This document shows, one piece after another, positions 1 through 64,000 of a stretch of 64,000 bases of DNA. Where the stretch lies: NCBI GenBank assembly GCA_022984795.1, contig JALIHJ010000047.1:148774-212773 (forward strand). Reading direction: 5' to 3'. Each line of letters starts with the position of its first letter. Position 1 is the first letter of the stretch. Below the pieces are notes generated by a model, which did not search any database, was not told the DNA's origin, and was given only the letters and a program-made list of their open reading frames with translations. The DNA comes from Fabrea salina. Its lineage: Eukaryota; Ciliophora; Heterotrichea; Heterotrichida; Fabreidae. The position numbers were made by a program, and so were the translations under genes.

Positions 1-1
1 G

Positions 2-3000
2 GACATGTACGAAGGGCAGATTTTTGCCTTGCTGGGCCACAACGGAGCGGGCAAGACCACCACTATCTCGATGCTCACAGGGCTGCTCAAACCCACTGCT
101 GGCGACATGACAGTTAACAACCTCAACTTCAAGTCAGACATGAGTGAGATCCGCAAGAAGTTAGGAGTGTGTCCCCAGCACGACGTGCTCTTCAAAGAAC
201 TCACAGTGGAAGAACACCTGCGGATGTTTTGTCGCTTCAAAGGACTCTCGGACAAGGCAGAGATCCAGGCAGCAGTGGAGGAAAAGATCCAGCAAGTGGA
301 CCTGGAAGACAAACGCAGCACCCCAGCCAAGAACCTTTCAGGAGGCCAGAAACGCAAACTGTCACTGGCCATTGCTTTGATCGGGGGCTCTTCAATTGTG
401 ATGCTTGACGAACCCACCTCAGGCATGGACTTAACTGCCCGCAGAAGGATGTGGGACATGCTGCGCAACGACAAACGCGGACGCATCATCATCTTGACCA
501 CCCACTACATGGAAGAAGCCGACATCCTAGCTGACCGAATTGCCATCATGCAGGACGGAAGAGTTTACTGCTTGGGAAGTTCGTTGTTCCTGAAGAACCG
601 GTTCGGAGTGGGCTACGTGCTAGTGATTGCCAAGAAGCTAGGAGTGGCCTGCGAAAGCCACACCCAAAAAGTAGTCAACTTAGTCAGAAAGTGGATCCCA
701 GACTACAAACTGCTCTCAGACGTGTCAGCTGAAATCACCTTCCAGATTCCACTCTCAGCCACCGACAAGTTCAAGGAGTTCTTCGAAGACCTCGACAGAA
801 ACATGGCCCCTCTAGAACTGCTGACTTACGGAATGTCAGTAACCACCCTCGAAGAAGTGTTCATCAACGTTGCCCGCGGAAACGAGTCTCCAGACAAAAA
901 CCGAAAAACCAGCATCCTTGGAGTCGAGTCTAGATCAGAGAAAGAATCTGACACAGAAAAAACCCTAGACAAAACAGCTCCTTTGGTTGATAAAAAAGAA
1001 GAAACCGAGAACTTCGTGATCACAAATGACAGGATAAAAGGGAAAAAATTATTCTTTCTGCACTTTATAGCTTTGCTGCAAAAGCGTGTAAAGTACTCTC
1101 TAAGAGATTACAGAGGTCTCTTACTGGAAATCATTCTTCCGATACTAGTTATACTGTTCGGAGTATTACTACTGACTAAATTCGCGATCTTCAAAGACCA
1201 AAGATCCTGGGAACTTGATTTAAACCAATACCACAATCCCCAAATTATCTATTTTTCAAATAATCAAGACTCAACTGAAGCTAGAGATATTGCAAGCAAC
1301 TTAAACGACACAGGTTTATCTTATACAATAGAAAGCAAAACAGAAAATGTATCAGATTTTGTTGACCAAATAAACCAAAGAGCAAGAAGAAAGGACCCTT
1401 ACTTAGGTGCTTATTACTTCAAAGAAACCAATAACTCTGCTTTTCAAGTTATGATTTTCCAAAATTCAACAGCAATACAAGCTTGTCCTACATTCGGGAA
1501 CGACTTAGCTAGTAGAACTCTTAGTTATAAAAACCATTCCAGAGCCATTCAAGTATACAACCATCCCTTGCCTCTGACTAAAAAGCAATCCAACCTTGCT
1601 AAGAATGCAGGGGCTCTGAATGCTGCTGAGATCTTTGCAATTGGCATAGCTTTTATTCCAACTGGGATAATTACTTTTGTGGTCAAAGAAAGAGAAAATG
1701 GCGTCAAGCACCAACACTTGGTAAGTGGAGTTTCAGTGCCTGCGTACTGGCTGAGTATTTACTTATGGGATTTGATCAAGTACATCCCTCCTTGCATTGC
1801 TGGACCTATGATAATCAAACTTTTTGATTATAAGAGTTTCTGTGAAACTTATGAACTGTTTGCTGCCACCTGGACTATTTTCATTCTTTATGGAATATCC
1901 ATTGCTCCCTTTACTTACTTGTGCAGTTTCTTGTTTAAGAGCTACTCTATGGCTCAGTTCGTTGTCTTTATCTACAACATGGTCATTGGGGCTATTGTCA
2001 CTCTTATAATATGGATACTAAGACTCATCAACGACACTACAAGGGATATTGCTGATATTCTAGTTTGGCCTTTCAGATTTTCAACACCTACTTTTAACTA
2101 CGCATTTAGTTTGATGACTATTTCTAACAGAGAGGCTTACCAGCAAGCTTATGGTCTTAAAAATATACCCGGAGCATTTTCTTGGGAAATCTCAGGAATA
2201 GACTTGTTGTTTATGGGGCTGCACTTTGTGTTGGGTTTCTTGTTGGTGTTTTTCATTGAGTGGCAGAGCAGTTCGCAGTGGCTCAGGAACTTGGGCAGTG
2301 CTAAAGACCCAGGGCCTAACCAGTTCACTCCTGACGACGACGTGGAGGCCCTGAAGCACACTGCCCGCGACACTGACCCCGAGCAAGTGGCAGTTAAGGT
2401 TGCGGACGTCCGCAAGGTCTACGGCAACTTCTTCACCAAGAACCCCAAAGTGGCGATTCAGGAGGTGTCGTTTGTGGTGCCTTTCCAGGAGTGCTTTGCT
2501 TTGCTGGGAGTCAACGGAGCAGGCAAGACCAGCACTTTCCGCATTCTCACGGGAGAGTACGGTCCTACCCAGGGCCAGGCCTTCATCAACGGCAACAGTG
2601 TGACTGAGGACTTGTCTAAGGCCCGTTACTGCATAGGTTACTGTCCGCAGTTCGACGCCCTCACTGAGTTGCTGACGCCCAAGGAGCACCTCGAGCTTTA
2701 CGCCCGGATCAAAGGCATTCCTGAACGACTTATTGACTACTTCGTGACTAAGCAACTGAACGACATGGGACTGATGCAGTACGAGAAGGTGCGTGCAGGA
2801 GCACTGAGTGGAGGCAACAAACGCAAACTGAGTGTAGCGATTGCCTGCATTGGCAACCCGCCTGTGGTCTTTTTGGACGAACCCAGTGCAGGCATGGACC
2901 CCATGGCCAGAAAGAACATGTGGGCAGTGATCAACCGCATCAAGCAGCAAAGAGTGAGTTTGATCCTGACCACCCACTCCATGGACGAAGCCGAAGCCCT

Positions 3001-3613
3001 GTGCGACAAAATGGGCATCATGGTGGGGGGCAGGTTCAGGTGCTTCGGAAGTGCCACCCACATCAAGGACAAGTTCAGCAGTGGCTACGAGTTCCTGCTC
3101 AAAGTAAGCCAGCCCCAACTTGAGAAACTCAGCCAAATGGAGTCGCAGCTCCAACCTGCCATAGGCAACTCTGGCCAAGTAGACAGCAACCAACTCGAAC
3201 AGTGCCTGCGCTTGCTGGAGTGTGCAGAGTTCTACGGCGAAGTAAGTGCCCAGGGCTCAGGGTCCCACCTGCACGAACAACTCAAAACCGAAGGCATCAT
3301 AGAAGCCAGGAGTTTGGTGGAGTGGGTTGCCATTGAAAAGCAAGGACTCTACGTGTTCCGGCTGCTCGAAGAACTGTTCAAGCAAGTCAGCTTGGTAGAA
3401 CACTACGGAACCTACTTCAACTTCAAAGTCGAAAAACAAGAAGGACAGAGTCTAGGCTACTTGTTCGGCAAAATCGAAGAAATCAAAGGAAGACTGGGAG
3501 CTTCAGAGTACTCCCTGTCACAAACCACCCTCGAACAAATCTTCAACAAGTTCGCCACCGAACCCCAAAACCTCTCTACTGTCCAAAGACCCAGTTCAGT
3601 CCAACCCCTTTAA
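2..3613 (+). CDS. ABC transporter, subfamily A, 5'-truncated by the window edge
   Basis: This is the C-terminal three quarters of a full-length ABCA-type transporter, which would move lipids or other hydrophobic substrates across a membrane by ATP hydrolysis. The reading frame is open at the window edge. The first ATG inside the window (5-7) lies within the first nucleotide-binding domain, so the true start is upstream. Visible in order: NBD1 with Walker A GHNGAGKT (about residue 12), signature LSGGQKRKL and Walker B VMLDEPTSGMD; then a second transmembrane domain with a large non-cytosolic loop (about residues 350-760); then NBD2 with Walker A GVNGAGKT (about 834), signature LSGGNKRKL (about 935) and FLDEPSAGMDP. 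The order NBD1-TMD2-NBD2 matches the complete paralogue at 14278-19422. Both NBD segments look richer in G+C than the TMD segment. The next gene starts 27 nt downstream. Substrate cannot be inferred. Confidence 0.95.
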   Translation, partial: DMYEGQIFALLGHNGAGKTTTISMLTGLLKPTAGDMTVNNLNFKSDMSEIRKKLGVCPQHDVLFKELTVEEHLRMFCRFKGLSDKAEIQAAVEEKIQQVDLEDKRSTPAKNLSGGQKRKLSLAIALIGGSSIVMLDEPTSGMDLTARRRMWDMLRNDKRGRIIILTTHYMEEADILADRIAIMQDGRVYCLGSSLFLKNRFGVGYVLVIAKKLGVACESHTQKVVNLVRKWIPDYKLLSDVSAEITFQIPLSATDKFKEFFEDLDRNMAPLELLTYGMSVTTLEEVFINVARGNESPDKNRKTSILGVESRSEKESDTEKTLDKTAPLVDKKEETENFVITNDRIKGKKLFFLHFIALLQKRVKYSLRDYRGLLLEIILPILVILFGVLLLTKFAIFKDQRSWELDLNQYHNPQIIYFSNNQDSTEARDIASNLNDTGLSYTIESKTENVSDFVDQINQRARRKDPYLGAYYFKETNNSAFQVMIFQNSTAIQACPTFGNDLASRTLSYKNHSRAIQVYNHPLPLTKKQSNLAKNAGALNAAEIFAIGIAFIPTGIITFVVKERENGVKHQHLVSGVSVPAYWLSIYLWDLIKYIPPCIAGPMIIKLFDYKSFCETYELFAATWTIFILYGISIAPFTYLCSFLFKSYSMAQFVVFIYNMVIGAIVTLIIWILRLINDTTRDIADILVWPFRFSTPTFNYAFSLMTISNREAYQQAYGLKNIPGAFSWEISGIDLLFMGLHFVLGFLLVFFIEWQSSSQWLRNLGSAKDPGPNQFTPDDDVEALKHTARDTDPEQVAVKVADVRKVYGNFFTKNPKVAIQEVSFVVPFQECFALLGVNGAGKTSTFRILTGEYGPTQGQAFINGNSVTEDLSKARYCIGYCPQFDALTELLTPKEHLELYARIKGIPERLIDYFVTKQLNDMGLMQYEKVRAGALSGGNKRKLSVAIACIGNPPVVFLDEPSAGMDPMARKNMWAVINRIKQQRVSLILTTHSMDEAEALCDKMGIMVGGRFRCFGSATHIKDKFSSGYEFLLKVSQPQLEKLSQMESQLQPAIGNSGQVDSNQLEQCLRLLECAEFYGEVSAQGSGSHLHEQLKTEGIIEARSLVEWVAIEKQGLYVFRLLEELFKQVSLVEHYGTYFNFKVEKQEGQSLGYLFGKIEEIKGRLGASEYSLSQTTLEQIFNKFATEPQNLSTVQRPSSVQPL

Positions 3614-3640
3614 CTTAACTAAGTTCCTCTCAACATAAAT

Positions 3641-4849
3641 ATGAGATGCTTACAACAAAACATAGAACAAAGGGCAACAGTTGTCCTAATTGGAGGTGGG
3701 CATGCAAACTGCCAAGTACTCATAGACCTCCACCAGTCACTTCCAAAAAACCTCAGGTCCGCAGTTGACCTTATCCTTATAAATGATGGATCAGAAGCTT
3801 ACTACTCAGGCATGCTGCCTGGAGCAATATGTGAGTACTACTCACCCGATCAAATTACAATCTACCTAAAGCCGCTAGCACACTACTCCCGAGCTAACTT
3901 TATTGATTCTAAAGTTTGTCAAATAAAGGACAGAAAAGTTTTCTTACAAAACGGAGAAGTAATTCCGTACAATTTCTTGAGTATAAACATAGGTTCTACC
4001 AACAAAGAAGTCCCAGGAGTCCAAGAATTTGCTCTCTCGACTAGACCTCTTAAAGTTTTCTTTAAGAAAATACTTGAAATGCAACAGTCTTTACTAGAGA
4101 AGAGCCAAAATCCTGATGTAGTTATTGTAGGTGGAGGTGCTGCAGGAGTAGAGCTGTGCTTCACTCTTAGAGAAAGACTTTTAAAAACTTTTGGCTCAGT
4201 ATCTGTGAAGCTTTTACAGACTGGGGACCAAATTCTACCAGGAAGCAACCACAACTTGCGGAACCTTGTCTTACAAGAGTTACAAGCAAGAAACATAGAA
4301 GTCATCGACCATGCAAGAGCACTAGAAGTCACAGAAAACTCAGTTGTGCTTGAAGACGGGAGAGTGCTTTCTGGAAACTTCATAGTCTGGGCTACTGGTG
4401 CCAAAAGTATTCAAATTGATTCTGACTTAGCTAAGTGCGAGCAAGGCTACTTTCTAGTTAACGAGTGCTTACAAAGCGTAAATGACCCTGTAGTATTTGC
4501 AGCTGGAGACTGCATTACAATTGAAAACATGCAAAAAGGATTCCCGCCTAAAGCAGGAGTCTACGCTGTAAGAGAAGGTCCGTTGGTTTCTAATAACCTT
4601 AAAAAGTCAATTCAAGAATTTTTCACTCAAAAATCCCAAAAGTTACAAGTTTACCAGCCCCAAACAGACTTTTTAACCCTGTTTAATTTAGGTGACGGAA
4701 GAGCTATTGCAAGCAAGTGGGGCAAAGCAACCCAAGGCAGGTGCATGATGTGGCTCAAAGACAGAATAGACAGAAAATTCGTAAAAAAGTTCCACCCAAC
4801 AACACTGTTTTCCAAAAAAGAACTGCAAAAGTACACAGAAGGTTACTAA
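3641..4849 (+). CDS. FAD-dependent pyridine nucleotide-disulphide oxidoreductase, SelD-associated type
   Basis: This 402-residue flavoprotein has an N-terminal FAD-binding dinucleotide fold (LIGGGHANCQ, about residues 16-25), a central NAD(P)-binding fold (VIVGGGAAGVEL, about 162-173) and the C-terminal FAD motif FAAGDCI. The GGGHA start and the YYSGMLPGAI segment are typical of the NDH-2/AIF-like family that is often fused to selenophosphate synthetase (SelD) in other organisms. No SelD domain is present here. The reaction is presumably NAD(P)H-dependent reduction of a quinone or another acceptor; the substrate is unknown. The stop codon overlaps the stop of the convergent gene on the minus strand (CTAA, 4846-4849). 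Confidence 0.85.
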   Translation: MRCLQQNIEQRATVVLIGGGHANCQVLIDLHQSLPKNLRSAVDLILINDGSEAYYSGMLPGAICEYYSPDQITIYLKPLAHYSRANFIDSKVCQIKDRKVFLQNGEVIPYNFLSINIGSTNKEVPGVQEFALSTRPLKVFFKKILEMQQSLLEKSQNPDVVIVGGGAAGVELCFTLRERLLKTFGSVSVKLLQTGDQILPGSNHNLRNLVLQELQARNIEVIDHARALEVTENSVVLEDGRVLSGNFIVWATGAKSIQIDSDLAKCEQGYFLVNECLQSVNDPVVFAAGDCITIENMQKGFPPKAGVYAVREGPLVSNNLKKSIQEFFTQKSQKLQVYQPQTDFLTLFNLGDGRAIASKWGKATQGRCMMWLKDRIDRKFVKKFHPTTLFSKKELQKYTEGY

Positions 4850-5358
4850 AGTTCTTGCAAAATAGTTATTGCTTTTGAAGTCTTGGTCATACCAGTTCCG
4901 ATTTCTTCGTTTAACTTGGTAATGGTGCCTTTTTCTAAGAGTGCACTGAACCTTTTAGTTTTGAGGCCAAATCCTCTTTCAGTTAAGTCAGCTGCTGCGT
5001 TTAGTTCCTGTGAAATCTTGGCGTTTTCATCTGCTAAAAAGATCAAATTTCCTCCAAAGCGCTCTCCTAGTTCTTGGCACTTTTCAGGCGAGTCAACTGT
5101 GAGAACTAGCACTAGGCATTCTTTTTTGTGGAACTCTTTGTGGAGCTTTACATAGTCAGGCAAGTACATTTCTGTTCCTTGAGGAATGAATTCGCCTTGG
5201 AACCCAACTAGAACTACTTTTTTGTCCTGCAGAAACTGAGTAGTTTCTAAGTTTCGGTAGTTTTGATACTTGCCTTTGTCCCCAAAAACAAAAGTAGCCC
5301 TTGTTGCTGGGAACTGCTGTCCTATATGCAGAAGTCTTTTAGAGATGCTTTTTATCAT
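4846..5358 (-). CDS. Peroxiredoxin-5-like protein lacking the catalytic cysteine
   Basis: This 170-residue protein has the overall pattern of the atypical 2-Cys Prx5/AhpE family. Landmarks are a VVLVGFQGEFIP segment at the place of the family's GxPGAFTPxC active-site loop, then LPDY, then a C-terminal KTKRFSALLEKG..LNEE..GTGMTKTSKA stretch equivalent to the end of Prx5. The peroxidatic cysteine of the active-site loop is replaced by Gly (FIPQGTEM). The resolving-cysteine region reads MTKTSKA, also without Cys. Peroxidase activity by the usual mechanism is therefore unlikely, although the fold seems retained. The N-terminus (MIKSISKRLLHIGQQ) is basic and amphipathic, as in a mitochondrial presequence. 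It ends in TAG, overlapping the convergent gene by 4 nt. The upstream same-strand gene stops 37 nt away. Confidence 0.8.
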   Translation of the reverse strand: MIKSISKRLLHIGQQFPATRATFVFGDKGKYQNYRNLETTQFLQDKKVVLVGFQGEFIPQGTEMYLPDYVKLHKEFHKKECLVLVLTVDSPEKCQELGERFGGNLIFLADENAKISQELNAAADLTERGFGLKTKRFSALLEKGTITKLNEEIGTGMTKTSKAITILQEL

Positions 5359-5395
5359 AAAAAGATGGAAACAACCCTAGTTAAATTTCTGAGGT

Positions 5396-6541
5396 TTAAA
5401 TCTTATTAAAGTAAGTAGATTCTCTGAAAGCTGGGAACAGTTCAAATTCGAGTTGGGCCAGTACATATTCTTCAACTTGTCCCATAGTCTTTTTTAAAGA
5501 CTCTTCTTCATGGGTTTCGAACAACACTGTTTGCAAGTTAGACTTTTGTTCTTCAGGAATTACTTTTTTGTTATTAATGTAGTTGTTGTAAACCTCAACG
5601 CAGCGCTCTAAACTAGGGTTCAGGTTAAACATCTGAATGCGCAAGTACAAGTCACACAGTTCAGTCCAGTGTTGTTTGTTTTGCTCTTTCAAGTACTCGT
5701 AAAGCACTTTAAGGGCTTTTTGGGACTTAAACACCTTATCAATAGTGTTGAGCACCTCTAGAGGTATGGTGATTTGACTGACTTCTCTTCTTTTGCCTAG
5801 AATTAGAATGACTGCTGTGCACACTACTAAACTTATGTCTTTCAGCGGTGTAAACACAAGCAAGTATAACTCTTGGTTGGTCAGTGGCCACACTGCAGAT
5901 ACTCCCCAGATGCACCCGAACAAGATTGTTTCTAGTTTGAGTTTCAAGTTAGACTTAGTTTTTCTGACCAAAAAGAAACAAGCAACCACTAAAACTTCTT
6001 CGAAAAACAGCCAAGCTTGCCAGTAAATAATAGCTGTACTTGAAAAAGACTCGTAGTAGTTAGGTTCGTCGTTATTCTGGATTATATCAATCAAGGTAAA
6101 AATAACAACAGGTAAGGAACACACAACTGTGTAAATGAAGATACCTCTTATTGCCCACTTAGAAGAAAACCTGAAGTTTCTGCCTGCAGAGTAGTCGGAA
6201 GCCCTGTAGTAGCCTCTTTCCCTTTTATGAATTGCATGGAGTCTAAGGATTTTCACCATGTGGGAAACATAAAGTCCGTTGTGGGAAAAAAAGCTAAGTA
6301 TTAAAGGAGCAGCAGAGTACTTTAAGCTTTCGTACTCGTCAATTTGAATCATGAATCCTAAGCACACACAATTTATTGTTTCCAGCCAGTTAAAAACTAG
6401 ACTTATAATAAGTATTTTCTTGGAGTTTTTGATCATTTGTCTGGAATTCTTTTGCTTGAACACCAAGGCGCCCAAGAGCCCATATAAGCAAGTCAAGAAC
6501 AAACACAAACCTATCCAGCCTAGTAAAACTAAGTAATCCAT
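5396..6541 (-). CDS. Seven-TM receptor-like protein with C-terminal RGS domain
   Basis: This protein of about 381 residues starts at the ATG read at 6541-6539; an in-frame GTG lies 18 nt upstream but is unlikely to be used. The N-terminal two thirds contains about seven hydrophobic segments, beginning with DYLVLLGWIGLCLFLTCLYG. The last ~125 residues look like a regulator of G-protein signalling domain: alternating helices with FKSQKALKVLYEYLKEQ, then EVYNNYINNKKVIPE, then a terminal VEEYVLAQLEFELFPAFRES helix. The architecture resembles plant RGS1 and protist 7TM-RGS proteins, which accelerate GTP hydrolysis on G-alpha at the plasma membrane. It sits 20 nt downstream of the large coiled-coil gene stop and 37 nt upstream of the peroxiredoxin-like gene. 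The RGS call rests on pattern only. Confidence 0.7.
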   Translation of the reverse strand: MDYLVLLGWIGLCLFLTCLYGLLGALVFKQKNSRQMIKNSKKILIISLVFNWLETINCVCLGFMIQIDEYESLKYSAAPLILSFFSHNGLYVSHMVKILRLHAIHKRERGYYRASDYSAGRNFRFSSKWAIRGIFIYTVVCSLPVVIFTLIDIIQNNDEPNYYESFSSTAIIYWQAWLFFEEVLVVACFFLVRKTKSNLKLKLETILFGCIWGVSAVWPLTNQELYLLVFTPLKDISLVVCTAVILILGKRREVSQITIPLEVLNTIDKVFKSQKALKVLYEYLKEQNKQHWTELCDLYLRIQMFNLNPSLERCVEVYNNYINNKKVIPEEQKSNLQTVLFETHEEESLKKTMGQVEEYVLAQLEFELFPAFRESTYFNKI

Positions 6542-6561
6542 TTTACAAGTTAATTTCACAG

Positions 6562-9500
6562 TTAATAAGTAGATTTAGGACTGTAGATGTTTCTGCTATA
6601 GTCTACACGCTTCAGTCTAGTTGCAGACCTTGGAACTTGAGGAGGCAAGCTAGGACTTAAAGCGGTCCTAGGCCTCATGATGCTTTGAGAAGACCTAACT
6701 GAGTTAAGGGTTTCAAAGGTCTCTGGCCTAGAGTACCTGCGATTTAACCAGGCCTCTTGTCTGGACCTTTCAATGGACTCGTAAGCTCCGTCCAAGAACT
6801 CCTGTATTAAGTTCAAAAACTCAGGGTTCTTGTTAAGGAGTTGAACTGCAAGGGTTTCGAAGTTAGACCTTTTGAAGATGCCCAGAATCAAACTACAAGT
6901 TTCATCTGGACTGAGCATTTCAGGCGTCAAGCACTGAGCTTCTTCAACCTCCTGTGCTTTGCTTTGCCAAATCGAAAGTTGTTCTAAAAGGTCTTCTTTT
7001 TGGTGCTCCCAGTCTTCTTTTTCTCTGTTGGCGTTTTCGATCCAGTCTTTAGTGCGCACCATGTAGTTTCTGTATTCGTCTGTTAGTTTGCGCAAGTCTT
7101 CTTCGTACTTGGCTAGTTTGGACTTGCATTCTGAAAGGTTCATTCTAAGCTTAACTATTTCATTGGACTCTTCCGAAGGGGAGTCGTTGCTAGAAATAAT
7201 CCAAGAAACTTTCACAGCTAACTTGTGAAGATCGTTTATAAGGTGTTTGTAGTCTTCTTTAGAACTGCGGGACTCAGAGAGTTTAGACTGGAGACTTAAA
7301 GACTCTGTGAAGTCTTCGTTGTACTTATCAAGCACACTGTTAAAAGCTTCTAGTACGAGTACCAGGTCTTCTTTGGCTTCTTGGTAGGTGAACTCTGAAG
7401 TTTTTTCTGGAGAAGACTGGGTTTGCAAACAAGCTTCTTTTTTGCGTTGGTTTTCGAACTTGCTGACTTTATTTCGGTACTTAGTGATGATTTTGTCTTG
7501 CTCTTCTTTGAGTTCTTTGGACTTTTTTTGTAGTTCAAACTGCCAAGAAACTTGTAAGTTCTCGAAGAAACTGTGAACGAGTTCGCTTAACTCAGGGTAC
7601 TCATTGTTGCCTTTTTGAGGAAGGTCTGAAAACACTTGGCAGTTAGACATAGTGTTGAATTCGTGTTGGAGAAAAGACTGGATCTTCTTTACTTCGGTTT
7701 TTTTAGTTAACTCGCACTGAGAGCTTGTGTAGCTTTGCATTTGGTGTAACTCGTTTCTTCTTTTGTAAGTTTGTTGGACTTGGTAAGACCTAAAGTCTTC
7801 CAGAAGCATAGAAACTCTAGGGGACTCAGGACTTTTAGGGAGTTCAAAAGATTTATGGCTTTCGCGCATTTTGTCAACTCTTTTTTCCATTTCAGAGCGC
7901 ATTTCGTCCCTGAGTTTCTGCATTCTGTGGTAGTACTCGCTTTCTAACTGGTTCATGGAGCATATGTGTGCTTCTTGGAGTTCACTGCGGACTTTGATTT
8001 CGACTTCGTGGGCTTTTTTCTCGAGGGCGGCTGTTTTGAGTTCTTGGAAGTACTGTTCTTGTTCTTCTAAAGACTTTTTGAGTTGTTGGTTGTAGTTTTC
8101 TTTGAGTTTTTTCTTTTCGTCAGCAACTGTTTGTTCGCACTCTAGTCTGATCATAGTTTCTTTATCTTGGATTTCTTTTTGGTGTTTGTTTTGGATGAGT
8201 TTGACTTTTTGCTGCATTTTCCGGTCCCATTCTTTGCGTTCTTGATTGAGTTTTTCGAGTTCGTTAAGTTCGAGTTCTTTTTTGGCGTTTTCAAAAGCGT
8301 TTTCGGAGGCTTCTTTGAGTTTGCGGTTTTCTCGTTCGAGTTCTCTTTTTTGTTTGGAGTGGTTTTCTTTGATTTTTTCTAGTTTTTCTCTGAATTCGTT
8401 GCGGACTTCTTCTCTGAGGGTTCTTTTTTCTTTTTCAAGGTCTTCTTTGAGCTGTTCGATTTCGGTGTCTTTGCAGCGGAGTTGTTTGTCGAGTTGGTTT
8501 TTAAGTAGTTTTTCTTTGCGGGAGAGTTGTTCTTCCCAGTGCTTTTCTTTTTCTTGGAGTGTTTGGGAGAACTCGTCTTGGCTGCGCAAAGAGTCGGCTT
8601 TGAAGGCTTGTTCTTTCATGGAGAGGAGTTCTTTGTGGCGTTGTCTTTCGTTTTCTAGTTCTTTTTCAAAGCTTTCTTGGAGTTCTTGGATTTTGTTTTC
8701 GTAGTGGTTTTGGAGTTCTTTTTCGCGGTCTTTGAGTTTCTGGTTGAGAGTTTTTTGGGTTGTAGAGAGTTTGGAGTTGAGTTGGGTTTGGAATTCTGTT
8801 TTTTGGGTTTTGACTTGGGTTTCTAGGTCTTCAACTAGGTTTTCAAGGGTTTCTTTTTGGTGGTTGAGTTCTTGGTTTTTGAGTTTGTACTCATTTACTA
8901 GTTTTTTGTAGGAGTTGGTTTCTTCTGTGAGATTGTTTAGTTCGTAGTTAAGTTCTTCTTTTTCTTCGTTAAGTAGTTGTCTGAGGTGGTCTTTTTCTTT
9001 TTCGTAGTGTTTTTTAATTTCTTCTTTTTTGTGTTTAAACATTGTTTCGATTTCAGTGAGTTTGGAGTTAAAGTCGTCGTCGTACTTTAAAGAGAGTTCT
9101 TCTTCTTTAAGTTTCTTTTCTCGTTCGAGTTCTTTTATTTTGTTGCGGAGTTCTTTGATGGTTTCTTGGTTTTCATCGATGCTTTTGTGGTTTTGCTCGA
9201 TTTCAAACTTGGTGTCTTGGACTTTTTGTTTTTGTTCTTTGAGTTCTTTTAAGCTTTGTTGGTACTCAGCTTCCATAGACTTAGTTTTTTCTCGGAACTC
9301 AGTTTCTACACTGTTTATGTTGTCTTCGTATTCTTTTTCTAGGTTTTTAACTCGTGAGTTAAAGTCTTTGGACAACTCATTAAGTTGTTTTTTGTGGTTG
9401 GCTTCTAGAGTGGTTTTTTCTTGGTTGAACTTGTTTTGGAGTTCTTGGTAAACTTCTTCTCTGAGTTTTTTAAGAGAGTTAGGGTGGGTTTCTAGTTGGG

Positions 9501-11271
9501 TTTTGTAGTGATCTGCAAGTTGCTGAGTTTTTTCGTTTGCGTGATGGAGGTTTTGGACTTCTTGTTGGTACTGGTTTATGAGTTCTTTTTGTTCTTGGAG
9601 TTGAGAGTTAACTAAGTTGGGGTTTTCTTCAAGTTGGGAAATGAGTTCTTCTTTTTCTTGTTTGAGTTGAGCTATTTGTTCTTTGTACTCGCTTTCTAGG
9701 GAACTGATTTGGTTTCCTTGGTTGTGGAACTGTTCTTGGATCTTTTCAAGTTCGTTTTGGAGGATTGCTATGGTTTCTTTGTCCTCTGAGGTTTGGCTTT
9801 CTGTGAAGACTTCTTCTTTAGTGAGTCTTTTTAGTTGGGCAATTTCTGATTTGAGTTGGTTTACTTCAGTTTCGTGTTTGGCTTTTATTTTTTGGAGCTG
9901 TGCTTCGTAGTCTGCAGCTGAAGACTGTTTGGTTTGGAGTTGGTTTGTGAGTAGGTCTATTTGGTAGTTAGCTTGATTATGGTGACGGACTTCTTGGGCT
10001 TCTTGGTCTTGGAATGCTTTAAGTTGTTGTTGGGTGTCTTTTAAAGACTCTTCGAGTTCTTGGATGTAAGAGTTCTTTTCTTGGATTTTTTGGAACTGGT
10101 TTTTGAGTTTGGATTCTAACTGAGTAAACTTGGTACTCCAACTTTCATGTGAGTACTTTAGTTCGTTTTCAGCTTTTTCTTTTAGTTTTTCAGAGGATTC
10201 GCACTTTTCAGTGAGTTGAGTGATTCTTTTGTTTTGGGACTTGTTGACTATTTGGAGTTTTGAGAGTTCAAGTGAAAGTTCTTCTACTTCTTTCTGAGCC
10301 GCAGCTTCACTTTCAGCTACTTGTTTTTGAGAAAGTGCGTATTTAAGGTCTTTAACTGACTTTTCTTGCTGAGTAACTAACTCTTGGAGGCGCTTGATCT
10401 CTGCTTTGGAGTGTTCCAGATGCTTTCCTCTTAGTTGTTCTAAGGATGAGTTGTTTTTATAAGTTTTTCTGAGAATCTTAACGTGCTCTTCTAAGTCAGT
10501 TACTCTGCTGGCAAGTTCTTCTTTTTCTAGTTCTAAACTGTGGACAGCTTGGGTGCTTTTGTAAAGTTCATTCTTGGTGCTTTCGTGCATTTCTTGTTCT
10601 TTTCTCAAAGCAATCTTGCAATTAGCTATTTCTGTTTTAAGTTTAGAAAACTCATCAGAGTTCACAGAGACTTCAGACAACTGCGAAAAGCTTTTTTGAG
10701 TCTGAGGCTTAGACTGGAAACTCTGGTTAGCAGAAGACCTTCTAGAAGGGTTGTAAAACCAGTTCTCTTGTCTGGGCGAAAAAGTAAGCATTTCTTTAGA
10801 AGGCTTTTCGTGAGCGTCAAAGGCAGGCAGTGAGGACCCTGACCGCTTCACAGGAGCTTGGAAGTTTTTGAAAGCCCCTGAAAACGACTCTTCGAACTCG
10901 TCCAAAGTCATGCTTGGCGCTAAAATCTGAGGAAACAGTCCTTCAGCAGGGGTCACGTGGGTTTTGGCCCAGTCAAGCATAGAAGACACCTGCTCAGGAG
11001 TGAAGGCTTGGGAAGTCTCAGTTTGGAATCCGCTGTCCTGGTTCCTTTGGTTTTTGGGAGAAAACTCAGAGTTAATGGAGTTAGTGAAGAAGTCTTCTTG
11101 TTGTTCAGGCGAAACTTGAACATGCCGAGTGAAAGACTGCATGTAAGAGTTGTCAGTTTGGTATTCAGCTGAGATGTCTGAAAGGGTGTCTTCAGGAACT
11201 TGTATTTGGTCTAAGAGTTCGTGGAGTTCTCTAGTTCTTTGGACATCTCCAGGATTTGAATTGCTATCCAT
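6562..11271 (-). CDS. Large coiled-coil protein (1569 aa)
   Basis: The N-terminal ~200 residues are low-complexity and Ser/Pro/Phe-rich with short acidic-aromatic motifs (for example LDEFEESFSGAFKNF and RQENWF). Residues about 205 to 1400 form an almost unbroken coiled coil rich in Glu, Gln, Lys and Leu heptads. The C-terminus (about 1430-1569) contains LTPEMLSPDETCSLILGIFKRSNFETLAVQLLNKNPEFLNLIQEFLDG and a basic Ser/Arg tail. The composition is that of a centrosomal/basal-body or cytoskeletal scaffold, but no specific family is recognised. It ends in TAA only 20 nt before the ATG of the next same-strand gene. The upstream gene on the same strand shares the RQENWF hexapeptide. Confidence 0.9.
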   Translation of the reverse strand: MDSNSNPGDVQRTRELHELLDQIQVPEDTLSDISAEYQTDNSYMQSFTRHVQVSPEQQEDFFTNSINSEFSPKNQRNQDSGFQTETSQAFTPEQVSSMLDWAKTHVTPAEGLFPQILAPSMTLDEFEESFSGAFKNFQAPVKRSGSSLPAFDAHEKPSKEMLTFSPRQENWFYNPSRRSSANQSFQSKPQTQKSFSQLSEVSVNSDEFSKLKTEIANCKIALRKEQEMHESTKNELYKSTQAVHSLELEKEELASRVTDLEEHVKILRKTYKNNSSLEQLRGKHLEHSKAEIKRLQELVTQQEKSVKDLKYALSQKQVAESEAAAQKEVEELSLELSKLQIVNKSQNKRITQLTEKCESSEKLKEKAENELKYSHESWSTKFTQLESKLKNQFQKIQEKNSYIQELEESLKDTQQQLKAFQDQEAQEVRHHNQANYQIDLLTNQLQTKQSSAADYEAQLQKIKAKHETEVNQLKSEIAQLKRLTKEEVFTESQTSEDKETIAILQNELEKIQEQFHNQGNQISSLESEYKEQIAQLKQEKEELISQLEENPNLVNSQLQEQKELINQYQQEVQNLHHANEKTQQLADHYKTQLETHPNSLKKLREEVYQELQNKFNQEKTTLEANHKKQLNELSKDFNSRVKNLEKEYEDNINSVETEFREKTKSMEAEYQQSLKELKEQKQKVQDTKFEIEQNHKSIDENQETIKELRNKIKELEREKKLKEEELSLKYDDDFNSKLTEIETMFKHKKEEIKKHYEKEKDHLRQLLNEEKEELNYELNNLTEETNSYKKLVNEYKLKNQELNHQKETLENLVEDLETQVKTQKTEFQTQLNSKLSTTQKTLNQKLKDREKELQNHYENKIQELQESFEKELENERQRHKELLSMKEQAFKADSLRSQDEFSQTLQEKEKHWEEQLSRKEKLLKNQLDKQLRCKDTEIEQLKEDLEKEKRTLREEVRNEFREKLEKIKENHSKQKRELERENRKLKEASENAFENAKKELELNELEKLNQERKEWDRKMQQKVKLIQNKHQKEIQDKETMIRLECEQTVADEKKKLKENYNQQLKKSLEEQEQYFQELKTAALEKKAHEVEIKVRSELQEAHICSMNQLESEYYHRMQKLRDEMRSEMEKRVDKMRESHKSFELPKSPESPRVSMLLEDFRSYQVQQTYKRRNELHQMQSYTSSQCELTKKTEVKKIQSFLQHEFNTMSNCQVFSDLPQKGNNEYPELSELVHSFFENLQVSWQFELQKKSKELKEEQDKIITKYRNKVSKFENQRKKEACLQTQSSPEKTSEFTYQEAKEDLVLVLEAFNSVLDKYNEDFTESLSLQSKLSESRSSKEDYKHLINDLHKLAVKVSWIISSNDSPSEESNEIVKLRMNLSECKSKLAKYEEDLRKLTDEYRNYMVRTKDWIENANREKEDWEHQKEDLLEQLSIWQSKAQEVEEAQCLTPEMLSPDETCSLILGIFKRSNFETLAVQLLNKNPEFLNLIQEFLDGAYESIERSRQEAWLNRRYSRPETFETLNSVRSSQSIMRPRTALSPSLPPQVPRSATRLKRVDYSRNIYSPKSTY

Positions 11272-11352
11272 AATTAATTGTTACGCGGTTGTTAAGTTTA
11301 TTATAGGATTATTAATTTAAATTTGACGTTAAATTGACTTTGGCATTGCAAG

Positions 11353-11709
11353 TTAAAATAGACTCCAGAACTCTTCTGAGTGGTCTTTGGGGTTTTTAGA
11401 AGATTTGGTTTCTAGGTTTTCTCCTTGTTTAGCGGTGTAGAATTGTTCAATGTCTTCTTCGGGTTTTTTAACACCTAAGTCTTGGAGTATTTTTAGCAGA
11501 GAAGTGTCTAAGCTGTCTTCACTGAACCAGTTTTCTTGACGTTTTTCAATCATAGAAAACCCTGACAGGTTAGATTCTGGTGGAGGATGTGTCCTTATAA
11601 ACTCCAAAGCGTTTTTGGACGATAAGTTACCGGAAGTTGCTCGTCTAAGGCTGGGCTTTGAGTTTTGAGTCTGTCTTTTAGGCTTCTTTTTTCCAAAGCA
11701 GCAGAACAT
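11353..11709 (-). CDS. Small basic protein of unknown function (118 aa)
   Basis: It begins MFCCFGKKKPKR, a Cys pair followed by a polybasic run that could be S-acylated and membrane-associated (inference). The middle contains GFSMIEKRQENWFSED, sharing RQENWF with the large coiled-coil protein encoded next on the same strand. The remainder is polar and charged with a short predicted helix (SLLKILQDLGVKKPEEDIEQFY). It is not recognised as a known family. The start ATG is 19 nt from the stop of the upstream gene at 11729, and 81 nt separate its stop from the next ATG. Confidence 0.75.
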   Translation of the reverse strand: MFCCFGKKKPKRQTQNSKPSLRRATSGNLSSKNALEFIRTHPPPESNLSGFSMIEKRQENWFSEDSLDTSLLKILQDLGVKKPEEDIEQFYTAKQGENLETKSSKNPKDHSEEFWSLF

Positions 11710-11728
11710 TTTTTATTGGTTCTCTAAA

Positions 11729-12337
11729 CTATTTATTAAGTTGGCAGAGTTGAGTTCTGATTCTAAGGGCTTCTTGTTCTTCTTGAGTTATGAGGTCCTG
11801 TGCTTGCTTTAGTTCGTTGGTGTGCTTTTGCTGCATTTTAGTGGTTTCTTGCACTAGGTGAGTTTCTTCTTGTTCCAAAGACAACAGTTTGGGCTTTAGG
11901 TAAGAGTTGATTCTGATCCTGAGTTCTTTGTTTTGCTTTGAGAGGTTGTTAAGTTGCAGTTCTAGGTCTTGTTTCTGTGCAAGTAGTTGGTTTTTCTTTT
12001 CCAAAGAGGTTTTGTAAGCTAGTTCTTTTTTTTCAAGGGTTTTTTGGTACTTTTCTTGCCAGTGTTGGAGAATTGATGTGTGTAGTTGCTTTTTCGCAGT
12101 TATTTTGTCTTGAATTAAGGTGTTTTCTTGTGTGACTTGTTTGAAAAGAGTATCTAGTTCGCAAGTAGGAAACTGGATACTTTGGTGCTTTTCAAGTATG
12201 TTAAGTGAGTACTGGAGCTCCTCGAGTTTAGTGTGAAGTTGTTTGCTTTGAGACTTAGCCTGTATGTAAGTGTTGATTTGGGAAGCTTTTTGTCTGAGTA
12301 AAGACTTTAAAGACTCTTCTAACTGAGAGACTTCCAT
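11729..12337 (-). CDS. Coiled-coil protein (202 aa)
   Basis: Nearly the whole length is predicted coiled coil, starting MEVSQLEESLKSLLRQKASQ and continuing with Gln/Lys/Leu/Glu heptads to the C-terminal LCQLNK. There are no catalytic motifs, signal peptide or TM segment. It ends with TAG. The upstream same-strand gene stops only 5 nt before this ATG and the downstream one begins 19 nt after this stop, so three genes (12987 down to 11353) form an unusually tight same-strand chain. The function is unknown; a structural or cytoskeletal role is the reasonable guess. Confidence 0.85.
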   Translation of the reverse strand: MEVSQLEESLKSLLRQKASQINTYIQAKSQSKQLHTKLEELQYSLNILEKHQSIQFPTCELDTLFKQVTQENTLIQDKITAKKQLHTSILQHWQEKYQKTLEKKELAYKTSLEKKNQLLAQKQDLELQLNNLSKQNKELRIRINSYLKPKLLSLEQEETHLVQETTKMQQKHTNELKQAQDLITQEEQEALRIRTQLCQLNK

Positions 12338-12342
12338 GTTAG

Positions 12343-12987
12343 TTATATTCTTGCTTTTTTAGTTCGAGTTTTAGGCTCTTTTAAGTTCGAATAAACTACT
12401 GATTGCAGTACTGCTGCAATTAGTCCCAAAAACAGGTTCACGAACGCTAAAACAGCTCCTGCTTCTAAACACGCGTTTTGTTGCTCTTGTTCTTCATCTT
12501 CGTAAGGCTTATCACCACAGTCCCTTGTAAAAGTAACTTCTACGCAAGTAGCCCAGCCCAGAAAAGCTACTCCTGCAACTGAAAACCCTAACCACACACC
12601 TACTATTGACAAAGGAAAGTTTACGAACCCCTTAGTTAGGTCAAGAATGTTCCCAGTAATTCCAACTAAGTAACCAAGTATCGAGAAAATACTTGCAATT
12701 ATAAATATCCAGCCTCCAGTGTCCATAAAGTCGTAAGCGTTCTTCTTAGAGGCATTTTCAGAATCATCAGTTTTATCAATGTATGATTTATAGTCATTAT
12801 CACCATCATCGTCTTCATACCTATACCCCAGAATTCCAAAATCCCAACCACTATAAGGATTTTTCTCATAACTGAACCACTTTGGAATGGTTATGGAAAC
12901 TATTTGAAGTAAAGCCACAACTCCAATTAACCCTGAGTTTATAATCCACCAAGTCTTTTTACTAAGTCCACAAAAGCTTCTATCCAT
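12343..12987 (-). CDS. Four-TM membrane protein of unknown function (214 aa)
   Basis: The start is taken at the ATG reading MDRSFCGLSKK (12987); an in-frame TTG one codon earlier is not a plausible start. Four hydrophobic segments are visible: INSGLIGVVALLQIVSI, WIFIIASIFSILGYLVGI, FPLSIVGVWLGFSVAGVAFLGW and AGAVLAFVNLFLGLIAAVL. Between TM1 and TM2 is a very acidic loop (YRYEDDDGDNDY), and between TM3 and TM4 a Cys-containing acidic loop. The topology recalls tetraspan/claudin-like ciliate membrane proteins, but there is no diagnostic motif. It is divergent from the SRPK-like kinase, with only 16 nt between the two ATGs. Confidence 0.8.
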   Translation of the reverse strand: MDRSFCGLSKKTWWIINSGLIGVVALLQIVSITIPKWFSYEKNPYSGWDFGILGYRYEDDDGDNDYKSYIDKTDDSENASKKNAYDFMDTGGWIFIIASIFSILGYLVGITGNILDLTKGFVNFPLSIVGVWLGFSVAGVAFLGWATCVEVTFTRDCGDKPYEDEEQEQQNACLEAGAVLAFVNLFLGLIAAVLQSVVYSNLKEPKTRTKKARI

Positions 12988-13003
12988 CAATAATGATAAT
13001 CAA

Positions 13004-14281
13004 ATGGAAAGTTTAAAATGCCAAGTACTTGAAAAAGAAGGATTCCACCAAGTAGAACCTGGAGACATCTTCAACAACCGCTACATAGTAATCAAGAAAC
13101 TAGGCAAAGGCCACTTTTCCACTGTTTGGTTAGCTTACGACACTAACCAGTTTACATATTCAGCTTTGAAAGTAATGCGCAGCACCCGCAGAGACGTAGC
13201 AGAAGACGAGATTGAAGTCCACCAAGCCATTTCTAGAGCAACTCGCAGTGAAGAGTGGCAAAAACGCCAAGAACTCCACAAAACTTACATTGGGGACTTT
13301 GAAGACCGGAAGTACTTTGCCGATATGCTGGATTGGTTTGAGTTGCAGTGTGTGCATGGAGTCCATTTAGTGATGGTTTTTGAAGTGCTAGGAATGAATA
13401 TTTTTCAGTACTTAAAAACTAAGAGGTTCGAAGGCTTGCCAATGGACCAAGTCAAAGAGATTTCGAAGCAGTTGCTTTTAGGACTAGACTTTCTACATGA
13501 AGTGGTAGGAGCCATCCACACTGACTTGAAGCCTGAAAACATACTTTTGGAACCTGACTACGCAACTCTTAACGAGTTTATTTGGGAAAGTGTTTTAGAG
13601 TTAAAGGCTCAGAAGAGTTACGAAAGCATCTTTTATGACTTATACGGAAACAAAATATCTAAGCGGTCAAGAATTCCTGGACAACCACGCAACACTCAAA
13701 AACTCAAAGTTAGAATAGGCGACTTAGGAAACGGAATCTGGAGCAAAGAACTCTACGAACACCAAATTCAGTCACGCCAGTTCAGGTCCCCAGAAGTGAT
13801 ACTTGGAATTCCTTATGACGAGTCCGCAGACATTTGGAGCTTAGCTTGCTGCATCTTCAGAATAGCTACTGGGGACTTTTTGTTCTACCCTCGGGAAACA
13901 GAAACCTTTTCCAAAGAAGACGATCACCTTGGTTTGATGATTGAAACTTTAGGCAAGTTCCCTTACCTCTGGGCTAAGACTGGAAAGCGCTACAAACACT
14001 ACTTCAACTCTAAAGGAAAACTCATCAGAAGACCTACCCACTCCCACTCTTTAGTTAAGCTTCTCCAGTCAGAACACGGATTTGACCAGCAAACTGCTGA
14101 AGAATTTTCGGAGTTTTTACTGCCTATGCTTAGTTATAAGCCTCAAGAAAGAGCATCTGCGAAAACTTGTCTGAAACACTCTTTTTTAAATCCAGACTTA
14201 CCAAGTTACTCTGAAGAGAGCTCAGAAAGCGAAGACTCCTGGGATGGTTTTGAGTTAAGAATTGAATTGGTTAAAAGTTAA
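13004..14281 (+). CDS. SRPK-like SR-protein serine/threonine kinase
   Basis: This 425-residue kinase has a Gly-rich loop KLGKGHFSTVWL (about residues 33-44), catalytic loop HTDLKPEN (about 170), and a DFG equivalent reading DLG (IGDLGNGIW, about 238). The DLG form and the QSRQFRSPEVILG activation segment are typical of SRPK. SRPK-specific features include the split kinase domain with an insert between the catalytic loop and DLG, and the HTDLKPEN sequence. SRPKs phosphorylate Arg/Ser repeats of splicing factors in cytosol and nucleus. The insert here is short (about 45 residues), so the kinase is smaller than animal SRPKs. Its stop codon overlaps the stop of the convergent ABCA gene in the palindrome TTAA (14278-14281). 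Confidence 0.9.
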   Translation: MESLKCQVLEKEGFHQVEPGDIFNNRYIVIKKLGKGHFSTVWLAYDTNQFTYSALKVMRSTRRDVAEDEIEVHQAISRATRSEEWQKRQELHKTYIGDFEDRKYFADMLDWFELQCVHGVHLVMVFEVLGMNIFQYLKTKRFEGLPMDQVKEISKQLLLGLDFLHEVVGAIHTDLKPENILLEPDYATLNEFIWESVLELKAQKSYESIFYDLYGNKISKRSRIPGQPRNTQKLKVRIGDLGNGIWSKELYEHQIQSRQFRSPEVILGIPYDESADIWSLACCIFRIATGDFLFYPRETETFSKEDDHLGLMIETLGKFPYLWAKTGKRYKHYFNSKGKLIRRPTHSHSLVKLLQSEHGFDQQTAEEFSEFLLPMLSYKPQERASAKTCLKHSFLNPDLPSYSEESSESEDSWDGFELRIELVKS

Positions 14282-17200
14282 TTACCAGCCATTGCTCTTT
14301 CCATTTCGCCTTGAGCTGCAAAGTCTGTGAAGATCTGGTCCATAGTAGTTTGGCTGATAGCGTAATCAGCTATGTAAAAGGCTTCTTTGTTGCGTTCGAT
14401 TGCTGTGAATAAGTAACCGATTGACTTGTCTTCTTGTTTAGCTATTTTGAACTTGTAAAGAGCTAAGTAGTGCTCTGAGATCTTAACGTCCTCAAACTCG
14501 GTTTTAAGCCAGTCAAGGAATTCGTGGCCTCTTTTCTCCAGAATGACCCAAGAAACTAGTTGTGGTCTATGGATAAATCCGTCTACTTTGATTTGCTGGT
14601 CCAATGCACTTCCTGAACCTTTTTCGCTAATTTCTTCTCTCAGGTTTTCAGCTTCTAGTGCTTCTAAGCACTGCTGGAGTTGGTTCGGCCTGATTTCTTC
14701 GTTCTCGCCTAAGACTCTGTCTAGCACCTGGCCTTTTTCGTCTACTTCTCTTTTTTTAGGAATCTTAATTTTGGCTTCTAGTTCGTAGCCCTGTCCGAAC
14801 TTGTCTCTTAAGTAAGCAGGAGTCCCAATGCACCTAAGCCTTCCTCCTACCATAATCGACATTCTGTCACTAAGTGCTTCTGCTTCTTCCATTGAGTGAG
14901 TAGTTAGCACCACGGCTGAGTCTCTTTTCTTGATGTTGCCTAGAACCGCCCATAGCTTTTTGCGGGTTTCAGGGTCCATCCCTGAAGAGGGTTCATCTAA
15001 AAACACAACTGTAGGGTCCCCTATCAAAGCTATTGCTACTTGCAGTTTGCGTCTGTTGCCTCCACTTAGTTGGCCTGACTGGTAAGTTTTGTACTGCACT
15101 AAGTCCAACTCATACAGCAAGTCATCGCACAACTGGGGAATTTTGTTTTTTTCGATTCCTTTGATTTCACAGTAAAGCTCAATGTGTTCTTGACAACTCA
15201 AAAACTCAGTTTGTGCGTCAAATTGAGGACAGTAACCAATGTTGTCTCTAGCTTTGTCTAGCTGAGTGATGCTGCTGTAGCCAGTTAGGTAAGCTTCTCC
15301 AGAAGTGGGTGCGTACTCACCAGTCAACATCTTAAAAGTGGTGCTTTTTCCTGCTCCGTTCACTCCTAGCAAAGCAAAGCACTCGCGCTTAGGAACATTG
15401 AAACTAACGTCCTCAACTGCAACCACTTCTTCCATGAACCACCCAGTGTAGACCTTCCTGAGTTCCCTTACGTTCACCTGAACATCAGCTGGGTCAGTGT
15501 TAAGGGCCCTTTGCTTTTCAGCTTCAACATCCTCGTCTTGTTCATACTCTCCAGGCTTGTCTTGTTTAGGCTTTTTGTAGATTTTCTGTCTGAGAGAAGG
15601 ACTTGACTCAAAGGTTTCTGCAAGTACAAGCAAAATAGGGAACAGAATAGAAGTGATAAACAACATAAGTATGTCTCCGCCTGCACTGTCTAATGAAAGC
15701 GCATCGTAGGGCTCCACTCCTTCGAAAGTAGCTAAGATCTCAGAACTCCCTATGTAGATGAGACCATTGCCTATGCAGTAGTTAGGAAGGATCCTTAGCA
15801 CCCACCTAAAGCTTTTAGAAAAGTCCCTGGTTGAGTCAAATATGTATAAAACATACATGAAAATAGGGAATATTGACCCTGTTACGAAGTGGAAAAGAAT
15901 AGTGGACACTTGGGCTGTGGCGTAGTTGTCAAACACATAACTGCTCAGGTAGGTAAAAGGAATGATACTTGTGCCCAACAACAAAAACAAGAAAACTATT
16001 GCTAAATAGTTCTCGCTGGGGTCATTGAGTACCTCTATGTTAATCAACTTTATAAGCGCAAGTGCCACTCCTACTACCACTAAGTGCTTTGCGTAGTCCC
16101 AAACAAAGTTAGAAAGCCAGTAAGCCCACAAACTCACTCCACTGATCATGTGTTGGTGCTTAACGTTGATTTCCCTTTCTTTGACCACAAAAGCTATAAT
16201 GCTTGCTGGAATAAAAGCAAAAGCCAGTCCAAAAGTTAAAGCAGAAAGCACTCCGTCCCCTGTGCCTTCTGACTCTGTGATCTTTTCAGTGATAGGAAGA
16301 GGGTAGTTGTTTACTTCAATCTTTAAGTCAGGGTTGATGGTCCGCATGATGCCCAAAGAGACTTCTTGGTAAAAAGTAGCCACTGACTGAAAAGCAGTTT
16401 GGTTGTGAAAAACTACTGGTTCATAGGCATTAGAAGTATCGTCCATGTTGTAGAAGTAGTAAGACCCCATTCTGTATGGGTCCTTGTCTCGGTACTCAAA
16501 AACTTCTTCGTCAAAGCTTGCTAAAGAGTCAACACTTAAGTCCCGAATAGTGATGTCATCTGATTCGTCTAAAAGAGTCATGAGCTCAGTTACAAATCCT
16601 TCGCTTTCAGGGTAAAGCAAGTCTTGAGGAGTGTCGTAGTTGTCAATCTTGAGTTCCATAGGGTCTTGGTCCACGAACCTGTCTGCCACCAACATAAACA
16701 ACAACCCTAGCAGTCCCAAAACTATAGGGATCAAGATTTCAAAGGAAATCGACCTTAAGTCTCTCCTTGTGACGTAAATTCTTTTCCAGAGCAAAGCTTT
16801 TATGTGTCTGAAAAACAGTCCTTCAGTTTTCCTGTGGGTTTCAATAAGTCGGGTTTCTTCCATTTCTTCAGTTTCTTCTTTGGCTTCTTCAAGTTCCGCT
16901 TTTTTCTGTTCCCTCAGTTCAGTGTCTCCTCTGGCAACTCTAATGAACACCTCTTCCAAAGTAGTTACTGAAATTGAGTAGGACCTTAAACTCAGTTCTC
17001 CCAAGCGTTTGTCCAGCTCCTCAAAAAACACATCGAACCTGTTCTCGGGGTCCAGCGGACACTCAAAAGCTATTTCAGCATGGACGTCTGAAACCTTTCT
17101 TGCGTGGGGAATGTACTGCTTGACAAAGTCTTCAATCGTTCTACTGTGCGCTTCGCTTTCTACATCTGGTTCTTTGATAAGAGTTAAGTAGTAACCTACG

Positions 17201-19422
17201 CCGTACCTGTTTTTCAAGAAGATAGACGAACCACAGCACCTCAGTCTTCCGTGAGACAGTATGGCTATTCTGTCTGCTAGAGTGTCTGCTTCTTGCATGT
17301 AGTGAGTAGTAAGAATGATTATCCTTCCAGCTTTGTTGTTTTTAAGCATACTCCACATCTGTCGCCTTGCAGTCAAATCCATTCCTGAAGTTGGCTCGTC
17401 CAGAATTATAATCTTGGAGTCAGCTATTAAAGCTATAGCCAAAGACAGTTTTCTTTTTTGACCGCCTGACAAGAACTCCGACTTCTTTTTTCTGTGCCTT
17501 TCAAGGTTCACTTCAGTTAACTTCTCGTCTATTTGTTCCTGGATCAGTTTTTTGTCAGTCATGCCTTTAAAAACTGAGTAAAGGTACAAGTGCTCTTCTG
17601 GAGTGAGTTCTTTGTAAAGCACGTTTTGCTGGGGGCACACTCCCATAAGTTTTCTGATCTCTTCTAAGTTAGCTGAAAGCAGAAGGTTCTTGACCTTCAT
17701 GTCTCCACTAGTCACTGGCAAAAGCCCTGTAAGCATCGAGATAGTAGTGGTCTTTCCAGCTCCGTTGTGTCCTAACAAAGCAAATATCTCCCCTTCAAAG
17801 ATGTCTAAGTTAAGGTTGTCCACAGCAGTGGTTGTCTGGAACTTTTTAGTAAGCCCCCTTACCAGCATAGCTCGTCCGTCAGCTTTTTGTTCAAGCCTCA
17901 CGTCTTCAACAGGTTCTACGCTGTCGTCATACTCAACGTCTTCTGGGAAGTCAGTAACTTCTCCTGGTTTGGGTTTCTTCCAAAAGTCTTTTTTAAACAA
18001 AAAGTTCCAAGGCTTCTTGACTCCAAACTCAGTTGGCCATACTTGCTCAAAGTAGAGTGCCAGTAAAAACAGTATAGTTGCATCCAACACCAAAAAGAAC
18101 AAAGCTGTTGAGTACTTGTAGTTAAACACTTCGTCAGTAAAGTTGCCAAACACCACACCCGCTTGGCCTATTTCAAACTCCACTAAAGTGTAAGTAGACT
18201 GCGCAAAAGCTACTGGAAAGAAGATTGAAGTAGCTATTTTGGGTCCTGCTGGGAGAACAGGGTCGTTCACAGCAAAGTACAAAAAGAACATCCCTAGGAA
18301 AACCATTAGCCCTATAGTAAGTGCCATCTTAGCCCTTGAAAAGAAGACACTGATGAACAAACTAAAAGCAATACAGCAAATTCCAAACAACAAATAAGTA
18401 ACTAAAATAATCAACTTATTTGAGTAAGGGTAAACTGTAAAGCCCAAAATGATAGTTGCTACCAGAGCAATGATTGAGTAAATGATGAAGTAGTAACTAA
18501 TCCAAGACCACCAATAAGCTTTACCAGAAAGTCCCATAATGCTCATCATTTCTTTAGTTTTGGTTTCTTTTTCTTCCACAATCTGACTGATCATTCTGCA
18601 AACTGGGATGATGAAAGCCAGAATTATAATGAAAGGCAAAACGTCTTGAATGGAGTCTAAGTAGTCGTCTTCTATCCAGTCGTCGTAGTACATAGGAACG
18701 AACCCTGCTGAAATGTAGGCTTCGTCGTTGCCTGAGATCTCACGCAAAATGTAGTTGTCCACCCAGTTTTGGATCTGAATGAACCCACTTCCAAAGAACT
18801 GCTCCTGGAACTCAGGCTTGGGCTCTCTGATGAACTCGTCTGTTTGATCGTAGGTGTTAAAGTCGAAAATATCCACGTAGTCCCCTAAAGGTTCTCCGGA
18901 GTCAGGAATTGAGTAAGTTTGGTTGTAGCGTATGTAGTACTTGTAGTTGTTGTTTTCTGCCTCATTAAAGACCACAGCAAAACAAAGTTTAGGCACATCT
19001 TCATAGTCCCCGTCAGTAACGTAATCGTCTACGTCGTCGTTGTCCTCAAAGTATTGCACAGGAACTCCCCGCAAGTTGGGGTGCTGGGTAAGTTTTTCTT
19101 CTAAGTACTCCGTAATGTCGTTCTTAGGAGCTAGAGCAATGATCCAATCCTGCCCTTCTTCCACGTAGTTCCTGCAAAAGCTAAAAGCTGTTCCTTCTGG
19201 GAAGTCGTAGGTGACTGGAGTGGAGGTTTCAGGTCGCACGTAAGCGGCATAGTCAATAAAAGACTTTTGGTCTTTTTCTTCAGAAGAAACCAATCCACGA
19301 GTCCCTGCTAAAGCTGCAAAAATAAGCACTGGGAACAGGATCTCGCACAAGGATGAGCCTAGTCTTCTTTTCCAAAGAATCCAGTTCTTGTACATCAGCG
19401 CATTGTAGTGCTGCCATGACAT
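14278..19422 (-). CDS. Complete ABC transporter, subfamily A (1714 aa)
   Basis: This is a full ABCA half-repeat architecture. TM1 (residues about 25-45) is followed by a large extracytosolic loop (to about 260), five or so TM helices (to about 475), then NBD1 with Walker A GHNGAGKT (about 550), signature LSGGQKRKL (about 650) and ILDEPTSGMD. TMD2 with its own large loop spans about 890-1260. NBD2 has Walker A GVNGAGKS (about 1356), signature LSGGNRRKL (about 1450) and FLDEPSSGMDP. The C-terminal region keeps the ABCA-type domain ending SQTTMDQIFTDFA. ABCA proteins are mostly lipid exporters or flippases of surface or internal membranes. It is a paralogue of the truncated gene at the left edge. 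Convergent and stop-overlapping with the SRPK-like gene. Confidence 0.97.
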   Translation of the reverse strand: MSWQHYNALMYKNWILWKRRLGSSLCEILFPVLIFAALAGTRGLVSSEEKDQKSFIDYAAYVRPETSTPVTYDFPEGTAFSFCRNYVEEGQDWIIALAPKNDITEYLEEKLTQHPNLRGVPVQYFEDNDDVDDYVTDGDYEDVPKLCFAVVFNEAENNNYKYYIRYNQTYSIPDSGEPLGDYVDIFDFNTYDQTDEFIREPKPEFQEQFFGSGFIQIQNWVDNYILREISGNDEAYISAGFVPMYYDDWIEDDYLDSIQDVLPFIIILAFIIPVCRMISQIVEEKETKTKEMMSIMGLSGKAYWWSWISYYFIIYSIIALVATIILGFTVYPYSNKLIILVTYLLFGICCIAFSLFISVFFSRAKMALTIGLMVFLGMFFLYFAVNDPVLPAGPKIATSIFFPVAFAQSTYTLVEFEIGQAGVVFGNFTDEVFNYKYSTALFFLVLDATILFLLALYFEQVWPTEFGVKKPWNFLFKKDFWKKPKPGEVTDFPEDVEYDDSVEPVEDVRLEQKADGRAMLVRGLTKKFQTTTAVDNLNLDIFEGEIFALLGHNGAGKTTTISMLTGLLPVTSGDMKVKNLLLSANLEEIRKLMGVCPQQNVLYKELTPEEHLYLYSVFKGMTDKKLIQEQIDEKLTEVNLERHRKKKSEFLSGGQKRKLSLAIALIADSKIIILDEPTSGMDLTARRQMWSMLKNNKAGRIIILTTHYMQEADTLADRIAILSHGRLRCCGSSIFLKNRYGVGYYLTLIKEPDVESEAHSRTIEDFVKQYIPHARKVSDVHAEIAFECPLDPENRFDVFFEELDKRLGELSLRSYSISVTTLEEVFIRVARGDTELREQKKAELEEAKEETEEMEETRLIETHRKTEGLFFRHIKALLWKRIYVTRRDLRSISFEILIPIVLGLLGLLFMLVADRFVDQDPMELKIDNYDTPQDLLYPESEGFVTELMTLLDESDDITIRDLSVDSLASFDEEVFEYRDKDPYRMGSYYFYNMDDTSNAYEPVVFHNQTAFQSVATFYQEVSLGIMRTINPDLKIEVNNYPLPITEKITESEGTGDGVLSALTFGLAFAFIPASIIAFVVKEREINVKHQHMISGVSLWAYWLSNFVWDYAKHLVVVGVALALIKLINIEVLNDPSENYLAIVFLFLLLGTSIIPFTYLSSYVFDNYATAQVSTILFHFVTGSIFPIFMYVLYIFDSTRDFSKSFRWVLRILPNYCIGNGLIYIGSSEILATFEGVEPYDALSLDSAGGDILMLFITSILFPILLVLAETFESSPSLRQKIYKKPKQDKPGEYEQDEDVEAEKQRALNTDPADVQVNVRELRKVYTGWFMEEVVAVEDVSFNVPKRECFALLGVNGAGKSTTFKMLTGEYAPTSGEAYLTGYSSITQLDKARDNIGYCPQFDAQTEFLSCQEHIELYCEIKGIEKNKIPQLCDDLLYELDLVQYKTYQSGQLSGGNRRKLQVAIALIGDPTVVFLDEPSSGMDPETRKKLWAVLGNIKKRDSAVVLTTHSMEEAEALSDRMSIMVGGRLRCIGTPAYLRDKFGQGYELEAKIKIPKKREVDEKGQVLDRVLGENEEIRPNQLQQCLEALEAENLREEISEKGSGSALDQQIKVDGFIHRPQLVSWVILEKRGHEFLDWLKTEFEDVKISEHYLALYKFKIAKQEDKSIGYLFTAIERNKEAFYIADYAISQTTMDQIFTDFAAQGEMERAMAGN

Positions 19423-19535
19423 TTTATCTTTTATCCGTTTTTTTACATCCTAAACCTTGGGTCACTCTAAGTTAGGTTTAAAAGCTTCTCTAAAGCACTG
19501 AGTCACTTAAAAAGCGCTTACTTAAGATGTCGTAG

Positions 19536-19994
19536 TTAAAAAGCTTTGTCTTCCGACTCGCCAAGAATAAACTTAGTGTGCTTTCCTGAAGCAATCAACT
19601 TACTGCCTACAAACAGCTTAGCTGAAGAGTAGGCTAAGTTCTCAGTAATGCAGTCATTAGCAGTCTTGACTAAAAGCTGCTCTCCGCTAAAGGCTGATGA
19701 GCTGTAAGCCACCGACAAGTCAACACTGACAGTAACCTTATGGGAACTGCACTGTCCCAGTATACTAAAGGTAGTGAACTCGTCAACAATAGTAGAGATG
19801 CATCCAGTATGCAGCGCTCCCGAAGAACTGCAGAGTTCAGGAAGCACAGGCACTAAGTAGTCTACTTTTAAAAGTCCAGACTCGTCCACAGACACTAACT
19901 CAGTGGCTTCTAAAAGTTTTTGGTCAAAAGAACTCTTTTGCAGGGTCTTTTGGGCAAAATGCTTAAGCAAAGCATTTATCTTTTTAAGGGACAT
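19536..19994 (-). CDS. Hotdog-fold acyl-CoA thioesterase, ACOT13/PaaI-like
   Basis: The start is chosen at the ATG reading MSLKKINALL (19994), giving 152 residues. An upstream in-frame ATG at 20078 would run into the divergent gene and adds nothing family-like. The core has the 4HBT pattern GALHTGCISTIVDEFTTFSIL followed by VSVDLSVAYSSSAFSGEQLLV, with the tail KLIASGKHTKFIL matching the end of ACOT13/THEM2. Enzymes of this type hydrolyse medium to long-chain acyl-CoA, often in mitochondria. The family's catalytic helix usually carries Asp/Glu; Asp is visible in TIVDEF. Fifty nucleotides separate the two divergent start codons. Confidence 0.85.
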   Translation of the reverse strand: MSLKKINALLKHFAQKTLQKSSFDQKLLEATELVSVDESGLLKVDYLVPVLPELCSSSGALHTGCISTIVDEFTTFSILGQCSSHKVTVSVDLSVAYSSSAFSGEQLLVKTANDCITENLAYSSAKLFVGSKLIASGKHTKFILGESEDKAF

Positions 19995-20044
19995 TTTTAT
20001 AAGTGAATAATCTAACGAACTTCTGTACAAACACATATAATAAT

Positions 20045-20359
20045 ATGTCAGACCTAGACGAGATGATTTCAACTCCACCTAGGAGTCAGGTGTCGCTGTA
20101 CCAGTACATCTCAGCGCACTCAAGGGCTCCTAGAAGGAACCAACTGGATTCTTCTATCAGTCCGCCCAAAGTCCGCAACTTTGAGTACTTAGAGGAGTCT
20201 CTTTTGAAGTGTTTCACCCAAAAGTCCCCAAAACTCCGCAAAAGAGACAAAGAGAATGAAGCTAAATATGAAATTAAACTTTTGATAGATGGTAGCTCTA
20301 ACGAAGACTGGTTACTCAAAATAAAGCCTGGCTACTCACATAATTACCCCATTCCTTAA
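20045..20359 (+). CDS. Small hypothetical protein (104 aa)
   Basis: It starts at ATG 20045 (MSDLDEMISTPPRSQ); an upstream in-frame GTG is not used as a start here. It is polar and Ser/Pro-rich with basic clusters, including SPPKVRNFEYLEESLLKCF and KSPKLRKRDKENEAKYEIKL. Several SP/TP sites could be phosphorylated. No domain is recognised. The gene-like length, the ATG in the usual A/T-rich context and the clean TAA stop support a real gene. It is divergent from the thioesterase gene. Confidence 0.6.
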   Translation: MSDLDEMISTPPRSQVSLYQYISAHSRAPRRNQLDSSISPPKVRNFEYLEESLLKCFTQKSPKLRKRDKENEAKYEIKLLIDGSSNEDWLLKIKPGYSHNYPIP

Positions 20360-20718
20360 TAATTAACTGATATGTACTTGTTCGTTAAACTCCGTTAAAT
20401 GTTACAAGTTGTTACCATTTGTTTCAGTTAACTAAAGCCTAACTCGTATGTTCTAAACACTTAAATTCTAAGCCTACAAAGCCTTTTTGGCTTTCTAAGT
20501 GCTTCTGAGTTGACTAGTTAGCTTTACCTTAGTATTTTTTCTGAGAACTAACTAACTTATGCAGGTTCATAAGTACTTAGCTTCTGTGGATTATTTTGTC
20601 TATTAAGCAATTAGAAACCCAAAAACAACTTAGCAATTTTTTTTTCCAAAAGGACACTCAATTCCATTTTTAGACCGCAATCAAGCTGATTTTTTACGGT
20701 GTCTAAAAGGTATAATTA
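20360..20718. other. Intergenic region, 359 nt, no gene seen
   Basis: AT-rich spacer upstream of the first sphingomyelinase-like gene, with short T and A tracts (including a run of nine T near 20639). No ORF of note, tRNA-like or other RNA structure was recognised. It is long for this chromosome and probably holds the promoter of the downstream gene. Confidence 0.6.
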
Positions 20719-22371
20719 ATGTCTGTGATCGTGAAGATTGCTATTCTTAGCTTAGCTTTGGCTTCAGGGTTCAGCATAGAGTGCAACGCTTGCTATGCAC
20801 TGATAGATACCCTTGCAAACTTTGTGAATTCTAGGATCTTTATTGATACTGGTGAGGACGTTGTAATAGGTCTTTGCTCTGCTTTTGAAGATTATAAAGT
20901 TTGCAAGGGGTTGATTGAACTTTACGGCCAGAGTTATGTGGACGCTATTTCGCAGAAGTATCTGGACCCCTCGTACTCTTGCGTGATGCTTGGAGCTTGT
21001 TCTTCTCCTGAGTACATCCAGAGCAACTACACTCAGTACGTCAGAGAAGTCCTGGCTGATATGCCTCCTGTAGAGCCTTGGCCTAATCCTTCTGGATCTA
21101 CTTTCAAGATTGTCCACGTTACAGATATCCACGCTGACTTCCAGTATAAAGAAGGTTCAAATACTGACTGCGACCTTCCTCTTTGTTGCAGAGAGGGCAC
21201 TGGCAACGCTGGAAAGTGGGGGTCTCTTAGCAAATGCGATATTCCGCCTGAAACTGTTCAGGCTTTTCTGGACCAAGTGAATGAAATGGAGGATATTTCC
21301 TTTGTAGTGTGGACTGGAGACAACCCTCCCCACAACATCTGGGCTTACGAAAGGGAGGCTGAAATGGATGTTACTCGTAAGCTTGTGGAGATGTTTAAAA
21401 ACACCCTTAATGTTCCTGTGTATCCAGTACTTGGAAACCACGACTGCTTCCCTATGGACTTGTTCAAGCCTGGGCACGAAGAAGTGCTTCTTAAAGGCTT
21501 CGGAGATCTATGGAGTGCTTGGTTGGGTCCCGAAGAGATTAAGCAGTTCCTTATCAATGGGTTCTACTCCACAGTTGACCCCAAAACCAATGTTAAGATT
21601 CTGGGAATCAACAACGAAATGGGCGATAACATGAACACTTGGTTGATACTTAACAGCACCGACCCTGGAAACATGCTTGCCTGGGTGCGTGATGAGCTGT
21701 ATGAAGCAGAAAAAGCCAACCAAAAAGTAATAGTGCTGGGTCATATTCCTCACGGAGGACATTTTTCTGAGTCTAACTGGGCCCGCAGGTACGAAGTGAT
21801 TGCCAACAGGTTCCGCAACACCATTGTAGGTCAGTTCTTCGGCCACACCCACAACGACGAGTTCGAGGTCATTCCTTCAATAGTGCCTGGTTTCGACCCA
21901 GCAGGTGTACTTAACGTAGCTCCATCATTTACTACCTACTCTTACCACAATCCAGCCTTCAGAGTGATTGAGTTTGACTCGGTCACCAAGAAGATGGTTA
22001 ACATTCACCAGTACAGGCTTCCTTTGTACAAATACAACAACTCCACAGCCAAGCCCACCTTTGAAAAGGTGTACAGCATGAAAGAGGAGTACGGGTTGCC
22101 TGACCTGTCACCGAAGTCGTTCCAAATGATTGCAGAGTCTTTAAAGAACAGCACTAGTTTCACCCAAAAGTTCTACGCCAACTTCATGAGTCAGTACTCA
22201 TTCGAAGCTAAAAACTGCGATCAATCTTGCCAGCAGAACCTTTACTGCAAGTTGACTAATGACGTTCTGGACGACTATGTAAAATGTCTGGACCAGATCA
22301 ACGCAGTAGCCTTTGGAATGCAACTCATGGAGAACCTTTCAGGCAATTGGCTCATAAAAGTGGATAACTAA
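20719..22371 (+). CDS. Acid sphingomyelinase-like phosphodiesterase, copy 1 (550 aa)
   Basis: A secreted or lysosomal metallophosphodiesterase. The N-terminal hydrophobic stretch (IVKIAILSLALASGFS) is a signal peptide. Residues about 20-100 form a saposin-B-type domain with six-Cys spacing (IECNACYAL, GLCSAFEDYKVCKGL, YSCVMLGAC). The calcineurin-like phosphatase core follows with metal-ligand motifs VTDIHAD, WTGDNPPH, LGNHD, LGHIPHGGH and FGHTHNDEFE. The C-terminal ~100 residues add a helical Cys-containing domain. This matches acid sphingomyelinase (SMPD1) domain order, which cleaves sphingomyelin to ceramide and phosphocholine. It is tandem with a second copy 191 nt downstream and shares long blocks of perfect nucleotide identity with it. 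Confidence 0.93.
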   Translation: MSVIVKIAILSLALASGFSIECNACYALIDTLANFVNSRIFIDTGEDVVIGLCSAFEDYKVCKGLIELYGQSYVDAISQKYLDPSYSCVMLGACSSPEYIQSNYTQYVREVLADMPPVEPWPNPSGSTFKIVHVTDIHADFQYKEGSNTDCDLPLCCREGTGNAGKWGSLSKCDIPPETVQAFLDQVNEMEDISFVVWTGDNPPHNIWAYEREAEMDVTRKLVEMFKNTLNVPVYPVLGNHDCFPMDLFKPGHEEVLLKGFGDLWSAWLGPEEIKQFLINGFYSTVDPKTNVKILGINNEMGDNMNTWLILNSTDPGNMLAWVRDELYEAEKANQKVIVLGHIPHGGHFSESNWARRYEVIANRFRNTIVGQFFGHTHNDEFEVIPSIVPGFDPAGVLNVAPSFTTYSYHNPAFRVIEFDSVTKKMVNIHQYRLPLYKYNNSTAKPTFEKVYSMKEEYGLPDLSPKSFQMIAESLKNSTSFTQKFYANFMSQYSFEAKNCDQSCQQNLYCKLTNDVLDDYVKCLDQINAVAFGMQLMENLSGNWLIKVDN

Positions 22372-22562
22372 GTAATCAGAAAAAGTTCCCTTGAAACCCA
22401 TTAACTATCAGTTAATATGAATGGTTTTTAGTTAATCTTTGAATCAAAAACAACATAGCCTTTCAAAAGCCAAGCACAAACAAGAAAATATACCCACTTT
22501 TAGGCCTTAGTTTAAATTAATTAGCTTTTAGTGCTTGATAGTTTCATTACCATAAATAATAA

Positions 22563-24224
22563 ATGTCGGTGATACTGAAATTAGGGCTTGTCAGCCTGAT
22601 ATTTGTGTCGCAGGTACCTGCGCTTGACATAGAATGTGACGCCTGCTACGCGTTCTTCGATACTTTCGGCGACATCATAGACTCAAAAATTTTCATTGAT
22701 GGAGGGGAAGATGTTGCGATCGGGCTATGTTCCATCTTCGAGTCGTTCGAGGTATGCCGAGGACTGATTGAACTTTACGGCCAGAGTTATGTGGACGCTA
22801 TTTCGCAGAAGTATCTGGACCCCTCGTACTCTTGCGTGATGCTTGGAGCTTGTTCTTCTCCTGAGTACATCCAGAGCAACTACACTCAGTACGTCAGAGA
22901 AGTCCTGGCTGATATGCCTCCTGTAGAGCCTTGGCCTAATCCTTCTGGATCTACTTTCAAGATTGTCCACGTTACAGACATGCATGTGGATTGGGATTAC
23001 AAAGAGGGCGCCAATACTGACTGCGACCTTCCTCTTTGTTGCAGAGAGGGCACTGGCAACGCTGGAAAGTGGGGATTCCTCGGAAAGTGCGACGTGCCTC
23101 CTCAGACTGTTCAGGCTTTTCTGGACCAAGTGAATGAAATGGAGGATATTTCCTTTGTAGTGTGGACTGGAGACAACCCTCCCCACAACATCTGGGCTTA
23201 CGAAAGGGAGGCTGAAATGGATGTTACTCGTAAGCTTGTTAAAATGTTCAAGGACACTCTCAGAGTTCCTGTTTACCCCATCATTGGAAACCACGACTGC
23301 TTCCCTATGGACTTGTTCAAGCCTGGGCACGAAGATATTTTGCTGGGCAGTTTAGCAGACTTGTGGAGTGGATGGTTAGGTCCTGATCAAATCAAACAAT
23401 TCCGCCAAAACGGTTTCTACTCCACAGTTGACCCCAAAACCAATGTTAAGATTCTGGGAATCAACAACGAAATGGGCGATAACATGAACACTTGGTTGAT
23501 ACTTAACAGCACCGACCCTGGAAACATGCTTGCCTGGGTGCGTGATGAGCTGTATGAAGCAGAAAAAGCCAACCAAAAAGTAATAGTGCTGGGTCATATT
23601 CCTCACGGAGGACATTTTTCTGAGTCTAACTGGGCCCGCAGGTACGAAGTGATTGCCAACAGGTTCCGCAACACCATTGTAGGTCAGTTCTTCGGCCACA
23701 CCCACAACGACGAGTTCGAGGTCATTCCTTCAATAGTGCCTGGTTTCGACCCAGCAGGTGTACTTAACGTAGCTCCATCATTTACTACCTACTCTTACCA
23801 CAATCCAGCCTTCAGAGTGATTGAGTTTGACTCGGTCACCAAGAAGATGGTTAACATTCACCAGTACAGGCTTCCTTTGTACAAATACAACAACTCCACA
23901 GCCAAGCCCACCTTTGAAAAGGTGTACAGCATGAAAGAGGAGTACGGGTTGCCTGACCTGTCACCGAAGTCGTTCCAAATGATTGCAGAGTCTTTAAAGA
24001 ACAGCACTAGTTTCACCCAAAAGTTCTACGCCAACTTCATGAGTCAGTACTCATTCCAGTCCAGTCAATGTGGTGAAAAGTGCCAAAGAGAGCTTTACTG
24101 CAAGATGAGCAACGATGTTTTTGATGAATACTTGAAGTGTGTAGATACTCCTTCCGGATCTGATGTTGGCCTGCTAATCTTTGAAAAGCTAATTGGTGAA
24201 TGGCTTATCAGGTTAAATAACTAA
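22563..24224 (+). CDS. Acid sphingomyelinase-like phosphodiesterase, copy 2 (553 aa)
   Basis: The domain order is as in copy 1: signal peptide (LGLVSLIFVSQVPA), saposin-B domain, metallophosphatase core with VTDMHVD, WTGDNPPH, IGNHD, LGHIPHGGH and FGHTHNDEFE, and a C-terminal Cys-containing helical domain. All metal-binding motifs are intact. The first ~65 and last ~50 residues differ clearly from copy 1, whereas most of the middle is identical in nucleotide sequence, in alternating identical and divergent blocks at a constant offset of 1853 nt. The stop codon lies 2 nt from the stop of the convergent gene at 24227. Confidence 0.93.
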   Translation: MSVILKLGLVSLIFVSQVPALDIECDACYAFFDTFGDIIDSKIFIDGGEDVAIGLCSIFESFEVCRGLIELYGQSYVDAISQKYLDPSYSCVMLGACSSPEYIQSNYTQYVREVLADMPPVEPWPNPSGSTFKIVHVTDMHVDWDYKEGANTDCDLPLCCREGTGNAGKWGFLGKCDVPPQTVQAFLDQVNEMEDISFVVWTGDNPPHNIWAYEREAEMDVTRKLVKMFKDTLRVPVYPIIGNHDCFPMDLFKPGHEDILLGSLADLWSGWLGPDQIKQFRQNGFYSTVDPKTNVKILGINNEMGDNMNTWLILNSTDPGNMLAWVRDELYEAEKANQKVIVLGHIPHGGHFSESNWARRYEVIANRFRNTIVGQFFGHTHNDEFEVIPSIVPGFDPAGVLNVAPSFTTYSYHNPAFRVIEFDSVTKKMVNIHQYRLPLYKYNNSTAKPTFEKVYSMKEEYGLPDLSPKSFQMIAESLKNSTSFTQKFYANFMSQYSFQSSQCGEKCQRELYCKMSNDVFDEYLKCVDTPSGSDVGLLIFEKLIGEWLIRLNN

Positions 24225-24226
24225 GT

Positions 24227-25423
24227 TTAGGCATTAATTAATCTCCGACGCGAAGTGCGCAAAGCATAGCAGATTTGATAGTGATACTGGTGAATGAAAA
24301 GGTAAACAGCAAACCAAGGGTTGAACTTTTTGACCACAAGAATTAAGTCACTCAAAGAAACCACTCCGTCTCCGTCAATGTCCATTAACTTCCACATATG
24401 AGCGTCCAAAAACTCAGCAAACCTACCCAACCCGAGCATTTCTAGCACTTGTTTGAACTTGTTTTTTAACTGTTCAGGGCTTGTTTTCTCAGAGTAATTG
24501 TTTAAGTTTGAGCTTTTCAAAGCTTTTAAGAGTTCGCTGTAGTAACTTGCCTTTTTAGAGATTTGGAAATAGTCACTGAGGGACTCAACTGACTTGGACT
24601 TTTGAATCGACCAACACTGAACTTTAAGAAACAGTAGTAGTCTTCTATACATAACAGAGAGTCTCGAAAGGTTTTCACCTGTAACATTGTATTTAGGAAC
24701 CAACAAGGTAAACACCTTATTATCGAACATTTCCAAACTCCACTCCAGCAAGTCGTCTGTGACTTCTAAAGCCAAAAAACAGGTTGACTCAGCTATTTCT
24801 GAAACCCTTTCTCTATAGTTTTTAGGGTTCTCTTCAAACATTATGTCATAGAAAACACTAGCATTTCTAGAATACTCAGGAAACTTGAGTTTAAAAGCAC
24901 TGAAAAAGCAGTTCTTCCCAAAGTTTCTGTGGAAGTTCCAGGTGCTTACTAAGAACTTGGACACTTGGGTGTTTCCTTCACTTAGGACCTCAGCTAAGAA
25001 CTGAGGGAAGCTAGGAGGAGTTCCATAGGCTTCACAGCTTTCGTAAAAACTCCAAGTGACCTTTTGCAAAGGTCTAGGAATGCCTTCTGGGTAGCTTTGG
25101 TGGATTTCGCGCAAAAATTCTTGGTAAGAGTTAAGTTTGTAAGCCTTACTTGCAGTTCTGTGGAACTCCTGGAGAAGAGCTCTGCAGCTGGGAAAAGGTC
25201 TTAAGTGCTTGTCTGAAAGCACCCACCTTTCTAGTTGGTCGTCTAACAAGTTTGCAAAAGGTTCTCCGTACACTGCAATAGTGGCTACTACTATATCTAA
25301 GCTTTCCAACAACTCTGGATAGGCGTTCCTTAGTTTCATGTATCCTTGCTTTGCAGTTCCAAATAGTTTAGACAAGTAATGGTGGCTTTGTTCGTGGATC
25401 AAAGCTTTCGATAATGAGTCCAT
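24227..25423 (-). CDS. Unknown helical protein with a C-terminal EF-hand (398 aa)
   Basis: A largely alpha-helical protein. Residues about 20-65 (GTAKQGYMKLRNAYPELLESLD...) have the amphipathic, Tyr/Pro-punctuated look of perilipin or rubber-elongation-factor lipid-droplet proteins; this is only a resemblance. Near the C-terminus (about residues 345-360) the loop DIDGDGVVSLSD fits a canonical calcium-binding EF-hand, with Asp rather than Glu at position 12. No other domain is recognised. It is convergent with the sphingomyelinase-like copy 2 and divergent from the uL3m gene (41 nt between start codons). Confidence 0.8.
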   Translation of the reverse strand: MDSLSKALIHEQSHHYLSKLFGTAKQGYMKLRNAYPELLESLDIVVATIAVYGEPFANLLDDQLERWVLSDKHLRPFPSCRALLQEFHRTASKAYKLNSYQEFLREIHQSYPEGIPRPLQKVTWSFYESCEAYGTPPSFPQFLAEVLSEGNTQVSKFLVSTWNFHRNFGKNCFFSAFKLKFPEYSRNASVFYDIMFEENPKNYRERVSEIAESTCFLALEVTDDLLEWSLEMFDNKVFTLLVPKYNVTGENLSRLSVMYRRLLLFLKVQCWSIQKSKSVESLSDYFQISKKASYYSELLKALKSSNLNNYSEKTSPEQLKNKFKQVLEMLGLGRFAEFLDAHMWKLMDIDGDGVVSLSDLILVVKKFNPWFAVYLFIHQYHYQICYALRTSRRRLINA

Positions 25424-25464
25424 GATTTTTAAAGATGAAGTAACTACTTAAGTACCTAATAAAA

Positions 25465-26400
25465 ATGCTCCGTTCTTTAATAAGGCGATTCTTAGTATCA
25501 GAACCCCAATACACTTCTATATACGAAACGAACCCTGAGTACGGCTTGCTTGTCACAAACGAGTCTTTTAACATCACTCCTGTAAAGCCAAGAAAAGACT
25601 CCAAAAGAGCAGGGCTTCTAGCAATCAAGCAAGGAATGACTGCTATGTGGGACAGGTGGGGAGTAAGACACGCCCTCACTGTACTACAAGTTGACAGATG
25701 CCAAGTCACTCAAATCAAAACTCGGGAAAAAGACGGCTACAATGCTCTGCAACTTGGCGTGGGTGAGAAAAAACTCCACAGAGTCAACAAACCTTACATA
25801 GGCCACTGCATCAAAGCCAACGTTCCTCCCAAACAGAAACTAGTGGAGTGCAAAGTGACTGCTGACTGCTTACTGCCTTTGGGGTATGAGTTAGATGTAA
25901 GGCACTTTATTGTGGGCCAGAGTGTGGACGTGCAGGGAGTGACTAAAGGAAAAGGGTTCCAAGGAGGCATCAAGCGCTGGAACTTCCACAGACAAACTGT
26001 TACCCACGGGAACTCAAAAACCACCCGCCAAATCGGGTCTACAGGTCAGCACACTGACCCAGCACGGACTTTCCCAGGCAAAAAGATGCCCGGCCACTTG
26101 GGCTGTGAAAAAGCTACAATTCACAAACTAAAGATTTACAAAATAGACTACGAAAGGAACTTGTTGTTTGTGAAAGGAGCTGTTCCGGGCAACAGAGGGG
26201 GAGTAGTGAGGGTGCAGGACTCCAACAAAGACCTTACGCATCAGTACAAAAAGCTTCCTTTCCCAACATACATTCCTTCGGAGACAGAAGAGTTCCCCAA
26301 ACAAGAAGTGATGCCCGCTCCCGAAGAAGACTACTTCGAAACAAGAATTTTCTTGCACGACAACGCAGTTCCTAATAGAGCTAAAGATGAAGGTCCTTAG
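25465..26400 (+). CDS. Mitochondrial ribosomal protein uL3 (L3)
   Basis: This 311-residue protein has the uL3 family hallmarks: KQGMTAMWDRWG near residue 55, then GVTKGKGFQGGIKRW (about 155), and the conserved tip segment TTRQIGSTGQHTDPARTFPGKKMPGHLG. The N-terminus (MLRSLIRRFLVSEPQ) is a typical mitochondrial presequence. The protein builds the peptidyl-transferase region of the large mitoribosomal subunit. The stop TAG overlaps the stop of the convergent gene (TTAG, 26397-26400). Confidence 0.92.
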   Translation: MLRSLIRRFLVSEPQYTSIYETNPEYGLLVTNESFNITPVKPRKDSKRAGLLAIKQGMTAMWDRWGVRHALTVLQVDRCQVTQIKTREKDGYNALQLGVGEKKLHRVNKPYIGHCIKANVPPKQKLVECKVTADCLLPLGYELDVRHFIVGQSVDVQGVTKGKGFQGGIKRWNFHRQTVTHGNSKTTRQIGSTGQHTDPARTFPGKKMPGHLGCEKATIHKLKIYKIDYERNLLFVKGAVPGNRGGVVRVQDSNKDLTHQYKKLPFPTYIPSETEEFPKQEVMPAPEEDYFETRIFLHDNAVPNRAKDEGP

Positions 26401-26849
26401 TATATCCTTGAAGAGTCTATGTCTTGGCGTTTAAGTGAGTTTTCGAACGCTCCTTGCATGTCTTGGGTGAACACGTACTTCTTCACCTTGAGGTCAGGCG
26501 TCTTCCACGAGAGTCCGTTGTCTTCAAAGCCTGTGAGCTTGTAAAAAGAACCCTTAATTCCCATCCAAACTGCAAACATCATAGTGGATCCCCAGACTCC
26601 AGTGAAGGCACGTCTTCTAGTTAGTGGGAAGGAACTCAGTGGTTTGGTGAAGCGGTAAGAAATCATAGCTCCCACAGGAATTGACACCAAGAAAGGCATC
26701 CACTCCGGAAGCTTCATGTTAGCTACTATGTCCCTGAAGAGTGGTTCTTCTATTATGATGGGGTAAGGAGTGCGTTCTCCAGGTTCGTAGACGTGCTTCA
26801 TCGAGCCAACTTGGAACATTCGCTTTAAAAGGTAGAAGTTGTCACTCAT
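26397..26849 (-). CDS. Probable mitochondrial complex I accessory subunit (21 kDa-like)
   Basis: About 150 residues from the ATG at 26849 (MSDNFYLLKRMF). The segment YPIIIEEPLFRDIVANMKLPEW, followed by one or two hydrophobic helices (MPFLVSIPVGAMISY and FTGVWGSTMMFAVWMG), resembles the fungal/plant NADH-ubiquinone oxidoreductase 21 kDa subunit family. If correct, it is an inner-membrane subunit of complex I. The resemblance is by memory of the family pattern and moderate. A longer start at 26906 would overlap the divergent KCTD-SPRY gene. Only 15 nt lie between the two divergent ATGs. Confidence 0.55.
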   Translation of the reverse strand: MSDNFYLLKRMFQVGSMKHVYEPGERTPYPIIIEEPLFRDIVANMKLPEWMPFLVSIPVGAMISYRFTKPLSSFPLTRRRAFTGVWGSTMMFAVWMGIKGSFYKLTGFEDNGLSWKTPDLKVKKYVFTQDMQGAFENSLKRQDIDSSRIY

Positions 26850-26864
26850 CTTTATATAAAAAGC

Positions 26865-28037
26865 ATGGAAAGGAGCTTTAACGAAATTATAGGCGACTTG
26901 CTTCATTCAGGAATCAATTACGAGCAAACTGGAAGCAGCAGAGCTTCCTCATCTTCAGAGGGCTCAGTTGACAACGCTTCTAGTTTTGACCGACAACTAG
27001 AAATTCTTTTTGATCAAATTTCAACTGTGGTTTCTGCTGAAAGGTCACTGATTGACACTGAAAAGCAAAAAGTGTCTAAACGAAAACAAAAGTTCACTGA
27101 GAGTTTAAATGCTAAGTGGCTAGAACTCAAGTCCAAACAGGAAACATGGGAGCAAAATTTTAAAAAAGCTAAGTCTTTGCTGTGTAAGTCTGAGGAAATC
27201 ATAGAAGTCAGTGTAGGAGGCACTCACGAAATAACCACCACAATAGGCACCTTGAGTAAGGTCCCCGACTCAGCTTTAGCTGCTATGTTCAGCGGGCGAC
27301 ATCCAGTCACTTATCACAAAGGAAAGGCCTTTGTAGACAGAGACGGGGAACCTTTTACACACATGATTAACTTTTTAAGAACTCAACAGCTGCCTGTTTT
27401 CACTTCGCGGATGCAAGAAGTTAAGTTTTACGAAGAACTTGACTTCTGGGGAATTCCTTCTGAGCTTCCTAATTCCTACATCGACCAGTCTTTGCGTGCT
27501 TTTGACGAGGACTGGTGTGCTTCTACTCTGTTTCTGGACAACCAAAGCACCAGTTTAAGGAAAATTGGCAACACTCACGGCATGGCTTTTGGAGCCAATT
27601 CTTTGTGTGCAAAGTGTCCGTATATTGAGTTCAAAATATCTATTTCAGCACCTTCCAACACAGGGTCCCACGTGTTTGTAGGGGTGGTTGACAAGTCTAA
27701 GTACAACTCTTCGCACTTGGAGTCCACGCTTTGGAAAGACGCTCCTTCAAGCTGGTACTGGGACGTTTGGAGCACTAAGTTGATCAAAACTGACGAAAAC
27801 GGACTGCACACAGTAGTTACTGGTTATGGCTGTGACTGTGAAGAAGACGAAACCACCATAGGGATATTTTACGACAGTCGAGCTAAAGAACTTAGTTTTT
27901 ACAAAAACGGAATTTGCCAAGGAATTGCTTTTAAAGGAGTGCCAACTGGCCTCAACCCCTCTATTGACGTTTGGTTTGAGTCGGGAACAGTAACTATCCA
28001 ACAAGTTTACTTTCCAGTTCCTAAAAAATTCATGTAG
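26865..28037 (+). CDS. KCTD-type BTB plus SPRY domain protein (390 aa)
   Basis: The N-terminal ~100 residues are Ser-rich, then coiled coil. Residues about 110-180 are a potassium-channel T1/KCTD-type BTB domain (VSVGGTHEITTTIGTLSK, then FVDRDGEPFTHMINFLRT). Residues about 220-388 form a SPRY/B30.2-like domain (VFVGVVDKSKYNS, WYWDVW, IFYDSRAKELSFYKNG). Such proteins often act as adaptors, for example for cullin-3 ubiquitin ligases; that role is inference. It ends in TAG. It is divergent from the preceding minus-strand gene with a 15-nt gap containing TATATAAA. Confidence 0.85.
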   Translation: MERSFNEIIGDLLHSGINYEQTGSSRASSSSEGSVDNASSFDRQLEILFDQISTVVSAERSLIDTEKQKVSKRKQKFTESLNAKWLELKSKQETWEQNFKKAKSLLCKSEEIIEVSVGGTHEITTTIGTLSKVPDSALAAMFSGRHPVTYHKGKAFVDRDGEPFTHMINFLRTQQLPVFTSRMQEVKFYEELDFWGIPSELPNSYIDQSLRAFDEDWCASTLFLDNQSTSLRKIGNTHGMAFGANSLCAKCPYIEFKISISAPSNTGSHVFVGVVDKSKYNSSHLESTLWKDAPSSWYWDVWSTKLIKTDENGLHTVVTGYGCDCEEDETTIGIFYDSRAKELSFYKNGICQGIAFKGVPTGLNPSIDVWFESGTVTIQQVYFPVPKKFM

Positions 28038-28060
28038 TAATTAATGACTCATTAGTGTAT

Positions 28061-29179
28061 CTAATCATTTAGGTCTTCAGTTTCTTGGATTTTGAGTTTT
28101 CTGAAGTGGGACTTTTCTTTGAGCAGGCTAAGCATAACTCCGTCTGTAATTGCAGTTGCTGCTATGAGTAAACCTAAAGCTGATGCAAACTGGAGAACAG
28201 CTTTGTACAGCGAAGGAGTTATGTAGATCCCTGTGACCTTAAATAAGAACTTAACTCCTTTCATGTGGTAGAGATCCCTGTACAAAAGGTCTCCTTCTCT
28301 GTAATAGTAAGAATGGTAAACTGCATAACCTCCTCCTTCTATGTCATCTACTCTTTTAACTTCTAAGTGGTCTTCGCAGTCTTCGCTAAGCGTCACTGTG
28401 CACTTAATCACCCAAAGCACCTGGACAACTGCTCCTTTTTCAACGATGTCCGAAAAGTTAAACCCTGCTAGTTGAGTCAGATCACTTACCTCCCAAGTGT
28501 TGGCGTTAGGGTCTGGGTACATCAAGAGCCCCTCAGTTGAGTAGTTTTCTTTGACTTCTTCTTTGATTCGTTTGAACTCAACTTTGTAGCGACCCCAAAC
28601 TAACTGCTCAGAAGCGTTCTCTAAGTAGTACTCTTTGGACTCAGAACTCTCAGGAGGACACCAACGCCAAGCAGTACAGCCTTTAGTGCCTTCAGCTGTT
28701 TCTTGGCAGCTTGTTCCTTCTATCACATTAGGAATGTCAATGGGTTGACAATCTGAGTCGGACTCGCAGTAAAGGTAGGGATCAGGGCAAATTCCTTGGA
28801 CTTGTCTTTGAGTGACTATAACTTTGCTAGGTATAAAAGCTGTGTTGGTTTCTGAGCCCCAGGGGTTTTGTTCAGCAGCATCCCAAGCGTAGTCCAGCCC
28901 AGACACAGCTTGCCCCAGTACCCTTACATAAGCACTTCCTTGGGCTTTTTCTTGGTCTAAGTAAGCTTTGTTGATTAAGAAGACAAAAATAACTAAGTAA
29001 AGAACTATCAAAGCAAAGCACCCGTAGTAAATATACCCTAGTCTCCTGTCCATGATTCGGACTTGCTTAATTGTTTCGTAGTTTTTAAGAAAAGACAGCT
29101 TTTCCCACACTCTCTTCCAAAAAGAAACTGGGGCTCGGTTCTCTTCTATAAAGGGTTCCTCTTCTTCAGACTCACTCAT
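28061..29179 (-). CDS. P2X-like ligand-gated cation channel subunit (372 aa)
   Basis: Two TM segments (about 48-72, YIYYGCFALIVLYLVIFVF; about 325-350, LQFASALGLLIAATAITD) flank a Cys-rich ectodomain. Family landmarks are FIPSKVIVTQRQVQGICPD, CESDSDC, TAWRWCPPE and the pre-TM2 YRDLYHMKGVKFLFKVTG. These follow P2X receptors closely, including length and topology. Some ATP-contact positions are changed: the KxKG region reads VRVLG and the NFR motif region reads AVYHS, so the ligand or affinity may differ. P2X channels are trimeric and act at the plasma membrane or contractile vacuole in protists. It ends in TAG and is divergent from the coiled-coil gene at 29211 (31-nt gap). Confidence 0.88.
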   Translation of the reverse strand: MSESEEEEPFIEENRAPVSFWKRVWEKLSFLKNYETIKQVRIMDRRLGYIYYGCFALIVLYLVIFVFLINKAYLDQEKAQGSAYVRVLGQAVSGLDYAWDAAEQNPWGSETNTAFIPSKVIVTQRQVQGICPDPYLYCESDSDCQPIDIPNVIEGTSCQETAEGTKGCTAWRWCPPESSESKEYYLENASEQLVWGRYKVEFKRIKEEVKENYSTEGLLMYPDPNANTWEVSDLTQLAGFNFSDIVEKGAVVQVLWVIKCTVTLSEDCEDHLEVKRVDDIEGGGYAVYHSYYYREGDLLYRDLYHMKGVKFLFKVTGIYITPSLYKAVLQFASALGLLIAATAITDGVMLSLLKEKSHFRKLKIQETEDLND

Positions 29180-29210
29180 AAAGTACCCGTTTATTCAAAC
29201 CCTAATAAAA

Positions 29211-30176
29211 ATGTCCACTGTGCAAGAGTACCAAGAGATGATTGAGTCTACCAAACAAGAAATAGAAAACCTAAAGCAGCAACTCCAAGAAACTCAAGGC
29301 AGTGAAGCACTTCCAAGTGACTCTGAAGAACTCCAAAAAAAGGACTTCCTTCTGAAGCACTTCCAACTAGAACTCCAAGAACTCACGGCGCAACTCAGCG
29401 AACTCAGAAACAAGAACCTACATTTAGCAGAGTCCTGCGAAGAAATTTCAGGCCAAGAATCAAGTGTCTCTGAAGACCTTTTCGAAGACTTCAAAAACAA
29501 AATACACCAACTCGAACAAGAAAACTCAGAACTCAAAAAACGCAACTCAGAAATAGAAAACAAACACCCTGAAAACGAAGTTAACTTAAAAGCAACCAAC
29601 GAAACATTTGTGAACCTCCAAAGGGAACTCAGCAACATAGAAGAAGAAAACAAGCTTTTAAGCGAGCGTTACAAAAAGTTCGAACTAGAAACTATGAAAC
29701 TCCAAGAAAAGTGCAAAAAGGCTTACGAAAGGTTCAGAGGCGATGAAGAGTCCAAAGCCAAACTCAAGAACCTAGAAGACTCCTACAACTTCGCTTTAGA
29801 AATCGAAAACGAAATCCGCGACGAAATCACTAAAACCGAAAGAGAGTACTTCCAAAAACCTTCTAAAAACGACCACTGCGACCTTAAAACTCTCCAAAAC
29901 CTCATACTGAGTCTTGAGTCTAAAATCCGAGAAAACAAGAACCGCAAAAAAGCACTGTCTAAAAAGATCAAAGAAAAAAAGCAGATCCTTTTAAAAATAG
30001 AGTCAGTGCCTCCAGTGAATTCTTCTGTGTCTTCTAAGATTAAAAGGGACTTGGAACTTATGCACAAAATAGTTGAAGACAAAAACGCCCAACTAGAACA
30101 TCTCGACCAAGAAATCCAAGAAATGAAAGAAAGGTCAACTTTAATCGACAGAGAAATGCACGAAATCAAGGCTTAG
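29211..30176 (+). CDS. Coiled-coil protein (321 aa)
   Basis: An almost continuous coiled coil from MSTVQEYQEMIESTKQEIEN to the end, rich in Glu/Lys/Leu/Ser, with a possible hinge near residues 205-225 (YFQKPSKNDHCDLK). There are no enzymatic motifs or TM segments. The family is not identified; a structural or cytoskeletal role is likely. Its stop TAG is 2 nt from the convergent gene's stop at 30179. Confidence 0.85.
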   Translation: MSTVQEYQEMIESTKQEIENLKQQLQETQGSEALPSDSEELQKKDFLLKHFQLELQELTAQLSELRNKNLHLAESCEEISGQESSVSEDLFEDFKNKIHQLEQENSELKKRNSEIENKHPENEVNLKATNETFVNLQRELSNIEEENKLLSERYKKFELETMKLQEKCKKAYERFRGDEESKAKLKNLEDSYNFALEIENEIRDEITKTEREYFQKPSKNDHCDLKTLQNLILSLESKIRENKNRKKALSKKIKEKKQILLKIESVPPVNSSVSSKIKRDLELMHKIVEDKNAQLEHLDQEIQEMKERSTLIDREMHEIKA

Positions 30177-30178
30177 CA

Positions 30179-30541
30179 TTACTTTAGATAAGGGTAGTCT
30201 AATAACAAGTTGCAATTAACTTTTCTGTTGTTTAAAGTTACTGTTGAAAAAGTGTTTTTTCTTTTAAGTAAGCGGTTCTTAGGCGTGTTTGACTGAATCG
30301 CGTGGCTGGCTTTCACTATGCGAGGACTCAGAAACCTAGAGTTCGAAAAATCTACTGAATTCCGCGTAAAGTTCCTAGGAGAAAGCAAAGACCTCCTCGG
30401 CGCCTTGGTTCTGTCTTCACTCATCAACTTGGCAAACCGTGGAGAATCCAAACTCCCGAGCCCCGAAAAGTGCTGAATTTCTTGGAGTCCTTCTGAGTCA
30501 GTTGATAGCTTTTTTTTGTGCTTTTTTAGTGTATATTCCAT
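30179..30541 (-). CDS. Small basic protein of unknown function (120 aa)
   Basis: Starts MEYTLKKHKKKLS and is rich in Lys, Arg, Ser and Asn, with repeated proline-directed sites (LLSPRNF, FLSPRIV, SDSPRF-like). It is probably disordered and phosphorylated; no domain is recognised. It follows the SMU1 gene on the same strand with a 12-nt gap, forming a chain of three same-strand genes (33830 down to 30179). Confidence 0.7.
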   Translation of the reverse strand: MEYTLKKHKKKLSTDSEGLQEIQHFSGLGSLDSPRFAKLMSEDRTKAPRRSLLSPRNFTRNSVDFSNSRFLSPRIVKASHAIQSNTPKNRLLKRKNTFSTVTLNNRKVNCNLLLDYPYLK

Positions 30542-30553
30542 TCTAATTATTAG

Positions 30554-32149
30554 TTAAGTCCATGCTGAAACGTTGTGTGACTCTGATAATGAAACCAGAG
30601 TGTTTTGCCTAAAGCTTAACTTAGTAAGTAGTTCTTCAGTTTTAAGTGCTTTTAAAAGTGTGCCTTGGCCGTTGTAAATCTTAAGAGTGTTTTGTGTAGC
30701 TAAGAAAACTAATTGGTGGGATACTTGAGCTGATGTTATCATTTCAGAGGGTTCTATATTTAGAACTTCGTGCAAATTTTGAGTAAAAATTGATGCTTTT
30801 TCTGTAGTAACTGTAACTATGTTAAAGTCCGTGAAACCCACTGCTAAAACTCCAGAGAAACAGCCTATGTTCTGCTTGCAGGATAAAGACTTAAGGTCCC
30901 AAAGCAGTACTTGGGACTCGCCTGAAACTAAAAGGTCCCCCTCTGTGCTGATGCAGGTTATTTCTTCGCTGTGGCCTTTGAGTGTCCCTATTAAAGTAAG
31001 GTCTCTAATACTCAGAATATAAATTACATCGCTTACAGTAGCCACTAAACAAGTAGAGGTAAACCCAACACAACCTACTTTTCCTTCTAGTTGAGTGCTT
31101 ATCTGGCTTTGCCCAGTTTCTAAGTCCCAAAGACCCAGTTCCCCTGTAAGAGTCCCTGCTGCTAAGTACTTTTTAAAGCACTCTAAAGCAGTAACTGCTT
31201 CTTCGTGGACCATGAAATTGCCATTTGCCTGGTAGACTAAAGAGTGCTTGAGCTTTCCAGTGTAAGGGTCCCAAACTTCTATAATTCCATCTTGGCTTCC
31301 AGTGACAACTGAGTTCTCGGTAGCAGTTAAGCTGAGTATTCGGGCTTCAGGGTCTAGTCGAAGTTTGCATTCAGTTCCTACTAAGAACTCCTGAGTAACT
31401 TCTTTTCCTAAAAACAAGTCAAAAGCTTTGGTATTAGGGAGTTTCTTTTGTATGTTGAGGTACTTAAGCGCTTGTGAAGCAATATTTAGCAGTCGCTTTG
31501 AGGGTACTTCTTCAAAGTACTGGTCTAACTTAGCCACTAAAACAGATTTTCTATACTCCAAAGAATGCTCGCCCCAAACGTTTTCAGGGGAGTTTAAGAG
31601 TGACTCTAAACTCTGGTACCTGCCAGGTTCTTTTTTCTTCATTTTTTGAAGTACTTTTGAGCTGAGTAAGCTTAATGCTTGTTCATTTGCTTTGTTGTCT
31701 ATTAGCTCTAAGTACACTACTTCGTACAAGTAAAACAAGTAATCGTAACTTACTCTCAGTGATGACACCCCTTCTAAAAACAAGTCCCAGTGGCCTTTGT
31801 GGATGTGTTCTTTAAGGGTGTCTAAACTCTCTACAGCTTTCCAGTTCACCCTAGACTCGTCTTGGAGTGTTTCAAAGGCCCTTTGGTACCCGCTGTCTTT
31901 TAAGAACTGAAGCACTACTTTTACCAAGTCGTTGTGGTAGACTTCTCTTGAAGGAATACCTTCTTCAACCTTTTTTCTGAAGTTTGTGAGTTCTTCGAGC
32001 TCCTGCAAGTTGTTTTCAGAAGGGTGTTCTAGGTACTTAAGACGTGCTAAGTGAGCAGAGAGGATTCTTTGAAAAGCCTCTGCTTGGCTTTGAGTGGTCT
32101 CAGCTGACATGAGTGTTTGGTGCAAAAAGACTAAGAACTTTTCCTCCAT
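30554..32149 (-). CDS. SMU1: SMU1-like spliceosomal WD40 protein
   Basis: The start is taken at MEEKFLVFLHQTL (32149), which clears the upstream gene stop by 10 nt; an earlier non-ATG extension would overlap that gene. An N-terminal region is followed by LisH and CTLH segments (VVLQFLKDSGYQRAFETLQDE, then IHKGHWDLFLEGVSSL) and a C-terminal WD40 propeller (TGSQDGIIEVWDPYTGKLKHSL and further blades). The segment YQANGNFMVHEEAV corresponds to YQAQDNFMMMDDAV in SMU1. SMU1 partners RED in the spliceosomal B complex and has been linked to splicing of short introns, which fits the 15-nt introns seen here. About 531 residues, close to the family length. Confidence 0.88.
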   Translation of the reverse strand: MEEKFLVFLHQTLMSAETTQSQAEAFQRILSAHLARLKYLEHPSENNLQELEELTNFRKKVEEGIPSREVYHNDLVKVVLQFLKDSGYQRAFETLQDESRVNWKAVESLDTLKEHIHKGHWDLFLEGVSSLRVSYDYLFYLYEVVYLELIDNKANEQALSLLSSKVLQKMKKKEPGRYQSLESLLNSPENVWGEHSLEYRKSVLVAKLDQYFEEVPSKRLLNIASQALKYLNIQKKLPNTKAFDLFLGKEVTQEFLVGTECKLRLDPEARILSLTATENSVVTGSQDGIIEVWDPYTGKLKHSLVYQANGNFMVHEEAVTALECFKKYLAAGTLTGELGLWDLETGQSQISTQLEGKVGCVGFTSTCLVATVSDVIYILSIRDLTLIGTLKGHSEEITCISTEGDLLVSGESQVLLWDLKSLSCKQNIGCFSGVLAVGFTDFNIVTVTTEKASIFTQNLHEVLNIEPSEMITSAQVSHQLVFLATQNTLKIYNGQGTLLKALKTEELLTKLSFRQNTLVSLSESHNVSAWT

Positions 32150-32159
32150 ATTAGTTACA

Positions 32160-33830
32160 TTACTCTTCAGAAGCTTCTTGAAGTTGGCTTCCAGTGAATT
32201 CTTTTTTCCTTTTACTGCAACAACAAGTTCTGTGCACTTCAAATATTGACTCCATGCCTTCAGTGTTTCTAGAAGGAGTGTAAAGCGATACTTCGTTCAT
32301 AAGCATCATTGAAGAAGTGTCCGACTCTAGAAGTCTTTCATTAGAAACTCTGCCTCTTGGCTGGTGTGCAAACCTTTCGTAAGTAGTTTTGTCTTTGACG
32401 AGGTTAACTAATTGCACGTAGAACAAAGGAATCACAAACAGAAAAGCCAATCCACAAAATATACTTACTACTAGAGCTATGGTTTTCCCCATTGAGTGGT
32501 AAGGTTCGTTTTCAAATATTTCGTGGAAGAGTGGTTGACCAGTACTTAAGACACCTAACTTGTCCAGTAGTCCTATTATAGAGTGGTAGAGAAAGTCTAT
32601 TTCTGTAATCACCAAAAATATGAAAAACATCTTACGGTTGTTTTCTCCCACACAGTTGTTGATCCAGGGACAGTGGTGGTCGTACTTGCGCACACACTTG
32701 TCACAGTGCTGGCAGTGCTTGATATGGTGGGACCTCCTTGTTTCGCAGTAAGGGCACACAAAGTCCCCGTTGTACTTTTCATACAAGTCCAGTAAGTTCA
32801 TGTCGTCTTTTTTAACGTAGCCAGGGTCCATGTTGGATACTATCTGGAAAAGCACAAAGTTAACTGAAAACACACCAAAGGAAGCAATTCCTAAGAACTC
32901 GTTGACTCCTGGAACCACAAAGAGAAACACCAAAAAGTACCTTAGCACAAACAAAACAATGTAAAATATAAAGTTGAAAGAAGAACTCTTCACAGGCCGC
33001 AAAGGAGGCTTAATAGGGTTGCATTTAACTAAAAAGCAAGGTTCTTCAAGCATTCCAACAACGTCAGAAGAAGCCTGTGACCTCTGTGCTATTCCGAAAG
33101 GAGTTGTCTGTGAGTTGTTTAAAGAACCCCGACTAGCCCCCTTCATAAGTAAGTGCCTCACTATGCGGTAAGAATTAGCAAGTGCTGCGTAGTGAAGAGG
33201 GGTCATTCCTTCAGAGTCTTTTCGGTCTAAGTCCCCCGACCAGGCAATTAGCAGAGTAGCTGACTGCTCCTGGCCTTCTTTCGCTGCTAAGTGGAGAGGC
33301 GTGAGTCCTGAGAAGTCTTCGGAGTCAATAGGCATGTCCAAGAATTTATGGAAGTAACTAATCAGCATGAGTTGTCCAGTGAAAGCAGCAAAGTGCACTA
33401 TGTTCTGTCCTTCGTCGTCATATAACTTGAAATCAGCTCCTAAAAACACAAAAGCCTTCACTAAGTCCTAAGTAAGTGCTACCCTTTGGTAATTAAGCAC
33501 AGCAAGGTGCAAAGGAGTTTTTCCTCCTTCTCTGTTTTTTTGGTTAAGTAAAGCTTGGATGAGTTCTTCGAAGTCTCTATAAGTTTCTTTAACCTTTTTA
33601 GTCCTTACACAGTGCACTGTGAGTTGAACGAACTCTATGAGTTTTTGCTCATGTAACTTGGAATTACAAATCTCATGCATAACTTAATATCTGTTACTGT
33701 TGTTCCCCTTTGGACACTGAATGTCCTTGATGTTTACCTGGGAGTTTTTTATGAGTCCTTCAAACTTTTCTTTGTCAATAGTTTCAAGTGCTTTGCGCAG
33801 TTGAAATAATAAGTCACGGGAGCTAGCCAT
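32160..33830 (-). CDS. Ankyrin-repeat DHHC palmitoyltransferase, three exons
   Basis: Splicing two 15-nt introns (33683-33697 and 33468-33482) joins three in-frame exons into a 546-residue protein starting MASSRDLLFQLRKA at 33830. The junctions restore ankyrin repeats: CPKGNN joins IMHEICNSK, and LNYQR joins DLVKAFVFLGADF. About four to five ankyrin repeats are followed by TM helices around a DHHC Cys-rich domain (CPYCETRRSHHIKHCQ, then KYDHHCPWINNCVG), two more TM helices and a cytosolic Cys-rich tail (TCCCSKRKK). The order matches HIP14/Akr1-type protein S-acyltransferases, which palmitoylate substrates recruited by the ankyrins, usually at Golgi or endosomes. It is divergent from HutI (25-nt gap). 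Confidence 0.92.
33468..33482 (-). other. 15-nt spliceosomal intron 2 of the ankyrin-DHHC gene
   Basis: In gene orientation the intron reads GTAGCACTTACTTAG, ends in a TAG that would stop translation, and has A at position 10. Removal (phase 0) joins NYQR to DLVKAF, giving a regular ankyrin repeat. Confidence 0.9.
33683..33697 (-). other. 15-nt spliceosomal intron 1 of the ankyrin-DHHC gene
   Basis: In gene orientation the intron reads GTAACAGATATTAAG. It starts GTA, ends AG and has A at position 10. Unspliced, it introduces a TAA stop; removal joins AAC-A to TT-ATG (phase 1) and restores an ankyrin repeat. Confidence 0.85.
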
Positions 33831-33855
33831 TTATCTACTAATCAAGTCCATCATA

Positions 33856-35100
33856 ATGATAATCCACAATGCTAAACAAGTTGTGTGCATCAGCAACTCT
33901 TACCAGAAGTTTAAAACTAGCAACGAAATGAAAGACCTGTGCCTGATGCAAAACACCAGCATTGTAGTTGAAAACGGACTCATTACTGACATAGGAAGCC
34001 CTCAAGAAATCCTTGATAAGCACTCTTCCAAAAACCTCAGAAAAGTAGACGCTACAAACAAGTGTGTCCTTCCTGGCCTAGTAGACGCACACACCCACCC
34101 AGTGTTCTCTGGAGACAGAGTTCACGAGTTCGCAATGAAGCTTGAAGGCAGGAGCTACATTGAAATCCACCAAGCTGGGGGAGGAATTATGTTCACCATG
34201 AACAGTGTCAAAGAAACCCCTGAAGAAGAACTGTACCAGCTACTTATTCCCAGACTCGACAGAATGCTTAAACTCGGCACTACACTTATCGAAGCCAAGT
34301 CTGGCTACGGAATCGACTTAGAAAGCGAAATCAAAATGCTGAAAGTGCTTCACAAAGCCAATCAAGAACACAAAATCACAGTTGTAAGTACCTTTTTACC
34401 TGCACATGCAGTAGTTCCGGGAAAAACAGCTTCGCAAATGGCTGACGAAATCACAGAAACTTACATTCCAGAAATAGCTAACTTAAAGCAACAAGGAGTT
34501 ATTGATCCTACTATGATCGACATTTTCTGCGAAAAAGGCATTTTTGAAGCTGAAGACACCAAAAAGATACTAAACGCTGGACTCAAGCATGGACTAGTGG
34601 GCAACTTCCACGGAGACGAACTGAACCCTATAAGCTCAGGAGTCCTTGCAGCAGAAACCGGTTCGCGTGCAGTTTCTCACTTAGAACACCTTTCAGCTGA
34701 AGACATCTCTGCCATGGCTCTCCACAGCACAGTAGGTGTGCTGCTTCCTACTACTCAGTACATACTCCACTTAAAAGTTCCACCTGCAAGGGAGATGCTT
34801 GACCAAGGAGTCCCTGTTGCTTTAGGAAGCGACTTCAACCCCAACGCTTGGTGTCTTTCTATGCCCTTAGTGATGCACTTGGCTTGTGTGAACTACAGGT
34901 TTTCTATGAACGAAGCATTAGTCGCCAGCACTCTTAACGCAGCTGCGAGCATGGGCGTGAGTGACAAGTACGGTTCCATTGAAGTGGGTAAGGCAGCTGA
35001 CCTACTGATACTAGACGCTCCTAGGTGGGAGCATCTTATCTACCAAATGGTCGACCCTCCTATTTCTGCGGTGATTAAAGCAGGCGAAATACTTAACTAA
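33856..35100 (+). CDS. hutI: Imidazolonepropionase (histidine degradation)
   Basis: This 414-residue amidohydrolase has the metal-binding HTHPVF motif (about residue 79), the conserved LVDAHTHPVFSGDR segment, EAKSGYGID, NFHGDELNP and SDFNPNAWC. It opens 4-imidazolone-5-propanoate to N-formimino-L-glutamate, the third step of the histidine utilisation pathway. Length and motifs match animal AMDHD1 and bacterial HutI. No other hut gene lies nearby. The stop TAA shares its last A with the ATG of the next gene (TAATG, 35098-35102), an unusual overlap for a eukaryotic nuclear gene. Confidence 0.94.
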   Translation: MIIHNAKQVVCISNSYQKFKTSNEMKDLCLMQNTSIVVENGLITDIGSPQEILDKHSSKNLRKVDATNKCVLPGLVDAHTHPVFSGDRVHEFAMKLEGRSYIEIHQAGGGIMFTMNSVKETPEEELYQLLIPRLDRMLKLGTTLIEAKSGYGIDLESEIKMLKVLHKANQEHKITVVSTFLPAHAVVPGKTASQMADEITETYIPEIANLKQQGVIDPTMIDIFCEKGIFEAEDTKKILNAGLKHGLVGNFHGDELNPISSGVLAAETGSRAVSHLEHLSAEDISAMALHSTVGVLLPTTQYILHLKVPPAREMLDQGVPVALGSDFNPNAWCLSMPLVMHLACVNYRFSMNEALVASTLNAAASMGVSDKYGSIEVGKAADLLILDAPRWEHLIYQMVDPPISAVIKAGEILN

Positions 35101-35816
35101 TGAAGTTTCAGTACTTATATGGCATTAACCCTATTATAGCTGCTATCAAAGCCCAAAGGCGCATTTCTCAGAAGCTAATGGTTTGTGAACCCATTGAAGA
35201 AAAGGCTCAAATAATTTCTTTAGCACGTCAGTCAGGCATAGCTATTGAAACAGTGGCCAAGTTCAAAATTGAAAAGTTCGCACCTAACAAACCCCACCAA
35301 GGTTTGGTGCTCAAGACTTCAGAAATAACCCCACACAAGATTAACGAAGTCCAGTCGCTCAACGTGGACAGCTTTCCCTTTTGGCTTTGCTTGGACGAAA
35401 TTTCCGACCCACAAAACCTAGGGGCTATTTTAAGAGTGGCGCAGTTTTTCAATATTTCAGGAGTTCTGCTGAGTGCTTACGGGTCAGCTCCACTTTCACC
35501 AGCAGTGGCAAAAGTTAGCTCGGGCGCTGTAGAAACCTTGAACATCTGCAGTGTGGACGACATGCCTAAGTTTCTGAAAAAAGCCAAAGAGTCCAGTTGG
35601 AGGGTCCTTGGAACTGGAAAAGGAGTGCACTTAAACTCAGTTTTGCCCAAACCCAAAACTATACTGGTGCTGGGCAACGAAGGCAAAGGACTCAGAGAAA
35701 GGGTTAAGAAAGAGTGCCAAGAAGTGGTTTGGATCAAAGGAGGAACTGAAACTGTAGACAGCTTAAACGTAGCTACAGCTGCTTCTGTCTTTGTAAATGC
35801 TTTAAAAATTAGTTAA
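35100..35816 (+). CDS. SpoU/TrmH-family 2'-O-ribose RNA methyltransferase (MRM1-like)
   Basis: 238 residues. The N-terminal substrate-binding part starts YLYGINPIIAAIKAQRR. The SPOUT knot has motif 1 DEISDPQNLGAILRVAQFF, motif 2 LVLGNEGKGLRERV and motif 3 TVDSLNVATAASVFVNAL. This matches the family that methylates a G in mitochondrial 16S-like rRNA (MRM1) or bacterial 23S rRNA (RlmB). The ATG overlaps the stop of the upstream hutI gene. The stop TAA overlaps the stop of the convergent SOD gene (TTAA, 35813-35816). Confidence 0.9.
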   Translation: MKFQYLYGINPIIAAIKAQRRISQKLMVCEPIEEKAQIISLARQSGIAIETVAKFKIEKFAPNKPHQGLVLKTSEITPHKINEVQSLNVDSFPFWLCLDEISDPQNLGAILRVAQFFNISGVLLSAYGSAPLSPAVAKVSSGAVETLNICSVDDMPKFLKKAKESSWRVLGTGKGVHLNSVLPKPKTILVLGNEGKGLRERVKKECQEVVWIKGGTETVDSLNVATAASVFVNALKIS

Positions 35817-36556
35817 AAAGGAACTCCTTGTTGCTTGCTGGCGTAGTTCTCGTAAAAAGTGTCTACGACTTGCCAGTCCACGATTTTCCAGAAACTGTTG
35901 AAATAAGTGCCTTTGTCCCACTTGTACTTAAGGTAGTAAGCGTGCTCCCAAGCATCGTTAGTAAGAATAGGGTAGCACTTGTCCTCGTGCATCAAAGGGT
36001 TTACGTGGTCGTCAGATATCTCCATCTTGAGTTTTCCGTCTTTGTCCACACACAGCCAACTCCACCCTGAGCCAAACACACTTAAGCAGTTGTTTTCAAA
36101 AGCTGTTTTAAAGTCTTCAAAAGTCTCCCACTGTTCTAGAATTTTGCTCATAAGGGCTTTTCCTGGCTGCTTTTGTTTGCAGTCTCCATAAGGCGTGTTG
36201 AGCACCCACCAGTAAAGCATGTGATTGTAGTGCCCCCCTGCAAACCTTTCTAGTTTTAAGTCTTCTCTTCCCATTGCGACCAGTTCAAGCAAAGTTTTAT
36301 TCTGAAGAGCTTCGTTGGAGTCTAGGTACTTGTTAAGCTTCGTGACGTAGCTTTGGTGGTGCTTGTCGTGGTGGGCATGAAGTATTTCTGACGTTAAAAC
36401 TGGGTAAAGGTAAAACCTTGGGTAAGGCAACTCTGGAAGTTCAAAGGGGTGCCTGGAGTTCTTAGGGGTGTACTCATCTTTAATCTCACAAAACTCAGCT
36501 GAGTTTATTGCCAACACACTCCCCACACAAACTAGAAATACTTTCCAGATTTCCAT
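35813..36556 (-). CDS. Secreted Fe/Mn superoxide dismutase
   Basis: 247 residues with an N-terminal signal peptide (MEIWKVFLVCVGSVLAINS). Metal ligands fit the Fe/Mn-SOD set: His in LHAHHDKHHQSY, His in GGHYNHMLYW, Asp and His in LTNDAWEHAYYLKY. Two extra Cys (CEIKDEYT near the mature N-terminus; GDCKQKQ) and CYPILTN suggest adaptation to an oxidising compartment. Fe versus Mn cannot be decided from sequence by eye. Secretion is unusual, because most Fe/Mn SODs are cytosolic or mitochondrial. The stop overlaps the convergent methyltransferase gene. Confidence 0.92.
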   Translation of the reverse strand: MEIWKVFLVCVGSVLAINSAEFCEIKDEYTPKNSRHPFELPELPYPRFYLYPVLTSEILHAHHDKHHQSYVTKLNKYLDSNEALQNKTLLELVAMGREDLKLERFAGGHYNHMLYWWVLNTPYGDCKQKQPGKALMSKILEQWETFEDFKTAFENNCLSVFGSGWSWLCVDKDGKLKMEISDDHVNPLMHEDKCYPILTNDAWEHAYYLKYKWDKGTYFNSFWKIVDWQVVDTFYENYASKQQGVPF

Positions 36557-36908
36557 TTTTACTGTTGGAAAGTTTCTTCTAAGTAAATTCTTGACTTACT
36601 GAAGTTAACTACTTAAACTTTACTTAAAGCTAGCTTGCACTGCAAAGCTGCAAAAGGCAGTTTGAAGCCCGATCAAGGAGTTTGAGGAGCCTTTGACTAG
36701 ACATTGTGCTTAAATGGAAATGGGAATAACATTTATGGCTTTTCTGAAAAATTATAAAAACATTTAGCATAATGATGGTTTAGTCAATGCTAAAATGGCA
36801 CACTGAGTCTTAAACTTAACCTCTAAGCTTCCCCTAGTTGGCTCCGATAGGACCCCGATCTAAGCTTTCCGCCATATTTTTGGATGGCCAGCATAAAAAT
36901 AAGCAGTG
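36557..36908. other. Intergenic region, 352 nt, between divergent genes
   Basis: The longest spacer in the gene-dense part. It is mostly AT-rich, with a more GC-rich patch at about 36820-36890 just upstream of the SNF2 gene. That patch contains a short possible hairpin (GCCAT ... ATGGC, about 36871-36886). No ORF, tRNA or known RNA is recognised; promoter functions for both flanking genes are likely. Confidence 0.5.
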
Positions 36909-39900
36909 ATGTCAGATTCCATTCCATCTGAAATTCCGCTAAATTTTACAAATGAAAAATACAATCGGCAATACACCTATCCCGCCCAAAACCAAAATCC
37001 CAACTCAGGCTCCAAAGACACGAGCTCCCAACGCTCAAATCTAAGCAGTGCCATACCCAAGCCTCACATCGCTCCACTTCCTAAAAACGCTGCATTCAGT
37101 GCTGCGCATCTGCACCAAATACGGTCACAAATTATTGCTTACAAGGTGCTTAACACCGGGAACAAACTTTCTGGTAGGCTGAAAGAAGGAATTCAAGGAG
37201 GAGATTTGCCTACTCCCAGCAGCCTTTACAGAGCCAAAGCCCAGCAAAAAGCAGAAGCCTCCCTTTTAGCAGAGCGCTCTGTGCCTGGCAAAAGCTTGTC
37301 TCGAGGAGCAGATTACTACTGGGGCGGTCTGAAAGGTCTCCAAGCGTCCATGGCGAGTTTGAGGAAAGCCCAAGCTGCCCTCAGAAAAGAAGTTTTAGGG
37401 GAAAGCTTGCCCAAAAAGGACATGAGCCACACTGCTTTGGAAGCTGGACTCTTGGACAGGAGTTACTACAGACGGGCGGTTCCTCAGAGCTTCCGCACGC
37501 GGCAAGAAGCCAAGGTGCTGGCTAAGTACGAGCAAGCAATGCGAAACGGCCAGGAACTTAAGAAGCGCAACCAACAAGCCCAGTTCTTGACTCAGCTGCT
37601 CAACTACCATCGGGAGTTTTTCGAGTTCCACAAAAAGAAACATGGTCTGTTGAGGAAGCAAGCTTACGGGTCCAAGAACTTCTTAGACTACATTGAAAGA
37701 CAAGAAATCGCCAAAAAAGAAAAGTTTGAGAAAGAAAGACTGCGCGCCCTCAAAGAAAATGACATGGACGCTTACATCGAACTCATAAACACCACCAAAA
37801 ACGACAGGCTCCTCCAAATCCTACACCAAACTGACAAGTTCTTAAGGCAGTTGGGAGCCAAAGTGAGAGTCCAGAAAGGAGAAGAACTTGAAGAAGGCCT
37901 TGAGAACGATGAAGACGCCCAGCTATCAGGCAACCAAATAGCTGAGAGTCTTAAAACAGCTTCGAAGACTTACTACTACATCACACACACCATCCACGAG
38001 CAAGTCAAGGAACAACCTAAAGGAATAGAAGGAGGCATTCTTAAAAGTTACCAACTAGACGGACTCAGGTGGTTGATTTCACTGTACAACAACAACCTGC
38101 ACGGAGTGCTGGCTGACGAAATGGGACTTGGAAAAACCATACAGACGATTGCGCTTTTCCAGTACTTAATTGAAAACAAAAACAACTGTGGACCCTTTTT
38201 AGTAGTTGTGCCTCTGTCAACTCTATCTAACTGGGTGCTGGAACTCAAAAAGTGGGCTCCCAAAATCAGAGTTGTAGTTTACAAAGGACCTCCTGCTCAC
38301 CGGCGGCACATTATTTTCAATGCGCTTAACTCTAGGAAGTTCAACGTGCTATTAACTACTTACGAGTACATCATGAAAGACAAGCAGCAACTCAGTAAGA
38401 TCCACTGGTCCTACATAGTAGTTGATGAAGGCCACCGCATGAAGAACGCCAAGTCTAAGTTCGCACAGATTTTGGGACTCCAGTACACTTCTGACCACAG
38501 ACTGCTGCTTACAGGAACTCCTCTGCAAAACAACTTAGCTGAGTTGTGGTCTTTGCTGAACTTTTTGCTGCCTAAGATTTTTAACTCTTTAGACGACTTT
38601 GAAAAGTGGTTCAACCAACCTTTTAACCGGTTGCCTGGAGAAGACGTTGAGCTTAACGAAGAAGAAAGTTTACTTGTAATCAACCGGCTGCATCAAGTTC
38701 TGCGGCCTTTTCTTTTGAGACGCGTCAAAAAAGACGTTGAAGCTGAACTTCCTGATAAGATTGAGTTTGTCTTGAAAGTAGAACTTAGTTCTTGGCAGAG
38801 GAAACTTTACAAAGAAATCCAAGAAAAAGGCTTCTTAGCAAAGGACCCCTCCACAGGACGGCCTAAGAACCTCAACAACTCTGTAATGCAGCTCAGAAAG
38901 GTCTGCAACCACCCTTACCTCTTTACTCGGTTCGACCACTTTGACTTCATAACAGACGAGATTTGGAGGTCTTCCGGAAAGTTCGAGTTGCTAGACCGGA
39001 TACTGCCTAAGTTCATAGCTACCAACCACAAAGTCCTTATTTTCTGTCAAATGACTCAACTCATGGACATCATGCAGCTTTACTTCGACTTCAAAGGCTA
39101 CAGGTACCTAAGGCTGGACGGAACTACTAAGTCCGAAGACCGAGAAAAAAGAATGCAGCTCTTCAACGCTCCTAACTCTGAGTACCACATATTCTTGCTG
39201 TCCACTAGAGCTGGAGGTCTCGGACTTAACCTTCAAGCTGCAGACACAGTTATAATTTACGACTCCGACTGGAACCCACAAATGGACCTCCAGGCGCAAG
39301 ACCGAGCCCACAGAATCGGCCAGAAAGAAGAAGTCAGGGTCTACCGCTTAGTCACTAACACCAAGATCGAAGAAACTATCCTGACCAAAGCTGCCTACAA
39401 AAAAGACGTAGACGCGAAAGTAATCCAAGCAGGACTCTTCAACGCAAAAGCCACAGACTTAGAGCGCCGGGAAAAACTCAGGAGCTTGCTTAAAACTGAA
39501 GAAGAAGACGAAGAAGAAGAACAGCCCTACATGACCGACCCCCAAATCAACGAAGTGATTGCGCGCAACGACGAAGAGTACGAAGCCTTTGAAAAACTAG
39601 ACATGCAGCGCAAACTAGTTGAAAAGTACGACCAAAGACTAATCCAAGAAGACCAAATGCCTGAATGGCTCGGAATGACTGAAGCCGAGAAAGAAGAGTT
39701 CTTCTACGGCAGAGGACTTCGTGAACGCAAACGCGTTTACTACGCTGACTTCACTGACGCTGAGTGGGAAAACATGATTGAGGGCAAAAAAAGACCATCT
39801 GGTGACCTCCAGGAGTCTCCCAGCAAAGTTCCTAAACATGAAGAAGAGAACTCTGACACCAAAATCACCATTTCAAGTGGAAGGATTGTGCATGAGGAAG

Positions 39901-39968
39901 AGTCTGAGTTGGATGAGGACGAAGACTTCTGCGATGACATTTATATGCCTTATGATGATGACTATTAA
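36909..39968 (+). CDS. SWI/SNF-type chromatin-remodelling ATPase (BRM/Snf2/Sth1-like)
   Basis: 1019 residues from ATG 36909; the preceding GTG codon is ignored. A QLQ-like motif (FSAAHLHQIRSQIIAYKVLN, about 63-82) precedes an HSA-like helical region (about 195-310). The Snf2 helicase core has DEMGLGKT (about 403), DEGH (about 505), LTGTPLQNN, then STRAGGLGLNLQAAD and QAQDRAHRIGQ (about 795). A SnAC-like acidic segment (LERREKLRSLLKTEEED through QMPEWLG) follows, and an acidic tail. The order QLQ-HSA-ATPase-SnAC identifies the catalytic subunit of a SWI/SNF or RSC-like complex. No bromodomain is present at the C-terminus, unlike yeast and animal orthologues. Confidence 0.93.
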   Translation: MSDSIPSEIPLNFTNEKYNRQYTYPAQNQNPNSGSKDTSSQRSNLSSAIPKPHIAPLPKNAAFSAAHLHQIRSQIIAYKVLNTGNKLSGRLKEGIQGGDLPTPSSLYRAKAQQKAEASLLAERSVPGKSLSRGADYYWGGLKGLQASMASLRKAQAALRKEVLGESLPKKDMSHTALEAGLLDRSYYRRAVPQSFRTRQEAKVLAKYEQAMRNGQELKKRNQQAQFLTQLLNYHREFFEFHKKKHGLLRKQAYGSKNFLDYIERQEIAKKEKFEKERLRALKENDMDAYIELINTTKNDRLLQILHQTDKFLRQLGAKVRVQKGEELEEGLENDEDAQLSGNQIAESLKTASKTYYYITHTIHEQVKEQPKGIEGGILKSYQLDGLRWLISLYNNNLHGVLADEMGLGKTIQTIALFQYLIENKNNCGPFLVVVPLSTLSNWVLELKKWAPKIRVVVYKGPPAHRRHIIFNALNSRKFNVLLTTYEYIMKDKQQLSKIHWSYIVVDEGHRMKNAKSKFAQILGLQYTSDHRLLLTGTPLQNNLAELWSLLNFLLPKIFNSLDDFEKWFNQPFNRLPGEDVELNEEESLLVINRLHQVLRPFLLRRVKKDVEAELPDKIEFVLKVELSSWQRKLYKEIQEKGFLAKDPSTGRPKNLNNSVMQLRKVCNHPYLFTRFDHFDFITDEIWRSSGKFELLDRILPKFIATNHKVLIFCQMTQLMDIMQLYFDFKGYRYLRLDGTTKSEDREKRMQLFNAPNSEYHIFLLSTRAGGLGLNLQAADTVIIYDSDWNPQMDLQAQDRAHRIGQKEEVRVYRLVTNTKIEETILTKAAYKKDVDAKVIQAGLFNAKATDLERREKLRSLLKTEEEDEEEEQPYMTDPQINEVIARNDEEYEAFEKLDMQRKLVEKYDQRLIQEDQMPEWLGMTEAEKEEFFYGRGLRERKRVYYADFTDAEWENMIEGKKRPSGDLQESPSKVPKHEEENSDTKITISSGRIVHEEESELDEDEDFCDDIYMPYDDDY

Positions 39969-39985
39969 TAAACTAGTTCTTATAA

Positions 39986-40699
39986 ATGCTTGTTAAAGTG
40001 CTTAAGCAGTGCATGCACCACTCTGTGCCTAAGAACCCCCAGTTTTACCAAGACAGTTCACCTGCTGCCTTCCAGTTACTTTGTGAGTTGCTGGGCAAGC
40101 CTAGAAGACCCCCTGCCCATGCTTTGGTTTTCGAGGTGTTTGAGCACATGTGCTCTGACTACATGTCTTCGCGTAAAACTTACCTAGACTTTCCTTCAAT
40201 TCAAGAAGAGTTTCCAGTGCACAAGAACATAACACTTATGCACCTTTCAATGCTGCTTCAGCGACTTGAGTATGAAGAAACCAAAGAAGCCCTTGCAGAG
40301 GCCTTTCGCTTGCAAGAAGTTTGTGAAAAGTACGCCTTTGAAAGGTACTTAGACTTAGTAGAACACATGGTGGACCTGCCTGTTCAAGAGTTTGAAATGC
40401 AGTTAGTAGAGATGCTTGTTAACGACTTAGACAAACTCAACAAACTAGTTGCTTGCTACGGGTATGGAAAGAAGTTTATAGTGCTTGACCCTGTTCAAAA
40501 CTACGACATGAAACAAGTTATCATCAAGTAACTTGCAAACAGTGATGTTTTTGAGCACTGCGTTCCAAGCTCAGACAAACAAGTTGGGGAACTCTTTGAG
40601 TACTTCCAAGAACACGTAAGCTTTACACAGAAAAACTACCTTGAGTCACTTTCTTACTTCCAACTCACACAAGAAAAGGTCAACTGGGGTCTTCAGTAA
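39986..40699 (+). CDS. Unknown helical protein, two exons (232 aa)
   Basis: Removing a 15-nt intron (40528-40542) extends the frame past an apparent TAA to a stop at 40697-40699, giving 232 residues from MLVKVLKQCMHHS to VNWGLQ. The protein is mostly alpha-helical with Leu/Glu-rich repeats (LAEAFRLQEVCEKYAFERYLDLVEHM). No domain is recognised. It starts 17 nt after the SNF2 stop, and the next same-strand gene begins 7 nt after its own stop. Confidence 0.8.
40528..40542 (+). other. 15-nt spliceosomal intron
   Basis: GTAACTTGCAAACAG, with GTA start, AG end and A at position 10. Unspliced it yields AAG-TAA; removal gives AAT (phase 2) and keeps 52 further codons open to a normal stop. Confidence 0.85.
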
Positions 40700-40706
40700 T
40701 AGTTAA

Positions 40707-41468
40707 ATGGAAGCTAACTCAGCCAAGCGTCTTAAGTCTCTAGAGGACCAAGTAAGCACTATCGAATACACCTTAGACTCCTGCAGACCCTTACTAAAAC
40801 TAGCCAAAGACTCTGAGTCAGTTCCTAAAATCCAAGACCAAATTTCTTTTATCTCAAAACAAACTTCAGAGTTAACAGCCGAGCACAAAGAAACTCAAAC
40901 TATTTTAGAAGAAGCCAAACACAAACTTGAAGAAACCCAAGAAGAACAAGAAAACTACCTCAAACAAGAGTTTGCTAAACGCCAAAAAGCTTCCCAAGAT
41001 CTAAATGCCAAACTTGGAAAACTTGAAACTCACTTTAAAGAACACCAAGAAGAAAACTATAAAGCACTGCAAGAACTCAAACAAAACTTAGCTTCACATA
41101 TACAAGCTACTTTAAGCAGCACCAGGGAAAGCCTTGCCCAGCAACACCAAAAACTCAAAGACAACTTAGAAGAAGCAAAACTAGAAGCCAAAAACCAACT
41201 CCAAGTGATGACCCAAAGTCAACAGCAGTGCCAAAACAAGCTTTTAGAGTTTGAGTCTACTTACAAAGACTTCCTAAGCACACCTTCAAGTTCCTCAAGT
41301 GGCAAAACAGAGTTAGTCAAGCAGTGCAATTCTATGATTGAGTCTGCACTTAAGGAATTCAACTCTTTTCTAGACCAGAGACTTCAAAGCTTGTCTAGCA
41401 AGTACAACTCAGAACTAGCCAAACTGCGCCAGCAAATCGAAGATATGCACAACTGGGTAAAGGATTAG
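40707..41468 (+). CDS. Coiled-coil protein (253 aa)
   Basis: Starts MEANSAKRLKSLEDQVST. It is almost entirely coiled coil, rich in Gln, Lys, Leu and Glu, with one Ser-rich break (FLSTPSSSSSGKTE, about 190-204). No catalytic or membrane segments. It ends in TAG. The family is not recognised; a cytoskeletal scaffold is plausible. The ATG lies 7 nt after the preceding same-strand stop. Confidence 0.85.
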   Translation: MEANSAKRLKSLEDQVSTIEYTLDSCRPLLKLAKDSESVPKIQDQISFISKQTSELTAEHKETQTILEEAKHKLEETQEEQENYLKQEFAKRQKASQDLNAKLGKLETHFKEHQEENYKALQELKQNLASHIQATLSSTRESLAQQHQKLKDNLEEAKLEAKNQLQVMTQSQQQCQNKLLEFESTYKDFLSTPSSSSSGKTELVKQCNSMIESALKEFNSFLDQRLQSLSSKYNSELAKLRQQIEDMHNWVKD

Positions 41469-41500
41469 TGACTACAAGAATTCATAATAAATAATAACTC

Positions 41501-42868
41501 ATGGAACCAAATGAACCGCAAAATGTAATTTCGGCAGAAAGCGATGACTCTAGTGATTACATCAGTAAACCTCAAAAACAATGTCTTTTGAAGCAAGCCA
41601 GTTATTCCTTACAAGACATCTACTGCCACATAGAAACCCTCATTAAAAAAGAGTGCTTGCGCCAAATGCTCGTATCGGGAGAAGTAATTAACTCTCGTTA
41701 CCAAGTAAGACGCATTATTGGTCGCGGGGCCTTTGGAAAAGTAGTGGAGGCTTGGGACCTTCAGAACTCAGAAAAAGTAGCTATTAAGTTCATTAAGCAA
41801 AAACCCGGACTCGAAAAACACGTCCACAGAGAGATAAAGACCCTCAAAAAACTCAACAAAGTTGACATTGAGAAAGGGTACATAGTTCGAATGCTGGACT
41901 GTTTTGAGTGGAACGAGTTCCTCTGCATAGTTTTAGAGCAACTTTCAGTGAACCTGTTCCAGGTACTTCGCAGTACTAACTTCAAAGGACTTCCTTTAGA
42001 AGAAATAAGGGACTTTGCCTGGCAACTGTGCATGGCTTTAAGGATGTTTTCTTTTTCATCGCTGCAAATCGTCCACTGTGACCTGAAACCAGAAAACATC
42101 ATGCTGAAAGACCCCAACCATTTAGGAATCAAAGTTGTGGACTTTGGAAGTGCTTGCAAAGCTGGAAAACCCTTTTTCAAGTACGTGCAGAGTAGGTACT
42201 ACAGAGCTCCTGAGGTGTTGTTGGAGCTGCCGTATTCAGCTCCGATAGACATGTGGAGTCTAGGCTGCATTCTAGTTGAGCTGCACACTGGAACTCCTTT
42301 GTTTTGTGGAGAAAACCAAGAAGACCAGCTTTTAAAGATAGTGAAAGTACTAGGCCCCTTGCCTGAAAGCATGCTTAGAACTAAAGAAATCCCTTCAGAA
42401 GAACCTCCTTGTGGACTGCACTACCTTTTAAAGGACTTCAGAACCCAAGACTCCCAAACTTACGACACGTTTCTAGACTTAGTATCTAAGATGCTTATTT
42501 ACAACCCCTCTGAAAGAATAACTCCTTTAGAAGCCCTTAAACACAGGTTCTTTACAGACCACCACTTTCCTAAAATAATCCGACCTTCTAAAACCCTCCC
42601 CAACACAAAGCGTCCTGGCTCGCTCAACACTCAAACCAAGTCAGAAGTTCCATGGCCCAAACACAAGTTTGCAAAAGGCCCTCAAAAGAAAGTTTCTTGC
42701 AAAGTAAGTCCCAACTTAAACAACTTACTCAAAAAAGGCTTCACTAGTGACTCGCCTTTTTCTAAACAGTCAACTCAAGAATCCAGGAACGGGTCCTTGT
42801 TCCAGTCTCCCTGGGGACCTGCTTCACAGGAATCAGACCAGACTCGTGACTCTACAACTCCAATGTAA
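41501..42868 (+). CDS. DYRK-family protein kinase (455 aa)
   Basis: The kinase domain spans about residues 65-350: Gly loop IIGRGAFGKVVEAWD (about 71), VAIKFIKQK, catalytic loop HCDLKPENIML (about 191), VVDFGSACK (about 213) and activation segment YVQSRYYRAPEVLL (about 227), whose first Tyr matches the autophosphorylated DYRK tyrosine. The C-terminal ~100 residues are basic, Ser/Pro-rich and probably disordered. DYRKs are dual-specificity kinases acting in cell cycle, splicing and morphogenesis. Subfamily assignment (DYRK versus HIPK) is uncertain. Confidence 0.9.
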   Translation: MEPNEPQNVISAESDDSSDYISKPQKQCLLKQASYSLQDIYCHIETLIKKECLRQMLVSGEVINSRYQVRRIIGRGAFGKVVEAWDLQNSEKVAIKFIKQKPGLEKHVHREIKTLKKLNKVDIEKGYIVRMLDCFEWNEFLCIVLEQLSVNLFQVLRSTNFKGLPLEEIRDFAWQLCMALRMFSFSSLQIVHCDLKPENIMLKDPNHLGIKVVDFGSACKAGKPFFKYVQSRYYRAPEVLLELPYSAPIDMWSLGCILVELHTGTPLFCGENQEDQLLKIVKVLGPLPESMLRTKEIPSEEPPCGLHYLLKDFRTQDSQTYDTFLDLVSKMLIYNPSERITPLEALKHRFFTDHHFPKIIRPSKTLPNTKRPGSLNTQTKSEVPWPKHKFAKGPQKKVSCKVSPNLNNLLKKGFTSDSPFSKQSTQESRNGSLFQSPWGPASQESDQTRDSTTPM

Positions 42869-42881
42869 TTACTAACTTATA

Positions 42882-43454
42882 TTAACTCTCTTCATTATAA
42901 GCTAAAGGGTCTTCTCTGAAGTACAACTTGATTATAGTGTAAGCAATCAACCCTCCAAACAACCCTACTAAAACAAAGCTCAACAGAATCAACGAGATGC
43001 AAGTTTGTTCAATAGTGTCATCCGAACAGCTTTCTCCTTCAAAAAGAAAAGCTGCTAAGCCTAAACTGAACCCAAGCAACAACAAATTAGACCCTGAAGA
43101 TATTGCAATATACCTACTCCACTGCTTGTCAGTTCCAGTTTCGTTCCTAGAAATGTAAATCAAAACCAATCCATTCAAAAAGTACCAAAACACAACACAG
43201 TTCATAGTAGCAAGTATCCCACTTCCACACTCATCTTCAAACTGCTCAGTAAAAGCCATAACAAACAACTCCACTACAAACACCAACACACTAAGCACTC
43301 CCAACCACATAAAAAGCTTAGGCGCAGGACTCCTCCAAACTGGAGCTGACTCCCCAAAAAAAACCCCTTCTGACTTAACTGGCCTCGGCAGTCCCCAATC
43401 ACACAACTTCCTCTTCAGAGTTTTAAGCACCCTTTCCAACTTAGTTTCTGACAT
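42882..43454 (-). CDS. Four-TM membrane protein of unknown function (190 aa)
   Basis: The cytosolic N-terminus is basic (MSETKLERVLKTLKRKL). Four hydrophobic segments follow: LFMWLGVLSVLVFVVELFVM, ATMNCVVFWYFLNGLVLIYI, SGSNLLLLGFSLGLAAFLF and LILLSFVLVGLFGGLIAYTI. A Cys-containing acidic loop (EDECGSG) and a second (ESCSDDTIEQTC) lie on one side. No family is recognised. It is convergent with the DYRK gene (13-nt gap). Confidence 0.8.
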   Translation of the reverse strand: MSETKLERVLKTLKRKLCDWGLPRPVKSEGVFFGESAPVWRSPAPKLFMWLGVLSVLVFVVELFVMAFTEQFEDECGSGILATMNCVVFWYFLNGLVLIYISRNETGTDKQWSRYIAISSGSNLLLLGFSLGLAAFLFEGESCSDDTIEQTCISLILLSFVLVGLFGGLIAYTIIKLYFREDPLAYNEES

Positions 43455-43480
43455 AAACTTAGTTAATAATGTTTACCGTG

Positions 43481-44452
43481 TTAATCTTCAAAATGCGGCA
43501 CAGTGATTTTGAGCAAAGAAGCTAGTTTGTGCAAAGACCTTCTTTGGTAAGCAACTAACCGCAGAGAAGGCTTTTCGTCATATAAGCTCATAAGAGTCAC
43601 CTTTTTGTAAGAAGAGTCACCTTCAACATAGAAGGCACCCAGCACAGTTTTGCCTTTTGAGTCTCCTTCACAAAAGAAAAGCGTGACGTAGTTATCGTCC
43701 ACTTTGCGAGTTACGTACCTTTCTCTGTAGTTAGTTTCCTTACCTGCTATTTTTTTGGAGGAATTAATTACACAGTCACTGAAAAAGTCGCCAAATTCAG
43801 CAAAAGAAGTAGTAGTGGTTTGGTCCCACATCAAACGCAAGTGAGGAAGGTGCAGGGCGTTCATGATAGTAGATTTTGAAATGCGCGGGTCTAACTGGAC
43901 TTCTGACTTTGTGAGCAACCCGTTCATGCTTATGATGGGGAGTGACTTTTTGGATACTTTGAGATCAGAAAGAGTGATTACCATCTTCCAATCTTCAGCT
44001 TCGAGGAGCGAAGGCAGTTCTTCGTAGAGCAACTTAGCTTTATCTGGCAAGCTTTTTTCTTGCAAAACAGGAACATACTGAGTGCGTTCTTGCTTCAGCT
44101 CAGTATTCAAAGGAACAGCTTCAAAAAAATTTCTAGTGGTCCCTTGTGTGGATACACTGGTCATGCTGGAAGGTGAGTGTAGCTCCACTGATACTCTTCC
44201 AGGCGACGTTAAGTGAATATTTGAAAGCTTTCTGGGGTTGGCTTTTGGAGAGAACCTTGTTTTTAGGAGTTTGGTGTTCAAAGAAGCTACTGAATTACTA
44301 GGAGAACGGGTTGAATCAGCAGCAGTTTTTTCGGCTTCTTCCTGTATAGCTTCAAGTAGATTGCTTTCTGTCCCCGAAAGTTTGCTTCTCAGAGGCTTAG
44401 GGCTGTTTTTATTCTTGTAAGCACTTTCAGCTACGCTATTGGAGCATCCCAT
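43481..44452 (-). CDS. Lipid-anchored protein with a START-like domain (323 aa)
   Basis: The N-terminus MGCSNSVAESA fits N-myristoylation at Gly2 plus palmitoylation at Cys3, so it is likely membrane-anchored. A Ser/Thr-rich disordered region (to about 120) precedes a ~200-residue domain (AKLLYEELPSLLEAEDWKMVITLSDLKV ... LRLMWDQTTTTSFAEF ... VTLFFCEGDSKGKTV). Its pattern resembles START/Bet v1-like lipid-binding domains, including the W-x-x and R-x-M-W-D features. A lipid-transfer or sensing role is inference. Confidence 0.65.
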   Translation of the reverse strand: MGCSNSVAESAYKNKNSPKPLRSKLSGTESNLLEAIQEEAEKTAADSTRSPSNSVASLNTKLLKTRFSPKANPRKLSNIHLTSPGRVSVELHSPSSMTSVSTQGTTRNFFEAVPLNTELKQERTQYVPVLQEKSLPDKAKLLYEELPSLLEAEDWKMVITLSDLKVSKKSLPIISMNGLLTKSEVQLDPRISKSTIMNALHLPHLRLMWDQTTTTSFAEFGDFFSDCVINSSKKIAGKETNYRERYVTRKVDDNYVTLFFCEGDSKGKTVLGAFYVEGDSSYKKVTLMSLYDEKPSLRLVAYQRRSLHKLASLLKITVPHFED

Positions 44453-44564
44453 TTTTTAATTAATTGCCATTACTTTCAGTGAATTCGATTTCATAGTTCT
44501 AAGATCATTATAGAATTCTTGTGAATGAACAAAGAAGCTTCGAGAGTTTAATCAGAAGAGATAA

Positions 44565-45080
44565 ATGGACGAAAGTAGTTTGCTAGAAAGGTCAAATTCG
44601 CTTTCTCAAAGGGTAATTCCTAACTTTTACTTTCAAGTAGTTATGGCGCTAATTAAGCTAGGAGTAGCAATACTGGCAGGGGTAGCTTTAACCTTTGGAA
44701 CAGAGTGCGGGAACTCCATGCACAAGTTTGTCCTGGGGTCTTGCATTTCTTTAGGGATTGAGGGGGGGTTGTTTTTTGTGTTTTGGGTGTTTGTAAACAA
44801 CCCTTCCAACTGTTTGAGTCCAGTGACAAGTGCTTACTGTGCACTTATTAGAGGAACACACGGGATTATAGAGTCGCTTTTTTACACAGGCTGGATGACA
44901 TATGGGTGTGTGGTGTACTTTAAGTTAAATTCATGCAGCCAAGACCTGAGTTTTTACGATTCAGTTAGTTTAGCTTTGCTAGTGTACTTCATGGGCGGTG
45001 TATTTGTGAGTTTGTGTTGTTATTTATGCGTTATTTTAACTTGCTGTGCTAACTTATCCGCCACTACTGAAACAGCTTAA
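44565..45080 (+). CDS. Four-TM membrane protein of unknown function (171 aa)
   Basis: Four hydrophobic helices: FQVVMALIKLGVAILAGVAL, LGIEGGLFFVFWVFV, IIESLFYTGWMTYGCVVYF and VSLALLVYFMGGVFVSLCCY. The N-terminal tail is Ser/Leu-rich and the protein contains many Cys, including a terminal VILTCCAN that could be acylated. No family is recognised. A gap of 112 nt separates its ATG from the divergent START-like gene. Confidence 0.75.
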   Translation: MDESSLLERSNSLSQRVIPNFYFQVVMALIKLGVAILAGVALTFGTECGNSMHKFVLGSCISLGIEGGLFFVFWVFVNNPSNCLSPVTSAYCALIRGTHGIIESLFYTGWMTYGCVVYFKLNSCSQDLSFYDSVSLALLVYFMGGVFVSLCCYLCVILTCCANLSATTETA

Positions 45081-45102
45081 GAAAATGAGTTAAATATGTA
45101 CC

Positions 45103-45987
45103 TTACTCTTGCATTTCGGTGTCTTGTGAGATCGTTCCGAAAATCACTTTGGAACGCAGTCGTTGTTTAGTAGCTAAGTTGGGACTCTCAGGCAAAGTCA
45201 GCGGGGCTTCTGATTTCACTGGGATGTAATCAGGGTACTTGGGCATTTGGCGGGCTTTGAACTCTAGAGACTTCCTAAGTTGTTTTACCTCTTGGGCTTC
45301 AATTTCCATTTGGTCTTCCAGGTGCTTTTTCCTGAGGGTTTCTCTTTCTTGCTGGGTTTTTTTAAGGTAGTTGTTAAACTGTTCTCTTTGGTTTGCTCGA
45401 AGCGAAGAGTAGCAAATGGTGTCCTGAGGACGTGTGGGTTTGTGGCAGCTTGGAGAAGGCGTGAAGGGTCTGGAGAAGTCAGGTGCTGGGCGGGCTTTGA
45501 ATGAACTAGTAGAGGAGCTTTCTGATGAACTATGGCACCTTGAAGAACTTGAAAGGTTAAATGGAGCGGGGACAGTGGAAGGCCTTCCTCGGATTAAACT
45601 AGGAGGGTCGGGGTAGACTGGTTTGGGCCTTGCTTTGAACTCGGTGTAGGATTCTTGGATGCTTGTTTCAGGAGTGTTTCTTTCTTTTGCCCTTTGAGAA
45701 GTCATTAAGTTAGGCTCTACAGGAACAGTGGGTTTGAAGTGTTTTTTGGACACAGGTTTGGCAAAGCTAAAGGGCCGGTTGGATATGTCAGTTTGTTCTT
45801 GAAGTACTTGGCGAGTACTTGGAAGCTGAGGAATTTGACTGAAAGTGTTTTCTGAGTTGGGTTTGCTTAGCCCAGGGATTTTGGAGCCTTCAGTTTCGAA
45901 CTTCCTTTTTTTAGAAGGAGCAAAGTAGGACTCGAATGTTGGAATTGAAGTTCTTTTGCGACAAATGCTTTTAGGACTTGTTGACAT
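45103..45987 (-). CDS. TPX2-like spindle/microtubule protein (294 aa)
   Basis: A basic, disordered protein with motifs typical of TPX2: FSFAKPVSKKHFKPT, then repeated FKARP modules (EFKARPKPVYPD, SFKARPAPDFSRPF, EFKARQMPKYPD) and the C-terminal LTLPESPNLATKQRLR. A short helical segment (QREQFNNYLKKTQQERETLRKKH) separates the last two modules. TPX2 nucleates spindle microtubules and activates Aurora A. An obvious Aurora-binding N-terminus is not visible, so this may be a shorter TPX2-domain microtubule protein. Confidence 0.75.
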   Translation of the reverse strand: MSTSPKSICRKRTSIPTFESYFAPSKKRKFETEGSKIPGLSKPNSENTFSQIPQLPSTRQVLQEQTDISNRPFSFAKPVSKKHFKPTVPVEPNLMTSQRAKERNTPETSIQESYTEFKARPKPVYPDPPSLIRGRPSTVPAPFNLSSSSRCHSSSESSSTSSFKARPAPDFSRPFTPSPSCHKPTRPQDTICYSSLRANQREQFNNYLKKTQQERETLRKKHLEDQMEIEAQEVKQLRKSLEFKARQMPKYPDYIPVKSEAPLTLPESPNLATKQRLRSKVIFGTISQDTEMQE

Positions 45988-46076
45988 TTTGAAATTGTTT
46001 TAACGGATTCTAAAATGAGCGTACTTCGACTAGCTAAGCACAGTAAAGCACTTGAACTATGGCAAACTAATAATAA

Positions 46077-47369
46077 ATGCACTCAAGAGGTCGCTACGAA
46101 AGGTTTAAGTTAAAAGACGATGTTAAAGATGTGAGGTGCTTCAGTTCCAAGAAACTAAAAACTAACCAGTTGGGCAGTGCAAGCATTCCAGAAATTTTGT
46201 ATGAAAGGGAACTGGGGAAGATCCAGCCCTATAATATCCAAGCTAACCAACGCCTTATTCCTAACACAGTAAGTTCTAAGTAGTTCCGAGAAACAGACAT
46301 ACACTTCGAAACACGAGTTTTCAACGGGCAGTTCAGTTCTACAGGGGACTTTTACTACTGTTCTTGTCAGTCAGAAATCAGAGTTTACGATACCTCAAAC
46401 ATCCTTGACTGGAGACTTACCAGTGAAATCCCAGGCTTCAACATTCAGTGGACCATTACCGACCTGGACCTTAGTCCTTGTGAAAACTACTTGCTTTATA
46501 CAACCATTGACTCCCACATTACTCTGGTGAACATCCGCGAAGACCTTTCAAATGCCTACAATTTCCAGTTCGAAGGCCACCAACTTCCTTTAGAAACTGG
46601 ACGTGACCACATAGGCTACGCTATCTGGAGCGCTAAGTTCTCAGGAAGCGGCAACGAAATAGTGGCTGGAACCAGCAATGACTCCATTGTTATTTATGAC
46701 TTGGTGAACAAAACCACAAGTTACGAAATTCCCAACGCGCACAAAGAAGACATCAACTCCGTGTGCTTTGCAAACCGAGACGAGTCCCAGGTTGTGTTCA
46801 CAGGCTCTGATGACTCACTTATAAAAATCTGGGACAAAAGGGACTTGCACAGGAAACCCCAAGGAGTGCTTTTAGGTCACAGAGAAGGAATCACCCACAT
46901 ATCTTCGAAAGGAGACGGGATTCACCTTATTTCGAACTCTAAAGACCAGACACTTAAACTTTGGGACATACGCACTATGTGCTCTAGTTCAGAGGCTTCG
47001 CGCTTCCAAAAAGAAAACCGCTACCAAACTCACTTTGACTACAGGTGGGAAGACTACCCCCTGCGTAACTACAAAAAGCGCCTTGCTGCAGACGAGTCCT
47101 TATTGACTTTCAGAGGCCACGAAGTACTTTTTACGCTTATTAGATGTTACTTTTCACCTCTGTTTACTACAGGACAAAGGTTCATTTACACTGGGAGTTC
47201 TTCAAAAAAGGTACTGATTTACGATAGTTACACTGGGAAAAAAGTAACTTCGCTCAAACCCTTAATTCCTTTAGAACAGTGTGTAATTCGAGACGTCAGT
47301 TGGCATCCTTACTTACCCCTGATAGCTTCCACAGCTTCATCAAACACTATTCACACTTACTTACGCTAA
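46077..47369 (+). CDS. DCAF11: DCAF11/WDR23-like WD40 substrate receptor, two exons
   Basis: Removing a 15-nt intron (46269-46283) fuses the N-terminal exon (MHSRGRYERFKLKDD ... LIPNT) to the WD40 body, giving about 425 residues. The family signature is strong: ISNSKDQTLKLWDIR, HFDYRWEDYPL, TFRGHEVLFTLIRCYFSP, TGQRFIYTGSS and RDVSWHPYLP. These match DCAF11, a substrate receptor of the CUL4-DDB1 ubiquitin ligase, known for controlling Nrf/SKN-1 in animals. The PRELI-domain gene begins 7 nt downstream. Confidence 0.9.
46269..46283 (+). other. 15-nt spliceosomal intron of the DCAF11-like gene
   Basis: GTAAGTTCTAAGTAG, with GTA start, terminal TAG and A at position 10. Unspliced it terminates the first exon at TAG; removal (phase 0) joins NT to FRETDIHFETRVFNGQF, which leads into the WD40 repeats. 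Confidence 0.92.
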
Positions 47370-47376
47370 TTAATAA

Positions 47377-47871
47377 ATGTCCAAAGAAGTCGAGCACACC
47401 CATTTGTTCAACTACCCCTGGGAAATAGTAGTTAGGGCTTACTTGGGCAAGTACCCGCACCCCAGACTTTCCCACGTTGAAAGCATCGACACACTTGAGA
47501 GGTACGTAGACGAAAAGGGGTGTTTAGTTACCACACGCATTATTAGTTCCTCCTTTTTGAAATTTTCTTCTGCAGTAGGTCTGGAGCAGTCCTACTTAGA
47601 CCTTTCTAACAAAAAGCTTCAGTTGTTTACTCAGAACATCACTCACACTAAGTTCAGTTGCATAGAAGAACTTTGCACTTATGTTCCGAGTGGAGACTCT
47701 ACTCACTACAAACTCCAAGGCACCATAAGTGCTGGAAAAGGAATGGGCATTTTCATGGGAAAACTGCTCAGCACTGTCCAGGCCAACTTCAAAAAAGGCA
47801 CTGAAGTCATCGAAGACATAGTTCAGAACAAAATCATTGACAAAAAAGACTGGGCTCAGGACCTTAAGTAA
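47377..47871 (+). CDS. PRELI/MSF1-domain mitochondrial lipid-transfer protein
   Basis: A 164-residue single-domain protein. HLFNYPWEIVVRAYLGKYPHP at the N-terminus, VDEKGCLVTTRIISSSF, and a terminal helix (GIFMGKLLSTVQANFKKGTEVIEDIV) match the PRELI/slowmo/Ups family, which shuttles phosphatidic acid or phosphatidylserine across the mitochondrial intermembrane space with Mdm35/TRIAP1. The length matches the family domain without extensions. It begins 7 nt after the DCAF11 stop. Confidence 0.87.
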   Translation: MSKEVEHTHLFNYPWEIVVRAYLGKYPHPRLSHVESIDTLERYVDEKGCLVTTRIISSSFLKFSSAVGLEQSYLDLSNKKLQLFTQNITHTKFSCIEELCTYVPSGDSTHYKLQGTISAGKGMGIFMGKLLSTVQANFKKGTEVIEDIVQNKIIDKKDWAQDLK

Positions 47872-47912
47872 CTAAGCACTTCTGACATTTTTCCTACAAA
47901 TTAAAGTACTTT

Positions 47913-47929
47913 TGATTTGGTAGACAAAT
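47913..47929 (+). repeat. 17-nt direct repeat, left copy (element 2)
   Basis: TGATTTGGTAGACAAAT, perfectly repeated at 48589-48605, with mismatching flanks on both sides. Together the copies bracket the acidic/basic ORF at 47941-48603. Confidence 0.9.
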
Positions 47930-47940
47930 TTATTTATTTG

Positions 47941-48603
47941 TTATGTTATCAAGCCCTTGGGCCTTTTTAGAGTTACAGTGAGAGGGGTTTGCTTCGCGGG
48001 TCCTTTGTTTCGCTTGCATTTCCTCTTCTTCCAGGCACAGTCGTTTGTGTTTTTTGTGTTTGTTGTTTGTCTGGTGTCTATTTTTGTGCTTCTGGGTAGT
48101 TGTGGTTCTTTCTGTTTTTGTGAGAGCTTCCTTCTTTGTTTTCTTGTGTCCAGTCTTGTTTCTTCGAAGGTTGTTTTCGTTGCTCTTGTTACGCTGGGTG
48201 TGCTGCGTTTATTGTTTTCTCCTGGTTCTTTTTCCTTTCTGTCCAGAATTGGTTCTTCATCGTCCAGGTTTCTCATGATTGCATCGAGCAATTTGTCTTC
48301 TTTGCTTTTTTCAGTGAGAGTTTCCTTTGTCTTTCTTTGTGGATTTTTTGTTGCGAGCTCCATGTCTTCGTCCGGGTTCTCTTCCGTATTTAGCTCTAGG
48401 AGTACTTCCAGGTCCGAGTCTTCTTCTGAGTCTAGGTCTGTGTCTTCTTCCCAGCTTAAGTAAGAATCTATATCTGAGTCTGAGTTCTCCTCGAAGTCTG
48501 AGTCTTCGCTCCATTGGTCGTCTGAGTATTGCTCCTCTTCAGTTAAGGTCACAGAGCGCCGGAGGCTCCTGTATTTTCTTAAGGTGTCTGATTTGGTAGA
48601 CAA
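47941..48603 (-). CDS. Acidic-basic ORF of a small insertion-like element (no ATG at 5' end)
   Basis: An open frame of about 220 codons without an ATG near its start. The frame begins near the right 17-nt repeat, and the first ATG is at codon 81 (48363). The N-terminal part is strongly acidic and Ser-rich (DSDFEENSDSDIDSY), the rest basic. The last ~28 residues (RKCKRNKGPAKQTPLTVT then LKRPKGLIT) align closely with the end of the 67-residue protein at 56637-56840, at DNA level as well. The family is unknown. It could be a decayed or non-ATG-initiated coding region of a mobile element, or a gene whose start codon was lost (TTG in place of ATG). Confidence 0.5.
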   Translation of the reverse strand: MSTKSDTLRKYRSLRRSVTLTEEEQYSDDQWSEDSDFEENSDSDIDSYLSWEEDTDLDSEEDSDLEVLLELNTEENPDEDMELATKNPQRKTKETLTEKSKEDKLLDAIMRNLDDEEPILDRKEKEPGENNKRSTPSVTRATKTTFEETRLDTRKQRRKLSQKQKEPQLPRSTKIDTRQTTNTKNTNDCAWKKRKCKRNKGPAKQTPLTVTLKRPKGLIT

Positions 48604-48605
48604 AT
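48589..48605 (+). repeat. 17-nt direct repeat, right copy (element 2)
   Basis: Second copy of TGATTTGGTAGACAAAT, ending 2 nt before the ATG of the gene at 48608. Removing one copy and the intervening 659 nt would leave a ~55-60-nt intergenic spacer, typical of this chromosome. Confidence 0.9.
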
Positions 48606-48607
48606 AA

Positions 48608-49645
48608 ATGCTTATTCTAGTGATTCTGGCAAACTTGTGTCAAGCACTTAGGACGTCAAACTGCTACTCGGTGTCTTGCAGAGAGCTTCCAGAAGACCAA
48701 TGCATCGGAGTAGTTGGAAGCAATGTATACTTGAGTGAATGTCCTGAAGGAAAGTCTTGCTACGACAGAAACTACAACCTCGCTACTACTCTTTTCGACT
48801 GGTCAAACCAAACCTGTGTTGAGAGATACGACTACGGGTGTTATGTGCCGGTTGGAAGAGTGCCCCCAAAGAGTTTTGGGGCTGGTGAAAAGTGTTGTGG
48901 GTATGACTCTGTTTGCTACTCTGAAAAGTGTACAGAAAACAGATGCGAACCTGTCGAAAAGGGCAGAGAGTGTCGGTTCAACGAAGTTTGTGGTCCTGAT
49001 CTTTGGTGCAAAGACCAAGTTTGCACAGAAACTAGAAAGCCTGGGGAAAGCTGTGAAAGGGATGCAATGTGTGAGCTAGGTTGTGGCTGCCATTTAGGAA
49101 CTTGTACTCCTCTGTTTAGTTTGGACATAGGTACTGACACTGACTGCCGGGAGTGCTGTGAAACAACTTACAGAAACCCCGAAGGAAGGTGCGATAAAAT
49201 CGCCATTTGGGAAGAAACCTCAAGTGGACCAGTGCAACTAAAGTATCCTTTTGAGTGCGAAGTAGGTAATGACTGTGCTTACTATAGTCACTTTGGAGGA
49301 AAGCTTCAAGAAAGATCTGAGTGTGTGTGCTCAGGTAAAGAAACAAATGCAGGGTACTGCTCAGAATACTGGGGATTCAAGTACGCAGATCCTTATATTG
49401 CAAAGATCAAAAACAAGATTAACTGGAACAACTCAATATGCTCTGGAAGAAACGCTTTAAGGCTGACTCCTCAGAGCTTGTTTGGGTGCAACCTTATAGA
49501 CGAAGAGACTTACAGGTACACAAAGGAACTTGAAAACAAAGAAGCTTATTGGCCTGTGTTCCATTCTGGAGTTATAGACGAGTGTGCTTCCAAACTGGGT
49601 TTGTTCGACAAGGACTATATTGAAGACTACGAAAGTAAGTACTAA
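48608..49645 (+). CDS. Secreted cysteine-rich protein, Dickkopf-like spacing (345 aa)
   Basis: A short signal peptide (MLILVILANLCQA) is followed by a Cys-dense ectodomain with repeated small disulphide modules (CCGYDSVCYSEKCTENRC, FNEVCGPDLWCKDQVC, CERDAMCELGCGCHLGTC). This spacing recalls the Dickkopf N-terminal Cys-rich repeat that is expanded in ciliate secreted proteins. The last third has fewer Cys. No TM or GPI signal is evident. The ATG lies just 2 nt beyond the right 17-nt direct repeat. It is convergent with the giant surface-protein gene (12-nt gap). Confidence 0.8.
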   Translation: MLILVILANLCQALRTSNCYSVSCRELPEDQCIGVVGSNVYLSECPEGKSCYDRNYNLATTLFDWSNQTCVERYDYGCYVPVGRVPPKSFGAGEKCCGYDSVCYSEKCTENRCEPVEKGRECRFNEVCGPDLWCKDQVCTETRKPGESCERDAMCELGCGCHLGTCTPLFSLDIGTDTDCRECCETTYRNPEGRCDKIAIWEETSSGPVQLKYPFECEVGNDCAYYSHFGGKLQERSECVCSGKETNAGYCSEYWGFKYADPYIAKIKNKINWNNSICSGRNALRLTPQSLFGCNLIDEETYRYTKELENKEAYWPVFHSGVIDECASKLGLFDKDYIEDYESKY

Positions 49646-49657
49646 CTGTAAATAGGT

Positions 49658-52600
49658 TTAGTTAAACTCAGGCTTTTCTGAGTTGCATGCCTCTGGTGTA
49701 GACTCTAGGTTGTTTTGGTGAGCCATTATGGTTTCCTGCTGGGTGCTTATGCCTTCTACCGGAGTTGTTCTTCTGCACCAGGAGTGGAGCTTTACACCAA
49801 GTCCTACTACAGCTCCCAGAGACTGGATGATCATGAGTCCATTTGAGATCCGGAGTATGACTGTTTCTAAAGTGCTTCCCCAGTCTTCTGAGTCTTGTAA
49901 GTAGTAAAGCACCAGTCCAAATATTAGAGTTACTCCAATTTCTACAGCAATCGATATCGTTTGCGTAACTATGTCTTTGTAGGGTCTTAAGGCTACTAAA
50001 AACACTAGAAACCCTAGCATCAGTAGCAAGTTAACTACTCCTTGAACCAGAGGGAACTCATTTAGCAGTATAAGACTAGCTGCAAATAACAGCCTTTTTA
50101 GGATGAAGAATGGGTAGGTTAGAGTCCTCATAGTTGTGTCACACTTCAACTCATAGAATAGACTTCCCCAGGTTTTGTAGAACTCAGAGTCAGTTGAGTC
50201 TGGCTGCACTTGGTCTTTCTTGGAGTTGAGGAATAGAATTAGGGCAAGTGGAGTGGCTGCAAGGAGAACTAAGAACAAACAACCAACTAAGAAGCTTGAA
50301 ACCACTTCTATCTTGATTTGAGGCAATGAAGTGAATTGAATCAGACAAGGAATAACCAAGTCAAGGTAGGTCTGAATCCAGTACCTAATAAGTATACTGA
50401 ATTTAAACTTGCTCAGGAGAAATCTAGTAGCACTCTGGATCCACCCAACCCTAATCTTAGAAATGGCCCAAATTAGGAGCCATGACGCAAGGAGTCCCAG
50501 TAGAATGATCATACTTCCATTCGCATTTAGGACAAATAAGTTGGAGTCAAACCCATATTCTCTTGAGTAGTCTTGAGTGTTCAAACTTTCGTTGTCTGAG
50601 CTGTAGTTTACCACTCTGGGAATCCTTTTTATAAGGCTTAGTCCTGTAAAATGCCCTTTGAGAGTAGGAGTCAGTGGATTGCTGCTGATTGAAATATAAG
50701 TAAGGATCTGAACAGTGTTCAGGACTTGCCAGATTGCCGAAGGGTTGAGACTCAGAACCCCAACCACTCCTGAAACTCCTGTTCCTATAAAAGTTGTAGT
50801 TTGTGCAGTATCTTGGGCTTCTTGAGTGGTTTGATCGTCTGGGTTGAAGAGACTAAGTTGAGTTTGGAGGTTTGATGAATTGATGATAAACCCAGAAATG
50901 CTGTGCACTTCTGATAAAAACTCTAAAGTAGCGACTTCGCCCTCTGATACATAGCTCTTAAAGTCCAGATCAATCTCATACTTGGTTTTGTTCACTTCTT
51001 TGAAGGAGTAGGTGTATTCTATGCTTTTGTTTTGCAGCTGAATAGCAATGTTTTCTTGGGTAAGTGAAGATTCAAGTTCCTCTGAAAAGGTGAGTGTAAG
51101 TAGGTTGTCTTTGTCAGAAGTCAAGTTTGAATGAAACTTAATGCAGAGTTCATTTGTGATAAATCCATTCAAGCACTCACAGGTATTGTTGGCAGCACTA
51201 AAGCCTTCTTCACAAGAGCAAGTTTTGTTTGAGTTCATAAAAGAATGCTCTGGGCACTCCAAACATTCTATTTGATCTTCACAGACCATGCATAACTCCA
51301 TGCACTTTAAACACTCAGTACCTTCTAAGTACGTTCCATCAGGGCAGGGTTTGCAGGTTCCGTCTTCGTAGAGATAAAGACCATCACATGAAAGGCAGTT
51401 GTTATGTTCTGGGCCCCAACAGGTTTCACAAGTAGGGTAACACCTTAAGCACTCAGAAATACTTTTTTCCAAAAAGTATCCGTCTTCACATGCGCAGTCT
51501 CCAGAGAAACTTCTGAAAGAGTGTTTAGCGTCACAACTAACAGTGTCCAGGTCCAAAAGAGAGCACTCCAGGGAGCATTTCTGGCAGTCTATTCCAGCTG
51601 AGTCAGTGTTGAAGTACCCGTCTGCACAGTAGCACTTGTTGTCTATCACTTCGCTGCTATTTGAACGGCCACACTCAATGCAGGTTAGGTTGAGTCTGTC
51701 TAAGCCGTAACCTTCGTTGCACAAGCAGGGGTTTCCAGAGGCATTGGGCTTACACTGAGTGCAGTCTCCTTGTTCAAAACCTCTACAGATAAAGCACATA
51801 GAGTCCTTACACAAGTTGCAGGTATTCTGCCTAGAGCATCCATCAGTACACTCTGAATCACACTCCACACACTCATTTCCATTCCAGAAGTCAGTGATTA
51901 AGCAGTTGGGTAGGCATTGGTCTTGGTTGTCTATAGGGCAGAAGCTACAAGAGTCACAATTAGAAGACTCCAACAAAGTAGTAGGATCCCTGTGTGAGTT
52001 GTAAATTCTCACTTCCCAAAGGAACCCAGTGTAGAAGTTGTTGAATGTGGTTTGATCTGAGTGTTCAGCTCCTATTGAAAACAAGTAAGAGTTTTCTAAG
52101 TCCACTAGCCAGTCATTCCCCAGAGTGCCAGAAATCACTTGGGTAGTGTTTAGGTAGGCAGAAACTCTGAACTCAGGCACTGCTAGGTTTCGGTGTGTTC
52201 CAACTGCCAGAAAGTTCCAGCCTTCTTCTACTGAGTCAGTCGAGGAGTGAGGAGTTGAGGTTAGGTCCAGGTCTACTTGTGGTTGTTTGGAGTTGAGTGA
52301 GACTTTGAACTTGGTGTCTACTCCTGAAGAGTCTCTTTGTTTGGTTATAAGAGTTCCAGAGTTAGCAGTAGGTCTTATCCACATCGTTACTGTGAACTGA
52401 GGGGCTAATGCAAGACTTGGGCTTGCAGCTAGTTGCATGTAGGCTGAACCATCAAAGTAATAGCCTCTGTCTTTGGCGGGAATAGGATCATGGACACCAG
52501 GAGTTGGGTAAAACTGATTGTTATTTCCTGTGAGCACTGGAATGGAGGACTGAGTGTCTGTGACAATGTTTTGAATAGTATGAGGTTGTAAGTGGAATAC

Positions 52601-55600
52601 AAAGTCGTCAACTGGATCACATCCACCTGAAGGACAAAAGGGGTAGCAAGCTCCTTGAATAGGGAAGTGAGTAGGGCTACACTGAGTGCAGTGTGTGAAA
52701 AGAGGTGAAGTGCATGCATCACATCCTTTACTGCAGGAATCACAGGTCTCAGTTGACTCATTCCAGTAAAAGGTCGGGCTGCACTCACAGTCTGAAGGAT
52801 TAGAAGCATTTGCAATGCAGGTATTGCAACTCCCAACATAATCAGAGCACTCCAAACACTGTTGGTCTTCACACAAGTTACACTGAATGTCATTGCGCAC
52901 ACAACCCTTGGAACTACAAACACTCTCACACAGCACACAGTTAGTTCCATCCCAGTAACTGTCTATTCCACAGTTGGGCAAACAGTCTCCTGACAGAGGA
53001 CACTCACTACAGCCAGAGCAAGTAGTAGACAGTAGTGTGCTTGAGTCCTTTTCTGAATTGAACACTTTGACCTCCCATAGAAACCCAGTGAAGCCTGAGT
53101 TGTTGTCTCCTATTTTGAAGATAAAGGAGTCTTCTAGGTCTTTGAACCAGTCCTGGGCTAAGTTAGTGCTGTCTTGAAAGTTGGAGTTAGAAAAGACTTT
53201 GATATTGTAGTGGTCATTTTCTATGCGAGTCTGGACACTGATGAAGTTCCAGGAGTCTTGAGTCAGAGGGTCTGCAGTTGAGTGGGAAACTTGGGAGTTT
53301 GTTAGGAAAAGCCTTATGCTGACTTTAGGAGAGTAGTTGTCTAAATAGAGTCTTAGGTAGTTTACAGAGGAGCTGCTTTGCTTTGATAAAAGAGTTCCAC
53401 CTGGTGCCAGGGGGTTTATCCACATTGCTATTGTGAATTCAGGTGCCAGAGTAAGTAGTGGTGTAGTAACTGAATTGTAGGGTGGTAGTTGCATGTAAGA
53501 AGTGCCTGTGAAATAATAACCTCTGTCTTTGGCAGGAATGGGGTCAGTGGAGTCTGGAGTTGGGTAAAACTGATTGTTATTTCCTGTGAGCACTGGAATG
53601 GAGGACTGAGTGTCTGTGACAATGTTTTGAATGGCATGAGGTTGTAAGTGGAACACAAAGTCGTCAAGCGTGCTGCAATGACCTGAAGGACAAAAGGGAT
53701 GACAGATTCCTTGTATTGAAAAGTGAGTAGAGCTACACTGAGTGCAGTGTGTGAAAAGCGGTGAAGTGCATACATCACATCCTGGAGTGCATGCATGACA
53801 AGCTTTAACTGCTTCGTTTTTGTAGTATCCCAAATTACACTCACAGTTATTTCCATTGAAATATGCATTGGGTTGACACCGAGTGCACGACTTTCGTGAT
53901 TTATAGAACTCAGTGAAGTAACCACATGTACGACAAAGCTCATCAGCACAAAGTCTGCAATTTTCAGGTCTCACACATCCTTCAGTGCACTCAGCTTTGC
54001 AAGGAGAGCACCCAGTTCCATCAATGTACTGGTCTAATTCGCAGTTACTAGGGCAAATCTTTTCAGTTGGACAAAACCCAGAACACTCAGAAGGACAGTC
54101 TGTTTTAGAGAATCCTTCTGCTTCCATTCCGTGGATACTGTATATTCTGATGCTCCACAAAAACCCTACGAAAGAATTGGTATCATTCCCCAAAAATAGT
54201 TCAAATCCAACTTGCTTATTATCTAAAAAGAATGTTGCCCCAGAAGTAGTATAATCATGCTCATGAGTGTCATTTACTTTCAGCAGAAACTTAGTTTTTC
54301 CGTCGTCAAGAATTTCTCCAGAAACAGAAAAGTAAGTCCAAGTGTCTTTAAAGCTAGAGGTGCTTTCCAAAGAACCTGTTTCCCCTGACTCAGTTTCAAT
54401 GTTGACTTGTAGCTTTTCTGAGGCGAACTTAAGAACAGGCTCAGTGTAGCCTTTACTCAGCAAGATTCCATCTTCTTTGAGTCTAATCCACCCCAAAATA
54501 GTGAATTGAGGTCCTATGACGAAGTTCCTCTTTTTACCAGTAGAATATTGATTAAAGTAGTATCCTCTAAGTTTAGACGGATAAGGCTCTTTTGTGAAAC
54601 TGAAATTTTTCGTTCTGACAAGATTGTTAAAGTCAGCTCCTAGACCAAGCCTATTTCCATCCACAAATTCACATTTCCTATCTGTAATGTTGGTTTCTAG
54701 CCCATTTGGACAATCCTCCACACACATAAACTCATCTAGAAGGAAAAAGCCAACCATGCAGCTAGTACATTCATAGTACTCATCCCCTGAACAACTTTTG
54801 CAGCCATCAAAGCAAATATCGCATCTAGGGATATCCTCCACACAAAGGTACTGATCTCCATCAACACAAGCATTTAGGGTGTCAGTAAAGCAAGGAGTGA
54901 AGATTCCACTCCATGTACAGCTTCCACAGTTAGTGTAACCAGAAGTATTTGGAGGCCCAGTAGTTGCTCCTGAAAGATCGACTTTATTTTGCCACAACTT
55001 GAACTTGTATATGATGCCTTCTCCAACAAAGTCTCCTATAAAAAAGTGCAGCAAATTAGTTTGTCTAAAAATGTTCTCGAAAGTGTGGGTTTCCACAGGA
55101 CTACCATCCTTGTAAGACTTTAGAGTAGTGGTAAAAGAAAACTTACAACTAAACCCTATTTCAGACCAGATATTAGAGGGTATGGAGTTTGCAATTCTTG
55201 ATGAGTTGTAAGTCCCATAGATATTTTTAAGGTCTAGTTTCATTCCTGAGTTGTCAATCACTAATTCAGACCATTTTCCCAGAATGTTTCCTGATATGTG
55301 GTAAATCCACAACTTAATGCTAAAGGTATGGTATAGGTAGACTTGATTTTTGGATTTGAGGAATTTTTCGTAGTTGTAGTAAGCTCCTCTTCCTTTAAGT
55401 GGAACTACATCGTCTTTTTGAGGGTTGGTGCTTGGAAAGCAGGTTGAAGCATCTGACCCGCTTTGGAAGTAAGTGTAAGAGCAAGAACTTCTGTCAAAGT
55501 TTTCTTCTAGCACAGAGCCTATTGGAAGTGATTCCATATGACTGGTACAATCAAACCCAAAAGGACAGTTAAGCATGCAAACTCCCTGGACTGAAGAACC

Positions 55601-56494
55601 CGACTTGCAACCACCTCCACAAATCCAAGTGTCTATAGCATTTCCTTTGCATTGATTGTCATGCTTTCCATCATAACTATTGCTTGGCACAGTAAAAGGC
55701 TCATCAGTCTCAGAGTTCCTAAAAAGAACCCTATACAAAAGGCCCACGAATCCATCAACATCACTTTTGCCTATTACCCATTCAACAGGCGTTGAGTCAA
55801 ACTGGAAGCTAAGCCAACAGTTTTCTATAGTGGTTGTGTTTTTTTGGCTGCCATCGATGAGCCCTTTCAAGGTGCAGGTATTCTCATCAACTTGCTGCAT
55901 CATAATGGTCACCTTTTCCCACTCAGAAGCTTGACCTTGAATACTTAAGTTCCCAGTCTGATAAGTTCCGTCTACAGTGCTGGTATACTTAGTCGTAAAC
56001 AAGGTCCAGTTCCCTCCAGACCTGTCAACCTTATAATGGACTGCAGAGTCCACCATAGTTATAATTCTTCCGTCCTCTAAAGGCTTTATCCAATGGATTA
56101 AGGTGTTACTGAGCCCAGGAAAGAACTCTTGAGTTGACTTGTAAGAAGACTGCTCCACAAAGTAGTAGCCCCTTTCTTCGGTAGGACTGGGATCCGCCCT
56201 ATGAATTAATTCAACACCTGTAAGGTCTGTACTCTGAGTGAAGTCGTTGATAGTTTTGATTTGTATGTCAGTGTTTTCGTAGAATTTGACGTCAAAAACA
56301 TCGTTGAGGGTGTCTGGACACACACAAGAAGATGAACTTTCAGTACACCCAGTGGGACATGCTTTCAAACAAATGCCTTCAAGTAAGTAATAACTTGGGT
56401 CACAGTTAGTGCAGGGGCTTTCGTTTGAATCAGAGCAAAACGGGTAAGCAGGTATAGTAACAATTAAAGCTAATAAGAAATAACTCGCTATCAT
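49658..56494 (-). CDS. Giant modular surface protein with LamG-like repeats and multi-TM C-terminus (2278 aa)
   Basis: A signal peptide (MIASYFLLALIVTIPA) is followed by alternating Cys-rich growth-factor-receptor/furin-like stretches and at least five LamG/ConA-like domains, each with a KxRGYYF...FTIAMWI pattern. Adjacent LamG units repeat with a ~1056-nt period and contain a 77-nt perfectly repeated segment (52500-52576 and 53556-53632). Further Cys-rich repeats and a beta-rich domain precede about seven to nine TM helices (residues about 1880-2230), including FYKTWGSLFYELK and FLVFLVALRPYKD, a pattern that resembles TRP-like/polycystin-related protist proteins. A receptor, adhesion or mechanosensory role is inference. 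It is a paralogue of the gene at 57449-61460. Confidence 0.9.
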   Translation of the reverse strand: MIASYFLLALIVTIPAYPFCSDSNESPCTNCDPSYYLLEGICLKACPTGCTESSSSCVCPDTLNDVFDVKFYENTDIQIKTINDFTQSTDLTGVELIHRADPSPTEERGYYFVEQSSYKSTQEFFPGLSNTLIHWIKPLEDGRIITMVDSAVHYKVDRSGGNWTLFTTKYTSTVDGTYQTGNLSIQGQASEWEKVTIMMQQVDENTCTLKGLIDGSQKNTTTIENCWLSFQFDSTPVEWVIGKSDVDGFVGLLYRVLFRNSETDEPFTVPSNSYDGKHDNQCKGNAIDTWICGGGCKSGSSVQGVCMLNCPFGFDCTSHMESLPIGSVLEENFDRSSCSYTYFQSGSDASTCFPSTNPQKDDVVPLKGRGAYYNYEKFLKSKNQVYLYHTFSIKLWIYHISGNILGKWSELVIDNSGMKLDLKNIYGTYNSSRIANSIPSNIWSEIGFSCKFSFTTTLKSYKDGSPVETHTFENIFRQTNLLHFFIGDFVGEGIIYKFKLWQNKVDLSGATTGPPNTSGYTNCGSCTWSGIFTPCFTDTLNACVDGDQYLCVEDIPRCDICFDGCKSCSGDEYYECTSCMVGFFLLDEFMCVEDCPNGLETNITDRKCEFVDGNRLGLGADFNNLVRTKNFSFTKEPYPSKLRGYYFNQYSTGKKRNFVIGPQFTILGWIRLKEDGILLSKGYTEPVLKFASEKLQVNIETESGETGSLESTSSFKDTWTYFSVSGEILDDGKTKFLLKVNDTHEHDYTTSGATFFLDNKQVGFELFLGNDTNSFVGFLWSIRIYSIHGMEAEGFSKTDCPSECSGFCPTEKICPSNCELDQYIDGTGCSPCKAECTEGCVRPENCRLCADELCRTCGYFTEFYKSRKSCTRCQPNAYFNGNNCECNLGYYKNEAVKACHACTPGCDVCTSPLFTHCTQCSSTHFSIQGICHPFCPSGHCSTLDDFVFHLQPHAIQNIVTDTQSSIPVLTGNNNQFYPTPDSTDPIPAKDRGYYFTGTSYMQLPPYNSVTTPLLTLAPEFTIAMWINPLAPGGTLLSKQSSSSVNYLRLYLDNYSPKVSIRLFLTNSQVSHSTADPLTQDSWNFISVQTRIENDHYNIKVFSNSNFQDSTNLAQDWFKDLEDSFIFKIGDNNSGFTGFLWEVKVFNSEKDSSTLLSTTCSGCSECPLSGDCLPNCGIDSYWDGTNCVLCESVCSSKGCVRNDIQCNLCEDQQCLECSDYVGSCNTCIANASNPSDCECSPTFYWNESTETCDSCSKGCDACTSPLFTHCTQCSPTHFPIQGACYPFCPSGGCDPVDDFVFHLQPHTIQNIVTDTQSSIPVLTGNNNQFYPTPGVHDPIPAKDRGYYFDGSAYMQLAASPSLALAPQFTVTMWIRPTANSGTLITKQRDSSGVDTKFKVSLNSKQPQVDLDLTSTPHSSTDSVEEGWNFLAVGTHRNLAVPEFRVSAYLNTTQVISGTLGNDWLVDLENSYLFSIGAEHSDQTTFNNFYTGFLWEVRIYNSHRDPTTLLESSNCDSCSFCPIDNQDQCLPNCLITDFWNGNECVECDSECTDGCSRQNTCNLCKDSMCFICRGFEQGDCTQCKPNASGNPCLCNEGYGLDRLNLTCIECGRSNSSEVIDNKCYCADGYFNTDSAGIDCQKCSLECSLLDLDTVSCDAKHSFRSFSGDCACEDGYFLEKSISECLRCYPTCETCWGPEHNNCLSCDGLYLYEDGTCKPCPDGTYLEGTECLKCMELCMVCEDQIECLECPEHSFMNSNKTCSCEEGFSAANNTCECLNGFITNELCIKFHSNLTSDKDNLLTLTFSEELESSLTQENIAIQLQNKSIEYTYSFKEVNKTKYEIDLDFKSYVSEGEVATLEFLSEVHSISGFIINSSNLQTQLSLFNPDDQTTQEAQDTAQTTTFIGTGVSGVVGVLSLNPSAIWQVLNTVQILTYISISSNPLTPTLKGHFTGLSLIKRIPRVVNYSSDNESLNTQDYSREYGFDSNLFVLNANGSMIILLGLLASWLLIWAISKIRVGWIQSATRFLLSKFKFSILIRYWIQTYLDLVIPCLIQFTSLPQIKIEVVSSFLVGCLFLVLLAATPLALILFLNSKKDQVQPDSTDSEFYKTWGSLFYELKCDTTMRTLTYPFFILKRLLFAASLILLNEFPLVQGVVNLLLMLGFLVFLVALRPYKDIVTQTISIAVEIGVTLIFGLVLYYLQDSEDWGSTLETVILRISNGLMIIQSLGAVVGLGVKLHSWCRRTTPVEGISTQQETIMAHQNNLESTPEACNSEKPEFN

Positions 56495-56609
56495 ACTTAA
56501 TATTGAATGTCTACTTTATTCAGAAATTGAAACACTACTGTGAAATACTTCCCTATAGAATCTAACTCACTTCACTGCAGCTACAGTTGTTTCTTTCATA
56601 GCTGCAAAT

Positions 56610-56628
56610 CCCCCGAAAACTGCACTAA
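56610..56628 (+). repeat. 19-nt imperfect direct repeat, left copy
   Basis: CCCCCGAAAACTGCACTAA recurs at 57114-57132 with one C/T difference, 504 nt apart, bracketing the small KRPKG-tail ORF and the GC-richer segment after it. Confidence 0.8.
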
Positions 56629-56642
56629 TTAATTAAATGTCT
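56626..56642 (+). repeat. 17-nt direct repeat, left copy (element 1), contains the ORF start
   Basis: TAATTAATTAAATGTCT, including the ATG and second codon of the 67-residue ORF. It is repeated perfectly at 56848-56864, 8 nt after that ORF's stop. Confidence 0.85.
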
Positions 56643-56840
56643 AACATAGCAATATACAGTAAAAAGTTCGAAAAGCAAGCAAGGGACGAAAAACTAAACA
56701 TGAAACATTTAGACAATGCAATAAAAAACTTCGCAGACTCCATACACCGGAAGAGGAATTGCAGGTGCAACAGAAAGAGACCCACCACGCAACAACCCTT
56801 CACTGGAACCAAAAAAAGGCCCAAGGGCTCGATAAAGTAA
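56637..56840 (+). CDS. Small basic protein with KRPKG tail (67 aa)
   Basis: The N-terminal half is helical and charged (MSNIAIYSKKFEKQARDEKL, then LDNAIKNFADSIH). The C-terminal half is basic with two Cys (RKRNCRCNRKRP) and ends GTKKRPKGSIK. The C-terminal ~28 residues align with the end of the ORF at 47941-48603, with shared nucleotide blocks such as AAAAAGGCCCAAGGGCT. Nucleic-acid binding would suit the composition, but no family is recognised. It lies in the spacer between two giant surface-protein genes, bracketed by direct repeats. Confidence 0.55.
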   Translation: MSNIAIYSKKFEKQARDEKLNMKHLDNAIKNFADSIHRKRNCRCNRKRPTTQQPFTGTKKRPKGSIK

Positions 56841-56847
56841 TAAATAA

Positions 56848-56864
56848 TAATTAATTAAATGTCT
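56848..56864 (+). repeat. 17-nt direct repeat, right copy (element 1)
   Basis: Second copy of TAATTAATTAAATGTCT. Its ATG opens a 23-codon reading frame (MSHGYPIALKPSPRVALPLC...). The AT-richness makes part of the repeat less surprising than in element 2. Confidence 0.8.
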
Positions 56865-57448
56865 CATGGATACCCAATAGCTCTAAAGCCTTCACCCCGC
56901 GTCGCATTACCGCTATGCATACGAGTATAAGGGTCTGGGCCTGACGGTTTTTATTGGACCTGCGCCGCCATTAAATCGATCTTCCAGGTACGTCAGCACT
57001 TCATTGAGTCCTCATGTTACAGCCACCTAGGAAGCCTTCGTCCACATCAGTAGCTGACATGCTTCACCACGCCCTTTCTGATCAGAAATTCAGGGAATTT
57101 CTTCTCATCTGACCCCCCGAAAACTGCATTAAAAATTTATTTTCTAACCCATTTGCACTACAAATCCATTTTTGAATTTCTTCAACAACTTAATTAAAGG
57201 GAATTATAAGCGAATTTACGTCTAAAAGTTGATGTTTACAGCAGCACTCAGAATAGACTGTGCTGATTTAACTCTAACAATTCTCAAAGTTGATTCTTAG
57301 TTATCCTGGTTTCGACTTGCTTTATTGAGACTCTAACTTTAAAGTCAATAACAGTTAGGTAGAATAAGCTTGTTTTAGTACTTAACTTAAGACAATCGAA
57401 GGAGAAACAGACTATTTAAGACAGGCTTTTAATAAGTCTAATGGTAAG
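56865..57448. other. Intergenic region with a GC-richer island, no confident gene
   Basis: Positions about 56865-57113 look distinctly richer in G+C than the AT-rich flanks. They contain only short frames, such as a 23-codon one at 56861 and a 32-codon one that starts MLQPPRKPSS and ends TGA near 57111. A structured RNA is possible but no known class is recognised. The remainder (57133-57448) is AT-rich. It includes TTTGAATTTCTTCAACAAC near 57173-57191, also found near 62013, upstream of the second giant gene. Confidence 0.5.
57114..57132 (+). repeat. 19-nt imperfect direct repeat, right copy
   Basis: CCCCCGAAAACTGCATTAA, 18 of 19 positions identical to 56610-56628. Confidence 0.8.
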
Positions 57449-60400
57449 TTATGGCTTCCTGAAGAATAACATAGGGTCTCTTCTTGGTTCTTGAATTGCT
57501 TCAACTGGTTCTGAGTTGGTTTGTTGTCCTGTAAGTGTTTCGTTTTTGCGCTTTTTGACTAGTTGGACTATAGTCTTGATGAAAATAGCTACTGAAGCTA
57601 GAGTCTGTGCAGCCATTGCTGCATAAGTTAAGTACATAACTGAGTCTTGAAGAGTAGACCTGACTGTGTCAGAAAGATCAGAGTAGAGAATAGGCAGCAG
57701 AATGAAGATTAGGCAGATGAAACCTTCTGAAAAGGAGTTAGAAATCTGCAGTATGAACTCAGAGTAAGGCCTCACTGCTACCAAAAATATCCACCAACCC
57801 ACCATCACTAGGACATTCAGGATTGCTTGGACTGCTTGGTAGTTGCTGAGTAGCATAAGACTGAGTATATAAACTATTCTTTTGAGGGTGTAAAAGGTGT
57901 AGAAGTACTTGGAGTAGGAGTCTTCGTCTATTTTGAACTCATAGAAAAGCGATCCCCAGATCTTGTAAAAGGCAGACTGTTCTGTGAGTTGGCTGATCTC
58001 ACGTGTTCTGTTTCTGATGAATCTGAACACCCAAAAAGGCGTAAATATAATGATAAGTGCCAAGAGTATTGAAAGAAAATAACTGAAAATAGGGAAGTAG
58101 CTTAACGAAGGAATGTTCAAAAGCTGAATAGTACAGCCAATGCACATTTCTAGGAATGCTTCTACCCAGAACCTAAGGACTACTCCGTACCTGTACTCTC
58201 CCAGAATCTTGGTGAAGAACTTTTTGACTCTCCTGCTTTTGCACTCACTGAGCATCCAAATAAAGGGCAAGAAAACCAGCACTGCCAGAAGAGTTGTGAT
58301 GGACTGGCCAGTGCTCAGAAAGATGTAGCTCGACTCAAAGCCGTAGTCGTAAGAAGCCTGGTGCTGGTTCTTGAAGGAACTGCCATCAAACACATACTCG
58401 AAAGCATTGGGCACTGGAGAGATGTCGTTCATGGCCTTGAAGAAGCCGTAAAGCATGGGGTTGAGTGGGTAGGCAGCTATGGGGATGTAGGAAAGTATCT
58501 GGAGGGTGTTGATTATGCTCCAAAGTCCTGCAGGGTTGGGACTCAAGAAACTAGAAGCCAAACCAGTGGAGAGCACTGCTGAGGTAGTGGCTTCTGAAGT
58601 CCTGACTCCTTTCTGGGTTTCTGCAGAGGAAGGGTCGTACTCGTTCAAGTTGCCTTTCAAGGACTCTTCGTAAAGTACTTCGTCCTTGGTGCTTGTAATA
58701 GCAGTAGAGTTGTAGAACTCGAGGGTGAAGGGTTTGTCCTGGGGAATCTTTTGTTCAGTGAGCAAGTCAATCATTACACTTCTGTTGTTCCTTCTTTCCA
58801 TTGCTACAGTGAAGTCTAGGTCTTGGATGAGGACTCTGTAGTCACTGCTGGACAGGTTCCTTCGAAGGTCTTCAGTGAAGGAGAGAGTCAGTTTGTTGTT
58901 TTCAGAAACTTCTACTGAGGCGTGGAAGTAGTTCTGCACACAACTAGACTGGTTCTTTGCAAAGCCAACTTCGCACTTACAAATATTGTTTGAGTTCAAA
59001 GCAGCGTTCTCCACACAAGTCAAACAGTTGGAGTAGTCTGTGCAGCTTGTGCATAACTCAGGACACTCCTCACAGGTACTCTGGGCTAAGTAAGTGCCTT
59101 CAGGACAAGCTTGGCAAGTGCCATCGGTGCTCAAGTACAAGTTGTTGTTGCAGGAAGTGCAGTTGTTGTTGTTGGGACCGTTGCAGGTTTTGCAGGAAGA
59201 GTGGCATTCTGAGCACTGGGACACCTCTGCAAAGTAACCTTCTTGGCACTCACAGGGAGATCCTTTAGCGTTCAGCACACACTCTGAGCAAGTCCAAGTT
59301 TGGAAGTCGGAACAAACTCTGCAGAGTTGGTCAGCACACAAGTTACAACTTTGGTCGTTCACACAGCCTCCAGTGCACTGCGAGTTGCAAGTGTCACAGT
59401 CCGTGGAGTTCCAGTATTCAGTTATGCCACACACCGGCAAGCATTCGTCAGAGTTATCGATGGGGCAGTGAGTGCAGGTTTTGCAGTTGGAAGACTGCAC
59501 CAAAGTGTTGGGGTCTTTGTGGGAGTTGTAGAGTTTGGTTTCCCAAATGAAGCCAGAAAAGAAGTCAGTGAAGGTGTTGGGTCCACTTAAAGCTGCGCCC
59601 AGTAGCAAGTAGTAGTTGTCTTGGAAGTCTTCGAGCCAGTTTTCTCCCAAACTTACTGAGTCAGTGCAGGTAGTGTTTACTTGGACTTGGAGTTTGAACT
59701 GTGGAGTAGAGTCAATGCTTGTAGAGACTGTGAGGAAGTTCCAGTCTTGGTTCAAGGCACAGGTGGCTTTGTAGGGTGTGTAGCCTGGAATTTCTAAGTA
59801 AACTTTAGGGTAGTTAGCATCAAGTTCTACTGCAATTGACTTGGTGTGGGGAGCAGTGTTCCTTTGTTTAGAGAACAGAGTGCCAGAGGTTGAGGTTGGT
59901 TTGACCCACATGCTCAAAGTAAACTTGGGCGAGATCACTAAAGTAGGACTGCAGTCTGTTTCACACTTATAGTGCATGTGAGAAGTTCCACTGAAAAAGT
60001 AACCCCTTCCTTTAGCTGGGTAGGGGTCTCCCTGTGCGAAATCGGGGTAAAAGGAAGTGTCAGGGCCAGTTGAGAAAGGGATGGATGACCTAGAGTCAGT
60101 CACCACGTCTTGTATGTAGTGAGGTTGTAGGTGGAAGACAAAGTCATCAGATAAGTCACAGACTCCGGAATTAGGGGAATAGCCGGAAGGACAGTAGGGA
60201 TGGCACACCTCGTTAACTAAGTAATAGTTGAGTGAGCATTGAACGCAATCGTTAAATTCAGGTCCAGTACATGCACCAGAGCAACTTGAATTGCATGTGA
60301 GACTATACTCACAAATTTCCAGAGTAGAGCTCCATGAATAGTTATTGTTGCATTTACAGTCTGAAGTATCTGATGCATGGTCAATGCAAGATTGGCAGTC

Positions 60401-61460
60401 TGAAAAATTATTGCAAGTTTGACACAACTGATCATCGCAAAGGTTGCAGGAAGTGTCAGCTCTAACACAGCCATACTGGCAGTTATCGTGACATGGCTTG
60501 CAAGAACCAGCATCCCAGTATTGATTTATATCACAAGTAGGCAAGCAGTTATTTGAATTGCCATTTGGACAATGGGAACAGCCACCTAAGCAATCAGAAG
60601 ACTGCAGCAAACTAGAAGTGTCGTGGTTAGATTTTGAAGTCCCAGAAAAAGCCGTGGAAAAAAAAGCTTATGCCTGAAGACCCTTTAAGGGCCCCGATGA
60701 TGCATGTATGGCCACTAACTACATCCTGGTAGAATTCTTGGTTGTTTTTAGCCATTAAAGTCCCTATCGAAGAGTCATCGATCGAAACAGAAACTCCAAA
60801 TTTTGGACTATCTGCAGTTGACTTTAGCACAAAAAGGCTCCACTGATCAATATACAGAGCAGAAGGGAAGTCTATATCGATTTTGCTGGTTATCTTTCCA
60901 TAAAACTGGCCTTTGACCCTGTCTCCATCTAAGTAAACTACAATGTAGGTATTTTGAGAAGAATCCCGCCTATAAAATAATATATTCGTAGTTATTGACT
61001 TAGGCATAATCCATAAAGCCATAGTAAATAGGGGAGACAACTTTAGCTCCTTACCTCCATTACTAGAGTGAGGAGACAACTGCATGTAAGAAGACACTCC
61101 ATCAAAGTAATAGCCTCTATCTTTTGTGGCAATAGGGTCAGTGGAGTGGTAGTCGGGGTAAAAGTTATTGTTTTCACCCGTTAAAATTGGAATGGAGTTT
61201 TTGGCATCATAAACTATATCAGCCATCACACTATCTAGTTTCATGTGGAACACAAGGTCGTCTGAACCAGGAGTGCATGAAGTGCCTGAAACTTCTGTGA
61301 ACCCAGTTGGGCAGTAATCGATACACATGCCCTGAACATTGTAGTAACCAGTAGCACAAGTTGAGCAACCATTGATGTTTTCATTAGAGATAGCTGCACA
61401 ATTATCAGGAATTGCTGTGACAAACTGGGTGAATAACAAAGCTAAGACAATCTTTGCCAT
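57449..61460 (-). CDS. Giant modular surface protein paralogue, interrupted by a frameshift
   Basis: The N-terminal segment (61460-60627) has a signal peptide (MAKIVLALLFTQFVTA), a short Cys-rich part and a LamG-like domain ending GFFWDFKI, then TAA. The frame resumes at +1 immediately after (NHDTSSLLQSSDC...), exactly where the paralogue continues (WEVRIYNSHRDPTTLL). The rest (to 57449) holds two more LamG-like domains, Cys-rich repeats, a beta-rich domain and about seven to nine TM helices, including FYKIWGSLFYEFK and FLVAVRPYSE. No GT-AG intron of 15-16 nt explains the shift. It may be a disabled gene, a programmed +1 frameshift at ATC-TAA, or a sequence error. Roughly 1330 residues if joined. 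Confidence 0.8.
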
Positions 61461-62300
61461 ATTTTATTCCCCAGTTTATAAATAACTTTACGGGAGTTAA
61501 ACAACTTCAATCCGAACTTAGTTTCTCTCCTGGTTTTTTCCTTGTTGAGTATTTCACAAAAGTTGATACACCACCTTAAGGCTTGTTTATCATATTTGAA
61601 TTATTTTCCCGCCAAACGCATAAGAGTTTTCATTTTCCTTTCGAAAAGAACCTAAGTGCTCCAAGGGCTTGAGTCAGAAAGCTTACTTCTGCACATTGGG
61701 AGTTTAACACTTGCCAACCTGAGCTTATGCTTCATAGAGCGTGAGGCTGTTCGTAGAATTATTTCCCATTATTCAAGCACTTGGATTGGTATTGCAAGTT
61801 GAAAATTGAAACCTGTTCTACTGTGGTTTGCTTTGTAGGTTCATAGAAAAGCTACGCTTTGGTCTTCCAAATAATTAAACACAGTTATGGAATTAAAGTG
61901 ATCTTAGAATCAATTTTAAGTTTTAAGGAAAGGAATTAGTCGGATTGACTAGTTTACTTGGCGAGCACAGTACTAAGAACACTCAGAATCACTCTTAAGT
62001 CTATTCAAACCATTTGAATTTCTTCAACAACCTTGTTAGTAAATCTGACTCGAAATGGGTATTAATTCTAGTGATAGAAACTACCCAAGCTCCTATTGCA
62101 ATTACTAGACTGCATAGGACTGAGGTAACTAACTTAGTAATTTATTGATTATTATTTCTTTGGAGGTGGTGAATAAATCAATTACCTCAAACTTTAAACA
62201 AAACCCATTATGCCTAACTTGCACAGTTAGTCGACACATAAATCTTTAACTACATTGTTTAGCCTTTTATTGTAATGTTTTTTTTGAAGCTTGCTCTTTT
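61461..62300. other. Subtelomeric non-coding region, 840 nt
   Basis: AT-rich with no convincing frame or RNA gene. It contains TTTGAATTTCTTCAACAAC near 62013, shared with the spacer upstream of the other giant gene, suggesting that the tandem duplication included upstream sequence. The promoter of the 57449-61460 gene presumably lies in its left part. Confidence 0.5.
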
Positions 62301-63768
62301 ATGGACCTCATAACAAGTATTGACGACCTAGGGTACTGCGACACTGTTGAAAAGTTCACTTATTCTGGTGAAAAGGACTTTTGTTGTTACCTTGCAACTG
62401 AGGATTTCACCACTGACAAGGAAGGAATCTTGATTGAACTTCTCCGGAAGGAGACATAGAAATTAAATTCAGTGATTGCTCTTGTTATCCAATTTATCAT
62501 AATTCAAGTTCAAGCTCTTTTTTACATTTGAAGGGAAAGGGTATGAATTCCACTAATCTAATACTTGCAAGTGACTTCTCGATACCATTCCCGATAATAG
62601 AAGGCTTGACTATAAAATGCGAGAGTGGGTTCTCTTCAAGTGGTTTGCTGATTTACCCCTATCGTCAAGAATTATGGCTAAAAGATGTTAGATTCCAAGA
62701 CTTTCGAGCAAAACACAATTTGATTTATTCTTCCGCAAATATAGTATTCCAGAATGTCTTTTTAGAGAATGTTAATTCCACTTATTATATGTTTAGCATA
62801 TGGGGTTCAGTAAAAGTATCAAGTTTAAGTGTCCAAAAAACCAGAATAGAGAAGTCGGTCTTCAGTATTGAGCCCTGGAACAATAGTGTTGAAATTTCTG
62901 ACTCAAGAGTTTCAAAATCTACTTTTGGAAGCTTTGTAGCGTATAGATCCTTCTTTAGCGAAGAAATGACTAACTACAGACTTATAAACACTACATTTAA
63001 ATCGATTGAAATAGATTCAGCCACCTTTAGTAGTGAATTTGTGGAGTCAAGAAATACTGGAAACATTTCTTTTGAAAAGGTAGCATTCACTAATGTTTCT
63101 TTTGGAGGTGTGCTTTTGCCATTTAAGGACTCAGATAACTTAGTCGTAGACACCCTAAACTTTAACTTAGGGAACCACAACCAAGACTGCTCTGGCTTGA
63201 TCCAGATCTCTAATATACCTACTATTGAAGTAAAGTCACTAAGTATCAACGGTTCGCCTTGCCAAAAAGAATCCAATTTAGTGTCGCCTGTGTTTGACAT
63301 TCAGTCTGCCAAAAGTGCTTCTGTAACAGACTCTAAGTTCTCAAATATGGACTCAGTTTCAAATGTAGGGTACGCTATAAGGGCTTTTTCAGTAGAAACA
63401 TTTAAGATTTCAAGCACTACTTTTGAAAACATCCAGAACCACGAGGACTCAGTAATTGAATTCAAAAACAGTGGAGTCTCTAGTTCTGAACAATGTGAAG
63501 GTTACTAACCAAAGTAAGTAGGCCAAATAAGGGGTGGATCTTGGAGAAGTTGTGAGTTTAGAAGCAAGCAAGGTAGAGTGCTTTTACTGTGAAAGCAAAA
63601 GTGGGAATGGAGGGAGTATTTACTACACTTTATTCAAGTGAAAAACTTAAAACAAAACTATCAATCCAGGACTCTGTTTTTGAGTCCCTCAAAAGCTGCT
63701 TAGAGGAGGTGTTTATATAAACAGTAGGTCACAAGCCGATTCAGTAGATCTATCGATAGAAAACACTA
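62301..63768 (+). pseudogene. Decayed beta-helix-type surface protein gene, truncated by the telomere
   Basis: Pieces of one protein lie in successive frames: MDLITSIDDLGYCD at 62301; SPEGDIEIKFSDCSC from about 62441; a 326-codon open stretch at 62528-63508 of short beta-strand repeats (SSANIVFQNVFLENVNS-like); VESLVLNNVKVTNQ after a shift near 63475; GEVVSLEASKVECFYC with NGGSIYY near 63535-63640; LSIQDSVFESLK near 63660; and GGVYINSRSQADSVDLSIEN near 63712. The C-x-x-C and NGGSIY/GGVYI units are typical of Pmp-like parallel beta-helix repeats. At least four frame changes and in-frame stops break it, and the last piece abuts telomeric repeats with no gap. Terminal sequencing errors are an alternative for some breaks. 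Confidence 0.7.
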
Positions 63769-64000
63769 GGTGTTAGGTGTTAGTGCAAGTGTTAGTGTTA
63801 GGTGTTAGGTGTTAGGTGTTAGCAAGTAGGTGTTAGGGTGTTAGGTGTTAGGGTGTTAGGGTGTTAGGGTGTTAGGGTGTTAGGGTGTTAGTTAGGTGCT
63901 AGGGTGTTAGGGTGTTAGGGGTGTTAGGGTGTTAGGGCGTTAGGGTGTTAGGGTGTTAGGGTGTTAGGTATTAGGGCGTTAGGCAAGAAAGTTAGGCGTT
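63769..64000 (+). repeat. Telomeric repeat array, TGTTAGGG-type, chromosome end
   Basis: About 230 nt of 3'-ward G-rich repeats. The canonical unit is TGTTAGGG (reverse complement CCCTAACA), mixed with shorter GGTGTTA-type units and variants such as GTGTTAGTGCAAG and AGGGCGTTAG. Canonical units are clearest at about 63830-63960. The G-rich strand runs 5' to 3' toward the window end, as expected for a right-hand telomere. The repeat type matches what I recall for heterotrich ciliates. Confidence 0.93.

Follow-up and report, generated by a model that had tools for sequence, protein, structure and literature searches.

The 205-nt sequence at 56643–56847 (+) of the window, the whole 64,000-nt stretch of DNA analysed here, derives almost certainly from reverse transcription of the 3' end of a LINE RNA, and the element at 47941 arose by the same route from the RNA of a non-autonomous family, here called B. 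The insertion that underlies the 67-aa ORF at 56637 is real but ordinary, a 5'-truncated LINE stub lodged in a repeat that was there before it; what is out of the ordinary is B. As the sequence shows, the assembly searched (18.33 Mb, 103 contigs) contains a family of copies with shared 3' ends, varying 5' ends and differing duplications, of which one full copy encodes a predicted reverse transcriptase (RT) and endonuclease. Two odd mini-ORFs thereby become insertions of a known type, and caution is advisable because ORF callers may annotate LINE stubs as genes.

The 67-aa ORF (56637–56840, plus strand), whose C-terminal end reads KRPKGSIK directly before the stop, lies between two exact copies of the 17-nt repeat TAATTAATTAAATGTCT. 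The left copy (56626–56642) contains the ATG of the ORF, and the right copy (56848–56864) begins 7 nt past the stop codon. Because the ATG at 56637 sits in the duplicated target, we regard the ORF as a by-product: two of its codons stem from the target, and the remainder is the C-terminus of a LINE ORF. The LINE fragment itself, recognised by protein matches and a conserved 3' motif, includes an TAATAAATAA tail, its 3' edge being ambiguous by a few A/T bases. At the second site, the element at 47941–48603 (minus strand) is enclosed by exact copies of another 17-nt repeat, ATTTGTCTACCAAATCA, at 48589–48605 on the 5' side of the element and at 47913–47929 on its 3' side. Perfect 17-nt repeats flanking both ORFs and differing in sequence between the sites, as given in a preliminary description of this DNA, can thus be read exactly; the distance of 8–11 nt from stop to repeat stated there is right for the 47941 site (11 nt) but not for the 56637 site (7 nt). 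The longest word shared in 2000 dinucleotide shuffles per flank pair was 12 nt, and none of the 2000 reached 17 nt at either site. Among 3000 random places with matching spacing, repeats of at least 17 nt occurred in 3 and 2 cases for the two sites, which presumably landed on the elements themselves, and 13 nt was reached in 5 and 10. The same description had the two elements sharing about 28 C-terminal residues and the following 3' nucleotides, and this is borne out by 79% identity over 99 aligned positions (56750–56847 against 48028–47934 on the minus strand), which cover these residues and the tail. The rest of 56541–57200 gave no match to the 47941 element at E 1e-3, and Pfam returned no match above cut-off for the 67-aa and 220-aa ORFs.

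A protein search of the genome with the 67-aa ORF gave 19 matches, one being the ORF itself, so the further copies expected of a family are present. Ten of the 18 non-self matches begin at residue 3, which is the first codon past the left duplication; of the remaining eight, two start at residue 4 and six further downstream. When translated, several of the loci stay in frame upstream of the tail, some with a zinc-knuckle-like stretch. LINE copies that are truncated at the 5' end and flanked by target-site duplications are textbook. We looked for such duplications in 35 copies, made up of the two elements of the window, 18 loci of LINE type and 15 of B type, comparing the 3' flank with, usually, the 1500 bases upstream of the match and counting exact repeats. 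A repeat of 13–18 nt, its sequence differing by site, was found in 19 of the 35, so that direct repeats around the element recur beyond the two sites for which this architecture had been proposed. The other 16 showed no repeat of at least 13 nt at this setting; L018 is among them since its 5' end fell outside the stretch, and age or rearrangement may explain the missing duplications in the remaining copies. The 35 copies are not all independent, the pairs L047/L051, L048/L049 and L020/L021 being duplicated loci, and L047 and L051 represent one arrangement in which the repeat spans two tandem B copies. As a control, mismatched 5' and 3' flanks were compared; 43 of the 1122 pairs shared at least 13 nt, a count raised by pairs with element sequence in common and by duplicated loci. 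At every junction read base by base (the two window copies, L009, L010, L013, L040, L041, L045 and L046), the duplication directly abuts the element.

The LINE origin of the tail is apparent from a copy of about 4.1 kb on contig C51 (L039, minus strand), which contains a cysteine-rich knuckle in its first part, then an endonuclease, an RT and a C-terminus like that of the 56637 ORF. The tail match forms the end of a 796-aa frame with an RVT_1 domain (E 1.3e-39), and the best solved relative is the LINE-1 ORF2 protein (E 1.7e-31); a zf-RVT match in this frame is weak and below cut-off (0.016). The endonuclease was recognised by Exo_endo_phos (1.5e-9) and Exo_endo_phos_2 (2e-6). By eye, the copy is bounded by a 15-nt duplication, and its host site reads as cysteine-rich coding sequence. 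Its frame includes two in-frame TGA codons. In the window, 24 of the 25 stop-to-stop frames of at least 300 codons end in TAA or TAG, the single TGA-ending one being antisense to a longer ORF. With TGA read through, 23 of the 34 window frames of at least 250 codons are without TGA; the other 11, by our reading, overlap longer ORFs or carry TGA near the 5' end. At 56643–56847 we find what is expected of a LINE insertion, namely a duplication of variable sequence, a 3' end held in common with copies of variable 5' truncation, and a relative coding for an RT and an AP-type endonuclease, this relative being the one full copy on C51. That copy belongs to another subfamily, its tail being 36–38% identical to the one at 56637, and a full-length LINE of the 56637 subfamily was not found in the 18.3-Mb assembly; such a source copy would be expected if the family were active but does not define an insertion. 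RVT_1 was detected at at least five places in the assembly, with one complete domain found, on C51; the matches on C4 and C20 are partial and accompanied by LINE protein matches, that on C68 is weak, and that on C18 is partial within a 918-aa frame. The endonuclease piece, searched against the genome, matched C51 only.

The element at the second site (47930–48588, minus strand) is, by comparison with its genome copies, a 5'-truncated member of the approximately 930-bp family B. Its ORF gave 30 match rows against the genome, itself included, with several rows per locus. Full B copies, located on C32, C81, C26 and C29, carry a single ORF, intact with 303 aa in L040 and L041 and with 291 aa in L045 and L046, and no RT of their own; all four share the 5' end AAAAATGGAAAATCGG, which follows straight after different flanks, and other copies have varied later start points, some with stops. 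Because several copies are nearly identical, B has moved recently; L040 and L041 are identical over all 923 bases compared. The B product reads as acidic, then basic, and Pfam gave no match for the 303-aa ORF. One protein of a large database (P0001) matches it with E 9.1e-45, 122 of 183 aligned positions being identical at the C-terminal end and the N-terminus being different. Comparison of the B ORFs of L040 and L045, one from each of the two main groups, yielded a dN/dS of 0.42 from 14.5 synonymous and 23.5 nonsynonymous changes (38 in total, transitions uncorrected). In 13 overlapping pairs in all, with the stop codons of L047 skipped, the other values were 0.34–0.89, apart from one of 0 (a single change) and one pair without changes; the ratios hint at constraint on the ORF, on which we do not rely. 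The 3' approximately 98 nt of B match the 56637 LINE subfamily at the 79% identity given above, so B has this end in common with the LINE and is presumably a non-autonomous element mobilised in trans by LINE enzymes. The view that the two sites hold the same kind of element has to be given up: the one at 56637 is LINE-derived, the one at 47941 belongs to a separate non-autonomous family, and only the 3' end is shared. Despite the recent movement of B, the assembly, which is possibly incomplete, shows no intact LINE from the subfamily that matches it. At 48589–48608 the B copy lies antisense to and directly upstream of a 345-aa ORF, and because its duplication ends 2 bases before the ATG at 48608, the B insertion has separated this gene from its earlier upstream region.

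Instead of being a separate mobile element, B might have arisen from a LINE by internal deletion with retention of the first ORF, as HAL1 did, a reading to which we give somewhat less than an even chance. Its full copies lack an RT and nevertheless match the 56637 LINE subfamily over their 3' approximately 98 nt, and two further loci suggest that the 5' end of B may be that of an unseen LINE. One of these (L055, C19) has a decayed B 5' end (74% over 232 nt) followed by LINE sequence; in the other (L056, C71), what comes after a B-like 5' end (77% over 158 nt) matches none of the loci compared and has one further weak match in the genome, on C24. Either locus may be a chimera or what is left of an unseen LINE whose start resembled B. 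However, the first part of L039, the only full LINE found, is different, and in this part, as in the rest of that copy, the B ORF finds no tblastn match at E 0.01. A deleted-LINE origin of B is compatible with the explanation of the 56637 fragment as a LINE stub.

The sequence held in common by the LINE fragments and B ends in a conserved motif, AAGGCCCAAGGGCTCGATAAAGTAATAA, located at 56816–56843 (+) in the window fragment by genome matches and alignment, where it overlaps the last codons of the ORF. A degenerate 28-base version, composed from copies already seen, matched the genome exactly 47 times, compared with 0 for the reversed control. Among these matches, a tail of exactly the 56637 type also stands at C1:38205, C2:236191, C8:312053, C66:77391 and C69:72814. 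An alignment of 17 selected copies has 38 columns, of which 15 do not vary; L022 and L023 were left out of it, L025 was re-cut, and near-duplicate loci and decayed tails such as that of L026 were excluded. The close copies L018 and L019 carry the motif in another frame, reading RGPRAR for KRPKG with the nucleotides kept, and their relative L024 retains the KRPKG frame. That L018 and L019 retain the nucleotides in another frame suggests, without amounting to proof, that it is the nucleic acid and not the peptide that is conserved. A hairpin of 4–5 bp was predicted in seven of nine folded tails, the other two giving no fold or a different one. In the alignment, 86.3% of cells pair, compared with 77.5% after a one-column slide of one side, and among the aligned copies none of the five pairs showed a change on both sides.

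We consider it very improbable that the two sites represent tiny elements, autonomous or self-sufficient, each consisting of an ORF enclosed by its two repeats. In favour of such a unit, the reading frame stays open over the whole element in both cases, and the unlinked stubs L009 (oriented 2978) and L010 (oriented 3752) behave as a defined short unit would, having the same start base, identity over 185 of 185 nt and different duplications. Against this stand the start codon, which belongs to the target, the homology, which in other copies extends further upstream and on C51 as far as the RT and endonuclease, and the RGPRAR reading of L018 and L019, in which the DNA motif is intact and the peptide is not. 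The stubs L009 and L010 would fit a short RNA or a strong stop site having served on two occasions. The suggestion of a tiny-element family or a recurrent duplication mechanism therefore survives in part: there is a dispersed family with a recurring architecture and one duplication mechanism, but the 67-aa ORF is not the unit of the element. A retained internal eliminated sequence (IES) or a DNA transposon left in the macronuclear genome is barely credible. In its favour, the genome is probably that of a heterotrich ciliate, as CCCTAACA repeats at contig starts indicate, and the IESs of Blepharisma are described in part of one report as TA-bound (PMC9942856); against it, the duplications here are 13–18 nt long and differ in sequence, and the copies share their 3' and not their 5' end and encode an RT. 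Of the six contig starts examined, five open with CCCTAACA repeats, their first 600 bases containing between 22 and 73 exact units, and C17, the contig of L021, has none. Because CCCTAACA is the unit reported for Blepharisma telomeres, according to a section of PMC9942806, the assembly is likely a heterotrich macronuclear genome.

The LINE stub is nested in an older SINE-like repeat, R (56625–57113, minus strand), identified by genome matches, which is 5'-truncated, runs antisense to the LINE fragment and has its A/T tail split by it. R is itself bordered by a 15-nt duplication, CCCCCGAAAACTGCA, at 56610–56624 on the left and 57114–57128 on the right, read in both flanks and having a 14-nt core that occurs at two places in the window. 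For the part at 56865–57112, the genome search gave 41 match pieces, counting its own, and some contigs have more than one. In L019, L052, L016 and L024, which are paralogous sites and not the same locus in another strain, R runs into its A/T tail without a LINE fragment; because the tail is split in the window and other R copies are without the fragment, R must have been inserted first and the LINE fragment second. R copies are often 5'-truncated, and a longer head beginning CATCCAGCTCAGTTCTGTGGAC, present in L019, L052 and L016, is absent from the window copy. Rfam gave no match at gathering threshold in the window, the best for the R region (E 1.2) being taken as chance, and ARAGORN found no tRNA in the window. 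A B fragment adjoins the R 3' end in L052 (~2767–3117) and in L053 (~2913–2993), in the position that the LINE fragment occupies in the window; insertion may be favoured in the A/T tails of R. A 44–45-nt piece of the R 3' end also occurs alone, about 5–12 kb from the contig starts, on C26, C33, C66, C67, C68, C73, C92 and C100; on C66 and C67 it is followed by a LINE-type 3' motif no more than 40 nt away.

Based on this arrangement, we propose the following course of events for the LINE fragment, in which (i) a LINE protein would nick the A/T-rich tail of R; (ii) cDNA synthesis would be primed on the 3' tail of the LINE RNA, consisting of the hairpin-like AGGCCNAAGGGCT and TAA/TAAA repeats; (iii) reverse transcription would stop after about 205 nt; (iv) repair of the staggered break would leave the 17-nt target-site duplication; and (v) the truncated LINE frame would by chance read back without a stop to an ATG of the duplicated target, giving the 67-aa ORF. 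The 47941 element would have taken the same route, starting from the RNA of B with its LINE-like 3' end and its own ORF. What we infer from the structure of the copies is that reverse transcription was target-primed, that the tail serves in recognition and that B was mobilised in trans. A wider scenario, which we regard as doubtful, would have a somatic genome that holds mostly LINE 3' stubs together with the recently active, RT-less but ORF-bearing B, while the autonomous LINEs that gave rise to them are missing and perhaps confined to the germline nucleus; the charged protein of B would act as a functional partner in trans of the LINE RT, and the LINE 3' recognition sequence would double as the coding end of both ORFs. 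The recent movement of B without a visible autonomous driver in the assembly would allow a direct test of how transposons in heterotrichs are divided between germline and soma.

Elements that lack an RT and are LINE-dependent or LINE-derived include HAL1 of mammals, HeT-A of Drosophila and RIME/ingi of trypanosomes, and both HAL1 and HeT-A keep an ORF. B resembles these in being without an RT; its ORF has no Pfam match and no tblastn match in the single full LINE at E 0.01.

The preliminary description did not recognise the element type as a described one, yet the mechanism is known, and LINEs are present in heterotrich and karyorelict ciliate genomes according to parts of three reports (PMC9942856, PMC9942806, PMC11441545). 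The elements described in those parts for the macronuclear genome of Blepharisma stoltei (PMC9942856, PMC9942806) and for Loxodes magnus (PMC11441545) are APE-type LINEs with an AP-type endonuclease and RVT_1, as here, and they likewise lie in a somatic or macronuclear genome with many incomplete copies. The likeness is one of domain content and setting. In contrast to the Blepharisma and Loxodes LINEs as presented in those portions, at least one complete RT domain, the only one found, exists here, and a shared 3' motif and duplications are readable.

In LINEs of the stringent type, the protein recognises a 3' stem-loop, and the 3' tail is common to the LINE and its partner SINEs, as set out in a section of PMC4176376. 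Unlike UnaL2 and ZfL2, the examples treated in that section, the elements here have a hairpin of 4–5 pairs without covariation and a motif that overlaps the last codons of the ORF. They agree with these LINEs and their partner SINEs in the conserved 3' end, the short simple repeats, the tail held in common with non-autonomous elements and a possible short hairpin; the 3' motif may be recognised in the manner of stringent LINEs.
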